From: Stagnimonas aquatica
GTDB taxonomy: Bacteria; Pseudomonadota; Gammaproteobacteria; Nevskiales; Nevskiaceae
Assembly: GCF_003730135.1 (NCBI RefSeq)
Contig: NZ_RJVO01000002.1
Coordinates: forward strand, 186,001-250,000
Reading direction: 5' to 3'
DNA: 64,000 nucleotides
Part shown: positions 1-64,000 of the stretch, in pieces
How the letters are laid out: each line of letters opens with the position of its first letter
Numbering within the stretch: the stretch's first letter is position 1
The notes under the pieces: model-generated
What the model saw: only the letters and a program-made list of their open reading frames with translations
Database searches by the model: none
Told to the model about the DNA's origin: nothing
Translations under genes and position numbers: made by a program

Positions 1-502
1 TCTGCACCGGCACCGCCTCCGGCAGCTGCAGCAGGGTGTAGTAGGCGCCGAGATCGTGCGGGATGGAATCGAAGCCGCAGCAGTGCACCAGCCTGGCGCC
101 GCTGCGCTCGGCGACGGCCTGGTACTTCAGCCACATGGCGTCGACGAATTCCGGCTCACCGGTGAGATCGCAGTAATGGGTGCCGGCATCGGCGCAGGCG
201 CGTACCAGCGGCTCGCCGTGCAGGGCATAAGGGCCGACGGTGCTGACCACCACCTTGCTCTGCGCCGCCACCCGGGCGAGACCGGCGGAGTCGCGGGCGT
301 CCACCACCAGCAGCTCCAGTGCCGCGCAGGCCGGATTGATGCGGGCGAGTTGGGCGCGCACCGCGTCGAGCTTGTCGCGATTGCGGCCGGCCAGCGCCCA
401 GCGGGCGCCGCGCGGCGCGTGGCGCGCCAGGTATTCGGCGGTGAGGCCACCGGTGTAGCCGGTGGCGCCGAACAGGACAAAATCGTAGCTGCGGTCGGTC
501 AT
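1..502 (-). CDS. Saccharopine dehydrogenase-family NAD(P)-binding protein (3' end outside window)
   Basis: The reading frame starts at the ATG complementary to 500-502 and runs off the left edge, so only the N-terminal 167 residues are visible. They show a Rossmann nucleotide-binding start (VLFGATGYTG near residues 9-18), an AGRN motif, and STVGPYALHGEPLVRACA followed by HYCDLTGE, all typical of the saccharopine dehydrogenase/trans-acting enoyl reductase family. The substrate cannot be told from this part. The gene lies 75 bp downstream of the DUF1499 gene on the same strand and may be cotranscribed. Family assignment is confident; function is open. Confidence 0.85.
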   Translation of the reverse strand, partial: MTDRSYDFVLFGATGYTGGLTAEYLARHAPRGARWALAGRNRDKLDAVRAQLARINPACAALELLVVDARDSAGLARVAAQSKVVVSTVGPYALHGEPLVRACADAGTHYCDLTGEPEFVDAMWLKYQAVAERSGARLVHCCGFDSIPHDLGAYYTLLQLPEAVPVQ

Positions 503-577
503 GGGCTGGCGGCGGCGCGATAGCGCCGGCGGTGAAGGGCAGGAAGGAAAGAACGCGACCGCTGGGCCGCGCGATGC

Positions 578-1024
578 TCAGGGCGAGGGTTTGAACGCGG
601 CACGCAACTCTTCGACATGCGCGCGGTTGGCGCCGAAGTCGTAGTAGCCGATGCGGCTGGACGAGCGGACCTCGATGCGCCCGGGCTCGCTCTGCGAAAA
701 CACCAACTCCAGATCGTCGACGTAGCGCATCAGCGGACTGGTGTAGCTGGCGTAGAGGTAGTCACCCTCGTTGCGCAGCACCGCGTAGCGCGGCAGTCCG
801 GCGATGGTGCGGGCCAAGCGCTCGCGGGCGGCAGCCGCAGCGCCGGTGTAGCGCAGCGGCGCCACCTGCTGCTCACCGCTGGCCAGCGAAGAGACGCAGT
901 GCGGCGCTGGCGGACAGGCGGCGAGCTTGCCGTCGGCGGCGCGCAGCACCGGCGAGCCCAGACCGCAGGCACTCAGCGCCAGCGTGCTAGCGAGGATCGA
1001 AACCGCGGTCCAACTGTTCGACAT
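578..1024 (-). CDS. DUF1499-family lipoprotein
   Basis: This is a 148-residue protein. It begins with a short signal peptide ending in the lipobox LALSAC, so it is probably lipid-anchored in the envelope. The motif CPPAPHCVSS at about residues 37-46 and the C-terminal VRSSSRIGYYDFGANR segment are hallmarks of DUF1499, a family of unknown function common in proteobacteria. Its first 38 bp overlap the end of the DUF2845 gene upstream on the same strand, which suggests translational coupling. Confidence 0.85.
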   Translation of the reverse strand: MSNSWTAVSILASTLALSACGLGSPVLRAADGKLAACPPAPHCVSSLASGEQQVAPLRYTGAAAAARERLARTIAGLPRYAVLRNEGDYLYASYTSPLMRYVDDLELVFSQSEPGRIEVRSSSRIGYYDFGANRAHVEELRAAFKPSP

Positions 1025-1631
1025 AAGTCACCCATCCATCCTCGAGAACCACCAGGCGCATCGCCGCCCGCGAGCCAAAGTTGTAAACCCACTCCTCGCG
1101 GTAGGCCGGGGTCACGTACTGATTGCGGTAAGCATAGGGATCGCTGCTATGACGGTAAATCTCAGGCCGGCTGTAGAGCGGCCGCAGCACGTTCTCGGAA
1201 CGCCGGGTCAGCGGCTCGCCGCAGCGGCGTAGCAGGCGGTATTTCGACAGGCCTTCGGTCAGCGCACGCGGCTCGCAGCGTGGTGCGCTGTCCGGCGCAA
1301 AGCCGTAGCCGTCGGTTTCCACTTCGACGATGCGGCCATTGCGCAGCTTCACCAGCCGCAGCAGCTGACTGGGACCGAGGTCATAGACCCAGACCTCGGT
1401 GTCAGCCACGTAACCGCCCTGCGGCAGCTGATAGCTCCACTGGTCACGAAGGCTGGGCTCGCCGCAGGCGGAGAGCAGCTCCGCCGCCAGGGCGTTTTCG
1501 TCCACCAGCCGCGAACCGCAGCGCAGCGAGCCCGCCGAAGACGGCGACGCGGCTAAGATGCCCGCCGCCAGCACCAACCACCGCCAACGCGGCGGTCTTG
1601 CAACCGCAGTCTGGAACCCGATCGTATTCAT
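987..1631 (-). CDS. Exported DUF2845-like protein
   Basis: From the ATG at 1631 (MNTIGFQTAV) the protein has 214 residues. An N-terminal hydrophobic segment (WLVLAAGILAASPSSAGS) looks like a signal peptide. The mature part holds two CGEP motifs (ACGEPSLRDQW and RCGEPLTRRSE), each followed by an EVWVYDLG or EEWVYNFG strand, so it looks like an internal duplication as in DUF2845 proteins. A longer frame back to 1814 would overlap the divergent dsbD gene and is unlikely. Only 19 bp separate the two divergent starts, so their promoters must lie inside the opposite genes. Function unknown. Confidence 0.7.
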   Translation of the reverse strand: MNTIGFQTAVARPPRWRWLVLAAGILAASPSSAGSLRCGSRLVDENALAAELLSACGEPSLRDQWSYQLPQGGYVADTEVWVYDLGPSQLLRLVKLRNGRIVEVETDGYGFAPDSAPRCEPRALTEGLSKYRLLRRCGEPLTRRSENVLRPLYSRPEIYRHSSDPYAYRNQYVTPAYREEWVYNFGSRAAMRLVVLEDGWVTYVEQLDRGFDPR

Positions 1632-1650
1632 TGGGTCATTATCGCGCCCC

Positions 1651-3762
1651 ATGGACATAAAACCCCTTACCCGCCTCCTCTTTGCCGGCCTGTTGAGCGC
1701 CTGCGCCAGCCTCGCCTGGTCCGCCGACCCGGCGCCGCAGCCCCATGTGCGGGCCGAACTGGTCGCCGAAACCACCGCCCTGCTGCGTGGCGGCGACAGC
1801 CTGGTGGCGCTCAAGCTGACGCCCGAGCCCGGCTGGCATACCTACTGGCGCAATCCCGGCGACTCCGGGCTGGCCACCAAGCTCAACTGGACGCTGCCGG
1901 CCGGCGTCAGCGCCGGCCCGATCCAGTGGCCGGCGCCACACCGCGCGCCGCTGGGCGAGCTGACCAACTACGGCTACGACGACGAGACCCTGCACCTGGT
2001 CAGCATCGCAGTCCCCGGCGACTGGCCGCTGAACCGGCCGCTGCCGCTGCGGGTGCTGGCCAAGTGGCTGGTCTGCAAGGACGTCTGCATCCCGGGCGAA
2101 GCCACGCTGACGCTGACCCTGCCGGTGGTCGCCGGCAGCGCCGATCTCGATCCCGCCCAGGCCGCCGCCTTCGAGCGCGCCCGCGCCGCGCTGCCGGAGC
2201 CGGCACCGTCCGGCTGGCAGGCGCAGTACCAGATCGCCGGCGACAGCCTGTCGCTGGCCGTGCAGGCGCACGACCTCGATCAGGCCGAGGTGATCGAGTT
2301 CTTTCCCTACGCCAACGATCTGGTCAATCACGCCGCGCCGCAGAAGCTGGCGGTGGACACCCAGGGCCTGCGCCTGAGCCAGGGGCTGTCCAGCTATTTC
2401 CTCGACGCGCCCAAGCTGGTCGAGGGCGTGCTGGTGCTGGAGCAGGGTGGCCAGCGCCGCGCCTACGAGCTGAGTGCCGTCGCCGGGACGGTCGCGCCGG
2501 TCCTTACCGAGCGCGCGCCGCCGGGTGCGCGCGTCACGCCGGAGGCCCCCACCCAGACCGCCACAGCCCCGCCGGGCCTGCTGCCGGCCCTGCTGTTCGC
2601 GCTGCTCGGCGGCCTGATCCTCAACCTGATGCCCTGCGTGTTCCCGGTGCTGTCGCTGAAGGCGCTCTCGCTCGCGCAAAGCGCCGGTCAGGCACGCGCC
2701 CAGCAACGCGCTGGCGCACTCGCCTACACCGCCGGCGCGGTGCTCAGCTGCGTGCTCGCGGCGGGCGTGCTGCTGGCCCTGCGCGCCGGCGGCGAGGCGC
2801 TCGGCTGGGGCTTTCAATTGCAGTCGCCGACCTTCATCGCCGCGCTGGCCTACCTGATGTTCGCGCTCGGCCTGTCGATGTCCGGGCTGCTGGAGATCGG
2901 CACCGCGTGGATGGGCGTGGGCTCCGGCCTGGCCAGCAAGTCCGGCCTGGCCGGCAGCTTCTTCACCGGCGTGCTGGCGGTGGTGGTGGCCAGCCCCTGC
3001 ACCGCGCCGTTCATGGGCTCGGCGCTGGGCTATGCGGTGACCCAGCCGGTGCCGGTGGCGCTGCTGGTGTTCGCGGCACTCGGCCTGGGCCTCGCCCTGC
3101 CCTTCCTGTTGATCGGCTACTTCCCGAAGCTGGCGCGCGCGCTGCCCCGACCCGGCGCCTGGATGCTCACCTTCAAGCAGGCGATGGCCTTCCCGCTCTA
3201 CCTCACCGTCGCCTGGCTGCTGTGGGTGCTGACCCGCCAGGCCGGCGCCGACGCCCTGGGCCTGACCGCCTGCGGACTGGTGGCAGTGGCGCTGGCGGTC
3301 TGGCTGCTGGGCCGCCCCGGCCGCAAGCTCGCCGGCACCCTGATCGCCGCGCTGGCCCTGCTCGCCGCCGGCTATGTGCTGGCCTCGCCGCTGCTGCGCG
3401 TGCAGCCGGCGACCGCCAGCGCGGCATCGACCAAGGAAGCCTGGAGCCCGGAGCGGGTCGCCGCCCTGCGCGCCGAGGGCCGCACGGTATTCGTCGACTT
3501 CACCGCCGACTGGTGCATTACCTGCAAGGTCAACGAGCGCGGCGCGCTGGCCTCCCAGCGGGTGCGCGAGGCCTTCGCCGAGGCCGGCGTGGTCACCCTG
3601 GTGGCGGACTGGACCACCAGCGATCCGCGCATCACCCAGGCCCTGGCCGAGTTCGGCCGCAACGGCGTACCGCTGTACCTGCTGTATCCGCGTGGCGGGG
3701 AACCCCGGGTGCTGCCGCAAGTCCTAACTCCGCAGATCGTCATCGACGCCCTGCCACCCTGA
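1651..3762 (+). CDS. dsbD: Thiol:disulfide interchange protein, DsbD/ScsB type
   Basis: A 703-residue inner-membrane protein that would move electrons from cytoplasmic thioredoxin to periplasmic thiol partners. A signal peptide is followed by a periplasmic domain with WLVCKDVCIPG, the ScsB/DsbD-alpha-like cysteine pair. The multi-span membrane domain carries LNLMPCVFPVL and VVASPCTAPFMG, which hold the two membrane cysteines. The C-terminal thioredoxin domain has the WCITC active site. The start at ATG 1651 gives a good signal peptide; a frame upstream to 1558 overlaps the divergent gene. It is followed 23 bp later by a thioredoxin-fold protein, a likely partner. A separate DsbD alpha-domain gene lies at 55386-55847. 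Confidence 0.92.
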   Translation: MDIKPLTRLLFAGLLSACASLAWSADPAPQPHVRAELVAETTALLRGGDSLVALKLTPEPGWHTYWRNPGDSGLATKLNWTLPAGVSAGPIQWPAPHRAPLGELTNYGYDDETLHLVSIAVPGDWPLNRPLPLRVLAKWLVCKDVCIPGEATLTLTLPVVAGSADLDPAQAAAFERARAALPEPAPSGWQAQYQIAGDSLSLAVQAHDLDQAEVIEFFPYANDLVNHAAPQKLAVDTQGLRLSQGLSSYFLDAPKLVEGVLVLEQGGQRRAYELSAVAGTVAPVLTERAPPGARVTPEAPTQTATAPPGLLPALLFALLGGLILNLMPCVFPVLSLKALSLAQSAGQARAQQRAGALAYTAGAVLSCVLAAGVLLALRAGGEALGWGFQLQSPTFIAALAYLMFALGLSMSGLLEIGTAWMGVGSGLASKSGLAGSFFTGVLAVVVASPCTAPFMGSALGYAVTQPVPVALLVFAALGLGLALPFLLIGYFPKLARALPRPGAWMLTFKQAMAFPLYLTVAWLLWVLTRQAGADALGLTACGLVAVALAVWLLGRPGRKLAGTLIAALALLAAGYVLASPLLRVQPATASAASTKEAWSPERVAALRAEGRTVFVDFTADWCITCKVNERGALASQRVREAFAEAGVVTLVADWTTSDPRITQALAEFGRNGVPLYLLYPRGGEPRVLPQVLTPQIVIDALPP

Positions 3763-3785
3763 ACCACGCCCGCCACGGAGCCGCC

Positions 3786-4394
3786 ATGCCTTCCTTCGTC
3801 CGCCAGCTGTCGCTGTCCCTCGCCGCCGCCCTGCTGGCGGTGAACGCCCAGGCCGCCGTCAAGGTCGGCGAGCCGGCACCGAACTTCTCCCTGCCCGGCT
3901 CCGACGGCAAGACCCACGCGCTCGCCGACTACCCGGGCAAGACCGTGGTACTGGAATGGACCAACGACGGCTGCCCTTTCGTGAAGAAGCACTACGGCAG
4001 CGGCAACATGCAGTCGCTGCAGAAGAGCTACACCGGCCAGGGCGTGATCTGGCTGTCGGTGATCTCCTCCGCGCCCGGCAAACAGGGGCATGTCGATGCT
4101 GCCGGCGCCCGGGCCCTGAGCCAATCGCGCGGCGCCAGCCCGACCCAGGTGCTGCTCGACGACCAAGGGACGGTGGGTCGTCTCTACCAGGCCAAGACCA
4201 CCCCGCATCTCTACGTCATCGACCCCAGCGGCAAGCTCGCCTACGCCGGCGGCATCGACAGCATCGCCAGCGCCGATCCGGAAGACATCCCGGCCGCCAC
4301 GCCCTATCTGAAGAACGCGCTCGACGAGGTTCTCGCCGGCAAACCGGTGACCGTGGCGGTCACCAAACCCTATGGCTGCTCGGTGAAATACTGA
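3786..4394 (+). CDS. Exported AhpC/TSA-type thioredoxin-like protein
   Basis: A 202-residue protein with a cleavable signal peptide ending near AQAAVKVG. The redoxin fold opens with [20 protein letters not shown]. The active-site region reads [13 protein letters not shown], so one cysteine remains where a thioredoxin has CxxC. A second cysteine sits at the C-terminus (PYGCSVKY). This layout is typical of a proteobacterial periplasmic redoxin family of undefined substrate. It follows the dsbD gene by 23 bp and is probably its redox partner (inference from neighbourhood). Confidence 0.82.
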
Positions 4395-4458
4395 GTTCCG
4401 GACTGCGACGGCCGTCGAGGCCGTAAAATGGCTGCCTGCTCGCGTCTGGAAGCCCTTC

Positions 4459-5430
4459 GTGTCCACACCCACCCTGCCGCCCAAGCCTGCGCCCCTGGTC
4501 CCGGGCGTGAAGCTGCGCGCCGCCGACAAGATGGCGCGCATCCCGGTGAAGATCGAGGCGACCACGGCGCCGCTGCGCAAGCCGCAATGGATTCGCGCCA
4601 AGCTCGGCACCAGTCCGGAGGTTGAGCGCATCAAGGAGATTTTGCGCAGCAACGATCTGCACACGGTCTGCGAGGAAGCGAGCTGCCCCAACCTCGGCGA
4701 GTGCTTCGGCAAGGGCACCGCCACCTTCATGATCATGGGCGACATCTGCACCCGCCGCTGCCCGTTCTGCGACGTTGCCCACGGCCGACCGAAGCCGCTC
4801 GACACCGAGGAGCCGGCCAAGCTGGCGCGCACCATCGCCCAGATGCGGCTGCGCTACGTGGTCATCACCAGCGTCGATCGCGACGACCTGCTCGATGGTG
4901 GCGCGGCGCATTTCGCCGCCTGCATCCGCGAGGCGCGCGCGGCCTCGCCGAAGTTGCAGATCGAAGTGCTGGTGCCCGACTTCCGGGGACGCATGGACCC
5001 GGCGCTGGCGATCTTCAAGGACGCGCCGCCGGATGTCTTCAACCACAACCTCGAAACCGTGCCGCGCCTCTACAAGCAGGCACGCCCCGGCTCCGACTAC
5101 GAGTGGTCGCTGGATCTCCTGGAGCGCTTCAAGGCACTGCACCCGGAGGTGCCGACCAAGTCCGGCCTGATGCTGGGTCTGGGCGAGGAGATCGAGGAGA
5201 TCGAGCAGGTGATGCGCGACCTGCGCGCACACGGCGTCAACATGCTCACCCTGGGCCAGTACCTGCAACCGAGCAGGCACCACCTGCCGGTCGCCCGCTT
5301 CGTGCACCCCGACGAATTCGAGCGCCTGCGGGTGCTCGGTGAGGCTATGGGCTTTGCCCATGTCGCCAGCGGGCCGATGGTGCGCAGCAGCTATCACGCC
5401 GACCAGCAGGCGCACGGTCTGGTGGGATGA
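4459..5430 (+). CDS. lipA: Lipoyl synthase
   Basis: Radical-SAM enzyme that inserts two sulfurs into protein-bound octanoate to make lipoyl groups. With the GTG start at 4459 it has 323 residues, the usual length. The auxiliary cluster ligands are C71, C76 and C82 in [12 protein letters not shown], and the SAM cluster is C97, C101 and C104 in CTRRCPFC. The C-terminal RSSYHADQQ motif provides the conserved serine region. The stop overlaps the start of the Nudix gene (ATGA at 5427-5430). lipB is not in the window. Confidence 0.97.
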
Positions 5431-5897
5431 GCGCGCGCCCGGAGGCGCCGCTGCTTCCACGCGCCGATTGGTTGCAGGTGGTGCGCCACGCGCCGCTGGT
5501 TTCCATCGACCTGATCCTGCGCGATGCCCAGGGCCGCGTGCTCTTGGGACTGCGCGAGAACGAGCCGGCGCGCGGGCTGTGGTTCGTGCCCGGCGGGGTG
5601 ATTCGCAAAGACGAAACCCTGGACGCCGCGTTTGCCCGCATCGCCCGCAACGAACTGGGCCTGTCCTTGGAGCGCCGCCAGGCCAGCCTGCTGGGCGTCT
5701 ACGAGCACCACTACACGACCAACTTCGCGTGCGAGCCGGGCCTCAGCACCCACTACGTGGTGCTGGCGCATCACTTGGGCCTGGACGGCGACTTCGCCCC
5801 GGCCGACCGCCAGCACCGCGAACTGCGCTGGTGGCCGCTGGCGGAGCTGCTGAGCAGCCCCGAGGTGCACGCCAATGTGAAGGCCTACTTCCCCTGA
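5427..5897 (+). CDS. Nudix hydrolase, GDP-mannose mannosyl hydrolase-like
   Basis: A 156-residue Nudix protein. The Nudix region reads [20 protein letters not shown] followed by ELGL. As in GDP-mannose mannosyl hydrolases (Gmm/NudD), the canonical RE pair is replaced. [14 protein letters not shown] and [10 protein letters not shown] also fit that subfamily. The enzyme would cleave a GDP-sugar to GDP and free sugar. It overlaps the lipA stop by four bases, so the two are translationally coupled, although no pathway link is obvious. Confidence 0.85.
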
Positions 5898-5919
5898 TCG
5901 CTTTCCGGAGCCGCTAGAC

Positions 5920-6807
5920 CTAGCGCAGGTAGTGGTCGGCCAGCAGCAGCATGAACAGGCCCATCAGGTAGACGATGGAGTAGCCGAAGGTGCGCATCTC
6001 CAGGCCCGGCACCGGCCGGAACTTCAGCCGCCAGGCGTAGCCGATGAAGATCAGTCCCAGAGCCAGCGCACCGAACAGGTACAGGAAGCCGCTCATGCCG
6101 CTGGCGAACGGCAGCAGGGCGACGGCGAACAGGATCAGCGTGTAGAGCAGCACCTGGGTGCGGGTGTACTCGACCCCATGGGTCACCGGCAGCATGGGGA
6201 TGCCGGCCTCGGCGTATTCGTCCTTGCGGGCGATGGCCAGCGGCCAGTAGTGCGGCGGCGTCCAGGCGAAGATGATCGCGAACAGGATCAGCGCATGCGC
6301 GTGCACCTCGCCGGTCATCGCCGCCCAGCCGATCACCGGCGGGATGGCGCCGGCGGCGCCGCCGATGACGATGTTCTGCGGGGTCGCCCGCTTCAGCCAC
6401 AGGGTGTAGATGCCGGCGTAGCCGACCAGACCCAGCTGCGTCAGCAGCGCGGTCAGCGGGTTGACCAGGAACCAGAGGATCACGAAACCGGCCAGGCCCA
6501 GCGCGGTGGCGAAGGCGATGCCGGCGGTGACGCCGATGCGACCGGTGACCAGCGGCCGGCCGCAGGTGCGGGCCATGCGGGCATCGACCTCACGGTCGAT
6601 GATCTGGTTGATGGCGGCGGCGGCGGCCTGTTGCAGGGTGACCCCGAGCGTGGCCCAGAACAGCAGCGCCAGCGGCGGCAGGCCCGGCACCGCGAGGAAC
6701 ATGCCGATCACCGCAGTCAGGGTGAGCAGCATCACCACCCGAGGCTTGGTCAGCTCGTAATACTCGCGCAGCAGGGAAACGGGGCCGGTGGCGGCGGCCT
6801 CAGTCAT
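5920..6807 (-). CDS. ctaB: Protoheme IX farnesyltransferase (heme O synthase)
   Basis: A 295-residue polytopic membrane enzyme of the UbiA superfamily that converts heme B to heme O. The first catalytic loop is NQIIDREVDARMARTCGRPL, with the DxxxD motif, and the second loop is around AWTPPHYWPLAIARKDEY, both diagnostic for CtaB/CyoE. It is the last gene of the minus-strand SURF1-SCO-ctaA-ctaB series and overlaps the end of ctaA by 8 bp. It converges on the Nudix gene with a 22-bp gap. Confidence 0.97.
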   Translation of the reverse strand: MTEAAATGPVSLLREYYELTKPRVVMLLTLTAVIGMFLAVPGLPPLALLFWATLGVTLQQAAAAAINQIIDREVDARMARTCGRPLVTGRIGVTAGIAFATALGLAGFVILWFLVNPLTALLTQLGLVGYAGIYTLWLKRATPQNIVIGGAAGAIPPVIGWAAMTGEVHAHALILFAIIFAWTPPHYWPLAIARKDEYAEAGIPMLPVTHGVEYTRTQVLLYTLILFAVALLPFASGMSGFLYLFGALALGLIFIGYAWRLKFRPVPGLEMRTFGYSIVYLMGLFMLLLADHYLR

Positions 6808-7792
6808 GGCGGCGTCCGAACACGGCGTGATTCAGGGCCACCAGACTCAGCAGCAGCACCGCCGCGCCGGCGTTGTGGGCGTCGGCGAGCAGCAGCGGCA
6901 GCTGCCAATGCACGACGCTGAGGCCGATCAGCACCTGCAGCGCCAGCGCGCCGATCACCGCGTGCCCGTAGCGATACCAGTGGCCGCCACGGCGTATCAG
7001 TGCCAGCGCCAGGCTCACCAGGATCAGACTGAGCAGGATCGCTCCCAGACGGTGGGTGAAGTGGATGGTGACGCGCGCGCGGTTGTCGAGCACGCCATAC
7101 TCGTAGTTGATGCCGAGGCCGCGCCAGAGCGTGTAGGCCTCCCGGTAATCGGTCTCCGGCAGCCAGCGGCCGTGACAGGTCGGCAGGTCCGGGCAGGCCA
7201 GCGCTGCGTAATTGGTCGAGGTCCAGCCGCCGAGGAAGATCTGCACGGCCACCGCCACCAGCCCCAGCGCCGCCAGCTTGCGCAGCCAGCCCGGCAATGG
7301 CGGTCCGGCCTGCCCGCGCGAGGGCCGGCTCGACAGCCACATCCAGGCCAACAGGGACAGTGTGGTCAGCCCGCCCAGCAGGTGGCCGGTCACCACCAGC
7401 GGCTTGAGCTGCCAGGTGACCGTCCACATGCCCAGCACCCCCTGGAAGATCACCAGGCCCACCAGCACCCAGGGCAACACTTTCGGCGCACCCTGCCCGC
7501 GCAGGCGCAGCGACAGCAGGGCCAGCGCGACAATCAGCAGGCCCAGGGTCGAGGCGATGTAGCGGTGGATCATCTCCTTCCAGCCCTTGTGCGCTTCTAC
7601 CGGGCGTTCCGGGTAGGCCGCGTTGGCTTCGGCGACGTGCTGGTCGCTGCTGGGCACGCCCAAGTGGCCGTAACAGCCGGGCCAGTCCGGGCAGCCGAGG
7701 CCGGCATCGGAGAGACGCACGTAGGCGCCGAACACGATCACCACGAAGCACAGGGCGATGGTCAGCAGGTTGAGGCGGCGAAAGGTCGACAT
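6800..7792 (-). CDS. ctaA: Heme A synthase (COX15/CtaA family)
   Basis: Membrane oxidase that converts heme O to heme A for the aa3 oxidase. From ATG 7792 it has 330 residues; ATG 7804 is an equally possible start. It has about eight membrane helices. Conserved elements are GAYVRLSDAGLGCPDWPGCYG near the N-terminus, then WKEMIHRYIAS, VTGHLLGG, FTHRLGA and ADAHNAGA, which carry the heme-ligand histidines. Two cysteine pairs (GCPDWPGC and ACPDLPTC) lie in the periplasmic loops. It sits 73 bp downstream of the SCO-like gene. Confidence 0.96.
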   Translation of the reverse strand: MSTFRRLNLLTIALCFVVIVFGAYVRLSDAGLGCPDWPGCYGHLGVPSSDQHVAEANAAYPERPVEAHKGWKEMIHRYIASTLGLLIVALALLSLRLRGQGAPKVLPWVLVGLVIFQGVLGMWTVTWQLKPLVVTGHLLGGLTTLSLLAWMWLSSRPSRGQAGPPLPGWLRKLAALGLVAVAVQIFLGGWTSTNYAALACPDLPTCHGRWLPETDYREAYTLWRGLGINYEYGVLDNRARVTIHFTHRLGAILLSLILVSLALALIRRGGHWYRYGHAVIGALALQVLIGLSVVHWQLPLLLADAHNAGAAVLLLSLVALNHAVFGRRHD

Positions 7793-7877
7793 ACCGGACA
7801 ACATGGGCAAATCCGTTGGGGGGTGCGCCTGCGGGCGCGCGATTGTAAGGCTTCGGTGCCGGACGGGCCTTGGCCGC

Positions 7878-8513
7878 TCAGCCGATGTGGGAGAGCTTGA
7901 GCAGCTTGTTGATGTCCTTCTGCAGGCCCTTGAAGTCCTGCTGGACCGCCGCTTCCCCTTCACCCACCGGCGGGTACCACATCAGCCAGTTGCCGTGCGG
8001 GTCGAGCACCAGCAGGGCGTTGGCGGGCAGATCGGCGAACTGCTCGAAGGCTTTCGGGCCGGTTTCGGCGTCGAGCAGCCAGAGCAGGCCGGGTTGCTCG
8101 GCGCCCAGGCGCTCGCGCAGCTCGGCGAGGCGTGCCGGATCGTCGGCGATCAGCACACGCTGCACCCGCTCGCGTTGGCGGCCGAGGGCCAGCCGGGTCT
8201 GGCGGCTCAGCACCAGCTCGCGGTGGCAGGCCTCGTCACAGGGGCCGCGCAGCAGCTGCACCAGGCTCCACTTCTCGCGCAGCGGATCGCTGGCCAGGGG
8301 CTGGCCGGCGGCGTCACGCAGCGCAATCACCGGCGTCGGCCGCGCCGGCGTCACCAGCTGGCCGTAGTTGGTGCGCTCGCCGCCGGGGCGCCAGTCGAAC
8401 ACGAACACCGCGATGTAGGCGCTGACGAAGGGCGCGAAGAACAGCACGGCCAGCAGGATCAGCTGGGCGCGGGAACGGAGCTGGGAATGGCCGGGCGGCA
8501 CGGTGGCAGTCAT
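7878..8513 (-). CDS. SCO-like membrane-anchored cytochrome oxidase assembly protein
   Basis: A 211-residue protein with one N-terminal membrane anchor (LILLAVLFFAPFVSAYIAVFVF) and a periplasmic thioredoxin-like domain. GPCDEACHRE is a CxxxC motif as in SCO1 copper chaperones, and LLVLDPHGNWLMWYPP resembles the distal part of that fold. It is a familiar neighbour of SURF1 and COX15 in gammaproteobacteria, and probably helps CuA-site assembly or redox control (inference). Its ATG overlaps the SURF1 stop (ATGA at 8510-8513). Confidence 0.75.
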   Translation of the reverse strand: MTATVPPGHSQLRSRAQLILLAVLFFAPFVSAYIAVFVFDWRPGGERTNYGQLVTPARPTPVIALRDAAGQPLASDPLREKWSLVQLLRGPCDEACHRELVLSRQTRLALGRQRERVQRVLIADDPARLAELRERLGAEQPGLLWLLDAETGPKAFEQFADLPANALLVLDPHGNWLMWYPPVGEGEAAVQQDFKGLQKDINKLLKLSHIG

Positions 8514-9271
8514 GGTTGGACGGGTACTTTCTTGAGATTGAGTTTGATGAACAGCCCCAGCAGCGTCGCCGCGAAAGCCCACCATTGTGCGGCATAGCCG
8601 TAGTGGCGCTGGGGAGGGATGGCATCGACGCCGGCCGGACTCCATTCGCGGACGAAGCCGCCGGGCAGTTCCGGCGCCAGTTCCAGCAGACCGTCGCGGG
8701 TGTTCGACCCCAGGCGGCAGCGCAGTTCGGCGAGGTCGGGGTAGTTGAGCCGCGCCGGCAGCGCGGCGCCCGGCACGCAGGCAGCGCCGGCCGCTCCCAG
8801 GCGCATGCCCGGCTGCGGCAAGGGCCGCCAGTAACCTTCCAGGCGCTGCGGGCCCTCGGGCGCCGGCGGCACCCGCTCGACATCCAGCGGCAGCCAGCCG
8901 CGATCCACCACCACCAGACTGCCGTCGGCGAGCTGCAGCGGCGTCCAGGCGTGGGTGCCGGGGCGGCGGTGGCTGCTCTGGTTGTCGAGCAGCACCGACA
9001 GCTCCGAGCGGTAGACGCCGTCGACATAGACGCGGCGCACCTCGCCGGTAGCGGGCTTGCCGCTGTCGGCCAGCAGGGCCACCGGCGCCTGCGCGGCGGC
9101 GGCGGCGTGGCGGTCGAGCAGGCGCTGCTTGGTCTGGCCGCGACCGTATTGCCAAAAGCCCAGGGCGAGCATGGCGCCGCCCAGCAGCAGCGTCCCGAGC
9201 ACCGCCCACCAGGCAGGGCGGAAGCGCAGGCGGAATGGCGGAGTGGCGGGGGGAGGCGGGGACGGAGTCAT
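8510..9271 (-). CDS. SURF1-family cytochrome oxidase assembly protein
   Basis: A 253-residue protein with membrane helices at both ends (AVLGTLLLGGAMLALGFWQYGRG and YAAQWWAFAATLLGLFIKLN) around a periplasmic domain. GFWQYGRGQTKQRLL, VVDRGWLP and HYGYAAQWWAFA are the conserved SURF1 motifs. SURF1 proteins assist heme A insertion into subunit I. The start at ATG 9271 is chosen over an upstream ATG because the latter overlaps the divergent twin-membrane gene. Confidence 0.93.
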   Translation of the reverse strand: MTPSPPPPATPPFRLRFRPAWWAVLGTLLLGGAMLALGFWQYGRGQTKQRLLDRHAAAAAQAPVALLADSGKPATGEVRRVYVDGVYRSELSVLLDNQSSHRRPGTHAWTPLQLADGSLVVVDRGWLPLDVERVPPAPEGPQRLEGYWRPLPQPGMRLGAAGAACVPGAALPARLNYPDLAELRCRLGSNTRDGLLELAPELPGGFVREWSPAGVDAIPPQRHYGYAAQWWAFAATLLGLFIKLNLKKVPVQP

Positions 9272-9297
9272 GGGTTCAGCGCGGCGATGCGGATACC

Positions 9298-9543
9298 ATG
9301 ACCGCAATCGCCAACGCCGGTTCCGGTTTCCGCATGATTCCCAAGCTCGCCATCGTCGCCTTCCTGATCGCCATCGTCGTCGCCCTGTTCTTCGGCATGT
9401 CCTACCTGATCCGCGACCCCAGCAGCGAGCGCCGCACTCTGAACGCGCTCACCTGGCGGGTAGGCCTGCAGGTCGGCTTGATCGCCTTCCTGGCACTGGC
9501 CTACTTCCTCGGCTGGATCCAGCCGCATGGGCTGACGCGATAA
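9298..9543 (+). CDS. Twin-transmembrane small inner-membrane protein (DUF2909-like)
   Basis: A small protein of 81 residues from ATG 9298, or 69 from ATG 9334. Two membrane helices (LAIVAFLIAIVVALFFGMSYL and GLQVGLIAFLALAYFLGW) flank a short loop with SSERRTLNALTWRVGLQ, as in the twin-transmembrane proteins found in proteobacterial cox clusters. It reads against the surrounding genes, between SURF1 and ctaE. Function unknown; the conserved position suggests a role in oxidase assembly. Confidence 0.75.
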   Translation: MTAIANAGSGFRMIPKLAIVAFLIAIVVALFFGMSYLIRDPSSERRTLNALTWRVGLQVGLIAFLALAYFLGWIQPHGLTR

Positions 9544-9668
9544 GGAAACTGTCCAGTGGACAGGTTCCCGGCTCAGCGGGCGGACATGGATGTCGGCTCC
9601 GGTGGTAGATCGAGGCACTGAAGTCGCGCCAGGGACGGCAGACGCAAGCCCGGACCAGAAATCAAAAA

Positions 9669-9695
9669 GAAAGCCCGGCAATGCCGGGCTTTCTC
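9669..9695 (-). terminator. Rho-independent terminator downstream of ctaE
   Basis: The stem AAGCCCGGC / GCCGGGCTT lies just past the ctaE stop. On the minus strand it is followed by TTTCTTTTTG, a proper T-rich tract, so it should end the cox transcript. On the plus strand the following tract is weaker. The rest of 9544-9711 shows no gene. Confidence 0.8.
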
Positions 9696-9711
9696 GTATC
9701 CAGGCGCTCGC

Positions 9712-10590
9712 TCAGAGCACGTAGACGAATACGAACAGGCCGATCCAGACCACGTCCACGAAGTGCCAGTACCAGGCCACGCCCTCGAAACCGAAGTGCG
9801 AATCCGGCTTGAAGTGACCGAGCATCAGGCGGATGGTGATGACGATCAGCATCAGCGTACCCAGCGTCACGTGCATGCCGTGGAAGCCGGTGAGCATGAA
9901 GAAGGTGGAACCGTAGACGCCGCTGTGCAGGGTCAGATTGAGGGCGTGGTAGGCGTGGATGTATTCCACCGCCTGGCAGTACAGGAACACCACACCGAAG
10001 GCGACGGTCGCCCACATCCACAGGATGCAGGCCAGACGCTTGTTGTCCTTGAGCGCGTGGTGAGCAAAGGTGATGGTCACGCCGGAGGACAGCAGCAGGC
10101 AGGTGTTGATGAAGGGCAGACCCCAGGCCGACACCGTCTCGAAGTAGCCGCCGAGGTTGGCCGGGCCATTGGACGGCCAGGACGCCTCGAAGCCGTCCCA
10201 GAGCAGGTTGGCGACGCCCTTGGCGCCTTCACCGCCGATCCAGGGCAGGGAGATTTCGCGGGCGTAGAACAGCGCGCCGAAGAAGGCGGCAAAGAACATC
10301 ACCTCGGAGAAGATGAACCAGGCCATGCCCATGCGGTAGGTCATGTCGACCTGCGACGAGTATTTGCCACCCTCGCTTTCCAGGGCGATGCCGCGGAACC
10401 AGCGGAAGATGATGAAGGCCGCGAAGCCGCCGCCCAGGTAGTAGGGCAGCGCGCCGAGGTTCTTGTCCTCCAGCGAGCTCCAGACGCCGATGATCAGCGT
10501 CACCAAGCCGGCGGTGAGCATGAACGGCCAGGCGCTGGGGTCGGGGACGAAGTAGCGTGATTGGCCGTTGGCTGGAGCGGGGCTGGACAT
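9712..10590 (-). CDS. ctaE: Cytochrome c oxidase subunit III
   Basis: A 292-residue protein with seven predicted membrane helices, the third core subunit of the aa3-type oxidase. FIFSEVMFFAAFFGALFY, SSGVTITFAHHAL, GFHGMHVTLGTLML and YWHFVDVVWIGLFVFVYVL are the typical COX3 signatures. It is the last structural gene of the minus-strand cluster and is followed by a terminator. A 64-bp gap separates it from ctaG. Confidence 0.97.
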   Translation of the reverse strand: MSSPAPANGQSRYFVPDPSAWPFMLTAGLVTLIIGVWSSLEDKNLGALPYYLGGGFAAFIIFRWFRGIALESEGGKYSSQVDMTYRMGMAWFIFSEVMFFAAFFGALFYAREISLPWIGGEGAKGVANLLWDGFEASWPSNGPANLGGYFETVSAWGLPFINTCLLLSSGVTITFAHHALKDNKRLACILWMWATVAFGVVFLYCQAVEYIHAYHALNLTLHSGVYGSTFFMLTGFHGMHVTLGTLMLIVITIRLMLGHFKPDSHFGFEGVAWYWHFVDVVWIGLFVFVYVL

Positions 10591-10654
10591 GGCGATTCCC
10601 TGTTTGAGACCTGAAAAGTTGTGCGGCGAATTCTAGCGACTGGGCCTGTGCAGC

Positions 10655-11233
10655 CTAGCCGTTCGGCTTGGCGCTGCGCTGCGCCAGTTCGGTGACATCG
10701 AAAAACGTGTACGACAGCGTGACGGTGTGGACATCGGCCGGGAGTTCCGGGTCGAGCATGAAACGCACCGGCATGTCCTTGGCCTCGCGGGCCTTGAACG
10801 GCTGCTGGTTGAAGCAAAAACACTCGGTCTTCTTCAGATGCCGGGCGGCCTTGCCCGGCGTCACCGCCGGCACCGCCTGCCCCACCACGTCCTGATCCAG
10901 CTGGTTCTCGGCGACGAAGTTGACGGTATAGAGCTGGCCCGGATGCACCTTCATTTCCGACACGGCCGGCTTGAATACCCATTCCCGCCCGCCGTTGACG
11001 ACGGTCAGGAACTGCACCGTCACCTCGCGGTTGAGGTCGGGCTGCTCCTGCACGCTGGCGACGATCTGCATGCCCTTGTCGCGGCCGTTGAGGCCGGTCA
11101 GCTCGCAGAGCGCGTTGTAGAGCGGGACCATGGCGAAGCCGAAACCGAACATCGCCACCGTCAGCAGCGCCAGTTCCCAGACGCTGCGCCGTTTGCGGCG
11201 CTTGGTTTCCGCCGGGCCGAGGTCCGCGCTCAT
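10655..11233 (-). CDS. ctaG: Cytochrome c oxidase assembly protein CtaG/Cox11
   Basis: A 192-residue copper chaperone that delivers copper to the CuB site of subunit I. It has one N-terminal helix (LALLTVAMFGFGFAMVPLYNALC) and a periplasmic immunoglobulin-like domain. The copper-binding motif is ECFCFNQQ, and the end of the domain reads LSYTFFDVTE, as expected for Cox11. Its ATG overlaps the stop of the 42-residue gene upstream. Confidence 0.97.
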   Translation of the reverse strand: MSADLGPAETKRRKRRSVWELALLTVAMFGFGFAMVPLYNALCELTGLNGRDKGMQIVASVQEQPDLNREVTVQFLTVVNGGREWVFKPAVSEMKVHPGQLYTVNFVAENQLDQDVVGQAVPAVTPGKAARHLKKTECFCFNQQPFKAREAKDMPVRFMLDPELPADVHTVTLSYTFFDVTELAQRSAKPNG

Positions 11234-11358
11234 CGCTGCGCCACAGTGATCCAGACGAAACCGGCGAGAAACCCTAGCGCCAGCACGACGTGGATCAGGG
11301 CCAGGCGCAGATTGCGCCGGGCCTGTTCACGATCCTGCTGCGGAGCGGGCTGAGTCAT
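11230..11358 (-). CDS. 42-residue cytochrome oxidase small assembly-type membrane protein
   Basis: A short frame from the ATG complementary to 11356-11358. It encodes 42 residues: a charged, glutamine-rich start (MTQPAPQQDREQARRNL) and a single membrane helix (ALIHVVLALGFLAGFVWITV). The stop codon overlaps the ctaG ATG (ATGA at 11230-11233) and the start lies 5 bp after ctaD, so it fills the gap exactly. Tiny single-span proteins between ctaD and ctaG are common in proteobacterial cox operons. Position, hydrophobicity and overlaps support it as a real gene. Confidence 0.8.
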   Translation of the reverse strand: MTQPAPQQDREQARRNLRLALIHVVLALGFLAGFVWITVAQR

Positions 11359-11363
11359 GGGGT

Positions 11364-13001
11364 TCAGTGGGCCTTGGCAGTCTGGCCGGCGCTCACCGGC
11401 TCACCGTTCTCGCCGACCTGCGGCGGATCCTCGAAGGTGTGGTAGGGCGCCGGCGAGGGCACCGTCCACTCCAGACCGTGAGTGCCTTCCCAGACGCGGT
11501 CCGACACCTTGCCGTCGCGCTTGCCGAACATGCACACCAGCATGTTGCCGATGAAGATGAACTGGCTGAAGAAGAAGGCGAAGGCACCGATCGACGACAC
11601 CACGTTGAAGTCGGTGAACATCACGTTGTAGTCGGGCACGCGGCGCTGCATGCCGGCGAGGCCGAGGAAGTGCTGCGGGAAGAAGGTGACGTTGATGAAG
11701 ATCGCCGACAGCCAGAAGTGCAGCTTGCCGAGCTTCTCGTTGTACATGCGGCCGGTCCACTTCGGGATCCAGTAGTAGATGGCGGCGATGATCGAGAACA
11801 CCGCGCCGGGCACCAGCACGTAGTGGAAGTGCGCAACCACGAAGTAGGTGTCGTGGTACTGGAAGTCCACCGGGGTGATCGCCAGCATCAGGCCGGAGAA
11901 ACCGCCGAGGGTGAACAGGAACACGAAGCCCAGCGCGAACAGCATCGGGGTCTCGAAGGTCATCGAGCCGCGCCACATGGTCGCCACCCAGTTGAACACC
12001 TTCACGCCCGTGGGCACGGCGATCAGCATGGTGGAGAACATGAAGAACAGTTCCGCCGCCAGCGGCATGCCGACGGTGAACATGTGGTGCGCCCAGACGA
12101 TGAAGCTCAGAAAGCCGATCGAGGCGGTGGCGTAGACCATCGAGGCATAGCCGAACAGCGGCTTGCGGGCGAAGGTCGGGATGATGGTCGAGACGATGCC
12201 GAAGGCCGGCAGGATCAGGATGTAGACCTCGGGATGGCCGAAGAACCAGAAGATGTGTTGGAACAGCACCGGGTCACCACCACCGGAAGCGGTGAAGAAG
12301 CTGGTGCCGAAATACTTGTCGGTGAGCAGCATGGTGACCGCGCCGGCGAGCACCGGCATGGTGGCAATCAGGAGGTACGCGGTGATCAGCCAGGTCCAGA
12401 CGAACAGCGGCATCTTCAGCAGGGTCATGCCCGGCGCGCGCATGTTGAGGATGGTCACCACGACGTTGATCGCACCGGTGATCGAGCTGATACCCAGCAA
12501 GTGCACGGCGAAGATCAGCATCGGGAAGGCGTTGCCGGTCTGCAGCACCAGCGGCGGATACATGGTCCAGCCACCCGCCGGCGCGCCGCCCGGCATGAAC
12601 AGGGTGGACAGCAGCATCGCGAAGCCGAACGGCAGGATCCAGAAGCCCCAGTTGTTGACGCGCGGCAGGGCGAGGTCACCGGCGCCGATCATCATCGGCA
12701 CCATCCAGTTGGCGAGGCCGGTGAAGGCCGGCATCACGCCGCCGAAGATCATCACCAGGGCGTGCATGGTGGTCATGGAGTTGAAGAACTCCGGATCCAC
12801 GAACTGCAGGCCGGGCTGGAACAGCTCGGCGCGGATCACCAGCGACATCAGGCCGCCGATGAAGAACATGATGAAGGAGAAGCACAGATACAGCGTGCCC
12901 AGATCCTTGTGGTTGGTGGTCTTGATCCAGCGCATGATCCCCTTGTCGGGACCGTGGTGGTGGTCGTGATCGTGACCGTCGTGGGCGTGGGCGTGGGCCA
13001 T
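11364..13001 (-). CDS. ctaD: Cytochrome c oxidase subunit I
   Basis: A 545-residue catalytic subunit with twelve membrane helices, carrying heme a and the heme a3-CuB centre. The N-terminus is unusually histidine-rich ([15 protein letters not shown]). Key motifs are [31 protein letters not shown] (CuB histidine and cross-linked tyrosine), [12 protein letters not shown], and [14 protein letters not shown] with the a/a3 ligands. It lies 49 bp after ctaC. Confidence 0.98.
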
Positions 13002-13050
13002 GGCGAAACTCCTGCAATTCTCGAAACGGGGGGACCAGCGGGCTTCGCGC

Positions 13051-14304
13051 TTAGCGGAGCGCCGCTACGTCGGAAGCCTGCACAACCGAGCCCTTGTTAC
13101 CCCAGGACTGACGTTCGTAGGTGACGACCGCCGCAACCTCAGCGTCGGTGAGCTGCTTGAACGGCGGCATCATGCCGCCGCCGGTCTTGCCATGCAGCAC
13201 CTGGCCGACATGCGCCTTGGCGTCGCCGTTGGCGACCGGCGAACCGACCAGGGACGGGAAGTTGGGCGGCAGGCCAGCGCCGTTGGCTTGGTGGCAGGCC
13301 TGGCAATTGGCCTCGTAGACCTTCTTGCCCTGCGCCATCAGCTCGTCCTTGGACAAGGCCTTGGCGGCCGGAGCGGCGGCCGGGGCCGAGGTCGCGGCAG
13401 CCACTTCCACCGGCGCGGCGGCGGCGGGCTCGGCAGCGGCCGGGGCGGCCTCGGTCAACACGGCGGGCGCGACGGCGGCCACCTCGACACCCTTCTTCTG
13501 GGCCAGCCAGGTGTTGAACTCGGTTTCCGGCAGCGCCTTGACCACGATCGGCATGAAGCCGTGGTCGCGGCCGCACAGCTCGGCACAGACGCCGCGGAAG
13601 GTGCCGGGCTCGTTGATCTTGGTCCAGGCTTCGTTGATGTAGCCGGGGATGGCGTCCTTCTTCACCGCCAGATCGTGCACCCACCAGGCATGGATCACGT
13701 CCTGGGCGGTGATCAGGAAGCGCACCTTCTTGCCGGTCGGCAGCACCAGCGGATTGGTCACTTCCCAGAGGTAGTTGCCACCGTCGACCTGGGCCAGTTC
13801 GGCCGGGGTCTTGTTGGCGCCGAGCTGGCGGGCCTGGTTGGACTCCGGCGAGAGCATGGACACGAACTCGTAGTCCTGGCCCACGTATTCGTATTTCCAG
13901 CCCCACTGGAAGCCGGTGATCTTGACGGTCAGATCGGCGTTGCGGGTGTCTTCCATCTTGATCAGGGTGCCGGCGGCCGGCACCGCCATGGCGATCAGGA
14001 CGAAGAACGGGATGATGGTCCAGACGATCTCGACCGTGGTCGATTCGTGGAAGTCAGCCGGCTTCGGGTGCTTGCTGCGGCGGTGGTTGATGATCGAATA
14101 GATCATCGTGCCGAACACGCCGACGCCGATCACCGTCACCACGCCCAGGATCAGCATGTGCAGGCTGTGCACCTGGGCGCTGATGTCGGTTGCACCGACC
14201 GGCAGGTTGTATTGCGACCGGGCCGTCTCCGCGTGCGCGACCGCGCTGGCGAACGTGCCGGCCAGAAGACCGACCAGGGACCGCATCCACTTCGTCATCG
14301 ACAT
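13051..14304 (-). CDS. ctaC: Cytochrome c oxidase subunit II fused to a cytochrome c domain
   Basis: A 417-residue protein. A signal peptide is followed by two membrane helices ([21 protein letters not shown] and [20 protein letters not shown]) and a cupredoxin domain with the CuA motif [12 protein letters not shown]. An alanine/proline-rich linker (about residues 290-335) leads to a C-terminal cytochrome c domain with CQACH and the distal methionine region GGGMMPPF. This fusion marks a caa3-type subunit. GGAGG precedes the ATG, just after the DUF2244 stop. CtaC accepts electrons from soluble cytochrome c and passes them to ctaD. Confidence 0.96.
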
Positions 14305-14308
14305 CCCA

Positions 14309-14836
14309 CTAACCTCCAGTTAAGACCTCTTGCGTCGGGTTTCGCTCCGACTCCTCCGCTGGCGTGTAGCTCCACACCGGCGGTAGCAATTCTTTCAGGC
14401 GGCGATGGAGCCGCTCGCGTTCTTCATCGGTGAGGCAGCGCCCCAGCCGCAAAATCTGTCCTGCCTGCCGCAACCGCAGCTGGCTGGGCTGGTGCCGGTT
14501 ACCGCCCGGCAGCAGCTCGACGCGGGTCCAGACGCGCGGCCAGTCGATCTGTGCCACCGCTCCCGCCTGCATCCAGCCATACCCCACCCGCACCCGGTCC
14601 GCCTCGAAGTCGATGACCTCACGATAGCGATTGCGCCGCAGGCTCACCCACAGGGCCAGCGCCAGCGCACCCAACTCCAGACCCGCGAACGGCAGGATCG
14701 GCCACAGGCCCACCAAGGCGAACCCGATAGCCACCGGCAGTGCCGCCGAGCAGACCAAGGCCATGAACAGCAGAGCCTGACGCGGGCTCAGCGAGGCATT
14801 GGGGCCGATCACCAGACGGGTGTCCGAAGCATGCAT
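14309..14836 (-). CDS. DUF2244 membrane protein
   Basis: A 175-residue protein with two adjacent N-terminal helices (ALLFMALVCSAALPVAIGFAL and GLWPILPFAGLELGALALAL) and a basic cytoplasmic-looking domain (RVWTRVELLPGG, LRLRQAGQILRLGRCL). DUF2244 genes often precede ctaC, as here with a 4-bp gap, so it is probably cotranscribed with the oxidase genes. The ATG at 14836 fits the helix start; an upstream extension is unlikely. Function unknown. Confidence 0.82.
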   Translation of the reverse strand: MHASDTRLVIGPNASLSPRQALLFMALVCSAALPVAIGFALVGLWPILPFAGLELGALALALWVSLRRNRYREVIDFEADRVRVGYGWMQAGAVAQIDWPRVWTRVELLPGGNRHQPSQLRLRQAGQILRLGRCLTDEERERLHRRLKELLPPVWSYTPAEESERNPTQEVLTGG

Positions 14837-14891
14837 GGGGTTGGCCTTGCGACACCCGCGGAAAATACCGCAGCCACAAAGCCGCCGCATT

Positions 14892-15590
14892 TTAGAGCAG
14901 CGAGGGCCCGGCTTCCAAGGCCGGAAACAGCCGGGATGCCAGCCCGGCCGGCGCCTCGCCTGCCCGCTGCTGCAGCCACAGGGGGGCGCCCAGGTGTTTT
15001 TCCAGGGTTTCCAGGTTGCCTTGCAGGCGCGGCAGGTCGGGGTCACGCAGATTGCCAACCCAGCCGGCCAGCCGGGTTCTGCGCTGGATCGCCTCGGCGC
15101 TGAGCAGGGCGTGGTTCAGGCAGCCCAAGCGCAACTCCACCACCAGCAGCACCGGCCAGCCCTGCGCCGCCACCCAGTCGCCCAGGAACAGCGCCGGCCC
15201 CAGCGGTGTCAGCCAGCCGCCGGCCCCTTCGGCGATCACCACTGAATGGCTTGCCGCCAGCCGTGCGTGCGCTTCAGTCAGGCGCGCCGGCGAGATGACC
15301 TGCCCCTGCTCCGCCGCCGCCAGATGGGGAGCGATGGCCGGGCCGAAGGCATAGGGATTGACCTCGTCATAGGCGGCGCCGCTGCCGCTGGCGGCGATCA
15401 GCGCCAGGGCGTCTTCGCTGCGCCAGCCGTCGGGCGTTTCCAGGCAGCCCGAGGCCACCGGCTTGTAGCCGCAGACCTTCAGCCCGTCCTGGCGCAGGCG
15501 GCGCAGCAGGGCGCTGGCGACATAGGTCTTGCCGGCATCGGTGTCGGTGCCGGTGACGAACAGGGTCTGCGCCGGGAACGCGGCCGTCAT
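14892..15590 (-). CDS. bioD: Dethiobiotin synthetase
   Basis: A 232-residue ATP-dependent carboxylase that closes the ureido ring of biotin from 7,8-diaminopelargonate. The P-loop is TGTDTDAGKT at residues 13-22. GYKPVASGC and VIAEGAGGWLTPLG are the conserved substrate and metal loops. The ATG overlaps the bioF stop by four bases (15587-15590), so bioF and bioD are coupled. bioA, bioC and bioH are not in the window. Confidence 0.96.
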   Translation of the reverse strand: MTAAFPAQTLFVTGTDTDAGKTYVASALLRRLRQDGLKVCGYKPVASGCLETPDGWRSEDALALIAASGSGAAYDEVNPYAFGPAIAPHLAAAEQGQVISPARLTEAHARLAASHSVVIAEGAGGWLTPLGPALFLGDWVAAQGWPVLLVVELRLGCLNHALLSAEAIQRRTRLAGWVGNLRDPDLPRLQGNLETLEKHLGAPLWLQQRAGEAPAGLASRLFPALEAGPSLL

Positions 15591-16780
15591 GGCGAAGCCA
15601 GGGCGGCAGCCAGCGCCGCCAGCAGGCCATCGACTTCCGCCTCGGCATGGCCGGCGGAAAGGGTAATGCGCAGCCGGGAGGTGCCGGCCGGCACCGTCGG
15701 GGGCCGGATTGCCGCCACCCAGTAGCCGCGCTCATAGAGCGCCCGCGACACCGCCAGCGCCCGCGCCGCCTCGCCCAGCACCAGCGGCTGGATCGCGGTT
15801 TCCGAATCCGACAGCGGCAGACCAAGCTGGGCGGCCCCGGCCCGGAAGCGGGCGATCAGCCCACGCAGCCGCGCCCGCCGCTCGGCTCCCTCGTCGGCGC
15901 GCACCAGGGCCAGCGCGGCGCGGGTCGCAGCGGCCAGCGCCGGCGGCGGCGCGGTGGAGAACACCCAGGTGCGGGCGCGCTGGATCAGGTATTCGATCAG
16001 GGTTTCGCTACCGACGATGGCGGCGCCGGCGGTTCCCAGCGCCTTGCCAAAGCCGGTCATCAGGATGTCGGCCTCGGCGCCGCAGGCTTCCAGCGCGCCG
16101 CGCCCGCCAGCGCCGAGCACACCGAAGCCGTGGGCGTCGTCCACCATCAGCGCTGCGCCGTGCCGGGCCGCCAGCCCGGACAGCGCCGGCAGCGGCGCGA
16201 GGTCGCCGTCCATGCTGAAGACACTGTCGGTGGCGATCAGCCGCAGGCAGCCGGCGTCGGCGGGTGCGGCCTCCAGCGCCCGCGCGAAGTCGGCGACCTG
16301 GGCGTGCGCGGCGCGGACATAGCGCGCGCCCGACAGCCGGCCGCCGTCGATCAGCGAGGCGTGGTTGAGTTCGTCGGCAATCAGCAGGTCCTCACGCCCG
16401 AGCAGGGCGCGCAACACGCCGAGATTGGCGGCCCAACCGGAGGAGAACAGCAGGGCGCGCGGTCGGCGCAGGAAGTCGGCCAACTCTTCTTCCAGCGCCG
16501 CGTGCTCGCGGTTGTAGCCCGACACCAGCGCTGCCGCGCCGCTGCCGGTGCCCTGCTCCAAGGCTCCGCGCGCGGCGGCCGCCAGACGCGGATCACCAGC
16601 CAGGCCCAGGTAGTCATTGGCGCAGAAATTCAGGCAGGCGCGACCGTCGACGACGATGCGCGCACCGTGGCCACCATCGACGATGCGGCGCAGCCGGTAC
16701 AGATCGGCGGCCCGGATGCGCTCCAGTTCCACCGCCAGACGCCGGTCCAGAGGCGAATTCACCGCCGAGGCTCCATCCAC
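15587..16780 (-). CDS. bioF: 8-amino-7-oxononanoate synthase
   Basis: PLP enzyme joining pimeloyl thioester and alanine in biotin synthesis. It has 397 residues from GTG 16780, which has AAGGAG nine bases upstream; GTG 16786 is also possible but very close to that site. Motifs are NFCANDYLGLA, GSGAAALVSG, VDDAHGFGVLG and the PLP lysine region LMTGFGKALGTAG. It lies about 50 bp after bioB and overlaps bioD, giving the order bioB-bioF-bioD. Confidence 0.95.
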   Translation of the reverse strand: MDGASAVNSPLDRRLAVELERIRAADLYRLRRIVDGGHGARIVVDGRACLNFCANDYLGLAGDPRLAAAARGALEQGTGSGAAALVSGYNREHAALEEELADFLRRPRALLFSSGWAANLGVLRALLGREDLLIADELNHASLIDGGRLSGARYVRAAHAQVADFARALEAAPADAGCLRLIATDSVFSMDGDLAPLPALSGLAARHGAALMVDDAHGFGVLGAGGRGALEACGAEADILMTGFGKALGTAGAAIVGSETLIEYLIQRARTWVFSTAPPPALAAATRAALALVRADEGAERRARLRGLIARFRAGAAQLGLPLSDSETAIQPLVLGEAARALAVSRALYERGYWVAAIRPPTVPAGTSRLRITLSAGHAEAEVDGLLAALAAALASP

Positions 16781-16829
16781 GTTCACGCTCTCCTTGCCAG
16801 CCCCGCGCCAGACGCGGGCTCGCGCTGTC

Positions 16830-17891
16830 TCAGCCGCAGCAGGAGGTCGCCGCCGCCGCCGCACCGGCTCCGCAACCGGCGCCCGCTTCGGCAGCGGCGG
16901 AAGGCGCCACCGCGCCCTCGGTCTGGATGCCCAGTTGCACCAGCAGCGCGCGGTCGCGGGCGTTCTGCGGGTTCTCGGTGGTGAGCAGCTTCTCGCCGTA
17001 GAAGATCGAGTTGGCGCCGGCAAAGAAAGCCAGGGCCTGGGTTTCGTCGCTCATCGCGGTACGGCCGGCGGACAGCCGCACGTAGGAGGCCGGCATCAGG
17101 ATGCGCGCCACCGCGATCACCCGCACGAACTCGATGCCGCCCAGCGAGTCGGCGCCCTTCAGCGGGGTGCCGGCGACCTGCACCAGATCGTTGATCGGCA
17201 CGCTCTCCGGATGCGGACTCAGGTTGGCGAGTTGCTGCAGCAGGCCGGCGCGGTCGGATTGCTCCTCGCCCATGCCGACGATGCCGCCGCAGCAGACCTT
17301 CACCCCCGCCGCGCGGACATTGGCCAGCGTGTCGAGGCGGTCCTCGTAGGTGCGGGTGGAGATGATCTTGCCGTAGTACTCCGGCGAGGTATCGAGATTG
17401 TGGTTGTAGTAGTCGAGTCCGGCGCCGGCCAGGCGTTCGGCCTGCGCCGGCTTGAGCATGCCCAGGGTCACGCAGGTTTCCAGGCCCATCGCCTTCACAC
17501 CGCGCACCATCGCCTCGACGCGCTCCAGGTCGCGATCCTTCGGCGAGCGCCAGGCGGCACCCATGCAGAAGCGGGTGGCGCCGTTGTCCTTGGCCTCACG
17601 GGCGGCTTCCAGCACCACCTCGACATCGAGCAGCGGCTCCTTCTTCAGCCCGGTCTCGAAGCGCACCGACTGCGGGCAGTAGGCGCAATCCTCCGGGCAG
17701 GCGCCGGTCTTGATCGACAACAGGGTCGAGAGCTGCACGCTGTTGGGCCGGTGGTACTGCCGGTGCAGACTCTGCGCCTGGAACAGCAGGTCGTTGAACG
17801 GCAGCGCGAACAGGGCCTCGACCTCGGCGCGGGTCCAGTCGTGGCGGAGAGCGGGCTGGGAGGTTGGTACAGAGGAAGCGTCGGCGGCCAT
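16830..17891 (-). CDS. bioB: Biotin synthase
   Basis: Radical-SAM enzyme that inserts sulfur into dethiobiotin. It has 353 residues. The SAM cluster cysteines are C65, C69 and C72 in [34 protein letters not shown] and [12 protein letters not shown] are characteristic. The C-terminus is an alanine-rich tail with a few cysteines ([16 protein letters not shown]), longer than strictly needed. The ATG is preceded within 6 bp by a four-copy heptamer repeat, and a BirA-type operator lies at 18013-18050, upstream of the gene. Confidence 0.97.
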
Positions 17892-17896
17892 GAGCG

Positions 17897-17924
17897 ATTG
17901 CGGATTGCGGATTGCGGATTGCGG
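17897..17924. repeat. Tandem heptamer ATTGCGG, 4 copies, upstream of bioB
   Basis: Four perfect ATTGCGG units (plus strand) end six bases from the bioB start codon. On the bioB coding strand this reads CCGCAAT repeated, exactly where the ribosome-binding site should be. The same heptamer in nine copies abuts the cutA start at 56139-56201. Confidence 0.95.
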
Positions 17925-17992
17925 ACGCGCCCCTGGCGCCCCGCAGCCTGACCGTGGGAAGGAGCCTGCTCCTTGACCTACAGTGAGCAGCA

Positions 17993-18823
17993 GTGTCGGC
18001 AGCGAAACGGGGGGCTGTCAACTTGAACTGGACCGCATTGGTTGACAGCCTGCTGCCGGCGCCCTGCCAGTTCTGCGGCGAGCCGGACTCCGGCCCGATC
18101 TGCGCCGCCTGCCGCGCGGACCTGCCCTGGAACCAGCCAGCCTGCCCCGGCTGCGCCCTGCCCCAAGTATTCAGCACGGGCGTATCGCCCGTGACCGGCG
18201 CCCCTCTCCCGCTTGCGGGAGAGGGGGGAACCCGGGGCGAAGCCCTGGGTGGGGTGAGGGCGTTACCGCTGACTGACCTGCCCTGCCCAGCCTGCCAGCG
18301 GAAGCCGCGCGCCTTCGATGCCGCCTTCGCCGCCTTCCGCTACGCCGCACCCGGCCGCCAGGCCTTGCAGGGCCTCAAGTACAGCGCCCGCTTTCACGAG
18401 GCGCGCTGGCTGGCCGACAGCCTGGCGAGCGCCTTGCGGCAGCGCCAATCGCCACTGCCGCAGCGGCTGATTCCGGTGCCGCTGCACCGTGGCCGGCTGC
18501 TGCGCCGTGGCTACAACCAGGCGCAGGAACTCGCGCGTCACCTCGGCAAGGCGCTGGATATCCCGGTCGCGCCCTCACTGGCGCGGCGACTCAGGGCGAC
18601 GCCCGACCAGATCGGCCTGAGCGCGGCCCAGCGCCGGCTCAATCTGCGCGGCGCCTTCGCGGTCAGCGCCGGGATCGAGGGCCTGCACGTCGCCCTGCTC
18701 GACGATGTGATGACCACCGGCGCGACGCTGGAAGAACTGGCGCGCGCCTGCAAGGCCGCCGGGGCTACGCGGGTGGAGGCCTGGGCGCTGGCCAGGCAGC
18801 CGCTGGGGAAGGTCACCAGTTAA
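17993..18823 (+). CDS. comF: ComF-family phosphoribosyltransferase-like protein
   Basis: A 276-residue protein related to competence protein ComF/GntX. The N-terminal zinc ribbon has CQFCG, CAAC, CPGC and CPAC; the C-terminal phosphoribosyltransferase fold has [16 protein letters not shown] 17993 and TTG 18023 are both possible starts; the usual family N-terminus favours the later one. About 30 extra residues lie between CPGCALP and CPACQ. They come from a G+C-rich palindromic repeat read in frame, so the protein is longer than the usual 230-240. ComF proteins support natural transformation in some species. It is divergent from bioB. Confidence 0.9.
18013..18050. promoter_or_regulatory. BirA-type biotin operator between bioB and comF
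   Basis: GGCTGTCAAC (18013-18022) and GTTGACAGCC (18041-18050) form a perfect 10-bp inverted repeat. Written as nine-base half sites, CTGTCAACT and GGTTGACAG are 16 bp apart, the spacing of the E. coli bio operator TTGTAAACC-N16-GGTTTACAA as I remember it. The site is about 120 bp upstream of bioB on the divergent side, so biotin-dependent BirA repression of bioBFD is the natural reading. It lies within the first codons of comF. Confidence 0.75.
18201..18226. repeat. Palindromic repeat inserted in frame inside comF
   Basis: CCCCTCTCCCGC and GCGGGAGAGGGG form a 12-bp stem with a 2-base loop. Related sequences with flanking GGGGAACCC and GGGGTGAGGG are found between genes at 18829-18948 and 28143-28180. 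Here the repeat and its flanks (about 18197-18263) translate as [20 protein letters not shown] without disrupting the frame. Confidence 0.85.
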
Positions 18824-18826
18824 AGA

Positions 18827-18955
18827 CTCCCCTCCCCCCTCGTGGGGGAGGGGCTGGGGGAGAGGGGGAACCCGCTCGCTAGCGCCGCGATCCGCCCAGC
18901 CGCGCAGCCCCCCTCTCCCCTACCCCTCTCCCACGAGGGGAGAGGGGAACAAGCA
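18827..18955. repeat. G+C-rich palindromic repeat pair after comF
   Basis: The gap between the converging comF and DSD1-like genes is filled by two palindromes, at about 18829-18854 (stem around CTCGTGGGGG) and 18924-18948 (around CCACGAGGGG). They are also inverted relative to each other. They belong to the same family as the comF insert and the copies at 26.6-27.1, 28.1, 42.2 and 44.6 kb. They may act as a bidirectional terminator. No gene is seen. Confidence 0.75.
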
Positions 18956-18967
18956 AACAGTCCGCCC

Positions 18968-20236
18968 TCAGCTGAACACCGGCCAGCGATCGACGATCTT
19001 GCCGCCGCGCACCGCCAGCAGATCGCCGAACTGCAAGAGCACGCCCTCGACCTGGGTCGGGCGGAAGAACACCTGGTCGTCCACCTTCAGGCCCGCCGAG
19101 GCCGAGGCATTGACGATCTCCTGATTGGAGCTGTGGCCGTAGATGGAATTGAACTGCAAGCCCTTGGGCGACTCGTAGTCCGCCATCCAGTAGCCGCCGT
19201 AGATGAAATAGGTCTGGCGCTGGTTGACATCCCACCAGGAGAAAATCTGCGACTTCTCGTCCAGCGCCGGGATTTGCACCGGCCCGGTGGCCTTGAGCAC
19301 CGGCGTGGCGATATAGACCGCCGGCAGATGGTCGGCCAGGGTGGCGAGATCGTAGTGACTGGGCTTGAGCAGGCCGGTGCCCACCGAGATGTCGTTGCTC
19401 AGGGTCTCGGTCTCGTGCAGCTTGTAGGTGGGGCTGCCGGCGGTATTGAGCGTGAGGCCTTCCTTCCAGAGGGCGGGATAGTCGCGGCGGGTCTGGTCCA
19501 CCGCCGCCTGGTAGCGCGCCATCACCTTGGCCAGCAACTCTTCCGGCGTGCCCAGCGCGCCCGGCACCAGGGCGACGAAGGGGTCGTAGCCCATGAAGCC
19601 GGAGAACTCCAGTTGCTCCGGGTGTTCGGCGATCAGCTTGAGTACGTAGGCGAGCGGCAGGCCGGCCGACAGGCCGCCGCGATGCAGGCCGACATCCAGC
19701 TCCAGATTGAGCTTCAGCCGGGTGCCCAGACCCTTGGCGAGGTCGAGGTATTGCGCGGCGCGCTCGGGCGTGTCGATCAGCCACTGCAACTGGCGGGCCG
19801 GGTCGAACGGCCCCTTGAGCGTCTTGTAGAACAGTTCCGCCGAGCGTACCGGCAGCGGCTTGCCGAGCAGCACGTCAGCGCCCGGGAACATCTCGGCGTC
19901 GTGGTTGAGGAAGGGCTGGTGGAAGGACATCAGCCGGTTGGTGCCGGCGCGTTTGCCGATGTATTCGAGCAGCTTCGGCGAGGGCAGAGACTTTTCGACG
20001 ATGCGGTAGTGCCGGCCCGGCTGCTTCTTCACCGAGGCGGCGACCAGGTCGATGTTGTGGTCGAGCCGGTCGAGGTCGATGACCAGACTGGGCCGCATCG
20101 GACCGTTGGCCTTCAGTTCGGCATTGAGGCTGCGGAAGTAGTCGTCGTAGGGCTGCCCCCGGTCTCCGGGGCGGGCCGCGTAACCGCCCGCCAGGGCCAG
20201 ACCACCCAAACCCAACAGCACCGTGCGCCGCTTCAT
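18968..20236 (-). CDS. Exported DSD1-type PLP-dependent enzyme (alanine racemase N-domain fold)
   Basis: From ATG 20236 it has 422 residues. MKRRTVLLGLGGLALAGGYA looks like a twin-arginine or Sec signal. The rest fits the fold-III PLP family of D-serine dehydratase/D-threonine aldolase: RPSLVIDLDRLDHNIDLVAA, LNLELDVGLHRGG, SGFMGYDPF and NTAGSPTYKLH. It would act on a D-hydroxy amino acid, but the substrate is uncertain and export is unusual for PLP enzymes. It is divergent from the SGNH lipoprotein gene across 219 bp without another gene. Confidence 0.78.
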   Translation of the reverse strand: MKRRTVLLGLGGLALAGGYAARPGDRGQPYDDYFRSLNAELKANGPMRPSLVIDLDRLDHNIDLVAASVKKQPGRHYRIVEKSLPSPKLLEYIGKRAGTNRLMSFHQPFLNHDAEMFPGADVLLGKPLPVRSAELFYKTLKGPFDPARQLQWLIDTPERAAQYLDLAKGLGTRLKLNLELDVGLHRGGLSAGLPLAYVLKLIAEHPEQLEFSGFMGYDPFVALVPGALGTPEELLAKVMARYQAAVDQTRRDYPALWKEGLTLNTAGSPTYKLHETETLSNDISVGTGLLKPSHYDLATLADHLPAVYIATPVLKATGPVQIPALDEKSQIFSWWDVNQRQTYFIYGGYWMADYESPKGLQFNSIYGHSSNQEIVNASASAGLKVDDQVFFRPTQVEGVLLQFGDLLAVRGGKIVDRWPVFS

Positions 20237-20455
20237 GTCTTCGCCCTGTTCGTAATTGCTTGTGGATGAGAGAGGCCGGCACGGCGAGCGTGGAGCGCCC
20301 GCAGCGAGGCCCGATGCGGCTTGCAATATCCTCGCCGGACGCCCTCGACGGCAACCGCTGCGCGCCGGAAAAATTAGCTCTGCCGCCGCCTTGCGCGAGC
20401 ACCGCCGCTAAGCTCGCGTCTGCAACAACGGTCCGCAGAAACCGTGGAGGAAGAA

Positions 20456-21784
20456 ATGAAAGATGCCCACTGGCGCGCCGTCGCGCTGCTCAGCCTGCTG
20501 CTCGCCGCCTGTGGCGGCGGCGGCGAGGACAGCACAGAGGCTCGCTATCAGGCCAGCGCCCGTGAGGCCGGCTGGGTCGGCGCCTGGTCGGCGGCGCCCT
20601 ATGGACCGTATCCGCAAGGCCCGTTGAGCAGCGTGCTGCCGGTCGATCCCTTGGGCGCCATCACCTACTTCGAGAACCAGCAGGCGCGCGAGCAGAGCTT
20701 CCGCATGGTGGTGCATCCCACCGTGGGCGGGCAGCGGCTGCGGCTGCGTTTCTCCAACCTGCTGGGCGACCGTCCGCTGCACCTGGAGCCGGTGAGCCTG
20801 GCACTACGCGCCGCCGGCCCGGCACTGCTGCCGGGCAGCGCCAAGCCGGTGCTGTTCGCCGGGGCACCGGGGGTGCTGATCGCCCCGGGCGCGGAGGCGA
20901 TCAGCGATCCGCTCGACTTCGCCTACGACTACGGCCAGGACCTCGCCGTGTCCTTCCATGTGGTCGGCGAGAGCGGGCCAATGACCTGGCACGCGGTGTC
21001 CTTCGGCTTCAACTACGTCAGCCTGCCGGGCAGCGGCGACCGCACCGCCGATCCGAGCGGCCTGCTGTTCGGCCAGACCAGCCTGGGCTGGTTCTTTTTG
21101 AGCGGCGTCGATGTCCACGCGCCCGACTCGCCCGGCAGCCTGGTGATGCTCGGCGACTCGATCACCGACGGCGCCTACGAGGTGCCGGAGACCAACACCC
21201 GCTGGCCGGACTTCCTCGCCGCCCGGCTCGACGCCCTGGGCGCCAACATGGGCGTGCTCAACCAGGGCATCAACAGCAATACCGTCACCCGCGCCGGCAT
21301 CCTCGAAGGCGAGCTGTACAAGGGCCCGGCCGCCGAGGACCGCTTCCAGCGCGACGTGCTCGACCGCTCCGGCGTGCGCGGCCTGCTGTTGTTCGAGGGC
21401 ACCAACGACCTCACCTCGGGCGTCTCCGGCGAGGCGCTCTACGCCGGCCTGCGGCGGCTGGTGGACCGCGCCCATGCCGCCGGCCTCTGCGTGGTGCTGG
21501 GCACCCTGATGCCGCGCGACGACCTGCTGTTCGGCTGGGACCGCGCGACCATGGAAGACCAGCGGCAGTGGCTGAATGCGCGCATCCGCAGCGACGGCGG
21601 CGTCGAAGGCATCGCCGACTTCGACGCGGTGATGGGCAGCCCGCTGGACGCCAGCCGACCCAACCCGCTGCTCTACTTCCCCGACCTGCTGCACCCCAAC
21701 TCGCTGGGCTTCTATGTGATGGCCCAGGCGGTGCCACTGGAAGCCCTGGTGCCGCCGCCGCTGGGGCGTTGCACGCGACGCTAG
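20456..21784 (+). CDS. SGNH/GDSL-family esterase lipoprotein
   Basis: A 442-residue lipoprotein with lipobox LLAAC followed by glycines. ATG 20456 is preceded by GGAGGAAG. The SGNH blocks are VMLGDSITDG (catalytic serine), NQGINSNTVTR, LFEGTNDLTSG and the catalytic DLLHPN. The N-terminal 200 residues form an extra beta-rich domain (GQRLRLRFSNLLGDRPL), as in GDSL proteins of the rhamnogalacturonan acetylesterase/lysophospholipase type. Substrate unknown. Its TAG stop is formed by the CTAG end of the repeat element that follows. Confidence 0.88.
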   Translation: MKDAHWRAVALLSLLLAACGGGGEDSTEARYQASAREAGWVGAWSAAPYGPYPQGPLSSVLPVDPLGAITYFENQQAREQSFRMVVHPTVGGQRLRLRFSNLLGDRPLHLEPVSLALRAAGPALLPGSAKPVLFAGAPGVLIAPGAEAISDPLDFAYDYGQDLAVSFHVVGESGPMTWHAVSFGFNYVSLPGSGDRTADPSGLLFGQTSLGWFFLSGVDVHAPDSPGSLVMLGDSITDGAYEVPETNTRWPDFLAARLDALGANMGVLNQGINSNTVTRAGILEGELYKGPAAEDRFQRDVLDRSGVRGLLLFEGTNDLTSGVSGEALYAGLRRLVDRAHAAGLCVVLGTLMPRDDLLFGWDRATMEDQRQWLNARIRSDGGVEGIADFDAVMGSPLDASRPNPLLYFPDLLHPNSLGFYVMAQAVPLEALVPPPLGRCTRR

Positions 21785-22049
21785 GGCGAATCGGCACTCA
21801 TTGCATTGCTGCGTTGCGAGTCAAAACCGCGCAGTGCGAGGCGCGAGACGCCGCGCAGGTTAGAACCTGGGCAAGTCTCGCAACGATGCAATGCGCGGTT
21901 TTGGCCGCAACCCTTCGGGGCCGGACTGTTTTGGCGCATCGCCACGTCAGCAAGTCCTTCAATACCGACGTATTGCGCAGACTCGCTTCCTCGCGCTGCG
22001 CCAAAACAGCCTCGGCCGCAGCGATGCAATGAGTGCCGATTCGCCCTAG
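21781..22049. repeat. Structured CTAG-bounded inverted-repeat element, copy A
   Basis: A 269-bp element with a perfect 26-bp terminal inverted repeat (21781-21806 and 22024-22049), both ends CTAG. Inside are an 11-bp arm (21823-21833 with 21892-21902), a 13-bp arm (21926-21938 with 21997-22009), and small hairpins at 21857-21868, 21911-21920 (CCC-TTCG-GGG) and 21960-21975. There is no ORF of note and no transposase. It shares conserved blocks with copy B at 53308-53679. Both flanking genes take their TAG stop from its ends. Confidence 0.9.
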
Positions 22050-22882
22050 GACCGCAACTCGCGGTGCAGGAATTCCAGCACCGCCAGCATCGCGCCGAGG
22101 TCCATGGCACTGCGCGAGTGATCGCCGCCGCGCACCACGTACAGCTCGCTGCGCACGCCGGCCGCCACCAGCGCGTGCTGGTAGGCCTGGGCGTCGGCCA
22201 GCGGCACCACCTCGTCGCGCGCGCCGTGGTAGAGGAATACCGGCGGGTCCTTGGCGTCGATGTTGAGCGCCGGCGAGGCGGCCACCACCCGCTCCGGCAT
22301 GGTGTCCAGCGCGCCGCCGAGAAAGCTCAGCACCACCGGCTCTTTGGGATAGCGGCTGAGATCGGCCGGCGCGCCACCCGCGACCACCGCCCGCAGATGC
22401 ACGCCAGCCTCGGCGCCGGTCGCCGCCAGCAGCGCCGCCAGATGCCCGCCGGCGGAGTAGCCGAAGGCGGCGATGCGGTTGGTATCGACGCGGAAATCGG
22501 CGGCCCGCCGCACCAGCATGCGATAGGCCGCCCGCAGGTCTTCCAGCGGTGCCGGAAACTGCCAGTACGGCAGCACCCGGTACTCGACATTGACCACCAC
22601 ATAGCCGCGCTCGGCGAGGCCCTTGGCAATGGTGGCCATGCCCTTGCGGCCGCTGCCCTGTGCCCAGCCGCCGCCATGGATCAGCAGCACCGCCGGCCGC
22701 CAGCCCCGGGTCTCGGGCAGGTAGACATCGGCCTTCAGGGCCTGCGGCCAGCTGCGCGGGGTGTAGGTGAGGTCGCGCTGCAGGCTGTAGGCGACGGTGC
22801 CGGACACCGGCTCGGCCGCCGGCGCCGCCGGCGCCGCCAGCAGCGCCAGCAGCAGCCAGAGCAGCGGCTTCAGCGCAGCCAT
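22046..22882 (-). CDS. Exported alpha/beta hydrolase (BD-FAE/esterase type)
   Basis: A 278-residue secreted hydrolase with signal peptide MAALKPLLWLLLALLAAPAA. It has the oxyanion motif LLIHGGGWAQGSG, nucleophile GYSAGGHLAAL, acid FLYHGARDEVVPL and histidine GGDHSRSAM, the full triad of the carboxylesterase-like Pfam families. Its first 13 bp overlap the end of the paralogous gene upstream; the two share overall layout and look like a tandem duplication. The stop TAG is supplied by the CTAG end of repeat copy A. Confidence 0.88.
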   Translation of the reverse strand: MAALKPLLWLLLALLAAPAAPAAEPVSGTVAYSLQRDLTYTPRSWPQALKADVYLPETRGWRPAVLLIHGGGWAQGSGRKGMATIAKGLAERGYVVVNVEYRVLPYWQFPAPLEDLRAAYRMLVRRAADFRVDTNRIAAFGYSAGGHLAALLAATGAEAGVHLRAVVAGGAPADLSRYPKEPVVLSFLGGALDTMPERVVAASPALNIDAKDPPVFLYHGARDEVVPLADAQAYQHALVAAGVRSELYVVRGGDHSRSAMDLGAMLAVLEFLHRELRS

Positions 22883-23748
22883 CGGTCGAGGAATTCCAGC
22901 GCCGCATCCACCGCGCCGCCGTCGGTGAAGATGGCGCCGATGTGGCCACGACCGCGCAGGATGTAGAGCTCGTTGGGCACGCCAGCGGCATCCAGCGCCT
23001 GGTGGTAGTCCTCGGCCTGATCGAGTTTCACCAGACCGTCCATGCCGCCGTGGTAGAGGAACACCGGCGGATCGCCGGGCTTGACCTGGAGGATCGGCGA
23101 GGCGGCGTGGTAGCGCTCGGGAAAGGTCTGCTGGTTGCCATTCAAAAACTGCAACACCAGGGGATGCTCGGCGACCTTGCGCAGATCGCTGGCGGTGCCG
23201 CCCGCCACCACCGCCTGAACCCGGGTTTCCGGGGTGTTGCCCAACGCGCCGAGCATGGCCGCCAACTGACCGCCGGCGGAGTATCCAAAGCTGGCGATAC
23301 GGTCGCCGCGCACGCCGTACTGCTGGGCATGGCCGCGCAGCCACTTCAGGGCTTCCTGCAAATCCTCGAACGGCGCCGGCCAGTGGTACTGCGGCGCATA
23401 GCGGTAGTTGACGTTCATCACCACGTAGCCGCGTTTGGCCAGGCGTTCGGCGATGGACGCCATCAGCTCGCGACGGTCCGGCCCCTCCCAGCCGCCGCCG
23501 TGGATCAGCAGCACCGCCGGCCAGTACAGCGGCGGGAACATGATCGAACGCGGACCGGGATCGGGCGTGTAGATGTCGGCCTTCAGGACCTCGGGCCAAC
23601 CCGGCGGCGAGTAGATGACATCGCGCGCGATCTGGTAGCGGGTATGCACCTCGGGCTTGGCCGGCGTTTGCGGACGGCCGAGATGGCTGGCGCAGCCCGG
23701 CAGTGCCAGCAGGCCGGCGAGCAGCAGCGAGACGGACAGCAGGCGCAT
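22870..23748 (-). CDS. Alpha/beta hydrolase lipoprotein
   Basis: A 292-residue paralogue of the next gene, with lipobox ALPGC, so probably membrane-anchored. Motifs are LLIHGGGWEGPDR, GYSAGGQLAAM, FLYHGGMDGLV and RGRGHIGAIF, giving serine, aspartate and histidine. An insertion PGPRSIMFPPLYWP precedes the HGGGW strand. It lies 4 bp after ubiA, so the hydrolase pair may be cotranscribed with ubiA. Confidence 0.88.
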   Translation of the reverse strand: MRLLSVSLLLAGLLALPGCASHLGRPQTPAKPEVHTRYQIARDVIYSPPGWPEVLKADIYTPDPGPRSIMFPPLYWPAVLLIHGGGWEGPDRRELMASIAERLAKRGYVVMNVNYRYAPQYHWPAPFEDLQEALKWLRGHAQQYGVRGDRIASFGYSAGGQLAAMLGALGNTPETRVQAVVAGGTASDLRKVAEHPLVLQFLNGNQQTFPERYHAASPILQVKPGDPPVFLYHGGMDGLVKLDQAEDYHQALDAAGVPNELYILRGRGHIGAIFTDGGAVDAALEFLDRWLR

Positions 23749-23752
23749 GGGA

Positions 23753-24607
23753 TCAGCCGTAGTGGTAGTCGAGCACCAGGCCCAGGAACACCGCCAAGCC
23801 CAGCCAGTGGCTGAGCTCGAAGGCGCGGAAGCAGTCGGCGCGGCGGCGGCTGCGCGCCCGCCATTGCAGGCCGGCGGCGATCACTGCCGCCAGGCCCAGG
23901 CCGGCAAAGTACCAGCCGCCGCGCTCGGCACCCACTAGCGCCAGCAGTACCAGCGCCAGGGCCTGCAACAGGCCGGTGGCGAGCAGGTCGTGGCGACCGA
24001 AGAACACCGCCGAGGACTTCACCCCCAGCTTGAGATCGTCGTCGCGGTCGACCATGGCGTAGTAGCTGTCGTAGGCGATCACCCAGCAGACATTGGCGGC
24101 CATCAGCAGCAGCGCCGGGCCCCAGTCCACTTCGTCACGCACCGCCGCGTAGGCCATCGGGATGCCCCAGGAGAAGGCCAGGCCCAGATAGGCCTGCGGC
24201 AGGGCGATCCAGCGCTTCATCAGCGGATAGCTGGCGGCCAGCAGCGCCGCCGGGATCGCCAGCAGCACGGTGAGGGTGTTGAGCTTGGTGGCGAGCCCGT
24301 AGGCGATCAGCGCCAGCGCCACGAACACCCGCACGCCCTCCTGGCGGCTCACCCGGCCGGCGGCAATCGGGCGGTCCTTGGTTCGCTCCACACCGGGATC
24401 GAAGTCGGCATCGAGCACGTCGTTGATGACGCAGCCGGCCGAGCGCATCAGCACCGTGCCGGCGACGAAGATCCACAGCACCTTGAACGACGGCGGCCCC
24501 TCGGCCGCGAACCACAGCCCCCAGAGCGTGGGCCAGAGCAGCAGCCAGATGCCGACCGGCTTGTGCAGACGGCAGAGCCGGAGATAGTCGAGAAATTTGC
24601 TGAGCAT
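23753..24607 (-). CDS. ubiA: 4-hydroxybenzoate octaprenyltransferase
   Basis: A 284-residue polytopic prenyltransferase that joins polyprenyl diphosphate to 4-hydroxybenzoate in ubiquinone synthesis. Two aspartate-rich motifs are clear: NDVLDADFDPGVERTKDRP and DSYYAMVDRDDDLKLGVKS. About nine helices, usual length. It is divergent from the phosphodiesterase gene across 130 bp. ubiC is not next to it. Confidence 0.96.
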   Translation of the reverse strand: MLSKFLDYLRLCRLHKPVGIWLLLWPTLWGLWFAAEGPPSFKVLWIFVAGTVLMRSAGCVINDVLDADFDPGVERTKDRPIAAGRVSRQEGVRVFVALALIAYGLATKLNTLTVLLAIPAALLAASYPLMKRWIALPQAYLGLAFSWGIPMAYAAVRDEVDWGPALLLMAANVCWVIAYDSYYAMVDRDDDLKLGVKSSAVFFGRHDLLATGLLQALALVLLALVGAERGGWYFAGLGLAAVIAAGLQWRARSRRRADCFRAFELSHWLGLAVFLGLVLDYHYG

Positions 24608-24737
24608 CGGCGGTAAGAGTTGGCAGCCCGCGCACGGTCGCGGCCGCTATTGCGGGTTGATGGCGCCTAGCTTAAAGGTCATGGACGTTTCACATCGACC
24701 GCCTAAGCTCGTGACAGTTTCTTTTCGGACCTTTCCC

Positions 24738-25904
24738 ATGCCGCGTTACCTCCTGCCGGCGCTGCTGGCGCTCAGCCTGCCGGCGCAGGCCGCGCAGATC
24801 GCCATCTCCCACCGTGGCGCCTCGGCCTACGCGCCCGAGCACACCTTCAACGCCTACGACCTCGCCATCGAGCAGGACACCGACATGATCGAGTGCGACC
24901 TGATCCTGACCAAGGACGAGGTGCCGGTGTGCATCCACGACGAGACCATCGACCGCACCAGCGACGGCAGCGGCCGCGTCGATAGTTTCACGCTGGCGGA
25001 GCTGCGGCAGTTCGACTTCGGGAGCTGGTTCAACGAGGCCAACCCGACGCTGGCCAAGCCGGAATACGCCGGCGCCCGCATCGTGCCTTTCGAGGAGCAG
25101 CTCGACTGCTACCTGCGCGTCAATCCGAAGATGCGCTTCCACGTCGAGACCAAGGACTCCGCCGGCGGCCGCGCCGAGCAGGTGATGGTGGACCTGCTCA
25201 CCCGCAAGGGCCTGATCGCTACCGGCGATCTCGCCAGCGGCAATGTCCAGTCCTCGACCATCGTGCTGCAGAGCTTCAACGCCGCCAGCCTGGAGCGCAT
25301 GCGCGGCCTGGCGCCGAGCATACCCACCGGCTTCCTGTTCTCGGTGCCGGATCAGACCACCCTGCCCTGGCTGCTCACCGGCAGCGGCCCGGACTACATC
25401 GACTTCTACATCCCCAACTCGGCGCTGCTGCTGCTCTACCCGCTGGCGGTCAGCGCCTTCCACGCCAACGGCCACGACGTGCAGACCTGGACGGTCAACG
25501 ACAGCGCCCAGATGAACCTGATGCTGGCGCTGGGCGTGGACGGCATCTTCACCAACAACACCGATCTGCTGCGTGCCGCCATCGACGCGCGCGGCAACGG
25601 CACCACGCCGGAACAGCGCGGCAACCCCGCGAGCTTCGAGCACGGCTGCCCCGGCATCGCCGGCCGCGTCACCAGCAATCTCGGCCCTGGCGATGTCTGG
25701 GAAGCCACCGGGACGCGCGGCGTGCAGCTCAAGCCGGTCAGTGGCTCCAGCTCGGGTGGCGGCAGCGGTTCGGGCGGCAGCGGTTCCGGCAGCGGTGGCT
25801 CAAGCGGCGGCGACTCGGAAGGCAGCTTCGGCGGCGGCCTGCCGCCCCTGCTGCTGGCCGGGCTGGCGCTGGCGGCGGCCTGGCGGAGCCGCCAGCGAGG
25901 CTAG
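24738..25904 (+). CDS. glpQ: Glycerophosphodiester phosphodiesterase with a GlyGly-CTERM-like tail
   Basis: A 388-residue exported enzyme that hydrolyses glycerophosphodiesters. The GDPD signature is ISHRGASAYAPEHT after a signal peptide ending QAA; ECDLILTKDEVPVCIHD gives the metal-binding residues; HVETKD and WTVND are also typical. After the catalytic domain come about 25 residues of serine and glycine, then GGGLPPLLLAGLALAAAWRSRQRG. This glycine cluster, helix and basic end resembles the GlyGly-CTERM signal processed by rhombosortase on secreted proteins. ATG 24738 gives the signal peptide. Confidence 0.88.
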   Translation: MPRYLLPALLALSLPAQAAQIAISHRGASAYAPEHTFNAYDLAIEQDTDMIECDLILTKDEVPVCIHDETIDRTSDGSGRVDSFTLAELRQFDFGSWFNEANPTLAKPEYAGARIVPFEEQLDCYLRVNPKMRFHVETKDSAGGRAEQVMVDLLTRKGLIATGDLASGNVQSSTIVLQSFNAASLERMRGLAPSIPTGFLFSVPDQTTLPWLLTGSGPDYIDFYIPNSALLLLYPLAVSAFHANGHDVQTWTVNDSAQMNLMLALGVDGIFTNNTDLLRAAIDARGNGTTPEQRGNPASFEHGCPGIAGRVTSNLGPGDVWEATGTRGVQLKPVSGSSSGGGSGSGGSGSGSGGSSGGDSEGSFGGGLPPLLLAGLALAAAWRSRQRG

Positions 25905-25973
25905 ATAGCGTCCCTCTTGTCGTCGCGGGCGCGGCTCTGCACCATCGCCGCGCAACCTCAAAAGCGAGCCGCG

Positions 25974-26573
25974 ATGGAAGACTGGGCATTACGCGCGATG
26001 GCGCGCTGGCCGAACGTGCCGGCGCTGTTCGGCTGGCTGTCGCTGGACCGGCGCGGCCGCTGGCGCATCCGTGGCGAGCTGATCAGCCGTCCGCAGATCA
26101 CCGACACCTTCGACCGCAACTACGCCGCCGACGAACACGGCCGCTGGTATTTCCAGAACGGCCCGCAGCGCGGCTATGTGCAACTGGAAACCGCGCCGCT
26201 GGTGCTGCGCGCCGAGGCCGAGACACTGCGCACGCACAACGGCCTCGCCGTCGCATCGCCAACCGCCGCCTGGCTGGACGAGGACGGCGGACTCTGGCTC
26301 GCCACAGAGCACGGCCCGGCGGCACTCAGCGACCAGGAAGCCGAGTGGCTGCTCGTGCATCTGCACGGCGCGCAGGGGCCGGTCGAAGAAGCCGAGCTGG
26401 CGACGGCCCTGGCCTTGCCTGCGGGCTCGCGCACTGATCTGTGGCTGAAATGGGGCGAGCTAGCGCTGCCCCTGCACCGACTGACCCGCGCCGAAGCGCC
26501 GCAGGTGCTGGGCTTTGCCGCCGAGCCACAGCCCTTGCCGGGCGAAAAGACCTCCGAACGCGCGCCCGACTAG
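25974..26573 (+). CDS. Conserved proteobacterial protein of unknown function (WPNVPALFGWLSLD family)
   Basis: A 199-residue soluble-looking protein. The opening RWPNVPALFGWLSLDRRGRW and the segment DEHGRWYFQNGPQRGYVQLE are recognisable as a conserved family of unknown function in Gamma- and Betaproteobacteria; I do not recall its DUF number with certainty. No signal peptide or membrane span. The ATG at 25974 is the natural start of the conserved block. It follows the phosphodiesterase gene by 69 bp. Confidence 0.7.
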   Translation: MEDWALRAMARWPNVPALFGWLSLDRRGRWRIRGELISRPQITDTFDRNYAADEHGRWYFQNGPQRGYVQLETAPLVLRAEAETLRTHNGLAVASPTAAWLDEDGGLWLATEHGPAALSDQEAEWLLVHLHGAQGPVEEAELATALALPAGSRTDLWLKWGELALPLHRLTRAEAPQVLGFAAEPQPLPGEKTSERAPD

Positions 26574-26588
26574 TCTTCGGGCATGTGC

Positions 26589-27078
26589 TCCCTCGCCCGC
26601 CTGCGGAGGGAGGGTTGGGGTGGGGGCGTGCTTCGATGCCTGCCGCTGTCCCCGTGGCGAACGCCCCCTCCCTAGCCCTCCCCCGCTACGCAGGGGAGGG
26701 AATCAGATACCTGGCTAGCCTCATGCCTAGCTCCCCTCTCCACCTACGGGGGAGGGGGCGTCGAACCTGCTTTTGCCTCCCCTACCCTGGTAGGGGAGGT
26801 GGCGCCGCAGGCGACGGAGTGGTGCGCCACGGGCCAGCGGCTGCGGCCGCCCAGCTCTACCCCTCAGTCACTGCGTGACATCTCCCCTACTCGCGCAGGG
26901 GAGACAAAGCGGGCGCCGGCCTGGCGAGAAGAGCTCAGAGCGCAAACCCGACTCGCTCCTTCACTCCCTCCCCCGCCTGCGGGGGAGGGTTGGGGTGGGG
27001 GCGTGCTTCGATGCGTGCCTTTGTACCTGCGACGAACCGCCCCCTCCCTGGCCCTCCCCCGCTACGCAGGGGAGGGAA
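26589..27078. repeat. Array of G+C-rich palindromic repeats, including a long direct repeat
   Basis: This 516-bp gap (26574-27089) holds no gene. Two copies of a roughly 115-bp unit (about 26589-26705 and 26964-27078) share TTGGGGTGGGGGCGTGCTTC and CCCCGCTACGCAGGGGAGGG. Between them are further small palindromes, such as CCTCCCCTAC-TAGGGGAGG near 26778 and CTCCCCTACTCGCGCAGGGGAG near 26880. Related units occur at 18.2, 18.9, 28.1, 42.2 and 44.6 kb. Confidence 0.8.
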
Positions 27079-27089
27079 TAAGAACCCGC

Positions 27090-28091
27090 CTAGGCAGCAA
27101 ACGCCTGCGCCAGCAGTTCGTAGCTGCGCAGCCGCGCCGCGTGGTCGTAGAGATTGCTGGTGATCATCACTTCGTCGGCACCGCTGTCGCGCACGCGCTG
27201 CTCGATGCCGGCGCGCAACTGTGCCGGGGTGCCGACCAGGGTGCGGCTGCGGTACTCGCGCAGCACCTCGCGTTCGTGAGCGCTGTAGGGGTAGGCGAGC
27301 GCGGTCTCCGGGCTGGGCAGCGGCAGGAATTCGCCGCGACGGATGCGCAGCCAGGCGAGGTCCATGGTCGCGGCCAGATAGTCGGCCTCGTCTTCGGTTT
27401 CGGCGCAGACCGCCGCCAGCCCCAGCAGCGCATGCGGTCGAGGGAAGGCAGTGGAGGGCTGGAAGCTGTCCCGGTAGGCGCGGAACGCCGGCCCCGCCGG
27501 CGTCGGGCTGAAGTGGCTGGCAAAGCTGTAGCCCAGGCCCAGCGAGCCGGCCCACTGCGCGCTGGCGCCGCTGGAGCCCAACAGCCAGAGCGGCGGCAGC
27601 GGCGCATCGCCGGGCATGGGCTGGATGGCGCGGTAGGGATGGCTGGTGGGGAAGGCGCGGCTGCCGCCAAAGGCCTGCAACTCGGCGAGCTGGGCCGGGA
27701 ATTCGTGACCGTCGCTGGCATGCAAGGCACGGCTGGCAAGCCCGTCGGAACCCGGTGCGCGGCCCAGGCCCAGGTCGATGCGGCCGGGGTGCAGGGCCGC
27801 CAGCGTGCGGAACAGTTCCGCCACCTTCAGCGGCGCGTGGTTGGGCAGCATGATGCCGCCGGCGCCGACGTGGATGCGCGTGGTGGCGCTGGCGACATGG
27901 CCGATGAGGAGTTCCGGTGCGGCGCTGGCGACGCTGGGCATGCCGTGGTGCTCGGCAAACCAGTAGCGCGCATAGCCCAGGCGTTCGGCGTGGCGCGCGG
28001 TTTCCACCGTGCGGCGCAGCGCCTCGGCGGCGCTGCCGCCCTCCGGCACCGGCACCAGATCGAGTACAGAGAGCGGGAAGGAGAGCGACAT
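27090..28091 (-). CDS. LLM-class flavin-dependent oxidoreductase (LuxA-like)
   Basis: A 333-residue luciferase-like TIM-barrel protein. [44 protein letters not shown] and [12 protein letters not shown] are typical of the MsnO8/YhbW group of single-subunit luciferase relatives. It probably uses FMNH2 or F420-like flavin chemistry on an unknown substrate. It stands alone between repeat arrays. Confidence 0.88.
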
Positions 28092-28139
28092 GGTCTGAAG
28101 ACGATGGCGACGCCCGCGCCCGAATCAAGGTGAGCGCGT

Positions 28140-28185
28140 AGAGCCCCTCTCCCCTTGCGGGAGAGGGGTTGGGGAGAGGGGTGCG
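28140..28185. repeat. G+C-rich palindromic repeat
   Basis: CCCCTCTCCCC-TTGC-GGGAGAGGGG followed by TTGGGGAGAGGGG, between the LLM and phosphodiesterase genes. It belongs to the same family as the comF insert at 18201-18226. The gap 28092-28267 contains no gene. Confidence 0.75.
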
Positions 28186-28267
28186 AGCGGAGCGGATGCC
28201 TTCTTTCCGCCGAGTTCCGAAACGACACGACGCACCTCTCCCGCGAGGGAAGAGGGAACCCTCCGCA

Positions 28268-28723
28268 CTATTCGAGCATCAGCAGTTCCGGCTGCACGCG
28301 GTCGGCGTGGAGCGTCAACCGCGCGACCGACACCGGCAGGCTGAACCGGCGCGGGCCGGCGCTGCCCGGATTCAGGTAGAGCACGCCCTCGCGCAGCTCC
28401 GCCAGCGGCCGGTGCGAATGGCCCGCGACCACCACGTCGATGCCGGCGGCGAGCGGGTCGATGTCGAGTGCCTTGAGATCGTGCAGCAGGTAGAAGCGCT
28501 TGCCACCGGCCTCGACCGTGCACGTCTCCGGCAACGCCTGCGCCCAGGGCGCGGTGTCGTTGTTGCCACGCACCGCCAGCACCGGCGCGACGGCCTCCAG
28601 GGCCGACAGCACCTCAGGCGTGCCGATGTCGCCGGCGTGCAGAATCAGTTCGCTGCCGGCAAGCGCGGCAAGCGCCTGCGGCCGCAGCAGACCGTGGGTA
28701 TCGGAGATGACGCCGATGCGCAT
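28268..28723 (-). CDS. YfcE/MJ0936-type metallophosphodiesterase
   Basis: A 151-residue calcineurin-like phosphoesterase. The metal ligands are in MRIGVISDTHG (DTH), HAGDIG, VRGNND, and GHSHRPL, with LNPGSAGPRR at the end, the signature of the YfcE group acting on artificial phosphodiesters in vitro. Its ATG shares one base with the M1 peptidase stop, so the two genes are coupled. Confidence 0.93.
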   Translation of the reverse strand: MRIGVISDTHGLLRPQALAALAGSELILHAGDIGTPEVLSALEAVAPVLAVRGNNDTAPWAQALPETCTVEAGGKRFYLLHDLKALDIDPLAAGIDVVVAGHSHRPLAELREGVLYLNPGSAGPRRFSLPVSVARLTLHADRVQPELLMLE

Positions 28724-30684
28724 CAGGGCTTGGTCGCCGCCTGGGCCCGGGCCTGGGCCTCAGCCTCCGCTTCGGCAATCAGCTTGTCGATGCTGGCCTG
28801 GGCGATGGGGTGATAGCCCGGACGCGCCTCGGCATAGATCGCCTTGGCGCGCGCACGGCCGGCCTCGGTCGCCAGCAGCGCCTGATAGACCGGGCGGATG
28901 TAGTACATGCGTCCCACCGTCAGCAGGTGCTGACGCACCGCCTCGTCGGCGGCGCCGTAGCCGTGCCGGATCGCCAGCGGCAGCCAGCTCCGCAGCAGGA
29001 AGCGGTTCTGACTGCTGGTGAGCCGCGCGGCGGCATCCAGCTCGGCAAGCTGGCTGGCGCTCACCCGCTCCGGCAGGCCGTCGAGGAAGTAGGTCCAGTG
29101 CAACACGCTCCACGCGGAGAGCGGCAGTTGACTGGCGCTGATGCGGCCATCCAGCCAGTCGTTGCGGGCCTGCGCCACTTTCTCGAACGCATCGGAAGCC
29201 GGGAACTGCGTCGAGGCCGGCAGCGCCGGCTGGTAGATCCAGTCGCGCGCCAGCTCAGGCGCAAACCGCTCCGGCTGCGCCTTGAGCAGGTGCTCGTCGA
29301 GAAAGGCGAGGAAGTCCTCGGTGGTGCGGCTGGTGAAGGCGTTGCGGTCAAACCATTCGCGCAGGAAGGCGTCGAAGCGCTCGCGGCCAAAGGCGAGTTC
29401 CAGGTTGTAGAGGAACAGCGAGCCGCGGTTGTAGGCCACCGCGCCGGCGAAGTTGTCCGGATCGCCTTCCTGCGGCGGGCCGGCGAGTGCGCGTTGGGCT
29501 TCCGGTACTTCGGGCAGATCGCGCTTCAACTCCTCGGCTTCCAGCACGCGCTCGATGTCACCGCGCTCGCGGCCGTACACCGCCTCCATCAGGCGGTTGG
29601 TGACATAGCTGGTGAAGCCCTCGTTGAGCCAGAAGTCGCGCCAACTGGCATTGGTGACCAGGTTGCCCGACCAACTGTGCGCCAGCTCGTGCGCCACCAG
29701 CGAGACCAGCGACTTGTCACCGACGATCACCGTGGGCGAGGCGAAGGTCAGGCGCGGATTTTCCATACCGCCGAAGGGAAAGCTCGGCGGCAGGATCAGC
29801 AGGTCGTAGCGCCCCCAGCGATAAGGTCCGTAGAGCTTTTCGGCCACCTCGATCATCTTCTCGGTGTCGGAAAACTCGCGCGCCGCCCGCTCCAGCATCG
29901 CTGGCTCGGCGTAGATGCCACTGCGCGGCCCGGTGCTGGCAAAGCCCAGCTCACCCACCGCCAGCGCTAGCAGATAGGAGGGAATAGGTTGCGGCATGCG
30001 GAAGCTGTAGTCGCCGTCGAGCAGCGCCTTGGCCTCGTTCTCCGCGCCCATCACCGCCAAGAGGTTCTTCGGCGTGCGGATGCGCGCCTCGTAGGTGAAG
30101 CGCACCCCGGGTGTGTCCTGCAAGGGCACCCAACTGCGGGCGTGGATGGTCTGCGACTGGCTGAACAGGAAGGGCTGCTTCTTGCCGGCGGTCTGCACCG
30201 GCGCCAGCCATTGCAGGCCGCTGGCCTCGGGCGAAGTGCGGTAGGCGATCCGCACCCGGTCGGCACCGGCCGGCAGGGCGATGCGCAGCGCGCTGCCCAG
30301 CACCGGGTCGGCGGCATCGAGTTTGTAGCTCGTCGCCTGCCAGGCGCCCTCGCCCACCGCCGCCTGCACCTCGGCGATCTCCAGCGCGCGGGTATCGAGC
30401 ACCAGCTCCTTCGCGGCGGCGTCCAACCGCTGCAACTTCAGCTCGGCGCTGCCGATCAGGCGCCGCTGCTCGAAGTCCACCGTCAGATCAAGCTTGAGCG
30501 CCGACAGCCGCAGCGCCTCGACATTGGCGTAGGACGCGAGGTCGCGGCGCGGATCGACCTTGGGCGCGGCCGGAGCCTGGGTGTCGGCGGCGGGCGACGC
30601 GGGCGTTTCACTGCGGCGGCAAGCGGTGGAGGTCATGGCGGTGAGCAGCAACAGGGGCAATAGCAGGGCAGCAGCGCGAGGCAT
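28723..30684 (-). CDS. M1-family aminopeptidase lipoprotein (leukotriene A4 hydrolase-like)
   Basis: A 653-residue zinc peptidase with lipoprotein signal (AMTSTAC). The exopeptidase motif is PFGGMENPR; the zinc site is HELAHSWSGN with the distal NEGFT. The C-terminal helical domain (WYF-rich, RMYYIRPVYQAL near the end) matches the leukotriene A4 hydrolase branch. It would remove N-terminal residues from peptides in the envelope. ATG 30684 provides the signal peptide. Coupled to the phosphodiesterase gene downstream. Confidence 0.93.
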   Translation of the reverse strand: MPRAAALLLPLLLLTAMTSTACRRSETPASPAADTQAPAAPKVDPRRDLASYANVEALRLSALKLDLTVDFEQRRLIGSAELKLQRLDAAAKELVLDTRALEIAEVQAAVGEGAWQATSYKLDAADPVLGSALRIALPAGADRVRIAYRTSPEASGLQWLAPVQTAGKKQPFLFSQSQTIHARSWVPLQDTPGVRFTYEARIRTPKNLLAVMGAENEAKALLDGDYSFRMPQPIPSYLLALAVGELGFASTGPRSGIYAEPAMLERAAREFSDTEKMIEVAEKLYGPYRWGRYDLLILPPSFPFGGMENPRLTFASPTVIVGDKSLVSLVAHELAHSWSGNLVTNASWRDFWLNEGFTSYVTNRLMEAVYGRERGDIERVLEAEELKRDLPEVPEAQRALAGPPQEGDPDNFAGAVAYNRGSLFLYNLELAFGRERFDAFLREWFDRNAFTSRTTEDFLAFLDEHLLKAQPERFAPELARDWIYQPALPASTQFPASDAFEKVAQARNDWLDGRISASQLPLSAWSVLHWTYFLDGLPERVSASQLAELDAAARLTSSQNRFLLRSWLPLAIRHGYGAADEAVRQHLLTVGRMYYIRPVYQALLATEAGRARAKAIYAEARPGYHPIAQASIDKLIAEAEAEAQARAQAATKP

Positions 30685-30750
30685 GGCGGAGTTCGCAGGG
30701 CGACGGGTTTCGAGGCCCCCATGATAGGCGGCCGGCACGGCATGACGCGC

Positions 30751-31173
30751 CTAGTCGGCCCAGGGATCGTAGCTGCCGATCCACCACAGATGCCCTTCCG
30801 GATCGCGGCAGGCATAGCCCTTGCCGCCGTAATCCTTGGCCTCCAGCGGCTCGATGATCTCGGCACCTGCGGCGACCGCGCGTTGGTAGTGCGCATCGAC
30901 ATCGGCGACGGTGAAGCAACAGCACTGCGTCTCCCGTCCACCGATCTCGTCCGGCTGCGCCATGCGCTGCCCCCAGGCGTCATCGCGCGCGCTGCTGACC
31001 ATGATCAGCCCGTTGCGCAGCGTGAGCTGCGCATGCGCGATACCGCGCTCGCCGTCTTCGTAGACCGCGCGTCGCTCGAAACCCAGTGCCTTGCACAACC
31101 AGGCGATGGCGGCTTGGGCATCGCGGTAGCGCAGCGCGGGTTTGATGGTGGTGCGGGGATTGGCAGCGATGAT
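30751..31173 (-). CDS. VOC/glyoxalase-family protein, probable ATC start
   Basis: A small vicinal-oxygen-chelate protein. The recognisable domain needs TTIKPALRYRDAQAAIAWLC at its N-terminus, but there is no in-frame ATG, GTG or TTG before that segment. An ATC at 31173 has GGAGG seven bases upstream, so it is either a rare non-AUG start or a mutated ATG. A TTG at 31098 would drop the first 25 residues. The rest, ending YACRDPEGHLWWIGSYDPW, is a normal glyoxalase-like fold of unknown substrate. It borders the low-G+C island. Confidence 0.75.
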   Translation of the reverse strand: MIAANPRTTIKPALRYRDAQAAIAWLCKALGFERRAVYEDGERGIAHAQLTLRNGLIMVSSARDDAWGQRMAQPDEIGGRETQCCCFTVADVDAHYQRAVAAGAEIIEPLEAKDYGGKGYACRDPEGHLWWIGSYDPWAD

Positions 31174-31272
31174 CGTGCGGCCTCCAGCCGGAGAGGGAAC
31201 TCTGGTGTACCTTCATGGGTACGGGCGGATGCTCCGTCCGGGATCAGCCCAAAGCGGGCATTGGCGCCCAAC

Positions 31273-32205
31273 GTGACAGTCTTGTCGCGGGCAACTAGCC
31301 TATCGCTGCGCTCCAGACATTTATTGCGCACCCCGCTTATTCCGAAAGCTATTACAGGACCTAGTGCCGTGCAGTTGTCGCGCTTGTTCACTACTACTAC
31401 CTACAAAGCCTTAGCTGAAGGGCGAGGTGCGAAAGTCGTCAAGTCGATACTGTCAGACTGTGAGTGCCTGTCTCAATACAGGGGCATGCCCATCCGCGCA
31501 GTGTACGACGAGGCCTACGCAGGCCTCTTCGCTGGCTATCGGAATGAGTATGTGTTCAAGAACGAGATCACAAAGCGCATCTTGCTTGGCAAGCACTCTC
31601 TTCGGACTGCGCGACTGCTTTCGGAGTTCTGGATCAAGGATGTAAAAGTAGATGTCGCCGTCATAAACGGCACTTCGTCCGCTTACGAAATCAAGACCGA
31701 CCTTGACGATTTTGATCGTCTGTCGAGGCAGCTGGCACGCTACTCGTTGGTATTTGATCGCGTCTATGTCGTTACGTCTGAGGTGATATCAGACTCGGTA
31801 GCAAAAAAAATCCCCGGCCACGTTGGGCAAGTAGTTCTTACGCGGAAAGGATCGCTAAGCACACGCAAGGAAGCCCTCTCGAACAGGGGGCACACTGATC
31901 CGGACGCGATTTTTCAGAGTCTTCGGCTGTCGGAGATTGAGGACATCGGTGAGGCATTTGGCGTGCAGCGGTATGCCGGTCCCAATCTTCATCGTCGGCG
32001 GCACTACCTCAATTCCTTCCGCCAAATGGAGCCAGCGCAAGCGCATCAAAGCATGGTTGACGTGCTGCGCAAGAGAGAGATTCATGGCGCCCAGCTTGAG
32101 CTAATAAAAGGAGCTCCCGATAGCATGAAGCACCTCTGCCTAAGCAGGCAGTTGACGGTGACCGGCTATCGGGTAGTGGCTGAGGCACTGGACGCCCGCT
32201 TGTAA
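31273..32205 (+). CDS. sce7726-family protein, nuclease-fold candidate
   Basis: About 310 residues depending on start; GTG 31273, TTG 31282 and TTG 31324 are candidates and none has a clear ribosome site. RHLLRTPLIPKAITGPSAVQ and YRNEYVFKNEITKRILLG match the start of the sce7726 family, named after a Sorangium gene. VDVAVINGTSSAYEIKTDLD has the D-x(n)-E-x-K arrangement of PD-(D/E)XK nucleases (D in VDVAV, EIK). The C-terminal third is unassigned. Base composition is visibly lower in G+C than the flanks. It is followed 59 bp later by sce7725, its usual partner. Confidence 0.8.
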   Translation: MTVLSRATSLSLRSRHLLRTPLIPKAITGPSAVQLSRLFTTTTYKALAEGRGAKVVKSILSDCECLSQYRGMPIRAVYDEAYAGLFAGYRNEYVFKNEITKRILLGKHSLRTARLLSEFWIKDVKVDVAVINGTSSAYEIKTDLDDFDRLSRQLARYSLVFDRVYVVTSEVISDSVAKKIPGHVGQVVLTRKGSLSTRKEALSNRGHTDPDAIFQSLRLSEIEDIGEAFGVQRYAGPNLHRRRHYLNSFRQMEPAQAHQSMVDVLRKREIHGAQLELIKGAPDSMKHLCLSRQLTVTGYRVVAEALDARL

Positions 32206-32264
32206 TTCAGGAATAGTGTTCGTGGGGAAAAACAAATAGAACCCACTGGCCTAGGGAGGCCGCT

Positions 32265-33200
32265 ATGTATGTTCCTGTACTTCACGCTCGTCAATCCGAG
32301 CGCTCCGCAGTGCTGCGCGTTAGTCCGTTGATCAAGGCTTCAGACCTCTGTAAGCCATTTTTTCAGCCTGTTACCAATAAGCAGCGAGATGTGGAGTTGT
32401 TGGTGCGGCAGGCCAGCGAGGCAGAGTTGCCCTGTTTCCTGTTAACCACGCCTTTGTACGACTCCGCGCCTTCCCAGCGCCAGATTCTTGCTGCGATCAA
32501 TGCATTCGACGAGAACGACTGCATGACACCCGTGGTGGCGATTACGAGTGAGTTGGATGTGGCAACTTTCGAACGCCGCATCGCTGCTGTTGGGCGGAAA
32601 GAATTTGCTGTATTCCACGATTCGGAGCCGGGTGCACCGAACCCGTTTCGCGATGCTTTAGCTCGTGCTCCGGGGCTGCTTGTTTGGCATCTGTTTCGAG
32701 GCGACACCTGTTCCGACAGGTATATGCGGCAGTGGCCCGGTCCGAAAGCGACTATCAGCGACCACTTTAATCGGCGTCCCCGGAATCAGGACTACGCTGC
32801 GGATACTGATGAGCTGTACGCAGCTCGGCTGCGTGTTCCCGGGTTCGATGCATTCGGGGATTACACCATCACGGGGGATTTCTACGCGGCGGGTGGAGGG
32901 CGGCCCGGAGCGGTAGCAATTCACCTGAGTTACGAACGGCCTGACGGCACTGTGGGCATGCGACATTTCCTTTCAGATAGCCATGACCGCGCAGATGACG
33001 TTCGCGACAAATTTCAAGAAGCTCTCGCTTATTTGATCGACTTTCTAGCGAGGCAGCGCGGGCGTCTTGATTTCTCGTCAGCCTGCGATGAGCTTAAGGT
33101 CCTTCAGCAGCGGTCACACTTTCCTGGGCTGCCCGCGCTAAAAAGGATTTCCATCCAGCATCACATCGAGTTGATGATTCAACTCGCCCGGCGGCCTTAG
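32265..33200 (+). CDS. sce7725-family protein
   Basis: A 311-residue protein with no signal peptide or membrane span. MYVPVLHARQSERSAVL and ISDHFNRRPRNQDYA, followed by FGDYTITGDFYAAGGG and AVAIHLSYERPDGTVGMRHF, match the sce7725 family, which is related to the phage Beta-protein family. Its biochemical role is unknown. AGGGAGG stands five bases before the ATG. sce7725 and sce7726 genes recur as neighbours in unrelated bacteria, which suggests they work together (established co-occurrence; function is inference). Confidence 0.82.
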   Translation: MYVPVLHARQSERSAVLRVSPLIKASDLCKPFFQPVTNKQRDVELLVRQASEAELPCFLLTTPLYDSAPSQRQILAAINAFDENDCMTPVVAITSELDVATFERRIAAVGRKEFAVFHDSEPGAPNPFRDALARAPGLLVWHLFRGDTCSDRYMRQWPGPKATISDHFNRRPRNQDYAADTDELYAARLRVPGFDAFGDYTITGDFYAAGGGRPGAVAIHLSYERPDGTVGMRHFLSDSHDRADDVRDKFQEALAYLIDFLARQRGRLDFSSACDELKVLQQRSHFPGLPALKRISIQHHIELMIQLARRP

Positions 33201-33213
33201 TTCCTTTCGCCGG

Positions 33214-33852
33214 TCAAGCTGGCGGATTCACGAGGCCGTGGGTACTTTTGTGGGCAGCAGCTATTTCGGCTTGCAACAGAGCCACTACTTCTGCCCTTGC
33301 AGTTTTTACGCCGTTCGGGAAGAAATTGTTGATGCCCGGGTCGCAGCCCTGATCGGCCATCACCCCTGCGCGAACGGAGTTAAACATTTCTGCATTGATC
33401 AGCATTAGCAGCAATTCTGGGAAGATGACGCAGCGCCCCCGCAGCATGTCCGCCACCCTCTTGCTCATTTCGTTATTGGCGATTTCGACGAGAGCTTTTT
33501 TGTCGCCCGTATAGATTGTCACTTTTGAATCTACAGCTGCTGCCGCCAGCCAAAGCGCGTCGCCGGACTGGATGTTCCCGCCTCTGGGAATAATCGTCAG
33601 CAAATCTATCGCCTCTGGTGAAAGCGTCAGAGTCTTGAACCCTTTTACTGCCGCGTGCAACGTATCTCGCTGCCCGATATTTGCAAGCAAGCGGATGTGC
33701 TTTAGGCGGCCCTCGAAGTCACAAGAGGCGGCTAGAGAGTGCTGCACAATCACGTCTCCGCTGTGCCGTCTGACAAGTTGCTTCGTCGTCGCGTCTAAGA
33801 GGTTGTAGCGAGTCGATTTGACGAGCACATCGTTGTCAACGACGGCAGTCAT
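33214..33852 (-). CDS. PIN-like domain protein partnered with ImmA/IrrE peptidase
   Basis: A 212-residue protein from ATG 33852. Acidic residues are spaced as in PIN-domain ribonucleases: D6 and D8 in VVDNDVLVK, D98 in SGDALWLAAA, and D117 in YTGDKKAL. The remaining C-terminal part (INNFFPNGVKTARAEVVALL) is unassigned. The ATG overlaps the stop of the metallopeptidase gene by one base (TAATG), so the pair is translationally coupled. This resembles PIN/ImmA toxin-antitoxin-like pairs. Its end is 13 bp from the sce7725 stop, on the opposite strand. Confidence 0.7.
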   Translation of the reverse strand: MTAVVDNDVLVKSTRYNLLDATTKQLVRRHSGDVIVQHSLAASCDFEGRLKHIRLLANIGQRDTLHAAVKGFKTLTLSPEAIDLLTIIPRGGNIQSGDALWLAAAAVDSKVTIYTGDKKALVEIANNEMSKRVADMLRGRCVIFPELLLMLINAEMFNSVRAGVMADQGCDPGINNFFPNGVKTARAEVVALLQAEIAAAHKSTHGLVNPPA

Positions 33853-34850
33853 TAAGAAGCCTCGACGCAAAGAGCTCGAGCGACGAAAGATCTTCCCTCA
33901 TCGGTCATATTGCCCCAGTCGAGATGAGCTCTTGCGATCCGATTAATGAGCTTCGGACCGTCTTTTTGCTCATCGACGGAGATTAAGTTCAGCACCTGCC
34001 CGGCTGCTGCCCAAGCGTTGTTTTGCGCAGCAAAGCGAAGCAGTAGGTGCCCGGCATCGATTGCCTGATCGCGAGCCAACTTGGAAATTTGACGTGCTAG
34101 GGGTGTGCCGGTAAGTGATGGATTAGCGGGGAGGTCAATCGCCCGCGATCCGGCTAGCAGCGATAATCCGTACTTATTGGCCTCATCTTCCTCGTCATCT
34201 TTTTCAACTGAAGAGGTGTCGATGTCTGCATCAAGGATTAGGCCATTCTCCGTCAGGTGACCGAGAGCGATATGGCCAGCCTCGTGCGCAACATAGAAGA
34301 GCTGCCATGCGGCGTGCTGGCGTTTCCCCCCAACGACCACGCATGGTCTGCCGCCTACATCCATGACCATTGCATCCGGCCGGCTGAACTTGTCGGGCAG
34401 GTCCGAAAAATGGACAACAGGAATGCCGTGCTGCCAAAGAGCAGTCAGCAGGCTTTCCAAGCATACGAGGCCAGTAGACTTGAGGACCTCCACCCTCAGC
34501 ATTTCTGGGTCAGCTGGCAGCTGCTGCACCTGACTGGCAACAGCGGACGCCACTGACCTTGCGAGCGCCCCAAACATGGCAGCCGCCGGAGTGAGGGCTT
34601 CAGCTGAAACCTTTAAAGCACGCTTGAACAAGGGGGGGGAAGGCGGGGTAGCAAAGGCTGCCCCATGCCCAGATAGCAGTGCCTCTAGATCTAGCCCCAG
34701 AATGGTGGACAACAGAACTTTGGCTTCGACAAGTTCCGTGGTGCTGGTGGGCGGATATGCCAGCATCCATTCTGGAAGTACCCGCAGTAGGTACCGCCTT
34801 TCAATTCCCAGCGCAGAGATGCTGGTTAATAAAGAGTTGAAATCGCTCAC
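33852..34850 (-). CDS. ImmA/IrrE-family metallopeptidase
   Basis: From GTG 34850, with GAGGG seven bases upstream, it has 332 residues; ATG 34871 is an alternative with a poorer site. The zinc motif HEAGHIALGH lies at about residues 189-198 and the third ligand region EDEANKYGLSLLAG follows about 40 residues later, as in ImmA and IrrE. The N-terminal 120 residues have no recognisable helix-turn-helix. ImmA proteases free mobile elements by cleaving their repressor and IrrE cleaves DdrO; no such repressor is encoded here. The gene leads a two-gene operon with the PIN-like protein. Confidence 0.85.
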   Translation of the reverse strand: MSDFNSLLTSISALGIERRYLLRVLPEWMLAYPPTSTTELVEAKVLLSTILGLDLEALLSGHGAAFATPPSPPLFKRALKVSAEALTPAAAMFGALARSVASAVASQVQQLPADPEMLRVEVLKSTGLVCLESLLTALWQHGIPVVHFSDLPDKFSRPDAMVMDVGGRPCVVVGGKRQHAAWQLFYVAHEAGHIALGHLTENGLILDADIDTSSVEKDDEEDEANKYGLSLLAGSRAIDLPANPSLTGTPLARQISKLARDQAIDAGHLLLRFAAQNNAWAAAGQVLNLISVDEQKDGPKLINRIARAHLDWGNMTDEGRSFVARALCVEAS

Positions 34851-34871
34851 TTGCTTGCCCTCGCAATGCAT

Positions 34872-35161
34872 CCAGTTCGCCGAAAACGCTCCGGCGCCTG
34901 ATGTTTTTTTTGTGAGATCGCGATTTGTCGGCGAGTGGAGTTTAGCTTGCTGGAGTCGGTTTAGTCGACCACATCTCCTATTGCCAGATCACTGCCACTT
35001 GGTCACCTAGCGGACGAGATGTTGAAGTTCCATGAGCGTCCGCTAATGGCACTCAGTCGCCACTGACAAAATCAGCCCAAAAACGAAGCTGTAGTCGGTC
35101 CGGTCTCTGACTCGGCGCCGTTGCCGACACGATCAAAACCGGCCCTCGCTAGACATCCGCA
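34872..35161. other. Intergenic right edge of the low-G+C island
   Basis: About 290 bp between the metallopeptidase start and the AraC stop. I find no convincing gene, tRNA or terminal repeat here. The composition is mixed, with AT-rich stretches such as GTTTTTTTTGTGAG near 34900, so the promoter for the metallopeptidase operon is likely here. The island boundary probably falls between about 35050 and 35160. Confidence 0.5.
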
Positions 35162-36094
35162 CTAAGCCAATCCCGGCAAAATCTCACCAGCCACCGCATT
35201 CGGTGGCTGGCGCCCATACCGGCTCGGCGGCTGTCCGACGTACCGACTGAACGCGGTGCTGAAGGCACTGGCCGAGCCGTAGCCGACGCGCTCGGCGATC
35301 TCGGCGAGGCCAAGCTCCTGGCGGCGCAGCAAGCCCTTGGCGACGGCCATGCGCCAGGCGACCAGGTATTCCATCGGCGACAGGCCCAGCGCGCTGGTGA
35401 AGCGCTGGTAGAAAGCCGAGCGTGAGAGGGCCGCCTTTCTCGCCAGCTCGGCCACCGTCCAGGGCCGGGCGGGATCGCCGTGGATGTGGCGGATGGCGCG
35501 TGCCAGCCGGGCATCGGCCAGGCCGCGCAGCAGGCCGGGCGGTGCGCTTCCGCCGGGCGCGGCGCGCAGGGCTTCGATCAGCAGTACTTCCACCAGGCGG
35601 CTGAGCACCAGCTCCCGGCCGGAGCGCTTCTCGCGCGACTCTTCGCTGAGCAAGCGCACCAGCACCGACAAGCGCTCGACGCCGCGCACCTGCACCAGTG
35701 CCGGCAACAGTGACACCAGCAAGGCCGAGTCCGGCGAGTCGAACACGAAGTAGCCGCCGAGCAGGCGCACATCGGGGCGCCCGCCACGGCTGCCGTGGCG
35801 CAGTTCGCCGGTGCTGCTGGCGCTGACCTTGGGGTCTATCGCCACCGGCTCGGCCGGCTCGAAGCCGGACATGGTGAAGCCCGGCGTGGCCGGCAACAGC
35901 ACAAAGTCGCCCTGCTCCAGCCGGATCGGCGCCTCGCCGTCCACGGCCAGCAGGCAGCCGCCTTCCAGCACCACGCAGAAGCTCGGTTGCCCGAACACCG
36001 AGTAGCGCACCGCCCAGCGTCCGGCGCCGCTGATGCCTTTGGAAAACACCGCGCTGGGGCGGAGCAAGGCGATGACTTCGGTCAAAGGGTCCAT
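35162..36094 (-). CDS. AraC-family transcriptional regulator with cupin-type N-domain
   Basis: A 310-residue regulator. The N-terminal domain (about residues 5-180) is a cupin of the AraC_binding/cupin_6 kind (VVLEGGCLLAVDGE, LEQGDFVLLPATPGF). The C-terminal 110 residues have two helix-turn-helix motifs: WTVAELARKAALSRSAFYQR and LAEIAERVGYGSASAFSTAF. It is divergent from an SDR gene, its likely target, with two direct-repeat sites in the shared promoter region. Confidence 0.93.
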   Translation of the reverse strand: MDPLTEVIALLRPSAVFSKGISGAGRWAVRYSVFGQPSFCVVLEGGCLLAVDGEAPIRLEQGDFVLLPATPGFTMSGFEPAEPVAIDPKVSASSTGELRHGSRGGRPDVRLLGGYFVFDSPDSALLVSLLPALVQVRGVERLSVLVRLLSEESREKRSGRELVLSRLVEVLLIEALRAAPGGSAPPGLLRGLADARLARAIRHIHGDPARPWTVAELARKAALSRSAFYQRFTSALGLSPMEYLVAWRMAVAKGLLRRQELGLAEIAERVGYGSASAFSTAFSRYVGQPPSRYGRQPPNAVAGEILPGLA

Positions 36095-36097
36095 AAG

Positions 36098-36126
36098 ATT
36101 TGGACGATCAATAACGCTATTTGGAC
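36098..36126. promoter_or_regulatory. Candidate AraC-type operator (direct repeat)
   Basis: ATTTGGAC occurs at 36098-36105 and 36119-36126, 21 bp apart start to start, which is two helical turns and the usual tandem-site spacing for AraC proteins. Interleaved is an inverted pair, ATAACG (36111-36116) and CGTTAT (36131-36136). The region lies between the divergent AraC and SDR genes. Confidence 0.6.
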
Positions 36127-36195
36127 TATTCGTTATAGATCGTACTTCATCGGCACCCTATCGTGGCGTCCATGGAAACCAACCAGGAGACCTCC

Positions 36196-36978
36196 ATGAA
36201 AACCGTACTCATCACCGGCTGCTCGTCGGGCTATGGCCTTGAAACCGCGCGCTACTTCCATGACCAGGGCTGGAAAGTGATTGCCACCATGCGCAGGCCG
36301 CGCCCGGAACTGCTGCCTGCATCCGAGCGCATGCGGGTGCTGGCGCTGGACGTGACCCAGCCCGAGAGCATCGCCGCCTTAGTGGACGCCAGCGGCCCTA
36401 TCGACGTGCTGGTGAACAACGCCGGTATCGGCCTGTTCGGCGCCTTCGAGGCAACGCCGATGGCGACCACGCGCGAGCTGTTCGAGACCAACACCTTTGG
36501 CGTGATGGCGATGACGCAGGCGCTGCTGCCACAGTTCCGCGCGCGGCGCTCGGGCGTGGTGGTCAACGTCACTTCCAGCGCCACGCTGGCGCCGATGCCG
36601 CTGGTGGCCGTGTATACGGCCAGCAAGGCGGCCATCGAGGCCTACACCGCCTCGCTGGCCCATGAGCTGGCGAGCTTCGGGCTGACCGTGAAACTGGTCG
36701 AACCGGGCTACGGCCCCAGCACTCGCTTCACCGAAAACGGCGGCGCGCGCATGCAGGGCCTGATTCCGGAGGCCTACGCCGGCTACGCGCGGCAGGTGTT
36801 CGCGCTGTTCGCGCAGCCGGCGGCGGTCACCCGCGAGATCGAGGTTGCCGAGGCGGTGTGGCGGGCCGCCAATGACCAGTCGAATCAGCTCCGCTTCCCG
36901 GCCGGCGCGGACGCCGTCGCGCTGGCCGCGACGACCGCCCCGGCCTTCGCGCGTTCGCTGACGCCGGCCGGCACCTAG
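36196..36978 (+). CDS. Short-chain dehydrogenase/reductase
   Basis: A 260-residue classical SDR. It has the cofactor motif TGCSSGYG, NNAG, and catalytic YTASK with upstream serine (NVTSSATLAP). The start ATG 36196 is preceded by GGAGACCTCC. NAD(P)-dependent oxidoreductase of unknown substrate, probably controlled by the divergent AraC regulator. Confidence 0.92.
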   Translation: MKTVLITGCSSGYGLETARYFHDQGWKVIATMRRPRPELLPASERMRVLALDVTQPESIAALVDASGPIDVLVNNAGIGLFGAFEATPMATTRELFETNTFGVMAMTQALLPQFRARRSGVVVNVTSSATLAPMPLVAVYTASKAAIEAYTASLAHELASFGLTVKLVEPGYGPSTRFTENGGARMQGLIPEAYAGYARQVFALFAQPAAVTREIEVAEAVWRAANDQSNQLRFPAGADAVALAATTAPAFARSLTPAGT

Positions 36979-37048
36979 GAAGTCCTGCGGCGGTCGCCAA
37001 CGACGCAGGCTCGCAGCGGCTGGGCCTGTGTTGCCAGACGCCGGCCGA

Positions 37049-37600
37049 TCACAGACCTTCGAGCAACTCCATCGCTTCTTCGACGCCGCGATCAGCGGCC
37101 TCGGTGAGGTCGGCTTTCGCTTCGGTTTTGGCGCCCATCTGCAAGCGGACCTTGCCGCGATTGAAATAGAAGTAGCTGCAGGTCGGACACAGCTCGATGG
37201 CGCGGCCGAGATCGGCGAGCGCGCCGGCGTAGTCCTTGAGGCCGGCGCGCGCCTGGCCCCGGTAGGCATAGGCCTCGTCGGTCTCCTCCGGGGCCTTGGC
37301 GCGGGCGATCAGGGTGCTGAAGTCGGCCGCCGCGCCCGCGTAGTCGCCGCCGCGCAGCTTGGCGAGGCCACGGTCCTGCAGCGCGCTCTTGAAGGCCGGG
37401 TCGGCGGCCAGCGCGCGGTCGTAGGCGGCGACGGCCGCCGGGTAGTTCTCCCGCTCGAACAACTGGCTGGCTTCGTCATAGGCGGCTTGTGCCACCGCGT
37501 TGGCGCTGCCGGCCTGGGCGCTCAGCGAACTCAAGGCCAGCACTGCGCCGGCGAACAGGGCGGTCGCGGCCGGGCGGAGGAAAGCAGGGGAAGCCGTCAT
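37049..37600 (-). CDS. Exported tetratricopeptide-repeat protein
   Basis: A 183-residue protein with signal peptide ending SAQAG. Three or four TPR units are visible: YDEASQLFERENYPAAVAAY, ALQDRGLAKLRGGDYAGAA, AYRGQARAGLKDYAGALADL and FNRGKVRLQMGAKTEAKADL. A single CPTC pair lies in the third loop. It is 33 bp downstream of the SEL1 gene and probably completes an operon with it and the WG protein. Confidence 0.85.
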   Translation of the reverse strand: MTASPAFLRPAATALFAGAVLALSSLSAQAGSANAVAQAAYDEASQLFERENYPAAVAAYDRALAADPAFKSALQDRGLAKLRGGDYAGAAADFSTLIARAKAPEETDEAYAYRGQARAGLKDYAGALADLGRAIELCPTCSYFYFNRGKVRLQMGAKTEAKADLTEAADRGVEEAMELLEGL

Positions 37601-37633
37601 CGGAGAATCCTCGAAGGAAAAGTGGGTGCGTGT

Positions 37634-39373
37634 TCAGTGCAGCGTGGTCAGTTCTTGGTCGGCCTCGGGGTGGCCCATCGCGCGCGCCTGCTGCAGCCAG
37701 CGCAGGGCGAGTGCGGGATCGCGCGGCAAGTAGCGGCCGTCGCGGTAGTACTGACCCAGGGTCAGCGCCGCGTGCGCGCCATAGGGTTCGCCGAGCGCCA
37801 CGGCTTTCTCCAGCAGCGCCGCGCCCTGCGGGTTGGCGGCGCCGCCGACGCCGCGCAGCAGGAAGTCGCCGTAGTTGATCAGGCCCATCTGGCTGCCCTG
37901 CTCGGCGCTGCGCCGCGCCCAGTCGCGCGCCGCCACCGGGTCGGCCGGCAACAGCTCGCCCACCGCGCGGAAGTCGGCGACATTGGCCTGGGCATCGGCG
38001 TGTCCGGCTTCGGCGGCGGCGAGCATCAGCTTCACCCCACGCGGGACATCCCGCTGCACCGTCTGGCCGCCCTGGAACAGCATCACCGCGGCCTCGTACT
38101 GCGCCTTGGTCACGCCCGCTTCCGCCGCCTTGAACAGCAGCCGCTCGCCCTGCGGAACATCGGCTTCGCCGCCGATGCCGCGCAGCAGGCAGAGCGCGTA
38201 GGAGTAGATGCCCTGCGGGTAGCCGGCCTCGGCGGACCTCGCGATCCACTGCCGGCCGATGCTCTCGTCGGTGGCCACGCTCCGGCCATTGAAGTAGGCG
38301 TCGGCGAGCAGGTAGCTGGCCTGACCATCGCCGGCCTTGGCGCCTTCGCGGGCGTATTCGAGAACCTTGGCGGAATCGGGCGCGACGCCGTACTGGCTGC
38401 CGTTGGCGTAGAGGCTGGCGAGATCGCCATAGAGCGCGGGGAAGTCGCGCGCCGCCGAGGCGTACCAGCGCAGCGCCTGCTGCGGATCGCGTGCCACGCC
38501 ACCGCTGCCGGTGATGAGCGTTTGCGCCGCAAACATCTGCGCGGCGCTGTCGCCGGCGTTGGCAGCCTTGCGCAGGTAGGTCATGGCTTCCGGCGCGTTG
38601 GCGCTGAGCCCACCCTTGCCAACCAGCAGCGCCCGGCCGTAGCCGCTGGCGCCGCGCACGCTGCCCTGCTCGGCGGCCTGGCGATACCAGCGCACCGCCT
38701 GCGCGTCGTCGCGGGCCGTGCCGATGCCGAACTCGTACATCGAGCCGGCGTTGCCAAGCGCGGTCTCGTCGCCAGCCTGCGCCGCTTGCAGGGTGTAGCG
38801 GAAGGCGGCGGCATCGTCCTTGGCCACGCCCTGGCCCAGGGCATACATCGCTCCCAGGGTGCTGGCCGCCGCCGCATCGCCCGCTTGCGCGGCCAGCGCG
38901 TACCAGCTCGCCGCCTTGGTGGCGTCGCGCTCGACCACGCCCACGCCTTCGCGATAAGCGTCGCCCAGCGTGCGCGCCAGCCCGGGCTTGCCGCTGCGCG
39001 CCTCGGCTTCCATGCGCTGCAGCAGGTCGTAGCCGGAAGGCGGCGCGGGCTGCGCTGCGGCCTGGGATCGGGCCTGCTCGCGGGCGCTGCGCTCGGCGGC
39101 CTCGGCCTGCGCCATGGCGCGCTGGAAGGCGGCATAGCGGGCATCGCGCTCGGCCGAGATGCGCGCGTAATAGCCGGCGGTCTGCCGCGCCATATCGGCC
39201 TGGGCACCGGCGATGATGCCGGCGGTGGACCGTTGCTCGGCGCGATACAGCTCGTCCATGCGGGCACTGAAACGGTCGGCATCGAACTGGCTGCGCCAGT
39301 CAGCCACAGCCGTGGCGCTGACCAGCAACCAGGCCGCGCACAGCAGGGAGGATTTCAGAACGTGTTTGCGCAT
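37634..39373 (-). CDS. Exported SEL1-repeat protein
   Basis: A 579-residue secreted or periplasmic protein with signal peptide ending AVAD. After a helical N-terminal region (about residues 25-100, rich in arginine, alanine and glutamine) the rest is built of SEL1 units such as AASTLGAMYALGQGVAKDDA and ALGNAGSMYEFGIGTARDDA, at least a dozen. SEL1 solenoids serve protein-protein interaction. It starts 7 bp after the WG gene ends. Confidence 0.88.
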   Translation of the reverse strand: MRKHVLKSSLLCAAWLLVSATAVADWRSQFDADRFSARMDELYRAEQRSTAGIIAGAQADMARQTAGYYARISAERDARYAAFQRAMAQAEAAERSAREQARSQAAAQPAPPSGYDLLQRMEAEARSGKPGLARTLGDAYREGVGVVERDATKAASWYALAAQAGDAAAASTLGAMYALGQGVAKDDAAAFRYTLQAAQAGDETALGNAGSMYEFGIGTARDDAQAVRWYRQAAEQGSVRGASGYGRALLVGKGGLSANAPEAMTYLRKAANAGDSAAQMFAAQTLITGSGGVARDPQQALRWYASAARDFPALYGDLASLYANGSQYGVAPDSAKVLEYAREGAKAGDGQASYLLADAYFNGRSVATDESIGRQWIARSAEAGYPQGIYSYALCLLRGIGGEADVPQGERLLFKAAEAGVTKAQYEAAVMLFQGGQTVQRDVPRGVKLMLAAAEAGHADAQANVADFRAVGELLPADPVAARDWARRSAEQGSQMGLINYGDFLLRGVGGAANPQGAALLEKAVALGEPYGAHAALTLGQYYRDGRYLPRDPALALRWLQQARAMGHPEADQELTTLH

Positions 39374-39380
39374 GGCGGCT

Positions 39381-41069
39381 TCAGCGCGTCGGCGTGGCGG
39401 CGGGGCGCGGAATGGCGCCGTCGATCAGCCGGAAGCTGTCGCAGGCGATGCCGCTCTGCGAAGGCACCACGTAGCCGGCCCCGGTCTTTTGCTTGATGAA
39501 GGCCTTGAAGGTTTCGTAGTCGACGAAGTCGTTCTTCTTGCGGTCTTCCGGGACCAGCACGCCTTCGGCGATGAAGCGCATGCCGAGTGTCGGCCGACAG
39601 CCGGCGGTGGCCAGCACCAGTTGCGGATCGCGCTGGCTGCGGCCGTCGCGGGCCTTGACCTCCACGGCCAGGGTGATCAGGTGCTGATCAAGGCTGGTGC
39701 CGGACTGCCAGCTCTCGTCGGCGTACAGGCGCACCACCGAGTAGACATGGAAGTCGGGCTCCTTCAGGCGCGACCAGTCGGCGCCACCCACCGGGCGCAA
39801 CTGGGTGTTTTCATACAGATCGGCTTCCATCGCCCGGAGCTGCGCCAGGCTGCCCGGCGCGTAGTCGGCGCCCGCCCTGACGTAGAGCAGACCTTTTGCC
39901 CGGTCGACACGCTCGACGCGGTCGTAGCGGAACGGAAACTGACCAAAGCGCACCGTCTCGCCGTTGGCGGAGTAGACCGTCTGGCCAAATACGAAGTGCT
40001 CGGCGTCGATCCAGCGCAGGCGCGGATTGTCGCCACAGAACAACCCGGCGATGGTGGCGACCTTCTTGCCCTTGTAGTCGAGCAGATAGCCGTAGTCGTC
40101 GCCATCGCCGCCGCTGACCTGCGCGAACACACGGCCGTTCTCGGCCGGGGTGTAGCAACGCGCGGCGGGCAGGCTGGCGACCCGTTCGCCGTTGCGGTCG
40201 ATCAACAGGCCCTTGTAGTCGTACTTGCCCTTGCGCCCGCTGACCACCAGGGCGACTTCGTCGTAGAACGGCGTGGCCGCGAAGAATTCCGGCTTGATCT
40301 TCCAGCCGCCATCGGGGCCGATGTAGCCGAGGCGGAGGCTGGCCTCGTCATACGCCACCGCCAGCCCCTGATGAAAGCCGCTGCCCTGGCCTTTGACATT
40401 GCCCAGATGCGGCTGGTCGGAGATCAGCTTGCCGTCGCGGTCATAAATCGCCTTCACGGTCATGAATTCGGCGTAGGAGCTGCTCTTTTCGGTGGACCAC
40501 GGCGAGCGGCGGCCGTCAGCCGTGGCGATCAGGATGCTCTCATCGTCCATCACCTCGGCATCTGGAATCGCCACCTTGAGATCGGCCGAGAGCACCCCCC
40601 GGGTGACCTGACCATCGCGCTCGGCCCGGTATCTGAACAGGCCCGCGACCGGCGTGGTGTAGAGCGACTCCAGGTCCCTGGTGATGGGCGGCGCCTCCTC
40701 CAGCTTGTTGCCCCGACCGTCGACGACGTGCAGCGGCCGGATCAGCTTGAAATAGCCGCTCATGGGGCCGGTGCCGTACTGCATGTCTTCCCAGACCATG
40801 TAGCGGTCGGGGCCGAGCACCAGCGCGAAGCCGTAGCGCGGCGGCAGCACCCAGTTGCCGTCGGCGTCGGCGAGCCCGACGCGACCCTTGCTGAGCACCG
40901 TGCGCAGGCCCTCCTGCGGCGGAATCAACTCCTCGTAGAAGGGCACTTCCAGGCCCTGGGCGCTGAGACCGCCAACCAGCGGGATGTCCGCAGCCGAAGC
41001 CGCCACGCCAAAGACGTTTGCGACGCCGATCAGCGCGCCGCACCACCAACCGATACCCTTGTTTCGCAT
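39381..41069 (-). CDS. Exported WG-repeat protein
   Basis: A 562-residue protein with a signal peptide (GWWCGALIGVANVFGVAASA). WG-type repeats are seen at KGRVGLADADGNWVLPPRY, DEASLRLGYIGPDGGWKIKP and KYDYKGLLIDRNGERVASLP, giving beta-rich modules of unknown function. Cysteines are few. It starts the WG-SEL1-TPR operon and faces the EamA gene across 222 bp with no gene. Confidence 0.8.
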   Translation of the reverse strand: MRNKGIGWWCGALIGVANVFGVAASAADIPLVGGLSAQGLEVPFYEELIPPQEGLRTVLSKGRVGLADADGNWVLPPRYGFALVLGPDRYMVWEDMQYGTGPMSGYFKLIRPLHVVDGRGNKLEEAPPITRDLESLYTTPVAGLFRYRAERDGQVTRGVLSADLKVAIPDAEVMDDESILIATADGRRSPWSTEKSSSYAEFMTVKAIYDRDGKLISDQPHLGNVKGQGSGFHQGLAVAYDEASLRLGYIGPDGGWKIKPEFFAATPFYDEVALVVSGRKGKYDYKGLLIDRNGERVASLPAARCYTPAENGRVFAQVSGGDGDDYGYLLDYKGKKVATIAGLFCGDNPRLRWIDAEHFVFGQTVYSANGETVRFGQFPFRYDRVERVDRAKGLLYVRAGADYAPGSLAQLRAMEADLYENTQLRPVGGADWSRLKEPDFHVYSVVRLYADESWQSGTSLDQHLITLAVEVKARDGRSQRDPQLVLATAGCRPTLGMRFIAEGVLVPEDRKKNDFVDYETFKAFIKQKTGAGYVVPSQSGIACDSFRLIDGAIPRPAATPTR

Positions 41070-41291
41070 GGATGCTCCCGACCGCACGAGGCCCTGACCC
41101 CGGAACGCCAGCGGCAAGCGGTAGGCCGTGTAGGCACACCAAGCCTTGCGCTGGCCCGGTCACTGTAGGGAGACCCCGTGGCAGGGCCCACTCCGCATAT
41201 GGGGAGGGGGCCACGGAACCGCCGCGACGGCAGGGCGGCGACCTCCGGTGTAGGCTGCGCGCCGATTTCCGGCCCTCGTAGGCGCAGACCC

Positions 41292-42176
41292 ATGTCCCAC
41301 ACCGACAACCGTAGAGGCATCCTCGCCATGCTGGTGGCGGTGGCGCTGTTCTCGTTGATGGATGCCGGGCTCAAGGCGCTGAGCCCGCACTACCCGCCCA
41401 TGCAGATGGCGGCGCTGCGCGGCCTGTCCTCGCTGCCGCTGGTGGCGCTGTGGATCCTCGCCAGCGGCCGCGCCGCCTCGCTGCTGCGCATCCGCTGGCC
41501 GCTGCACCTGTTCCGTGGCCTGCTCGGCATCGCAATGATGGCGAGCTTCACCTACGCGCTGCGCACGCTGCCGCTGTCCACCGCCTACAGCCTGTTCTTC
41601 ATCGCGCCGCTGCTGATCACCGCGCTCTCTGGCCCGCTGCTCGGCGAGCGGGTGGGCCGGGCGCGCTGGCTGGCAATCGGCTTTGGCATCGTCGGCATGC
41701 TGGTGATCCTGCGTCCCAGCGGCGAGGGCCTGCTGAGCCTGCCGGCACTGGCGGTGCTGCTGGCCGCCAGCGGCTATGCGTTTTCGGCAATCACCGTGCG
41801 GGTGCTGGCGCGCAGCGATAGCAGCCAGGCGATGGTGTTCTGGCTGATGACGCTGATGGGCGTCGGCGCGGCGCTGCTGGCGGCGCCGCAATGGCAGAGC
41901 ATTGCAGCCGCACACTGGCCGATCATCGCCGGCATCGGCCTCTGCGGCACGCTGGGGCAGATCGCCATCACCGAAGCCTTCTCGCGCGGCGAGGCCTCGG
42001 TGATCGCGCCGCTGGAATACTCGGCGCTGGCCTGGGCGCTGGGGCTGGACCTGCTGCTCTGGCGGCATCTGCCGGACGGCATCACCCTGCTCGGCGCGGC
42101 CATCATCGTCGCGGCCGGCGTGTTCCTGATCCGCCAGGAGCGTGGTCCCAAGGCGGTGCTGCCGGAGGCGCAGTAG
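41292..42176 (+). CDS. EamA/DMT-superfamily transporter
   Basis: A 294-residue protein with ten predicted helices in two EamA halves. Characteristic pieces are LMDAGLKALSPHYPPMQMAALRG, PLLITALSGPLLGERVG, and PLEYSALAWALGLDLLLWRH in the second half. ATG 41292 fits the first helix. It would export or import a small metabolite. Not linked to its neighbours by function. Confidence 0.9.
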   Translation: MSHTDNRRGILAMLVAVALFSLMDAGLKALSPHYPPMQMAALRGLSSLPLVALWILASGRAASLLRIRWPLHLFRGLLGIAMMASFTYALRTLPLSTAYSLFFIAPLLITALSGPLLGERVGRARWLAIGFGIVGMLVILRPSGEGLLSLPALAVLLAASGYAFSAITVRVLARSDSSQAMVFWLMTLMGVGAALLAAPQWQSIAAAHWPIIAGIGLCGTLGQIAITEAFSRGEASVIAPLEYSALAWALGLDLLLWRHLPDGITLLGAAIIVAAGVFLIRQERGPKAVLPEAQ

Positions 42177-42188
42177 CGGCAAGAAGCG

Positions 42189-42289
42189 ACCCCTCCGGCT
42201 CCTACGGAGCCACCTCCCCTGCACGCAGGGGAGGCATTCGCTGCGCCTCCCCTACTTGTAGGGGAGGTGGCGCGCAGCGCCGGAGGGGT
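42189..42289. repeat. Nested G+C-rich inverted repeat
   Basis: ACCCCTCCGGC (42189-42199) pairs with GCCGGAGGGGT (42279-42289). Inside lie smaller palindromes ACCTCCCCTGC-GCAGGGGAGG and GCCTCCCCTAC-GTAGGGGAGGTGGC. The second resembles the copy near 26778. It lies between the EamA gene and the ilv leader and may end the EamA transcript. Confidence 0.75.
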
Positions 42290-42338
42290 AAGCCCGAAGA
42301 CTTCCATTCCGGCAACGACCTCGCCATAATCCGCCGCC

Positions 42339-42401
42339 ATGAAGCTCTCCCGCGCCCTCAAAGCCATTCTCGTCGTCGCCGTCGTTACCGACGCGTCGTA
42401 G
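42339..42401 (+). CDS. Leader peptide of the acetolactate synthase attenuator
   Basis: A 20-residue reading frame, MKLSRALKAILVVAVVTDAS. Residues 10-16 are Ile-Leu-Val-Val-Ala-Val-Val, the three end products of the branched-chain pathway, exactly what an ilv attenuator needs. It ends 119 bp before the synthase ATG and is followed by a strong terminator. It has no clear ribosome-binding site. CATAAT at 42325-42330 could be a -10 box, so it might be translated from a nearly leaderless RNA (inference). Confidence 0.85.
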   Translation: MKLSRALKAILVVAVVTDAS

Positions 42402-42422
42402 GGGAGCTGCTGAATCAACCAA

Positions 42423-42454
42423 CCCCCGCCGACGCGAAATCGGCGGGGGTTTTT
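42423..42454 (+). terminator. Attenuator terminator before the acetolactate synthase gene
   Basis: CCCCCGCCGA (42423-42432) and TCGGCGGGGG (42440-42449) form a 10-bp stem with a 7-base loop, followed by TTTTT. An antiterminator is possible: GTCGTAGGGG (42395-42404), overlapping the leader stop, can pair in 8 of 10 positions with CCCCGCCGAC (42424-42433). A protector hairpin CGTCG-TTAC-CGACG lies at 42380-42393. This is the classical three-part attenuation layout. Confidence 0.88.
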
Positions 42455-42520
42455 CTTTGCGCTTCACCCCACCGGTTTCTCGTCCCAGGGTCGCAACGAC
42501 CGCAGTACCAAGGACGAACG

Positions 42521-44218
42521 ATGAACCACTCACAGACCGGCGCGGAACTGATCGTGCACTTGCTGGAACGCCAGGGCGTGGACCTGGTCGCCGGCATTCC
42601 CGGCGGCGCCATCCTGCCGCTCTACGAGGCGCTCGGCGGCGACACCCGCGTGCGCCATGTGCTGGCGCGCCACGAGCAGGCCGCAGGCTTCATCGCCCAG
42701 GGCATGGCGCGGGTGAGCGGCAAGGCCGGCGTCTGCCTCGCCACCTCCGGCCCCGGCGTGACCAATTTGCTCACCGCCATCGCCGACGCCAAGCTCGACT
42801 CGGTGCCGCTGGTCTGCATCACCGGCCAGGTGCCGCAGCACCTGATCGGCACCGATGCCTTCCAGGAAGTGAAGACCGGGCATCTGGTGGACTCCATCAC
42901 CAAGGCCAACTTCTTCGCGCGCTCGGTGGAGGATCTGCTGTGGATGATCCCCGAGGCCTTCCGCATCGCCGAGTCCGGCCGCCCCGGTCCGGTGCTGGTG
43001 GACGTGCCCAAGGACGTGCAGTTGCAGCGCATCGCCCTGCCACTGCCGCCGCCACCGAGCCTGAGCGAGACCGCCGAGGAGCGCCGCCAGCCCACCGGCA
43101 CCGCCTGGGCGACGGCGGCGGCAATGATCAACGCCGCGCAGAAGCCGGTGCTCTATCTGGGCGGCGGCGTGGTCAAGGCGGGCGGCTGGGAAGCCGCGCG
43201 CGCGGTGGCCGAGAAGGCCGGGCTGCCGACCGCCACCAGCCTGATGGCGCTGGGCAGCCTGCCCGCCGGGCACCCGCTGGCGCTGGGCATGCTCGGCATG
43301 CACGGCGCCAAGGCCACCAACCATGTGCTCGACGAGTGCGATCTGCTGATCGCCGTCGGCGCGCGCTTTGACGACCGCGCCACCGGCCAACCCAGCGGCT
43401 TCTGCCCGCAGGCGCAGATCATCCACATCGACCTCGACGCCCGCGAGTTCGGCAAGATCAAGACCCCGACCCTGGCCTTGCAGGCCGACGCCCGCCAGGC
43501 GCTGGAAACCCTGCTGCCGCGTCTGCGGGCGCAGAGCCGCCCCGGCTGGCTGGCGCGCATCGCCGCGCTACGCGCGGCCTTCCCCGCCGAACCCACGCGC
43601 GACAGCCTGCACGACCCCAGCGGCCTGATCGCCGCCGTGGCGGAACTCGCCGGCCCGGAGGCGCTGATCAGCACCGATGTCGGCCAGCACCAGATGTGGG
43701 TGGCGCAGCACTACCCGTTTGCGCGACCGGATCGCTGGCTGACTTCCGGCGGACTCGGGACCATGGGCTTTGGCCTGCCGGCCGCCATCGGCGCGGCGCT
43801 GGCGCGGCCGGACCTCGCCAATGTCTGCTTCACCGGCGACGGCAGCCTGCTGATGAACGTGCAGGAGCTGGCGACCCTCGCCGAGCTGGATCTGCCGGTG
43901 AAGATCGTGCTGCTCGACAACGCTGCGCTGGGCCTGGTGCGCCAGCAGCAGACGCTGTTCTACAAGCAGCGCCATGTGGCCTCGCACTACGTCACTCCCA
44001 CCGACTTCGCGAAGGTGGCGGAGGCCTTCGGCATCCCCGCCTACGATCTCGGCCGCCTGAGCGAACCGCGCGCGGCGCTGGAGGCCGCCTTCCGCAGCGC
44101 CGGCCCAGCGCTGATCCGGGTGCCGGTGGACGCCGACCGCCAGGTACTGCCGATGGTGGTGCCGGGGCGCTCCAACCTGGAAGCGATCGGCTCCGAGCTG
44201 GTCGATACCGAGACCTGA
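42521..44218 (+). CDS. ilvB: Acetolactate synthase large subunit
   Basis: A 565-residue thiamine-diphosphate enzyme making acetolactate or acetohydroxybutyrate for valine, leucine and isoleucine synthesis. Motifs are IPGGAILPLYEAL, the catalytic glutamate in RHEQAAGFIAQG, ATSGPGVTN, and the ThDP motif GDGSLLMNVQEL reaching LLDN. AAGGA precedes ATG 42521. Expression should be set by the leader and attenuator upstream. Unusually, no regulatory subunit gene (ilvN/ilvH/ilvM) follows; the next gene is a tautomerase 3 bp away. It could equally be named ilvG. Confidence 0.93.
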   Translation: MNHSQTGAELIVHLLERQGVDLVAGIPGGAILPLYEALGGDTRVRHVLARHEQAAGFIAQGMARVSGKAGVCLATSGPGVTNLLTAIADAKLDSVPLVCITGQVPQHLIGTDAFQEVKTGHLVDSITKANFFARSVEDLLWMIPEAFRIAESGRPGPVLVDVPKDVQLQRIALPLPPPPSLSETAEERRQPTGTAWATAAAMINAAQKPVLYLGGGVVKAGGWEAARAVAEKAGLPTATSLMALGSLPAGHPLALGMLGMHGAKATNHVLDECDLLIAVGARFDDRATGQPSGFCPQAQIIHIDLDAREFGKIKTPTLALQADARQALETLLPRLRAQSRPGWLARIAALRAAFPAEPTRDSLHDPSGLIAAVAELAGPEALISTDVGQHQMWVAQHYPFARPDRWLTSGGLGTMGFGLPAAIGAALARPDLANVCFTGDGSLLMNVQELATLAELDLPVKIVLLDNAALGLVRQQQTLFYKQRHVASHYVTPTDFAKVAEAFGIPAYDLGRLSEPRAALEAAFRSAGPALIRVPVDADRQVLPMVVPGRSNLEAIGSELVDTET

Positions 44219-44221
44219 AAA

Positions 44222-44617
44222 ATGCCCGCCACCCTGATCGAAGTCCGCCGCGTCTACTCGCCGGAAGAAGAACTCGCGCTGATCGACGCCGTGCATGCGG
44301 CGCTGGTGTCCGCCTTCCGCATTCCCGAAACTGACAAGACCGTGCGCCTGCTGGTGCACGCGCCGCAGCGCATGGCCTGCTCGCCAAAGCTGAAGCAGCC
44401 GGAGCGCTTCACCTTGGTGAGCATCGACGCCTTCGCCGGCCGTTCGCTCGATGCCAAGCGCGCGCTCTACCAGGCCATCGTCGCCGGGCTGGAGCCGCTC
44501 GGCATCCCGCGCGATCACCTCAAGGTGCTGCTGCGCGAACTGCCGCAGGAAAACTGGGGCATCCGTGGCGGTCAGGCGGCCTGCGATGTCGACCTGGGCT
44601 TCCGGGTCGAGGTCTAG
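44222..44617 (+). CDS. Tautomerase-family protein (4-OT-like)
   Basis: A 131-residue protein starting MPATLIEVRR, so the mature N-terminus would be the catalytic proline of the tautomerase superfamily. LVSAFRIPETDKTVRLLVH, YQAIVAGLEPLGIPRDHLKV and ENWGIRGGQAACDVDLGF match the longer single-chain tautomerases. Substrate unknown. It is tightly coupled to the acetolactate synthase gene (3-bp gap). Confidence 0.85.
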   Translation: MPATLIEVRRVYSPEEELALIDAVHAALVSAFRIPETDKTVRLLVHAPQRMACSPKLKQPERFTLVSIDAFAGRSLDAKRALYQAIVAGLEPLGIPRDHLKVLLRELPQENWGIRGGQAACDVDLGFRVEV

Positions 44618-44625
44618 CACCCTCA

Positions 44626-44770
44626 ATCCCCTCACCCGCCTGCGGGGGAGGGTTAGGGTGGGGGCGTTTGGCCCAAGTAAAGAACGCCCCTATCCCGCCG
44701 TCGGCCAACTTCGGAGCGATATTGAATCGCTCCGAAAGCGGAGCCAACGGCTCCCCCGCGCGCGGGGGAA
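44626..44770. repeat. G+C-rich palindromic repeat with a strong hairpin
   Basis: The gap between the tautomerase and rdgC contains a CCCGCCTGCGGGGGAGGGTTAG unit related to the 26.6-27.1 kb array. It is followed by TTCGGAGCGAT (44710-44720) and ATCGCTCCGAA (44726-44736), an 11-bp stem with a 5-base loop. The last part (CTCCCCCGCGCGCGGGGGAAG) is another palindrome. They probably separate the converging transcripts. Confidence 0.75.
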
Positions 44771-44779
44771 GGAGCAGGG

Positions 44780-45685
44780 TCAGGCCTTTTCGCCGCCCAG
44801 CGCTGCGACCAGATCGGCCAGCAGCGCCGAGAGCGTGCCGGTCATCAGCGTGAAGTCGGCCTCGAACTGCTGCTCGGGGGTGGCGAAGCTGGATTCGTCG
44901 CCGTTCTTGTCCATCTCCAGGAATTTCACCCGCTTCACCTGGAAGGGCTCGACCAGCAGCAGGCTCAGGCGCTCGCGCCAGACCAGGCCGACGCGGGTGG
45001 CCAGCTTGCCGCCGCTGATGTGCTCGCGGATCTCCTTCACCGACAGGTCGTGGCGCAGATAGCGCACGGTGGCGCCGTCTTCGCCAGTGCCTTTTAGCTC
45101 GCACTCGCTGTCGAGCGCGAAGTCGCGCGTCGCCTTGCCCAGCGTCAGCCACTGGGTCATCGCGCCCTGCGGCGACATCTCGGTTTCCAGGCGGGTCACC
45201 GGCAGCTCGCCGAGGCTGTTGCGCAACTGTTCCAGCAGTTCTTCGGCGCGCGCCGGACTGGAGGCATCGACCACCAGCCAGCGAGCGTCCGGGTCGATCC
45301 AGGCGCGGGTGACGCGGCGCTTAGCGAAGGCGCGCGGCAGCAGCTCGGCGGTGACCCGCTCCTTGAGGTCACGCAACTGCTTGCGGCCGGGTTTGTAGCC
45401 CTGCTTCTGTTCGAGTTCGGCGGCGCGTTCCAGGGCTTCCTGATTGACCACGCTGGCCGGCAGGATCTTCTGCTCGCTGCCCATGGCGATCAGCAACTGC
45501 TTGCCCTGCGAAGCCACCAGCCCCGCCGCACCCTCGCCGGACACCGGCGGCACCCAGCCACGGGTTTGCAGGCTGAGGCCGCTGCACGGCAGCAGCGGCT
45601 GCTTGGCGAGCACCGCCTCCAGGCTGCCCGGGGTCATCGCCCAGCCGTTGGCGAGGCGGTAGATCTGCAGATTCTTGAACCACAT
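44780..45685 (-). CDS. rdgC: Recombination-associated protein RdgC
   Basis: A 301-residue ring-forming DNA-binding protein that limits RecA access in Beta- and Gammaproteobacteria. The start MWFKNLQIYRL and blocks PCSGLSLQTRGWVPP, LIAMGSEQKILPASVVN, GYKPGRKQLRDLKERV and AWIDPDARWLVVDAS are diagnostic. Full length. Stands alone. Confidence 0.97.
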   Translation of the reverse strand: MWFKNLQIYRLANGWAMTPGSLEAVLAKQPLLPCSGLSLQTRGWVPPVSGEGAAGLVASQGKQLLIAMGSEQKILPASVVNQEALERAAELEQKQGYKPGRKQLRDLKERVTAELLPRAFAKRRVTRAWIDPDARWLVVDASSPARAEELLEQLRNSLGELPVTRLETEMSPQGAMTQWLTLGKATRDFALDSECELKGTGEDGATVRYLRHDLSVKEIREHISGGKLATRVGLVWRERLSLLLVEPFQVKRVKFLEMDKNGDESSFATPEQQFEADFTLMTGTLSALLADLVAALGGEKA

Positions 45686-45809
45686 GGAGGTGCTGCCCTC
45701 GGTATCCGGGCGGCGATGATAGTGGACCGCCCGGCTCTTGCGGGCCGGCCGCCGGCTGGTTCAGGCTAGCGACCGGGCAATATTTCCAACAAAAACGACG
45801 AAACCCACC

Positions 45810-46619
45810 ATGGCGAAGCTGGTTTGGCAGGTGCCGGGACAGGCGCCGCTCGCTTTCCCTCTCCGGCACGAACGGATCTCGGTCGGCCGCGATGCCGGCA
45901 ATGATCTGCGCCTGCCGGAGCCAGCGGTCAGCGCCCGTCACGCGGCGCTGTTCGTGCGCGGCGGCAGGGTCACGGTGCAGGACCTCAATTCCAGCAACGG
46001 CACCTGGGTCAATGGCAGCCGCATCGACAGCCAGGAACTGGTGCACGGCGATACCGTCGCCTTCGGCCGGGTGGCGATGCGCTTCGTCGACGAGGCGCCG
46101 GCGGCGGTAGAACCGAAGTTCGCGGCCACGCTGCCACGGCCGGTCATGGCCGCCAATGCCGAGCCGGAAGTCCCGCAGCTACCGCCGGACGGCGACACCC
46201 GTCCGCAGATGGCCGACGACGGCGCTCCGGACCTGCAGGAGCTGGATCGCCTGCTGGGCTCGATCCGCAGCTTCCGCGAGCAGGAGGAAGACGCCCAGCG
46301 CCAGCGTCAGGCCGAGCTGCTGCGCGAGTGGCGCACCACCCTCGCCTACGCCGAGGCGATGAAGACCCGGCTGGCCGGCGAGAGTCGCATCCGCTATTTC
46401 GAGGTGTCCGAGCGCCGCCACGAGATCGTGCTGCGGGTGGTGCGCAGCGAGGGGCAGCCGAACCGCCTGCTGTCACTCACCTGGGGCCACCCGGACCAGC
46501 GCGACAAGGCTCCGGACGGCATCTGGGTGCGCGCTTCGGGCGTGCAGGATCGCCGCTACGAGAAGTCCGCCGAGGCGGTGCGCGAGCTGGTCTCCCAACT
46601 GGCGCTGTTCCTCGCCTAG
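45810..46619 (+). CDS. FHA-domain protein
   Basis: A 269-residue protein. The N-terminal FHA domain (about residues 15-90) has the phosphothreonine-binding residues ISVGRDAGNDLRLPEPAVSARHAAL and LNSSNGTWVNG. A linker and a coiled segment (LREWRTTLAYAEAMKTRLA) lead to a C-terminal part of unknown fold. No kinase or secretion genes are nearby, so its signalling partner is unknown. Confidence 0.88.
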   Translation: MAKLVWQVPGQAPLAFPLRHERISVGRDAGNDLRLPEPAVSARHAALFVRGGRVTVQDLNSSNGTWVNGSRIDSQELVHGDTVAFGRVAMRFVDEAPAAVEPKFAATLPRPVMAANAEPEVPQLPPDGDTRPQMADDGAPDLQELDRLLGSIRSFREQEEDAQRQRQAELLREWRTTLAYAEAMKTRLAGESRIRYFEVSERRHEIVLRVVRSEGQPNRLLSLTWGHPDQRDKAPDGIWVRASGVQDRRYEKSAEAVRELVSQLALFLA

Positions 46620-46631
46620 GCTGACAGGCCC

Positions 46632-47504
46632 TTAGGCGGCCTCGGCCATCACGGGCATCGCCTGCTTGACCGGCTTGCGGGTCTGGTTGAGGTGGTCGAG
46701 CTGCACCCAGCGCAGCACCTCGATGCGGCCATCCAGGTGCTCGACCAGCGCGGTGCAGCTTTCCACCCAGTCACCGCAGTTGTGGTAGCTGACGCCGCCG
46801 ATGTCGCGCATCTCGGCGTGGTGGATGTGGCCGCAGACCACGCCGTCCAGGCCCCGCCGGCGGCACTCGTGCGCCACCGACTCCTCGAAGGTCGAGACCA
46901 CGTTGACCGCCGTCTTGACGTGCTGCTTGGCGAAGGCCGACAGGCTCCAGTAGCCCATGCCGAGCAGGCTGCGGGCGCGGTTGAACCAGTAGTTGAAGCG
47001 CATGGTGCCTTCGTAGAGGCTGTCACCGGCCATCGCGATCCAGGCGTGGTAGCGGGTGATGACGTCGAAGGCGTCGCCGTGGGTGATCAGCAGCCTGCGA
47101 CCGTCGGCGGTCTGGTGCACCAGCTCGTTGACGAACTTGATGTTGCCCAGCTCCAGCCGGAAGCCGACGAACTTGCGCAGGAACTCGTCGTGGTTGCCGG
47201 TGACGTAGTAGACCCGGGTGCCGCGCTTGGCCTTGGTCAGCACCTTGCGCACGACGTTGGTGTGCTCCTGCGGCCAGTAGAAATTGTTCTTCAGCTTCCA
47301 GCCGTCGATGATGTCGCCGACCAGGTAGAGCGTGTCGCAGGTGTGGCTCTTGAGGAACTCGACCAGGTGCTCGGCCTTGCAGCCGGGCGTGCCGAGATGC
47401 ACGTCGGAGATCCAGACCGTGCGGTAGTGGGTCTTGCCGGCTTCCGACTCGGCCTTGCCGGGCTTGGCACTGACGGCCTTGCTACTGGTACGGGCTCTTT
47501 TCAT
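46632..47504 (-). CDS. UDP-2,3-diacylglucosamine diphosphatase-like metallophosphoesterase
   Basis: A 290-residue calcineurin-like hydrolase of the LpxH-related COG2908 group. Metal residues are WISDVHLG, LVGDIIDGW, VTGNHDEFLR, ITHGDAFD and GHIHHAEMRD. It begins with a basic, disordered stretch. ATG 47504 or GTG 47510 may start it. True LpxH works in lipid A synthesis; the longer proteins of this type may act on other lipids, so the exact substrate is uncertain. Confidence 0.85.
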   Translation of the reverse strand: MKRARTSSKAVSAKPGKAESEAGKTHYRTVWISDVHLGTPGCKAEHLVEFLKSHTCDTLYLVGDIIDGWKLKNNFYWPQEHTNVVRKVLTKAKRGTRVYYVTGNHDEFLRKFVGFRLELGNIKFVNELVHQTADGRRLLITHGDAFDVITRYHAWIAMAGDSLYEGTMRFNYWFNRARSLLGMGYWSLSAFAKQHVKTAVNVVSTFEESVAHECRRRGLDGVVCGHIHHAEMRDIGGVSYHNCGDWVESCTALVEHLDGRIEVLRWVQLDHLNQTRKPVKQAMPVMAEAA

Positions 47505-47647
47505 GGGCACGGATTTTCCAGCCGGCGCGTGACGATTGCGTGACGCGAATCCGGGGCCTGCGGTCGGAGTTCAGAACGGGTTCAGGCGCCGGCGCGAGGC
47601 TGCCGCTGCGGCCGACTTTCCGGTCCGCGTTCTCCGAGGCACACCCC

Positions 47648-48001
47648 ATGAACAAGCGCATCGTCTGCGGTCTGCTGGCCGGCCTGGCCAGCTTCAGCCT
47701 GCTGCCGACCACAGCCCTCGCCGACACCCGGGTCTACGTCGGCATCGGCCTGCCCTACCCGCCCGCCGTGGTGATCGAATCACCGCGCCACCGCCATTAC
47801 CCGCCGCCGCGCTACTACTCCGAGCCGGTGGTCTATTACCGTCCGGCCCCGGTCTATTACTACGACCGGGGCTGGGACCGTCACGAGCACGGCCGCCATT
47901 GCCGCCACGACGACGACCGTGGCGGCTGGCGCGGACGCGATGATGATCGCGGCTACTGGCGTGGCGGCGACGACCATCGCCATGGAGGCTACCGTCGCTG
48001 A
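47648..48001 (+). CDS. Small exported Tyr/His/Arg-rich protein
   Basis: A 117-residue protein with a signal peptide ending ALAD. The middle is proline- and tyrosine-rich (PRYYSEPVVYYRPAPVYYYD); the C-terminal third is made of Arg, His, Asp and Gly (DDDRGGWRGRDDDRG). It is low complexity, and nothing identifies an activity. It is followed by a terminator shared with purH. Confidence 0.65.
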   Translation: MNKRIVCGLLAGLASFSLLPTTALADTRVYVGIGLPYPPAVVIESPRHRHYPPPRYYSEPVVYYRPAPVYYYDRGWDRHEHGRHCRHDDDRGGWRGRDDDRGYWRGGDDHRHGGYRR

Positions 48002-48014
48002 GTCGGCACAGGCA

Positions 48015-48047
48015 CAAAAAAGCCCGGCCGGAGCCGGGCTTTTCTTT
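48015..48047. terminator. Bidirectional terminator between the Tyr-rich protein gene and purH
   Basis: AGCCCGGC (48021-48028) and GCCGGGCT (48033-48040) form an 8-bp stem with loop CGGA. A6 precedes and TTTTCTTT follows, so it can work on both strands for the converging genes. Confidence 0.85.
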
Positions 48048-48060
48048 AGGCGCGCGGACT

Positions 48061-49662
48061 TCAGTGACGGAAGTGGCGGACGCCGGTGAACACCATCGCC
48101 ATGCCGTGCTCGTCGGCGGCGGCGATCACCTCGCTGTCGCGCATCGAACCGCCCGGCTGGATCACCGCGCTGATGCCGGCAGCGGCAGCGGCGTCGATGC
48201 CGTCACGGAACGGGAAGAAGGCATCCGAGGCCATCACGCTGCCGGCGACGGTGAGTTTCTCGTCGGCCGCCTTGATGCCGGCGATCTTCGCCGAGTAGAC
48301 GCGGCTCATCTGGCCGGCGCCGACGCCGATGGTCTGGCGGTTGCGCGCGTAGACGATGGCATTGCTCTTCACGAACTTCGCCACCTTGGCGGCGAAGATC
48401 AGATCGTGGATCTCGGCCTCGGTCGGCGCGCGCTTGGTGACGATCTTGAGGCCGGCTTCGCTGGGCAGGGCGAGGTCGGCGTCCTGAACCAAGAGGCCGC
48501 CGCCGACGCGCTTCCAGTCGAAGCTCGCGGCCGGCTGTGACGGCCACTCGCCGGTCACCAGCAGGCGCACATTGGGCTTGGCCGCCACCGCCGCCACCGC
48601 CTCGGCGTCGGCGCTGGGGGCGATGATGACCTCGACGAACTGCCGCCCGACGATCAACTGCGCGGTGGCGCCATCGAGCGGCCGGTTGAAGGCGATGATG
48701 CCGCCGAAGGCGCTGGTGGGATCGGTCTGGTAGGCCAGCTCGTAGGCGGCACGGATGCCGTCCAGCGACACCGCCACGCCACAGGGGTTGGCGTGCTTGA
48801 CGATCACGCAGGCCGGCTTCACGAAGGCCTGCACGCAGGCCAGCGCGGCATCGGCGTCGGCGAGGTTGTTGTAGCTGAGTTCCTTGCCCTGAAGCTGCTT
48901 CGCCGCCGCCAGCGAACCGGCCGGCGGATTCGCCTCGGTGTAGAAGGCGGCGCGCTGGTGCGGATTCTCGCCGTAGCGCAGCGACTGCACCTTGTTGAGT
49001 TGCAGGCCGAACACCGCCGGAAAGGGATCGCGACTGCCGTCCTCGGCGACGCTGGAGAGATAGGCCGCGACCGCCGCGTCGTAGCGGGCGGTGAGCGCGA
49101 AGGCCTTGAGCGCGAGCCGGCGACGGGTGGCGAGCGTCAGGCCGCCCTGGGCATCGAGTTCCGCCAGCAGGCCGGTGTAATCGGCGGGATCGACCAAGAC
49201 GCCGACATGGGCATGGTTCTTGGCGGTGGCGCGCAGCATCGCCGGGCCGCCGATGTCGATGTTCTCGATGGCGTCGGCGTCGGCCACGCCGGGCTTGGCG
49301 ACGGTCTGCTCGAAGGGATAGAGGTTGACCACCAGGAGATCAATCGGCGCGATGCCATGCTCGGCCATCACCGCGTCATCGAGGCCGCGTCGGCCCAGCA
49401 GACCGCCGTGAATCTTCGGATGCAGGGTCTTGACCCGGCCGTCCATGATCTCCGGGAAGCCGGTGTGCTCGCCGACTTCGGTGACCTTCAGGCCAGCGTC
49501 GCGCAGCAGCTTGCAGGTGCCGCCGGTGGAGAGCAGCTCGACGCCCCGCTGCTGCAGGCCCTGGGCGAGTTCCAGCACGCCGGCCTTGTCGGAAACCGAC
49601 AGCAGCGCGCGGCGGATCTTGGCGAGCGGCGTGGGCGCGACCTGCGCGGCGACGATGCTCAC
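48061..49662 (-). CDS. purH: Bifunctional AICAR transformylase/IMP cyclohydrolase
   Basis: A 533-residue enzyme for the last two steps of IMP synthesis. The N-terminal IMP cyclohydrolase domain has [23 protein letters not shown] and [15 protein letters not shown]; the transformylase domain has [24 protein letters not shown] and [11 protein letters not shown]. The GTG start at 49662 overlaps the fis stop (GTGA), so purH translation is coupled to fis, as in many gammaproteobacteria. Confidence 0.97.
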
Positions 49663-49976
49663 AGGCGACGCTCGGACAGACCTTCGCTCCGGGCAGCCGC
49701 CAGCGCGCCGGCGGTGGCCTTGGCGCTGATCTTGTACTGGCCCAGCTTCTTGCGCAGGGTGGCGCGGTTGAGGCCGAGCATGTCGGCGGCCTTCGACTGA
49801 TTGCCCCGGCAATAGGCCAGCGTGGCGCGCAGCAGCGGCGGCTCGACCTGCGCCAGGATCACGTCATAGAGGTTTTCCGGCGCGTGGCCGTTCAGCGCCC
49901 GGAAGTAATCGTTGAGGCTGTCGGAGACGGCATGGCTGAGCGGCTTGGTATCACGCTCGTAGGGCTTGAACGACAT
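49659..49976 (-). CDS. fis: DNA-binding protein Fis
   Basis: A 105-residue nucleoid-associated regulator. The C-terminal helix-turn-helix is [20 protein letters not shown], nearly the standard Fis sequence, after [21 protein letters not shown]. It is located between prmA and purH in the usual order, overlapping purH by four bases. Confidence 0.96.
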
Positions 49977-50084
49977 GGGTCTTACGAACGCTTGGGGCGT
50001 CCGCGCGCAGCGAAAAGGGCGGCAATGATACCCCCAAGGCCGGCGGTTAAAAAGCGTTCAGTACGCCGGATTTTTGTGACAGCC

Positions 50085-50963
50085 TCATTGTCGCCGGCCG
50101 TTGATGCGGTTCCAGCCTTCGCGCTGGCCGTCCGGCTCGAAGCTGAACCAGGGCGCGTAGGCGGCGCGCACTTCCTCGGCCTGCCGTTCCAGCAGGCCGG
50201 CCAGCGCGAATGGCGCGCCCGGCTCGGCGCAGCTCGCCAGCAGCGGCGCCAGCTGGATCAGCGGATTGGCCAGGATGTTGGCGACCAGCACGCCGTGCGG
50301 TGCCGCTTGGAAGTCTTCCGCCAGCAGCGTGGTCACCCGCTCGGCGACGCCGTTGACGGCAGCGTTGTCGCGGGTCGCGGTCAGCGCCTGCGGGTCGATG
50401 TCCACGCACACTGCACGCTCGGCGCCCAGCAGCAGGGCGGCGATGGCGAGAATGCCGCTGCCGCAGCCGAAATCGAGCACGGTGCGGCCCTTGAGATCGG
50501 TCTGCGCCAGCCATTCCAGGCACAGATAGGTCGAGGGATGAGTGCCGGTGCCGAAGGCGAGGCCGGGATCGAGCAGCAGCACCGTGGCATCGGCCTCGGT
50601 GACCTCGTGGCGCTTGGCGCGCGGCACCACCCAGAACTTCTCGGCGATGCGCTGCACCGGCCAGTGCTCCAGCCAGACCCGCACCCAGTCGCGGTCCTCG
50701 ATCAGCAGGGTTTCGGTGCGCAGCGCCTCGCGCTCGGGCAAGGCCTCGCGCAAGGCGGCGAGCACCGGCGCGAGGTCGTGGTCTTCCTTGAAGTAGGCCT
50801 GGGTGATGGTGTCGGGCCAGAACGGCGTTTCGCCGGGCAGGGGCTCCAGGATCGGGCTGTCGGCGGCGTCGATGAAGCTCACCGCCGCCGCTTCGTGGGC
50901 GCTCAGCAACTCCTCGGCGAAGTCGGGAGTCCGGGTAAACACGCGCAGTTGCAGCCAGGCCAT
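50085..50963 (-). CDS. prmA: Ribosomal protein L11 methyltransferase
   Basis: A 292-residue SAM methyltransferase that trimethylates L11. LDPGLAFGTGTHPSTYLCLEWL and VLDFGCGSGILAIAALLLGA form the SAM site; NILANPLIQLAP is the catalytic NxxPx region. It is followed 108 bp later by fis. A short CTAGG-CCTAG palindrome lies just upstream at 50979-50992. Confidence 0.97.
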   Translation of the reverse strand: MAWLQLRVFTRTPDFAEELLSAHEAAAVSFIDAADSPILEPLPGETPFWPDTITQAYFKEDHDLAPVLAALREALPEREALRTETLLIEDRDWVRVWLEHWPVQRIAEKFWVVPRAKRHEVTEADATVLLLDPGLAFGTGTHPSTYLCLEWLAQTDLKGRTVLDFGCGSGILAIAALLLGAERAVCVDIDPQALTATRDNAAVNGVAERVTTLLAEDFQAAPHGVLVANILANPLIQLAPLLASCAEPGAPFALAGLLERQAEEVRAAYAPWFSFEPDGQREGWNRINGRRQ

Positions 50964-51020
50964 GGCAGTTCCGTGGAATCTAGGGGCGCCTAGGGTAGCG
51001 CGACCCAGCCCCTCGCCGCG

Positions 51021-51851
51021 TCAGGCCACCAACTCCTCCAGACCGCTGGCCAGCTTGTTGACCGGCGGCATCTTCTCCGCCGCCGCCAGTTCCAGACCCA
51101 GATGGTCGAGCACGCGGATGTCCAGGGTCATCAGGCTGGTGTCGGCGCTGTCGTGACGCTCGTAGCCGGCAGCGAAATGGCTGCCCAGATAGACGCAGGC
51201 GGCGGGGCGCGAAAAGTCCTCGGCATAGAGCGGGTCCGGGGCGTGGCGGATGGCGTCGACCATGCCGGGCGGAAAGCGCCAGCTTTCGGCCAGCTCGGCG
51301 CCGAGATCGGAATAGGCAAAGCCGACCTGCGCCCGCTCGCAGACCGCGCGCTCGCGGTCGAAGAAGCGGGTCTGACGCTCCACCTCGCGGAGTTCTTCCT
51401 CCATCGCCATCACCATCAGCGGCTCACCGATGGCGTGCAGCAGTCCGGCGGTGAACGCGGCCTGCGCGTCCTCGCCACATTGGCCGGCGAAGTAGCGGGC
51501 GCTGACCGCCGTGTGCAGGCAATAGCGCCAGAACAGATCACGCCCCAGCGAGGCCGGCACCTTGACGCTGGCGGCGAAGCCGGCGCCGACCACCAGCATG
51601 CGCAGGGCATCCAGGCCCATGAACACGATGGCGTCGTTGACGCTGGTGACGGTGCGGCTGCGCCGGTAGTAGGCGGAATTGGCCAGACGCAGCACCTTGG
51701 CGGCGATCACCGGATCGGTGTTCACCAGCCGGGCGATGCGCGTCAGATCAATCTGCGGCTGGTCGAAGGTGGCGATCAGCTCCTGCACCACCTTCGGCAC
51801 CGCCGGCAGGGTGTGGACGCGGGACATCAGGTTGGCGGGCGTGGCGAGCAT
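51021..51851 (-). CDS. HDOD-domain protein
   Basis: A 276-residue protein from ATG 51851. LPAVPKVVQELIATFDQPQID, ITRIARLVNTDPVIAAKVLRLANS-type segments and AIVFMGLDALRMLVV fit the HDOD domain. The catalytic HD pair of true HD phosphohydrolases is absent (LLHAIGEPL replaces it), as usual in HDOD proteins. It sits between accC and prmA, where such a gene is not standard; its role is probably regulatory. Confidence 0.88.
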   Translation of the reverse strand: MLATPANLMSRVHTLPAVPKVVQELIATFDQPQIDLTRIARLVNTDPVIAAKVLRLANSAYYRRSRTVTSVNDAIVFMGLDALRMLVVGAGFAASVKVPASLGRDLFWRYCLHTAVSARYFAGQCGEDAQAAFTAGLLHAIGEPLMVMAMEEELREVERQTRFFDRERAVCERAQVGFAYSDLGAELAESWRFPPGMVDAIRHAPDPLYAEDFSRPAACVYLGSHFAAGYERHDSADTSLMTLDIRVLDHLGLELAAAEKMPPVNKLASGLEELVA

Positions 51852-51947
51852 GGCGAGACCGGGCGGCGGGGCTGTTCGCTCTAGATCGGCCCCGACCACT
51901 CCCAGCTTGATCCCATGCGGCGCCTTCGGTCGGCGCCGCCCTACCGC

Positions 51948-53297
<1,350 letters not shown>

Positions 53298-53307
53298 GGC
53301 GCCGGCG

Positions 53308-53679
53308 CTAGGACCTGTGAACGCTATGGGAGTCGCTGCGGCCGAAGGCTGTTTTGGCGCAGCGCAAGGAAGGGAGGCCGCGCGATGGTTGATACCATCG
53401 AAGGACTCGCTGACGCCGCGATGCGCCAAAACAGTCCGGCGCCGACACGGTGTTTGCGAAGCAAGGGGTGCGGGAGGCGCCGGAGGTGCTCGTGCCCGCA
53501 CCCACCTCGCTGCGCGAAGGCCCCGTGGCACGAGCACGCCCCGAAGGGTTGCGGCCAGAAAGCCGCCATGCCGCGTTGCTCGTCGCTCGTTTAGAACGAC
53601 TAAACCACGCTCCTCGCGCCTCGCCTGGCGGCTTTCTGACTCGCAACGCAGCGATTCCCATAGCGTTCACAGGTCCTAG
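53308..53679. repeat. Structured CTAG-bounded inverted-repeat element, copy B
   Basis: A 372-bp element in the accB-accC gap, inverted relative to copy A. The terminal arms (53308-53331 and 53656-53679) are perfectly complementary over 24 bp and start CTAG. Arms 53557-53568/53626-53637 and 53349-53361/53422-53434, and hairpins 53383-53400 and 53589-53605, match the positions of those in copy A. An extra arm (53486-53496 with 53527-53537) is present only here. Identical blocks with copy A include 16 bases at 53637-53652 and 19 at 53538-53556. No coding capacity is evident. Confidence 0.9.
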
Positions 53680-54164
53680 GCGGGGTCGATGGCGAACAGC
53701 GGTTGGTCGAACTCCACCGGCTTCTCGTTCTCGGCAAGCACGGCGGCAATCACGCCGTTCTTGTCGGCCTCGATCTGGTTGAGCATCTTCATGGCTTCGA
53801 TGATGCAAAGAACCTGCCCGGCCTTCACCGTCTGCCCCACTTCCACGAAGGACTTCGCGCCCGGCGAGGGCGAGCGGTAGAAGGTGCCGACCATCGGCGA
53901 CTTGACGATGTGCTGGTTGCTGGCCGGGGCGGCAGGTGCGGCGGCCGGTGCCGCCGCGGCGGGCGCGGCTGCCGCGACCGCAGCGGGTGCCGGCGGCTGC
54001 GGGTACTGGCCGTAGGCGGCGGGCGGCAGCATCACCTGCTGGGCCAGACCACCGGTGGGATAGCGGCTGATGCGCACGCTCTCCTCACCTTCCTTCACTT
54101 CCAGCTCGGCGATGCCGGACTCTTCTACCAGGTCGATGAGCGTCTTGATCTTGCGCAGGTCCAT
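53676..54164 (-). CDS. accB: Biotin carboxyl carrier protein of acetyl-CoA carboxylase
   Basis: A 162-residue protein. The N-terminal region is [20 protein letters not shown]; an Ala/Pro linker follows; the C-terminal biotinyl domain has the lysine in [16 protein letters not shown]. The TAG stop is formed by the CTAG end of repeat copy B. It follows aroQ by 74 bp. Confidence 0.97.
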
Positions 54165-54238
54165 GACGGGTGAGGCTCCAAGGGAGGATCAGCGGTTCGT
54201 TGCCGTTGACCGGATGAGGAAGGGAACGGAGAAGAAAC

Positions 54239-54685
54239 TCAGAGCGCCGGTCGCAGCCGCTCGTGCAGCGCCTGCAACGCCAGCCGGTAACCGGCCGGAC
54301 CGAAACCGACGATCACGCCGGCGGCCTTGTCCGACAGGTAGGAGTGCTGCCGGAACGGTTCGCGGGCGTAGACGTTGGACAGATGCACTTCCACGAAGGG
54401 CAGATTGACCGCCACCAGGGCATCGCGCAGGGCGATGCTGGTGTGGGTGTAGGCGCCGGGGTTGATGATGATGGCGTCGACGCCCTCCACCGCCGCCTGC
54501 TGGATGCGGTCCACCAAAGCACCTTCGTGATTGGACTGGAAGCAGGACAGCCGGTGACCGAGGATCACTGCCTCGCCAGTGAGCGCCGACTCGATGGCGG
54601 CGAGGCTCTGGTGGCCGTAAATACCCGGCTCACGGCTGCCGAGCAGGTTGAGATTGGGACCGTTGACCAGCAGCAGGTGGCTCAA
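54239..54685 (-). CDS. aroQ: Type II 3-dehydroquinate dehydratase
   Basis: A 148-residue enzyme of the shikimate pathway. [52 protein letters not shown] and [20 protein letters not shown] are the type II signatures, with the active-site tyrosine in GIYG. Its position ahead of accB is the usual gammaproteobacterial one. Confidence 0.98.
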
Positions 54686-54804
54686 GGGAGCGTGACGCGG
54701 TTCACGAACATGAACGGAGTCTGCCCCAAGGGCCCGCCGGGAAGCAAATCAAAGGAGATGGGGCCCACTTAGCGGATTTTGATGACCACTTGGTGACTCG
54801 TGCA

Positions 54805-55389
54805 TCAGCCCTCGGCGGGCAGGAAGCGGTCCAGCAGCATCGCCAGTTTGGCGGCGTCGATTCCGCCCATTTCCAGGTGCCGGATCAGCCCGTCGGGGCC
54901 GATCAGCACGGTGTAGGGGATCGCCCCCAGGCTATTGCCCAGGCTCTCCATGGCGGTCAGCACCGCCTCGTCGCCGGCCAGGGTCGGGTAGTTGAAGCCC
55001 ATTTCCTGCACCGCCTTGCGGACCGCCTCGGGGTCGTCCATCGCCACCCCCAGCACCTGCAGGCCACGCGCGCCCTGCTCGGCCTGGGCCCGGATCAGCA
55101 GCGGAATCTCTTCCATGCAGGGCCCGCACCAGGTCGCCCAGAAATTGACCAGCAGCCAGCGCCCCCGCCATTCGGAGAGCTTGCGCGGTTTGCCGTCGAG
55201 GTCGTTGAGAGTGACTTCCGGCGCCGGCCGCCCCTCCAGTGCGCCGTTGGCCGGCGGAACCCGGGGCACGCCTTCCGGGATCACCGGCGCGACCGGCTGG
55301 AAATGCCGCGCCACCCCATAGCCGCCGCTGGCGGCGACCACCGCGATCAGCAGCGCGCCCAGCGCCTGCCGGGAAAAAACCGCGCTCAA
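54805..55389 (-). CDS. TlpA/ResA-like membrane-anchored thioredoxin
   Basis: A 194-residue protein from TTG 55389, whose start overlaps the stop of the DsbD-alpha gene (TTGA at 55386-55389). One N-terminal helix (ALGALLIAVVAASGGYGVA) is followed by a periplasmic thioredoxin domain with active site NFWATWCGPCMEEIPLL and cis-proline GAIPYTVLIG. Such proteins keep cysteines reduced, for example in cytochrome c maturation. Its likely partner is the alpha-domain protein before it. Confidence 0.9.
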   Translation of the reverse strand: MSAVFSRQALGALLIAVVAASGGYGVARHFQPVAPVIPEGVPRVPPANGALEGRPAPEVTLNDLDGKPRKLSEWRGRWLLVNFWATWCGPCMEEIPLLIRAQAEQGARGLQVLGVAMDDPEAVRKAVQEMGFNYPTLAGDEAVLTAMESLGNSLGAIPYTVLIGPDGLIRHLEMGGIDAAKLAMLLDRFLPAEG

Positions 55390-55847
55390 GGGACCGCGAC
55401 CAGTTTGGTCTGCGGCGGGTAGCAGACGCCGATGTCGGCGCAGCCCTGGTAGCGCACCCGCAAGGTGCGCGGCAGCGGCGCGCCCGCAGCCAGCGGGATG
55501 CTCGCCTGCAACTGATCGCGGTAGATCTCGACGCTGCCGAATTCCGGATCCTGCTTGCTCTCGCCCTTGGGCAACTGCGCCGCCGCCAGGCTGAGCTTGG
55601 CCGGATTGTCGACGCTGACCTTGAGCATGTGCCGGTAGAGGTAGTAGCCGGGCGCCACGTTCCATTCCAGCTTCAGATTGCCGCCGTCGCGGCGCGCGCC
55701 CAGGAACTGGAAGGCCTGATCCACCGGCAGCAGGGCGTCGGGCCTGACCTTGGGCTGGAGCAGGCCGCCGGCCGCCAGCGCCGGCGCGCTCAGCAGGAGG
55801 ACGCCGCTCAAGGCGAGGGAGAGTCGGAAACCTGGGATAGCAGCCAT
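55386..55847 (-). CDS. Stand-alone DsbD N-terminal (alpha) domain protein
   Basis: A 153-residue exported protein, signal peptide ending ALAAGG. LLPVDQAFQFLGARRDGGNL, WNVAPGYYLYRHMLKV and VRYQGCADIGVCYPPQTKLV are the DsbD alpha domain with its CxxxxxC pair. There is no membrane (beta) or thioredoxin (gamma) domain; translation stops and tlpA starts at the same four bases. In related gammaproteobacteria a full dsbD is expected between cutA and tlpA, as I remember, so this looks like a shortened gene. Its start overlaps cutA by 40 bp. Confidence 0.85.
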   Translation of the reverse strand: MAAIPGFRLSLALSGVLLLSAPALAAGGLLQPKVRPDALLPVDQAFQFLGARRDGGNLKLEWNVAPGYYLYRHMLKVSVDNPAKLSLAAAQLPKGESKQDPEFGSVEIYRDQLQASIPLAAGAPLPRTLRVRYQGCADIGVCYPPQTKLVAVP

Positions 55848-56134
55848 TGCAGGTAGGGAGGATGGGCGTCGTCGAGCTTGACCGCGACGATTTCGGGAAG
55901 TTCGTAGGGGTGCATACGCAGAACGGCGGCGCGCAGATCCGCAAAGCGGCCTTCGGCGGTCTTCGCGATCAGCAGGGTCTCGCCGTCTTCGCAGACTTCG
56001 CCCTGCCAGCGGTAGACCGAACGCAGGCCCGGCAGCAGGTTCACGCAGGCGGCCAGCCGCGACTCCACCAGGGCGCGCGCCAGCACGGGCGCCGCGTCGG
56101 CGGGAGCGGAGATCAGGACCAACAGGGCGGACAT
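55808..56134 (-). CDS. cutA: Divalent cation tolerance protein CutA
   Basis: A 108-residue trimeric protein of the CutA1 family. ARALVESRLAACVNLLPG, YRWQGEVCEDGETLLIAKT and MHPYELPEIVAVKL are typical. Cytoplasmic, of disputed function (linked to copper tolerance). The ATG is preceded within 4 bp by nine tandem ATTGCGG units. It overlaps the DsbD-alpha gene. Confidence 0.95.
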   Translation of the reverse strand: MSALLVLISAPADAAPVLARALVESRLAACVNLLPGLRSVYRWQGEVCEDGETLLIAKTAEGRFADLRAAVLRMHPYELPEIVAVKLDDAHPPYLQWLLSQVSDSPSP

Positions 56135-56138
56135 GCGG

Positions 56139-56201
56139 ATTGCGGATTGCGGATTGCGGATTGCGGATTGCGGATTGCGGATTGCGGATTGCGGATTGCG
56201 G
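56139..56201. repeat. Tandem heptamer ATTGCGG, 9 copies, before cutA
   Basis: Nine exact ATTGCGG units, preceded by GCGG at 56135-56138. They lie between the divergent cutA (ATG at 56134) and GNAT (56243) genes, so they occupy the cutA ribosome-binding site and probable promoter. The same unit in four copies precedes bioB at 17897-17924. Confidence 0.97.
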
Positions 56202-56242
56202 CGAAGCATAGCGGCACAATGCCGGGGCCACCGAGAGCCGCC

Positions 56243-56731
56243 ATGACCACCCAGATCCGCCCTGCCCGCGCCGACGACTGCGAACTGATCGTTGCCCTGA
56301 TCCGCGAACTCGCCGAGTACGAAAAGCTGCTCGACCAGTGCCAGGCCACTCCGGAGGCGCTGCGGGAATCGCTGTTCGGCCAGCGCCCCTGGGCGGAATG
56401 CCTGATCGCCGAACAGCACGGCCAGGGGGTGGGCTTTGCGCTGTACTTCCACAACTACTCGACTTTCCTGGCCAAGCCCGGCCTGTATCTGGAAGACCTC
56501 TACGTGCGCCCGGCGGCGCGTGGGCTCGGGCTCGGCAAGGCGCTGCTGGCGGCGCTGGCCAAGCTGGCGGTCGAGCGCGGCTGCGGCCGCTTCGAATGGA
56601 GCGTGCTGGACTGGAACAGCCCGGCGATCCGCTTCTACGAGAGCCTCGGCGCCCGGCCCCAGGACGAATGGACGATCTACCGGATCACTGGCGAGGCCCT
56701 GAACACCCTGGCGAAGCAGGCGCAGACGTAA
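56243..56731 (+). CDS. GNAT acetyltransferase, spermidine/diamine-type
   Basis: A 162-residue acetyltransferase. LEDLYVRPAARGLGLGKALL is the acetyl-CoA loop (RGLGLG), and WSVLDWNSPAIRFYESLGA is the typical end of the spermidine/diamine N-acetyltransferase-like group. The start MTTQIRPARADDCELIVALI is standard. Substrate is inferred from the family only. Confidence 0.88.
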   Translation: MTTQIRPARADDCELIVALIRELAEYEKLLDQCQATPEALRESLFGQRPWAECLIAEQHGQGVGFALYFHNYSTFLAKPGLYLEDLYVRPAARGLGLGKALLAALAKLAVERGCGRFEWSVLDWNSPAIRFYESLGARPQDEWTIYRITGEALNTLAKQAQT

Positions 56732-56777
56732 ACTCTCCGGCAATTCCGCCTTGCCGCCGGCGACGCCGGCTTCCGCC

Positions 56778-59700
56778 ATGACTGCTTCCTACGTCTACCC
56801 CGCCGCCGCGCCCGAGCGCGACGCCCTGCGCCGCGCCATCTCCGCCGCCTACCTGGCCGACGAGACCGCCCTGGTCAACAAGCTGCTCGGCCTCGCCGCG
56901 CTGCCGCCCGAACACGCCAGCCTGGTGGTGCGCCAGGCCGCCGACTGGGTGGAGCGGGTGCGGCGCCTGAAGAACGAGCAGTCGCCGCTTGACGCCTTCA
57001 TGCAGCAGTACGACCTCTCCAGCGAGGAAGGGGTGCTGCTGATGTGCCTGGCCGAGGCGCTGCTACGCATCCCCGACGACGCCACCGCCGACAAACTGAT
57101 CGCCGACAAGCTCGGCGATGCCGACTGGGAATCGCACTTCGGCAAATCAGATTCACTGTTCGTCAACGCCGGCACCTGGGGCCTGATGCTCACCGGCAAG
57201 ATCGTCAAGCTCGCACCCGACACCACCTCCGACTTCCGCCGCGCGCTCAACAAGCTGGTGGCGAAGTCCACCGAGCCGGTGATCCAGCTCGCGGTGCGCC
57301 AGGCGATGCGGCTGATGGGCTCGCAGTTCGTGATGGGCCGGACCATCGGCGAGGCGCTGAAGAACGCCCGCAGCAAGGCCCACCGCGCCTACCTGCACAG
57401 CTACGACATGCTCGGCGAGGCGGCCCTGACCAGCGCCGACGCCGAGCGCTACTTCAAGGCCTACCAGGACGCCATCGCCGCCATCGGCAAGGCGGTGCGC
57501 GAGGACGCGGTATTCGCCAGTGCGCCGGTCTACGGCCGCCCCAACATCTCGGTGAAGCTCTCGGCGCTGCACCCGCGCTACGAGCTGGCGCAGCGCGAGC
57601 GCGTGCTGCGCGAGCTGACACCGAAGCTGCTGGCGCTGGCCCAGCAGGCCAAGGCCGAGGGCATCGGCCTGACCGTCGATGCCGAGGAGGCGGATCGCCT
57701 GGAACTGTCGCTGGACCTGATCGAGGCGGTGTACGCCGACGACTCGCTGGCCGGCTACGAAGGCTTCGGCCTGGCCGTGCAGGCCTTCCAGAAGCGCGGC
57801 CTGGCCGTGATCGACTGGCTGGAACAACTGGCGCGCCGCGTCGGCCGGCGTCTGGCGGTGCGGCTGGTCAAGGGCGCCTACTGGGACACCGAGGTCAAAC
57901 GCTCCCAGGAGCAGGGCCTGGCCGGCTACCCGGTGTACACCCGCAAGGCCAACACCGATGTCGCCTACCTGGCCTGCGCGCGCCGCCTGCTGGCCGCGCG
58001 CGAGGTCTTCTACCCCATGCTCGCCACCCACAACGCCCACTCCGTGGCAGCGGTGCGTGCCTACGCCGGTGACGAACTCGGCTACGAGTTCCAGCGCCTG
58101 CACGGCATGGGCGAGGCGCTCTACCAGGTGGTGAAGGAAGACCTGCCAGTGCCCTGCCGGGTCTACTCGCCGGTGGGCTCGCACGAGGATCTTCTGCCCT
58201 ACCTCGTGCGTCGTCTGCTGGAGAACGGCGCCAACACCTCCTTCGTCAACCGCATCTTCGACGACAACACCCCGCCCGAGGCGCTGGTCGCCGATCCGGT
58301 GGAGGCGGTGCGCGCGCTGCCGGTGAAGACCAACCCGCATCTGCCGCTGCCGTCCGAGCTCTACGGCGCCGAGCGGCGCAATTCCGCCGGGCTGTTCCTG
58401 ACTTCGGAGCCCGACCTCGCCGCGCTCGCCACGCAACTCACCAGCGTTCAGACGCCGATGCGGGCGACCTCGATCACCGCCAGCCTGACCATGCCGGGCG
58501 AGACTCATCCGGTCAGCGACCCCGCCGACCGCCGCCGGACGCTGGGCGAGTGGACCGCGCTGCAGCTCACCGCGATCCCCACCCTGGTCGCCGACGCCCG
58601 CCGCGCCCAACCGGGCTGGAACGCGCTCTCCGCCGACGCCCGCGCCCTGGTTCTGGAACGCGCCGCCGACCGGCTGGAAGCCGAGCCGGCGCTGTATCTG
58701 CGACTGCTGCTGCGCGAGGCCGGCAAGACGCTCGCCGACGCCAACGCCGAGGTGCGCGAAGCGGTGGACTTCCTGCGCTACTACGCGGCGCAGGCGCGCA
58801 AGCTGATGAGCCGGCCGACCGCCCTGCCCGGCCCCACCGGCGAGCACAATGAGCTGCAACTGCACGGCAAGGGCCTGTTCGTCTGCATCTCGCCCTGGAA
58901 CTTCCCGCTGGCCATCTTCGCCGGCCAGATCGCGGCGGCGCTGGCGGCCGGCAACGCGGTGATCGCCAAGCCCGCCGAGCAGACCAACCTGATCGCCTAC
59001 GCCTTCACCAGCCTGCTGCACGAGGCCGGCGTGCCACGCGCGGTGCTGCAACTGGCGCTGGGCGATGGCCTAGTCGGCGGCGCGCTGGTCGGCGCCGAGG
59101 GCGTGATCGGCGTCGCCTTCACCGGCTCGGTGGAAGTGGCGCAGAAGATCAACCGCAGTCTCGCCGCGCGGCCCGGACCCATCGCCACCCTGATCGCCGA
59201 GACCGGCGGCCAGAACGCGATGATCGTCGATAGTTCGGCCTTGCCCGAGCAGGTGGTGAAGGACGCCATCCACAGCGCCTTCTATTCCGCCGGCCAGCGT
59301 TGCAGCGCGCTGCGTCTGCTCTGCGTGCAGGAGGAGATCGCCGACAAGGTCTCGCAGCTGCTGGCGGGCGCGATGCAGGAGCTGGTGCCGGGCGACCCGG
59401 CGCTGCTGGCCACCGACATCGGCCCGGTGATCGACGAGGAGGCACGCGACAAGCTGCTGGCCCACGCCGCACGCATGCGCGCCGAAGCCCGGCTGATCGG
59501 CGAGCTGCCCCTCCCCACGAGCTGCGCGCACGGCAGCTTCGTCGCGCCGCTGGCGGTGGAGCTGGACAACCTGGCGGCGCTGCGCGAGGAGCAGTTCGGG
59601 CCGATCCTGCATCTGCTCCGCTACCGGGCCGATCAGCTCGATGCCCTGATCGACCAGATCAACGGGCTGGGCTACGGCCTGACCCTGGGCGTGCACTCGC

Positions 59701-59939
59701 GCATCGAGCGCACCTGGCGGCGGGTGCAGGCGCGCACGCTGGTCGGCAACAGCTATATCAATCGCGGCATGACCGGCGCGGTGGTGGGTGTGCAGCCGTT
59801 CGGTGGCGAGGGCCTGTCCGGCACCGGCCCCAAGGCCGGCGGCCCGCACTACCTGCTGCGCTTCGTCACCGAGCGCACGCTGTCGGTGAACACCTCGGCG
59901 GTGGGCGGCAACGCCCGGCTGCTGGCGGCCAGCGCCTGA
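56778..59939 (+). CDS. putA: Bifunctional proline dehydrogenase/P5C dehydrogenase
   Basis: A 1053-residue enzyme oxidising proline to glutamate. Residues to about 500 form the proline dehydrogenase barrel (RPNISVKLSALHPRYE, RLVKGAYWDTEVK, LATHNAHSVAAVRAYAG). About residues 560-1040 are the aldehyde dehydrogenase domain, with IAETGGQNAMIVDSSA and catalytic cysteine near residue 842 in GQRCSALR. It lacks the N-terminal ribbon-helix-helix DNA-binding domain of E. coli PutA (1320 residues), so it cannot self-regulate that way. ATG 56778 is chosen to match the family start. Confidence 0.97.
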   Translation: MTASYVYPAAAPERDALRRAISAAYLADETALVNKLLGLAALPPEHASLVVRQAADWVERVRRLKNEQSPLDAFMQQYDLSSEEGVLLMCLAEALLRIPDDATADKLIADKLGDADWESHFGKSDSLFVNAGTWGLMLTGKIVKLAPDTTSDFRRALNKLVAKSTEPVIQLAVRQAMRLMGSQFVMGRTIGEALKNARSKAHRAYLHSYDMLGEAALTSADAERYFKAYQDAIAAIGKAVREDAVFASAPVYGRPNISVKLSALHPRYELAQRERVLRELTPKLLALAQQAKAEGIGLTVDAEEADRLELSLDLIEAVYADDSLAGYEGFGLAVQAFQKRGLAVIDWLEQLARRVGRRLAVRLVKGAYWDTEVKRSQEQGLAGYPVYTRKANTDVAYLACARRLLAAREVFYPMLATHNAHSVAAVRAYAGDELGYEFQRLHGMGEALYQVVKEDLPVPCRVYSPVGSHEDLLPYLVRRLLENGANTSFVNRIFDDNTPPEALVADPVEAVRALPVKTNPHLPLPSELYGAERRNSAGLFLTSEPDLAALATQLTSVQTPMRATSITASLTMPGETHPVSDPADRRRTLGEWTALQLTAIPTLVADARRAQPGWNALSADARALVLERAADRLEAEPALYLRLLLREAGKTLADANAEVREAVDFLRYYAAQARKLMSRPTALPGPTGEHNELQLHGKGLFVCISPWNFPLAIFAGQIAAALAAGNAVIAKPAEQTNLIAYAFTSLLHEAGVPRAVLQLALGDGLVGGALVGAEGVIGVAFTGSVEVAQKINRSLAARPGPIATLIAETGGQNAMIVDSSALPEQVVKDAIHSAFYSAGQRCSALRLLCVQEEIADKVSQLLAGAMQELVPGDPALLATDIGPVIDEEARDKLLAHAARMRAEARLIGELPLPTSCAHGSFVAPLAVELDNLAALREEQFGPILHLLRYRADQLDALIDQINGLGYGLTLGVHSRIERTWRRVQARTLVGNSYINRGMTGAVVGVQPFGGEGLSGTGPKAGGPHYLLRFVTERTLSVNTSAVGGNARLLAASA

Positions 59940-59972
59940 GCGAGGATCGGGCGAAGACCGGAGCGGCGCGCC

Positions 59973-60197
59973 TCAGCGCGGGCTGAGGCGGGTTTCCAGT
60001 TGCAGCTTGCAGGCCAGCCTGAGGCCGCTGACGTCGGCCTCGCAGCCCTGGATCTGGCGTGGCTGCGGCACCGACTCCGAGCCGGCGAGCGTGGAATTGA
60101 GTATCAGGCCACCGAACAGCGAGCCGGCGCCAAAGGTCGTCAGCAGCAGCCAGCGGCGGCGGCGGCGCCAGTCGGCCTCGTCGTAGATTCGCAGCAT
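59973..60197 (-). CDS. Small single-span hypothetical protein
   Basis: A 74-residue reading frame starting MLRIYDEADWRRRRRWLLL. A basic cluster precedes a hydrophobic helix (WLLLTTFGAGSLFGGLILN), which gives an N-in orientation, and two cysteines lie in the C-terminal part (QGCEADVSGLRLACK), possibly bonded outside. No homologue recognised. It lies 110 bp downstream of DUF4097. Confidence 0.5.
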   Translation of the reverse strand: MLRIYDEADWRRRRRWLLLTTFGAGSLFGGLILNSTLAGSESVPQPRQIQGCEADVSGLRLACKLQLETRLSPR

Positions 60198-60307
60198 GGG
60201 TGGCGTCCGAGTCGGGTCTGACGACACTGTCGCCGGAGACCCACCGCCGGTAGCGCCGGGGACGATGGGCGGCGCATTGGCGCCGACCAAGCGTCCCGCC
60301 CGGGGCC

Positions 60308-61186
60308 TCAGCGCTTGCCCAGGCTGACGTCGCCGGAGAAGCTGGTGAGCACGATGTTGCCGCGTCCCTCGCCCAGGCGCAGCACCGTGCGCTTGCCGTC
60401 ACCGGCCGGGGTGGTGGCATCGAAGTCGCTGTGCTTTTCGCCGCTGAAAGTCTTCAGCGTTACCTCGGCGGATAGCGCCGCCGGCGCGTCGAAGCGGACA
60501 TCGCCGGACAGCGACTCGGCCTTCACCACCGCATCCAGTGCCGCCGCCGCGCGCAGGTCGACGTCGCCGGATACCGACTTCAGCTCCAGGCGACTGAAGG
60601 TGCCGCCCTCGACGCGGACATCGCCGGATACCGACTCCGCGCTCAGCGCGCCGGACGGGCCCTCGATGTTGGCATCGCCGCTGACCGTGCTGACCTTGGT
60701 GTCGACCGCCAGGGGCGCCCGCACGGTGAGATCGCCGCTGACGGTCTGCACGCTGAGCTGGCGCGAGTTGACCTCGACCTGGACATCGCCGCTGACCGTG
60801 CGCGCCACCAGCGCGCCCTTGAGGCCGCGCACCACCAGATCGGCACTGGTGCCGTCCAGGGTCAGCGCCACTCCGGCCGGCACCCGCAGGTGCAGGCGGG
60901 TTTCGTCGTAGGGCCCGTAGCGGTCGGACTTCTTGGTCTTGACCTCCAGCTTGAGGTCGCCCGGAGTGCCGCTGATGTCGAGCTTTTCGACGTTGTCAGC
61001 GAGCTGGGCGGCGATGTCCAGGCTGGCCTTGTCCCAGGCCTCGACCTGGATCACGCCGGCGACATTGCGCACGCTCAGGCGCGCCTCGGCGTTCAGCGGC
61101 CGCTGCTCGGCAAACTCGCGCGGGGCGGCCTGAGCCAGGCTGGCCACCATGGCCAGCGCCAGTGCGGGGAAGGTGATGCGACGCAT
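60308..61186 (-). CDS. Exported DUF4097 beta-helix protein
   Basis: A 292-residue protein with signal peptide MRRITFPALALAMVASLAQA. From about residue 100 the chain is made of short strands with recurring VSGDV or similar (ARTVSGDVQVEV, VQTVSGDLTVRA, VSTVSGDANIEG, AESVSGDVRVEG, LKSVSGDVDLRA), a beta-helix as in DUF4097. AAGGAG precedes ATG 61186 by seven bases. Last gene of the sigma-factor operon, so probably an envelope-stress effector or sensor (inference). Confidence 0.85.
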   Translation of the reverse strand: MRRITFPALALAMVASLAQAAPREFAEQRPLNAEARLSVRNVAGVIQVEAWDKASLDIAAQLADNVEKLDISGTPGDLKLEVKTKKSDRYGPYDETRLHLRVPAGVALTLDGTSADLVVRGLKGALVARTVSGDVQVEVNSRQLSVQTVSGDLTVRAPLAVDTKVSTVSGDANIEGPSGALSAESVSGDVRVEGGTFSRLELKSVSGDVDLRAAAALDAVVKAESLSGDVRFDAPAALSAEVTLKTFSGEKHSDFDATTPAGDGKRTVLRLGEGRGNIVLTSFSGDVSLGKR

Positions 61187-61197
61187 GGGTAACTCCT

Positions 61198-61848
61198 TCA
61201 ATCGTGTTCGCTGTTGTACAGACCCTGCAGGGAGCGGCGCTGCGCCTCGGCGGCGGCCAGCAGGTCCTGCAGGGATTCGGATTCCGGGTCCAGCCGCAGG
61301 GCGCGCTTCAGCTCGCGCTCGGCCTGGCTGACCATCTTCAGATTGGCGCGCAGCAGGCCACGGTGGTGACCGCCGGCCTTGTAGCTGCGGGCAGCGAAAC
61401 GGCCCGAGGGGCGGTAGTCGACATTGACCAGCCCGCTGGCGGGATCGTCGCCGGCCTCCGGCAAACCTTCCCAGCTCTCGGTGCGCAGGCTGCGCAGCTG
61501 CCGGGGCAGGCTCGCCACCAGCTCGCCCTGCGGCGGCTGCCAGACCGCACCGCTGCCGGTGCTTGCCGGCGCAGCCGGCGCCGAGGCCAGGTTCAGCGCC
61601 GCCGTGGTCTCCGGCACCGGGCTGGGGCTGCGCAGGATCAAGCCGACCAGGCTGGCGACGCCAAGGCTGGCGGCGAGGCCGTAGGCCCAGAGCGGCTGGC
61701 GCCGCCGCCGTGGCGGCAGGCGCGCCTCGATGCCGGACCAGAGGTCGCGCTCGGGCAGGCGCTCGCGCGCCAGTTGCTCCAGGCCGGGGACCGGAGCCTG
61801 CTCGTGGCCGGCGTCGCCCTGCTCGGGACGTTGCGGGCGGGTGCTCAT
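61198..61848 (-). CDS. Single-span anti-sigma-like protein
   Basis: A 216-residue protein. A soluble N-terminal part (PGLEQLARERLPERDLWSGIEARLP) is followed by one helix (LWAYGLAASLGVASLVGLIL) and a periplasmic C-terminal part. It starts at the last codon of the ECF sigma gene (ATGA at 61845-61848), the usual anti-sigma place. There is no clear zinc HxxxCxxC motif. Anti-sigma function is inferred from topology and position. Confidence 0.7.
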   Translation of the reverse strand: MSTRPQRPEQGDAGHEQAPVPGLEQLARERLPERDLWSGIEARLPPRRRRQPLWAYGLAASLGVASLVGLILRSPSPVPETTAALNLASAPAAPASTGSGAVWQPPQGELVASLPRQLRSLRTESWEGLPEAGDDPASGLVNVDYRPSGRFAARSYKAGGHHRGLLRANLKMVSQAERELKRALRLDPESESLQDLLAAAEAQRRSLQGLYNSEHD

Positions 61849-62507
61849 GACAACCACTCCTTCATCAGTTTGCGGGCGCGATGCAGCTGCGCCTTGGAAG
61901 TGCCGACCGCGATGCCGGTAGCGGCGGCGATTTCGTCGTGCTGCCAACCTTCGAGATCGTGCAGCACCAGAACGGCGCGGGCGCCCTTTGGCAGACGCGC
62001 CAGCGCGCGCTCGACATCCAGGCGATCACCGAGGCTGGCGCTGGGGTTGTGGCCGGGTTCGGCGGCGCCGTCCTCCAGTGCCTGGTCGAAGCTGGTCCAG
62101 CGCTTGAGCAGCCGGTGTTCGCCCAGCACCACGTTGACGGTGAGGCGGTGCAACCAGGTGGAGAAGGCGGATTCGCCACGGAAACTGTCGAGCTTCTCCC
62201 AGGCGCGCACGAAGGCATCCTGGGCGGCCTGGTCGGCCTTGGCGGCATCGCCGTCGCAGAGTCGCCAGCAGAGTCCGTAGACCTTGCCGATGTGGCGGCG
62301 GTACAGGCGTTCAAAAGCGCGGGCGTCACCACGGGCGGCGGCGCGCACGTCCTGGGCGTCGTCACCGAGCGCCGGCGCGCGCGCGGGGCCGGTCACCACC
62401 TGCGGTTCGTTGGCCGCGTCGGGCATCGTCAGAGACATGTCGAAGGTGGCGGAACTGAGATCCATGCCGCTTCGATGCGACTCCGGGTCCTGGGGTTTGA
62501 ATGTCAT
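61845..62507 (-). CDS. ECF-type RNA polymerase sigma factor
   Basis: A 220-residue group 4 sigma factor. ATG 62507 has GGGGAGG four bases upstream. Region 2 covers AFERLYRRHIGKVYGLCWRL and AAQDAFVRAWEKLDSFRGES; region 4 covers ALARLPKGARAVLVLHDLEG and HDEIAAATGIAVGTSKAQLH. A 35-residue N-terminal extension precedes region 2. It heads the operon with the anti-sigma-like and DUF4097 genes, divergent from the LysE exporter. Confidence 0.93.
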   Translation of the reverse strand: MTFKPQDPESHRSGMDLSSATFDMSLTMPDAANEPQVVTGPARAPALGDDAQDVRAAARGDARAFERLYRRHIGKVYGLCWRLCDGDAAKADQAAQDAFVRAWEKLDSFRGESAFSTWLHRLTVNVVLGEHRLLKRWTSFDQALEDGAAEPGHNPSASLGDRLDVERALARLPKGARAVLVLHDLEGWQHDEIAAATGIAVGTSKAQLHRARKLMKEWLS

Positions 62508-62598
62508 CCGACCTCCCCGTTCAGACCGGGCCTTGGGGCGCCTATGATCAGCGCCCGTCTGCGGCCATCCTCGCACAGCCCCGCCATGAGCAGCCACG

Positions 62599-63231
62599 AT
62601 GAATAGCGCCAGCCTGCTGGTCACCGCCGCCGGCGCCCACCTGCTGGCGGTGATGAGCCCCGGCCCGGATTTCGCGATGGTCAGCCGTCAGACCCTGGCG
62701 CACGGCCGCGCCGCCGGGCTGCGCACCGCCTGGGGCATCGCCACCGGCATCGTCTTTCATGTCGGCTATGCGCTGTTCGGCCTGGGCTGGCTGCTGGAAG
62801 CCTACCCGCTGCTGCTGGAACTGCTGCGCTACGCCGGCGCTGGCTTCCTGGTGTGGATGGGCAGCCGCGCCCTGCGCAGCGCGCCACCGAGCGTCGGCAT
62901 GCCCGCTGCGGCGGAGACGGCAGCGCCGGCGCGCCACGATTTCCTGATCGGCCTGGCCACCAATCTGTTCAACCCCAAGGCCACGCTGTTCTTCGTCGCG
63001 CTCTGCTCGGCGCTGCTGACCACGCCGACGCCGATGACGCAGAAACTCGGCCTGGCCGCCTGGATCGTGCTGACCACCGGGGCCTGGTTCAGCCTGGTCG
63101 CCCTGCTGCTGGGCCTGCCGGCCGCCCGCGCGCGGCTGGCCGCCAAGGCCTGGCTGATCGACCGCGCCATGGGCCTGGTGCTGGTGCTGCTCGGCCTGGG
63201 GATGCTGCTGGCGCCGCTGATGCCGACCTGA
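62599..63231 (+). CDS. LysE/RhtB-family amino acid exporter
   Basis: A 210-residue membrane protein with six helices. HLLAVMSPGPDFAMVSRQTL and FLIGLATNLFNPKATLFFVA are the two family signatures. It exports amino acids or related compounds; the substrate is not defined by sequence. It converges on the TetR gene. Confidence 0.93.
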   Translation: MNSASLLVTAAGAHLLAVMSPGPDFAMVSRQTLAHGRAAGLRTAWGIATGIVFHVGYALFGLGWLLEAYPLLLELLRYAGAGFLVWMGSRALRSAPPSVGMPAAAETAAPARHDFLIGLATNLFNPKATLFFVALCSALLTTPTPMTQKLGLAAWIVLTTGAWFSLVALLLGLPAARARLAAKAWLIDRAMGLVLVLLGLGMLLAPLMPT

Positions 63232-63246
63232 TCGCGGTGCGAGCGC

Positions 63247-63885
63247 TCAGGGCTGCTTGGCGATGGAGCGCCAGAGCATGCCGAACAGCACATTGGCCTG
63301 GGCGGTGAGCGGCTCGCGCTGGCCACGGTGGATGTGCATCTGCACCAGCCGGCCGAGCACGCCGAAAAAGTAGTCGAGCAGCACCTTCTCGCTCACCTCG
63401 TCGGTGAGGATGCCCTTCTCGCGGCCCTCGTGCAGCACCTTGATGAAGGTGCCGAACAGCGCCGGGTTCTCGTAGTTCTCCTGCTTGCGCCAGGTGTTCA
63501 CATAGACGCTGCTCATCAGCATCTGCGCGACCTTGGGGTTCTTCTCGAAGAAATCGAGAGTGACCCAGAACACCTTGCGCAGGCGCTCCTTGTAGTCCTC
63601 GATGCCTTGCAGGTGGTCGATCATCCGCGCTGCCAGCAGCCCCAGCCAGGAGTCCAGGCCGGAGAACAGCAGCGCCTCCTTGCTGCCGTAGTACTTGTAG
63701 AGCGTCTGCAGGCTGACGTTGGCGCCGCGAGCGATCTCGATGAGCCCGACGCGATGGAATTCCCGCTCCGCGAAGATGTCCAAAACGGCCTGCTCGATGC
63801 GGGCGCGGGTGGCCGGGTCGATCTGCCCGGGCCTGCCCTCGACGGCTGCCGGCGCAGCGGCATTGGCGACCTGCTTCTTCTTCAT
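63247..63885 (-). CDS. TetR-family transcriptional regulator
   Basis: A 212-residue regulator. The N-terminal DNA-binding part is AVLDIFAEREFHRVGLIEIA and GANVSLQTLYKYYGSKEALL, typical TetR. A basic, alanine-rich tail precedes it. The C-terminal ligand domain (DYKERLRKVFWVTLDFFEKN) is not classifiable. Its target is probably upstream, to the right of the window. Confidence 0.92.
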   Translation of the reverse strand: MKKKQVANAAAPAAVEGRPGQIDPATRARIEQAVLDIFAEREFHRVGLIEIARGANVSLQTLYKYYGSKEALLFSGLDSWLGLLAARMIDHLQGIEDYKERLRKVFWVTLDFFEKNPKVAQMLMSSVYVNTWRKQENYENPALFGTFIKVLHEGREKGILTDEVSEKVLLDYFFGVLGRLVQMHIHRGQREPLTAQANVLFGMLWRSIAKQP

Positions 63886-63946
63886 TCCGTAATTATCCTT
63901 ACTACCGCTTTGACAGTACCGACAGCACCCCAGTGGCGGCGCTGCA

Positions 63947-63975
63947 TTGACGACCGAATACCTGCTACCTATGCT
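63947..63975 (+). promoter_or_regulatory. Candidate sigma-70 promoter reading out of the window
   Basis: TTGACG (63947-63952), a 17-bp spacer, and TATGCT (63970-63975) form a plausible sigma-70 promoter on the plus strand, divergent from tetR. The gene it would serve lies outside the window. The position suggests TetR control, but no obvious operator palindrome was found. Confidence 0.5.
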
Positions 63976-64000
63976 CGGGCAGCAACGTGCCAGCCGGTAT

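Follow-up and report, generated by a model that had tools for sequence, protein, structure and literature searches.

Two copies of a structured repeat, A and B, lie in the window (the whole 64-kb stretch of DNA analysed) at the places that an earlier note had given them, which re-reading of the sequence upheld (Table 1). Copy A is flanked on one side by a GDSL-like lipase gene and on the other by an esterase-like gene on the opposite strand, and copy B separates two acc genes. With the improved ends listed here, both copies read AGG..CCT once the flanking CT/AG is trimmed. Read directly, the blocks of 16, 19 and 22 nt that the two were said to share are identical, as is the arm CTGTTTTGGCGCA, and the outer arms, second arms and small hairpins differ between them, again as claimed. 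The outer arms had also been called unrelated; A and B do differ there, but common end motifs, AGGG..TGT and TCGCTGCG, are kept across the family. The TGT is absent from the ends of A and of its near-twin L011, which is unusual within the family.

Table 1 Coordinates in the window of copies A and B, their parts and adjoining genes
Feature	Position	Strand	Remark
Copy A, whole element (265 nt)	21783..22047	+	Alignment row 1; fold; covariance model R1
Copy A, left outer arm	21783..21812	+	
Copy A, hairpin 1	21813..21911	+	
Copy A, mini-hairpin	21912..21918	+	CCTTCGG
Copy A, hairpin 2	21919..22017	+	Includes outer part of stem
Copy A, right outer arm	22018..22047	+	
Copy B, whole element (368 nt)	53310..53677	-	Between accB and accC
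Copy B, left outer arm	53648..53677	-	
Copy B, hairpin 1	53548..53647	-	
Copy B, extra domain (~100 nt)	53438..53537	-	Separates the hairpins
Copy B, hairpin 2	53340..53437	-	
Copy B, right outer arm	53310..53339	-	
GDSL-like lipase gene	20444..21784	+	Left end of A completes its TAG stop
accB	53676..54164	-	Left end of B completes its TAG stop
accC	51948..53297	-	Start just past copy B

Four other copies (L015, L016, L017 and L096) are similar in length to B. Sequence matching the extra domain of B also occurs outside the element, over 92 nt at 84–85% identity in two places in genome G018, and there is a 36-nt match in the host at C6:176219; the domain looks like a repeat nested within a repeat. 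As a separate observation, the site orthologous to that of copy A in genome G004 (L284) reads CGCTAGGGCCGAAACGCTCCTAGGGCTGC, possibly the footprint of a deletion of the element.

The element is built as an outer stem of ~30 bp, followed by hairpin 1, the mini-hairpin CCCTTCGGGG, hairpin 2 and the right arm. Folded as RNA, copy A reaches -181.8 kcal/mol (z -17.1), which none of 200 shuffles equals, and copy B, likewise folded as RNA, reaches -228.7 kcal/mol (z -13.75; 0/100 shuffles as good). Compensatory change had been proposed from these two copies. Two copies alone are insufficient for that conclusion; covariation is proven by 38 copies, for the outer stem as well as for the two hairpins, and the claim of a structured repeat family therefore stands. 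The alignment used, A1, holds 38 of the 52 extracted copies, leaving aside the five long ones (B, L015, L016, L017 and L096), three with indels (L046, L059 and L089) and L091, L092, L093, L094, L100 and L103. From it RNAalifold draws 98 pairs, 56 of them with change on both sides. Standard pairs fill 97.6% of cells, compared with a mean of 81.9% in shuffled alignments, none of which (0/500) reaches the observed value. When partners are slid by 1–3 columns, 35–46% of cells pair, a comparison that favours the real structure over the slid versions, the structure having been drawn from the same 38-copy alignment.

How freely the arms vary is seen in a larger set of 108 distinct two-armed copies, which were gathered with anchor patterns and a requirement for arm complementarity (16/24 outer positions). 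Their middle (positions 9–24 on the left) takes 90 distinct 16-mer forms among the 108 copies, and neither non-complementary arms nor the constant terminal repeats of a single insertion sequence (IS) were seen: a copy's own arms match at 14.46/16 positions on average and arms from different copies at 7.37/16. These copies were pre-selected for complementary arms, and the unselected control is provided by loci chosen by BLAST alone, 128 of 136 of which have long-range complementary arms (inverted arms scoring at least 15 over a span of 200–420), as against 0/136 after shuffling. Several of the eight failures are contig-end cuts or loci without an element. Each of the 18 host loci picked by BLAST alone has at least 20 of its 24 outer positions paired.

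Changes between copies preserve pairing. For example, the INDEPENDENCE test, which used 50 disjoint copy pairs matched by interior similarity to lessen the effect of kinship, counted 218 both-sided changes in the outer stem that remain Watson–Crick, 98 one-sided changes and 17 both-sided changes that leave the position unpaired. When copies were instead paired on the similarity of their arms, the corresponding counts for the hairpins were 220, 231 and 50, indicating that the hairpins tolerate one-sided change more than the outer stem does. Moreover, at three loci a copy is present in each of two genomes (L085/L340, L180/L190 and L312/L366, with flanks 90–95% identical), and the outer stem at every one of these loci has undergone one or more double changes in place: T-A/C-G at position 4, G-C/A-T at position 26 and A-T/G-C at position 11. 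One-sided changes occur at these loci too, three of them outside position 23, and the hairpin-2 stem of L312/L366 differs as a block. Some positions stand apart from this pattern. Position 23 of the arm (column 24) is Watson–Crick in only 41/108 copies, compared with 104/108 for each of positions 22 and 24, and at L312/L366 it has changed on both sides, from A.C to G.T, and is still mismatched. In the 101 of 108 copies with lengths of 255–300, which also served for the hairpin mismatch counts, columns 40–129 read T.G in 80/101 and columns 150–244 read G.T in 100/101, so that both are rarely or never paired.

The fold is kept beyond sequence. We compared a covariance model built from A1 (R1) with a sequence-only model (R2). 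An element on a Variovorax paradoxus plasmid (L410) scores 148.9 bits with R1 (E 1e-37) over its full length and 28.4 bits with R2, and its fold has a z of -17.7; the plan thus persists in Variovorax with nearly unrelated stems. Order-level relatives (L037, L038, L039, L097 and L098, with L033 and L097 being one place) score 164–187 bits with R1 and 65–91 bits with R2. Copy A, a member of the training set, scores 259.9 bits with R1, and copy B scores 211.5 bits, although it lies outside the training alignment. Outside recognised elements R1 reaches up to 29.7 bits (L036, which adjoins a 67-bit match) and 25.2 bits (L031), which leaves scores under about 30 bits with little meaning.

It is improbable, in our view, that pairing is kept by mutation bias rather than by selection, with template switching or conversion copying changes between the arms. 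The pairs are almost strictly Watson–Crick with few wobble intermediates, the outer stem has about as many G.T as A.C mismatches, single loci show double changes, and the block difference in hairpin 2 of L312/L366 looks like conversion between copies, all of which would suit such a mechanism. Position 23, however, stays mismatched in arms that are otherwise well paired, even where both of its sides have changed, and this persistence speaks against a sole cause in the simple copying of one arm to the other. The standing mismatches in the inner columns point the same way, although their letters could be conserved for other reasons, as does the survival of the plan in Variovorax.

A and B are members of a real, widespread and structurally conserved mobile repeat family, which is found in many copies in Nevskia-like bacteria and also on one Variovorax plasmid. 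BLAST with copy A gave 33 matches in the host genome, which fall at 18 loci (counted by hand), and of the 41 genomes searched 15, counting the host, had matches. When a copy from another genus was used as query, 16 of 18 genomes of that genus had matches, and a pattern scan of the genome collection returned 64 stretches titled Stagnimonas, Nevskia, Nevskiaceae, one 'Lysobacteraceae' MAG and one Gammaproteobacterium. BLAST of A against phages and plasmids returned no copies, and none was found in viral contigs scanned for the linker pattern. Elements are about 265–275 bp long, or about 365 bp with the extra domain, and the host genome also holds single ends and truncated pieces. Inserts of ~11–13 nt occur at varied places within the hairpin stems of four copies (L046, L089, L190 and L366). 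Another copy (L103, G003 C21:62424) lies within what appears, by eye, to be an open frame of two relatives (..GTG TAC ATG GGC..), so copies may not always be intergenic.

Mobility is evident from the empty orthologous sites found in relatives for several loci. Most copies sit at CTAG-like sites, and the usual flanks are CT|AGGG..CCCT|AG. Where the 3' end of a left-hand gene faces the element, the open frame ends 1 nt from it in 22/53 cases, as expected if the AG of the element completes a TAG stop; this reading was checked by eye for A, B, L011, L014, L018, L020 and L083. IS5-type elements usually duplicate their target. Here, among the 99 of 108 copies used for flank counts, TA stands on both sides in 48, and target duplication is inconsistent. 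At L019 the empty allele reads CGCTCATGAGC in one of four relatives aligned, and at L082 two relatives read C|AG, both of which fit insertion without duplication; other empty sites are compatible with either model or too diverged. Duplication of a TA target, of IS630 or IS5 type, is thereby weakened as the sole explanation. As to replication-strand bias, neighbouring copies on one contig, judged by eye in three genomes (G000, G006 and G059), were 14 same and 17 opposite.

The earlier note had held that the element is not a miniature inverted-repeat transposable element (MITE), and this view did not survive, for two arm subtypes match IS5-family terminal repeats over their outer 15–20 bp. We searched seven arm sequences against plasmids at a loose BLAST threshold. 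One query led to two IS5-family transposase genes (L408 and L409), which are bounded by CTAGGGCCTGTTAAC[GA]CTA and its complement, with ends CTAGGGCCTGTTAACGCTAA..TGTGTTAACAGGCCCTAG and CTAGGGCCTGTTAACACTACG..TAGTGTTAACAGGCCCTAG, respectively. A second led to an 817-bp element in Acinetobacter (L414) that contains DUF4096 and DDE_Tnp_1 pieces between ends CTAGGGCCTGTCATCAATTAG..TTAATTGATGACACGCCCTAG. The single arm matches are short (19–21 nt, BLAST E about 1–3 each), and support for IS5 comes from their sitting at both ends of IS5 genes. The remaining five queries, the arm of A itself among them, found no IS gene in the plasmids. Copies carrying the matched subtypes occur in the host genus (for example, L080 and L060, and L012 and L020), and in L070 and L079 a similar interior lies between different ends, AGAACTTGTCCGTAAA. 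A 272-bp Cupriavidus sequence (L412) was rejected as a copy of the element: its ends match, its fold is different and its interior looked like an IS remnant. None of the IS5 loci (L408–L409 and L411–L414) exceeds 10.5 bits with R1.

No transposase gene lies inside the 265-nt element; open reading frames overlap it, but it is too short for such a gene, and covariation in its stems runs base by base. Only 1/58 genomes gave a close IS5 homologue (E<=1e-20) among those of the host's own family (G022), with one matching end found (L411); G022 gave no element match in the 41-genome BLAST, and an autonomous partner in the same genome as the element was not found. With the patterns tried, no IS-sized pair of element ends turned up in the host genome or its genus. 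Because MAG assemblies lose ISs, a missing partner carries little weight as evidence, but the host genome (G000) is 99.8% complete.

An unlikely alternative is a REPIN-like element, moved as folded single-stranded DNA by a putative HUH transposase (Y1, TnpA_REP-type) that would recognise a mismatched hairpin and cut beside CT at the base of the stem, giving CT|AGGG..CCCT|AG and no target duplication. Insertion without clear duplication, usually beside CT, is consistent with this scheme, as is the standing mismatch near the inner end of the outer stem at position 23. In addition, among 36 hand-chosen genomes, Y1 genes occur in 20/21 with an element match and in 9/15 without (Fisher p 0.013, uncorrected for kinship), and a Y1 protein, 76–97% identical, is common to eight element-matching genomes of the genus of G006. 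However, the element has no REP tag (GTAG or CGTC), its ends being mostly AGGG..CCCT, and no copy lies beside any of 31 Y1 loci in flanks of up to 1.5 kb (best similarity 16–28 nt; protein picks miss 5 of the 31). A separate GTAG hairpin accompanies the Y1 gene of the host (G000a), genome G024 has no Y1 match and yet holds an element cut by a contig end (L034), orientation relative to genes shows no bias, and two arm subtypes match IS5 terminal repeats. Co-occurrence thus suggests a Y1/RAYT partner, but none of the Y1 loci searched adjoins a copy, and we do not favour it. The Y1 (HUH) transposase-like protein of the genus of G006 is encoded at L387, L388, L390–L394 and L398; the flanks of seven loci checked contain no 14-nt inverted repeat. 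The GTAG-tagged, REP-like hairpin GTAGGAGCGGGCTTGCCCGCGA adjoins the host Y1 gene at L197 (G000 C1:327267).

As the molecule in which the fold acts, RNA or single-stranded DNA had been suggested; a one-strand RNA is disfavoured by our counts and a DNA fold is favoured, though not proven. Of 97 of the 108 copies classified by frame and GC3, 68 lie between co-directional genes, 34 oriented with them and 34 against, and 16 convergent and 13 divergent sites are also used. Outer-stem mismatches are balanced (89 G.T and 76 A.C, or 45 and 46 without positions 17 and 23), and this balance together with the 34:34 split makes a one-strand RNA unlikely. Wobbles sorted by orientation, in a strand test that leaves out five standing-mismatch columns, show no significant shift (29/28 versus 28/25 in the hairpins; 15/10 versus 13/21 in the outer stem, p 0.12, in the direction expected for RNA). 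The hairpins may nonetheless have some strand preference: the two inner sites (columns 40–129 and 150–244) are almost fixed as G.T on one strand, 68 G.T and 8 A.C are found at the top of hairpin 1, and the hairpin-2 stem has the opposite bias, 8 and 37. Rfam gave 0 matches at gathering score in the 64-kb window and, on both strands of five element loci, only sub-threshold microRNA-type matches, the best being mir-3926 at 35.5 bits against a gathering score of 82. A transcribed operon insulator, able to fold whichever way round it lies and serving to protect mRNA or to block Rho, would fit the many co-directional sites, accB–accC included, the harmlessness of a both-strand fold in both orientations and the G.T excess atop hairpin 1, but it is very unlikely given the convergent and divergent sites, wobbles that do not follow the transcribed strand and the reversed bias in hairpin 2.

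With moderate confidence, we favour a family of non-autonomous, IS5-ended mobile DNA elements whose fold is selected as DNA. We propose that the ends are cut, and the element inserted at CTAG, by an IS5-family DDE transposase that another element supplies and that the host has in many cases since lost. Each subfamily would live on one transposase at a time, which must match both ends, and both ends would change together for that reason. Independently, the whole element may be selected to fold as DNA, either as a one-strand hairpin or as a two-strand cruciform, in which fixed unpaired or mismatched positions may be points of protein contact. Such a fold would act in either orientation, unlike a strand-specific RNA.

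More broadly, and with more doubt than conviction, the elements could be a mobile-DNA family across Gamma- and Betaproteobacteria in which the conserved 'gene product' would be the folded DNA itself: mobility or copying would require a branched hairpin, or a cruciform, that keeps a fixed mismatch, and paired changes of the ends would switch the element between IS5-family transposases. In that case an element of the DDE-transposase type, or some other recombinase, would take DNA secondary structure as its substrate. Were transposition to depend on the fold, the family would join double-strand DDE transposons and single-strand hairpin elements, which are normally separate. Constant ends are the usual mark of miniature transposons. 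Here the shape is conserved and much of the sequence changes, so that relatives would escape BLAST and ordinary repeat finders, as the Variovorax scores (28 versus 149 bits) illustrate. The ~108 copies are in effect a set of natural mutants of one DNA fold, and at orthologous filled sites selection could be cleanly told from template-switch repair.

In the literature searched, which as a search listing is not proof of absence, we recognised no description matching the plan of this family, and the earlier note knew of none. Several known systems share parts of it. The Beta-proteobacterial repeat element (BRE) is 75–91 bp long and often tandem according to the extract consulted (PMC3110155); compared by description only, it is likewise a repeat in Betaproteobacteria and mostly intergenic. 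REPINs, and REP sequences with RAYTs, resemble our element as mobile hairpin DNA: in the portions of the sources available, TnpA_REP cuts single-stranded REP at CT and needs a mismatch bulge in E. coli REPs (PMC8266576), and compensatory changes are noted in the REPIN hairpin (PMC3116915). By contrast, our element is longer and branched, is without a GTAG/CGTC tag or an adjacent RAYT among the loci searched, varies in its outer stem and has IS5-like ends in two subtypes.

The closest parallels lie among IS5-related elements. MITEPsy1 of Pseudomonas syringae, listed as 'IS5?' with a target duplication of CTAG or YTAA in the part of the source consulted (PMC3189936), also lacks a transposase gene, has IS5-like ends and such a target, and is multicopy. 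As described in that extract, it is 100 nt long, its repeats measure 18 nt, it duplicates 4 nt of target, and its six copies in one strain end identically (PMC3189936), whereas the element here is ~268 nt long, with paired arm variation, a conserved branched interior fold and inconsistent duplication. The IS5-family ISs L408, L409, L411 and L414 share terminal repeat sequence and CTAG flanks with it (L411 at one end), but carry a transposase in ~810–830 bp. The family is therefore MITE-like by the ends of two subtypes, while its branched fold and the paired variation of its arms set it apart from known MITEs.
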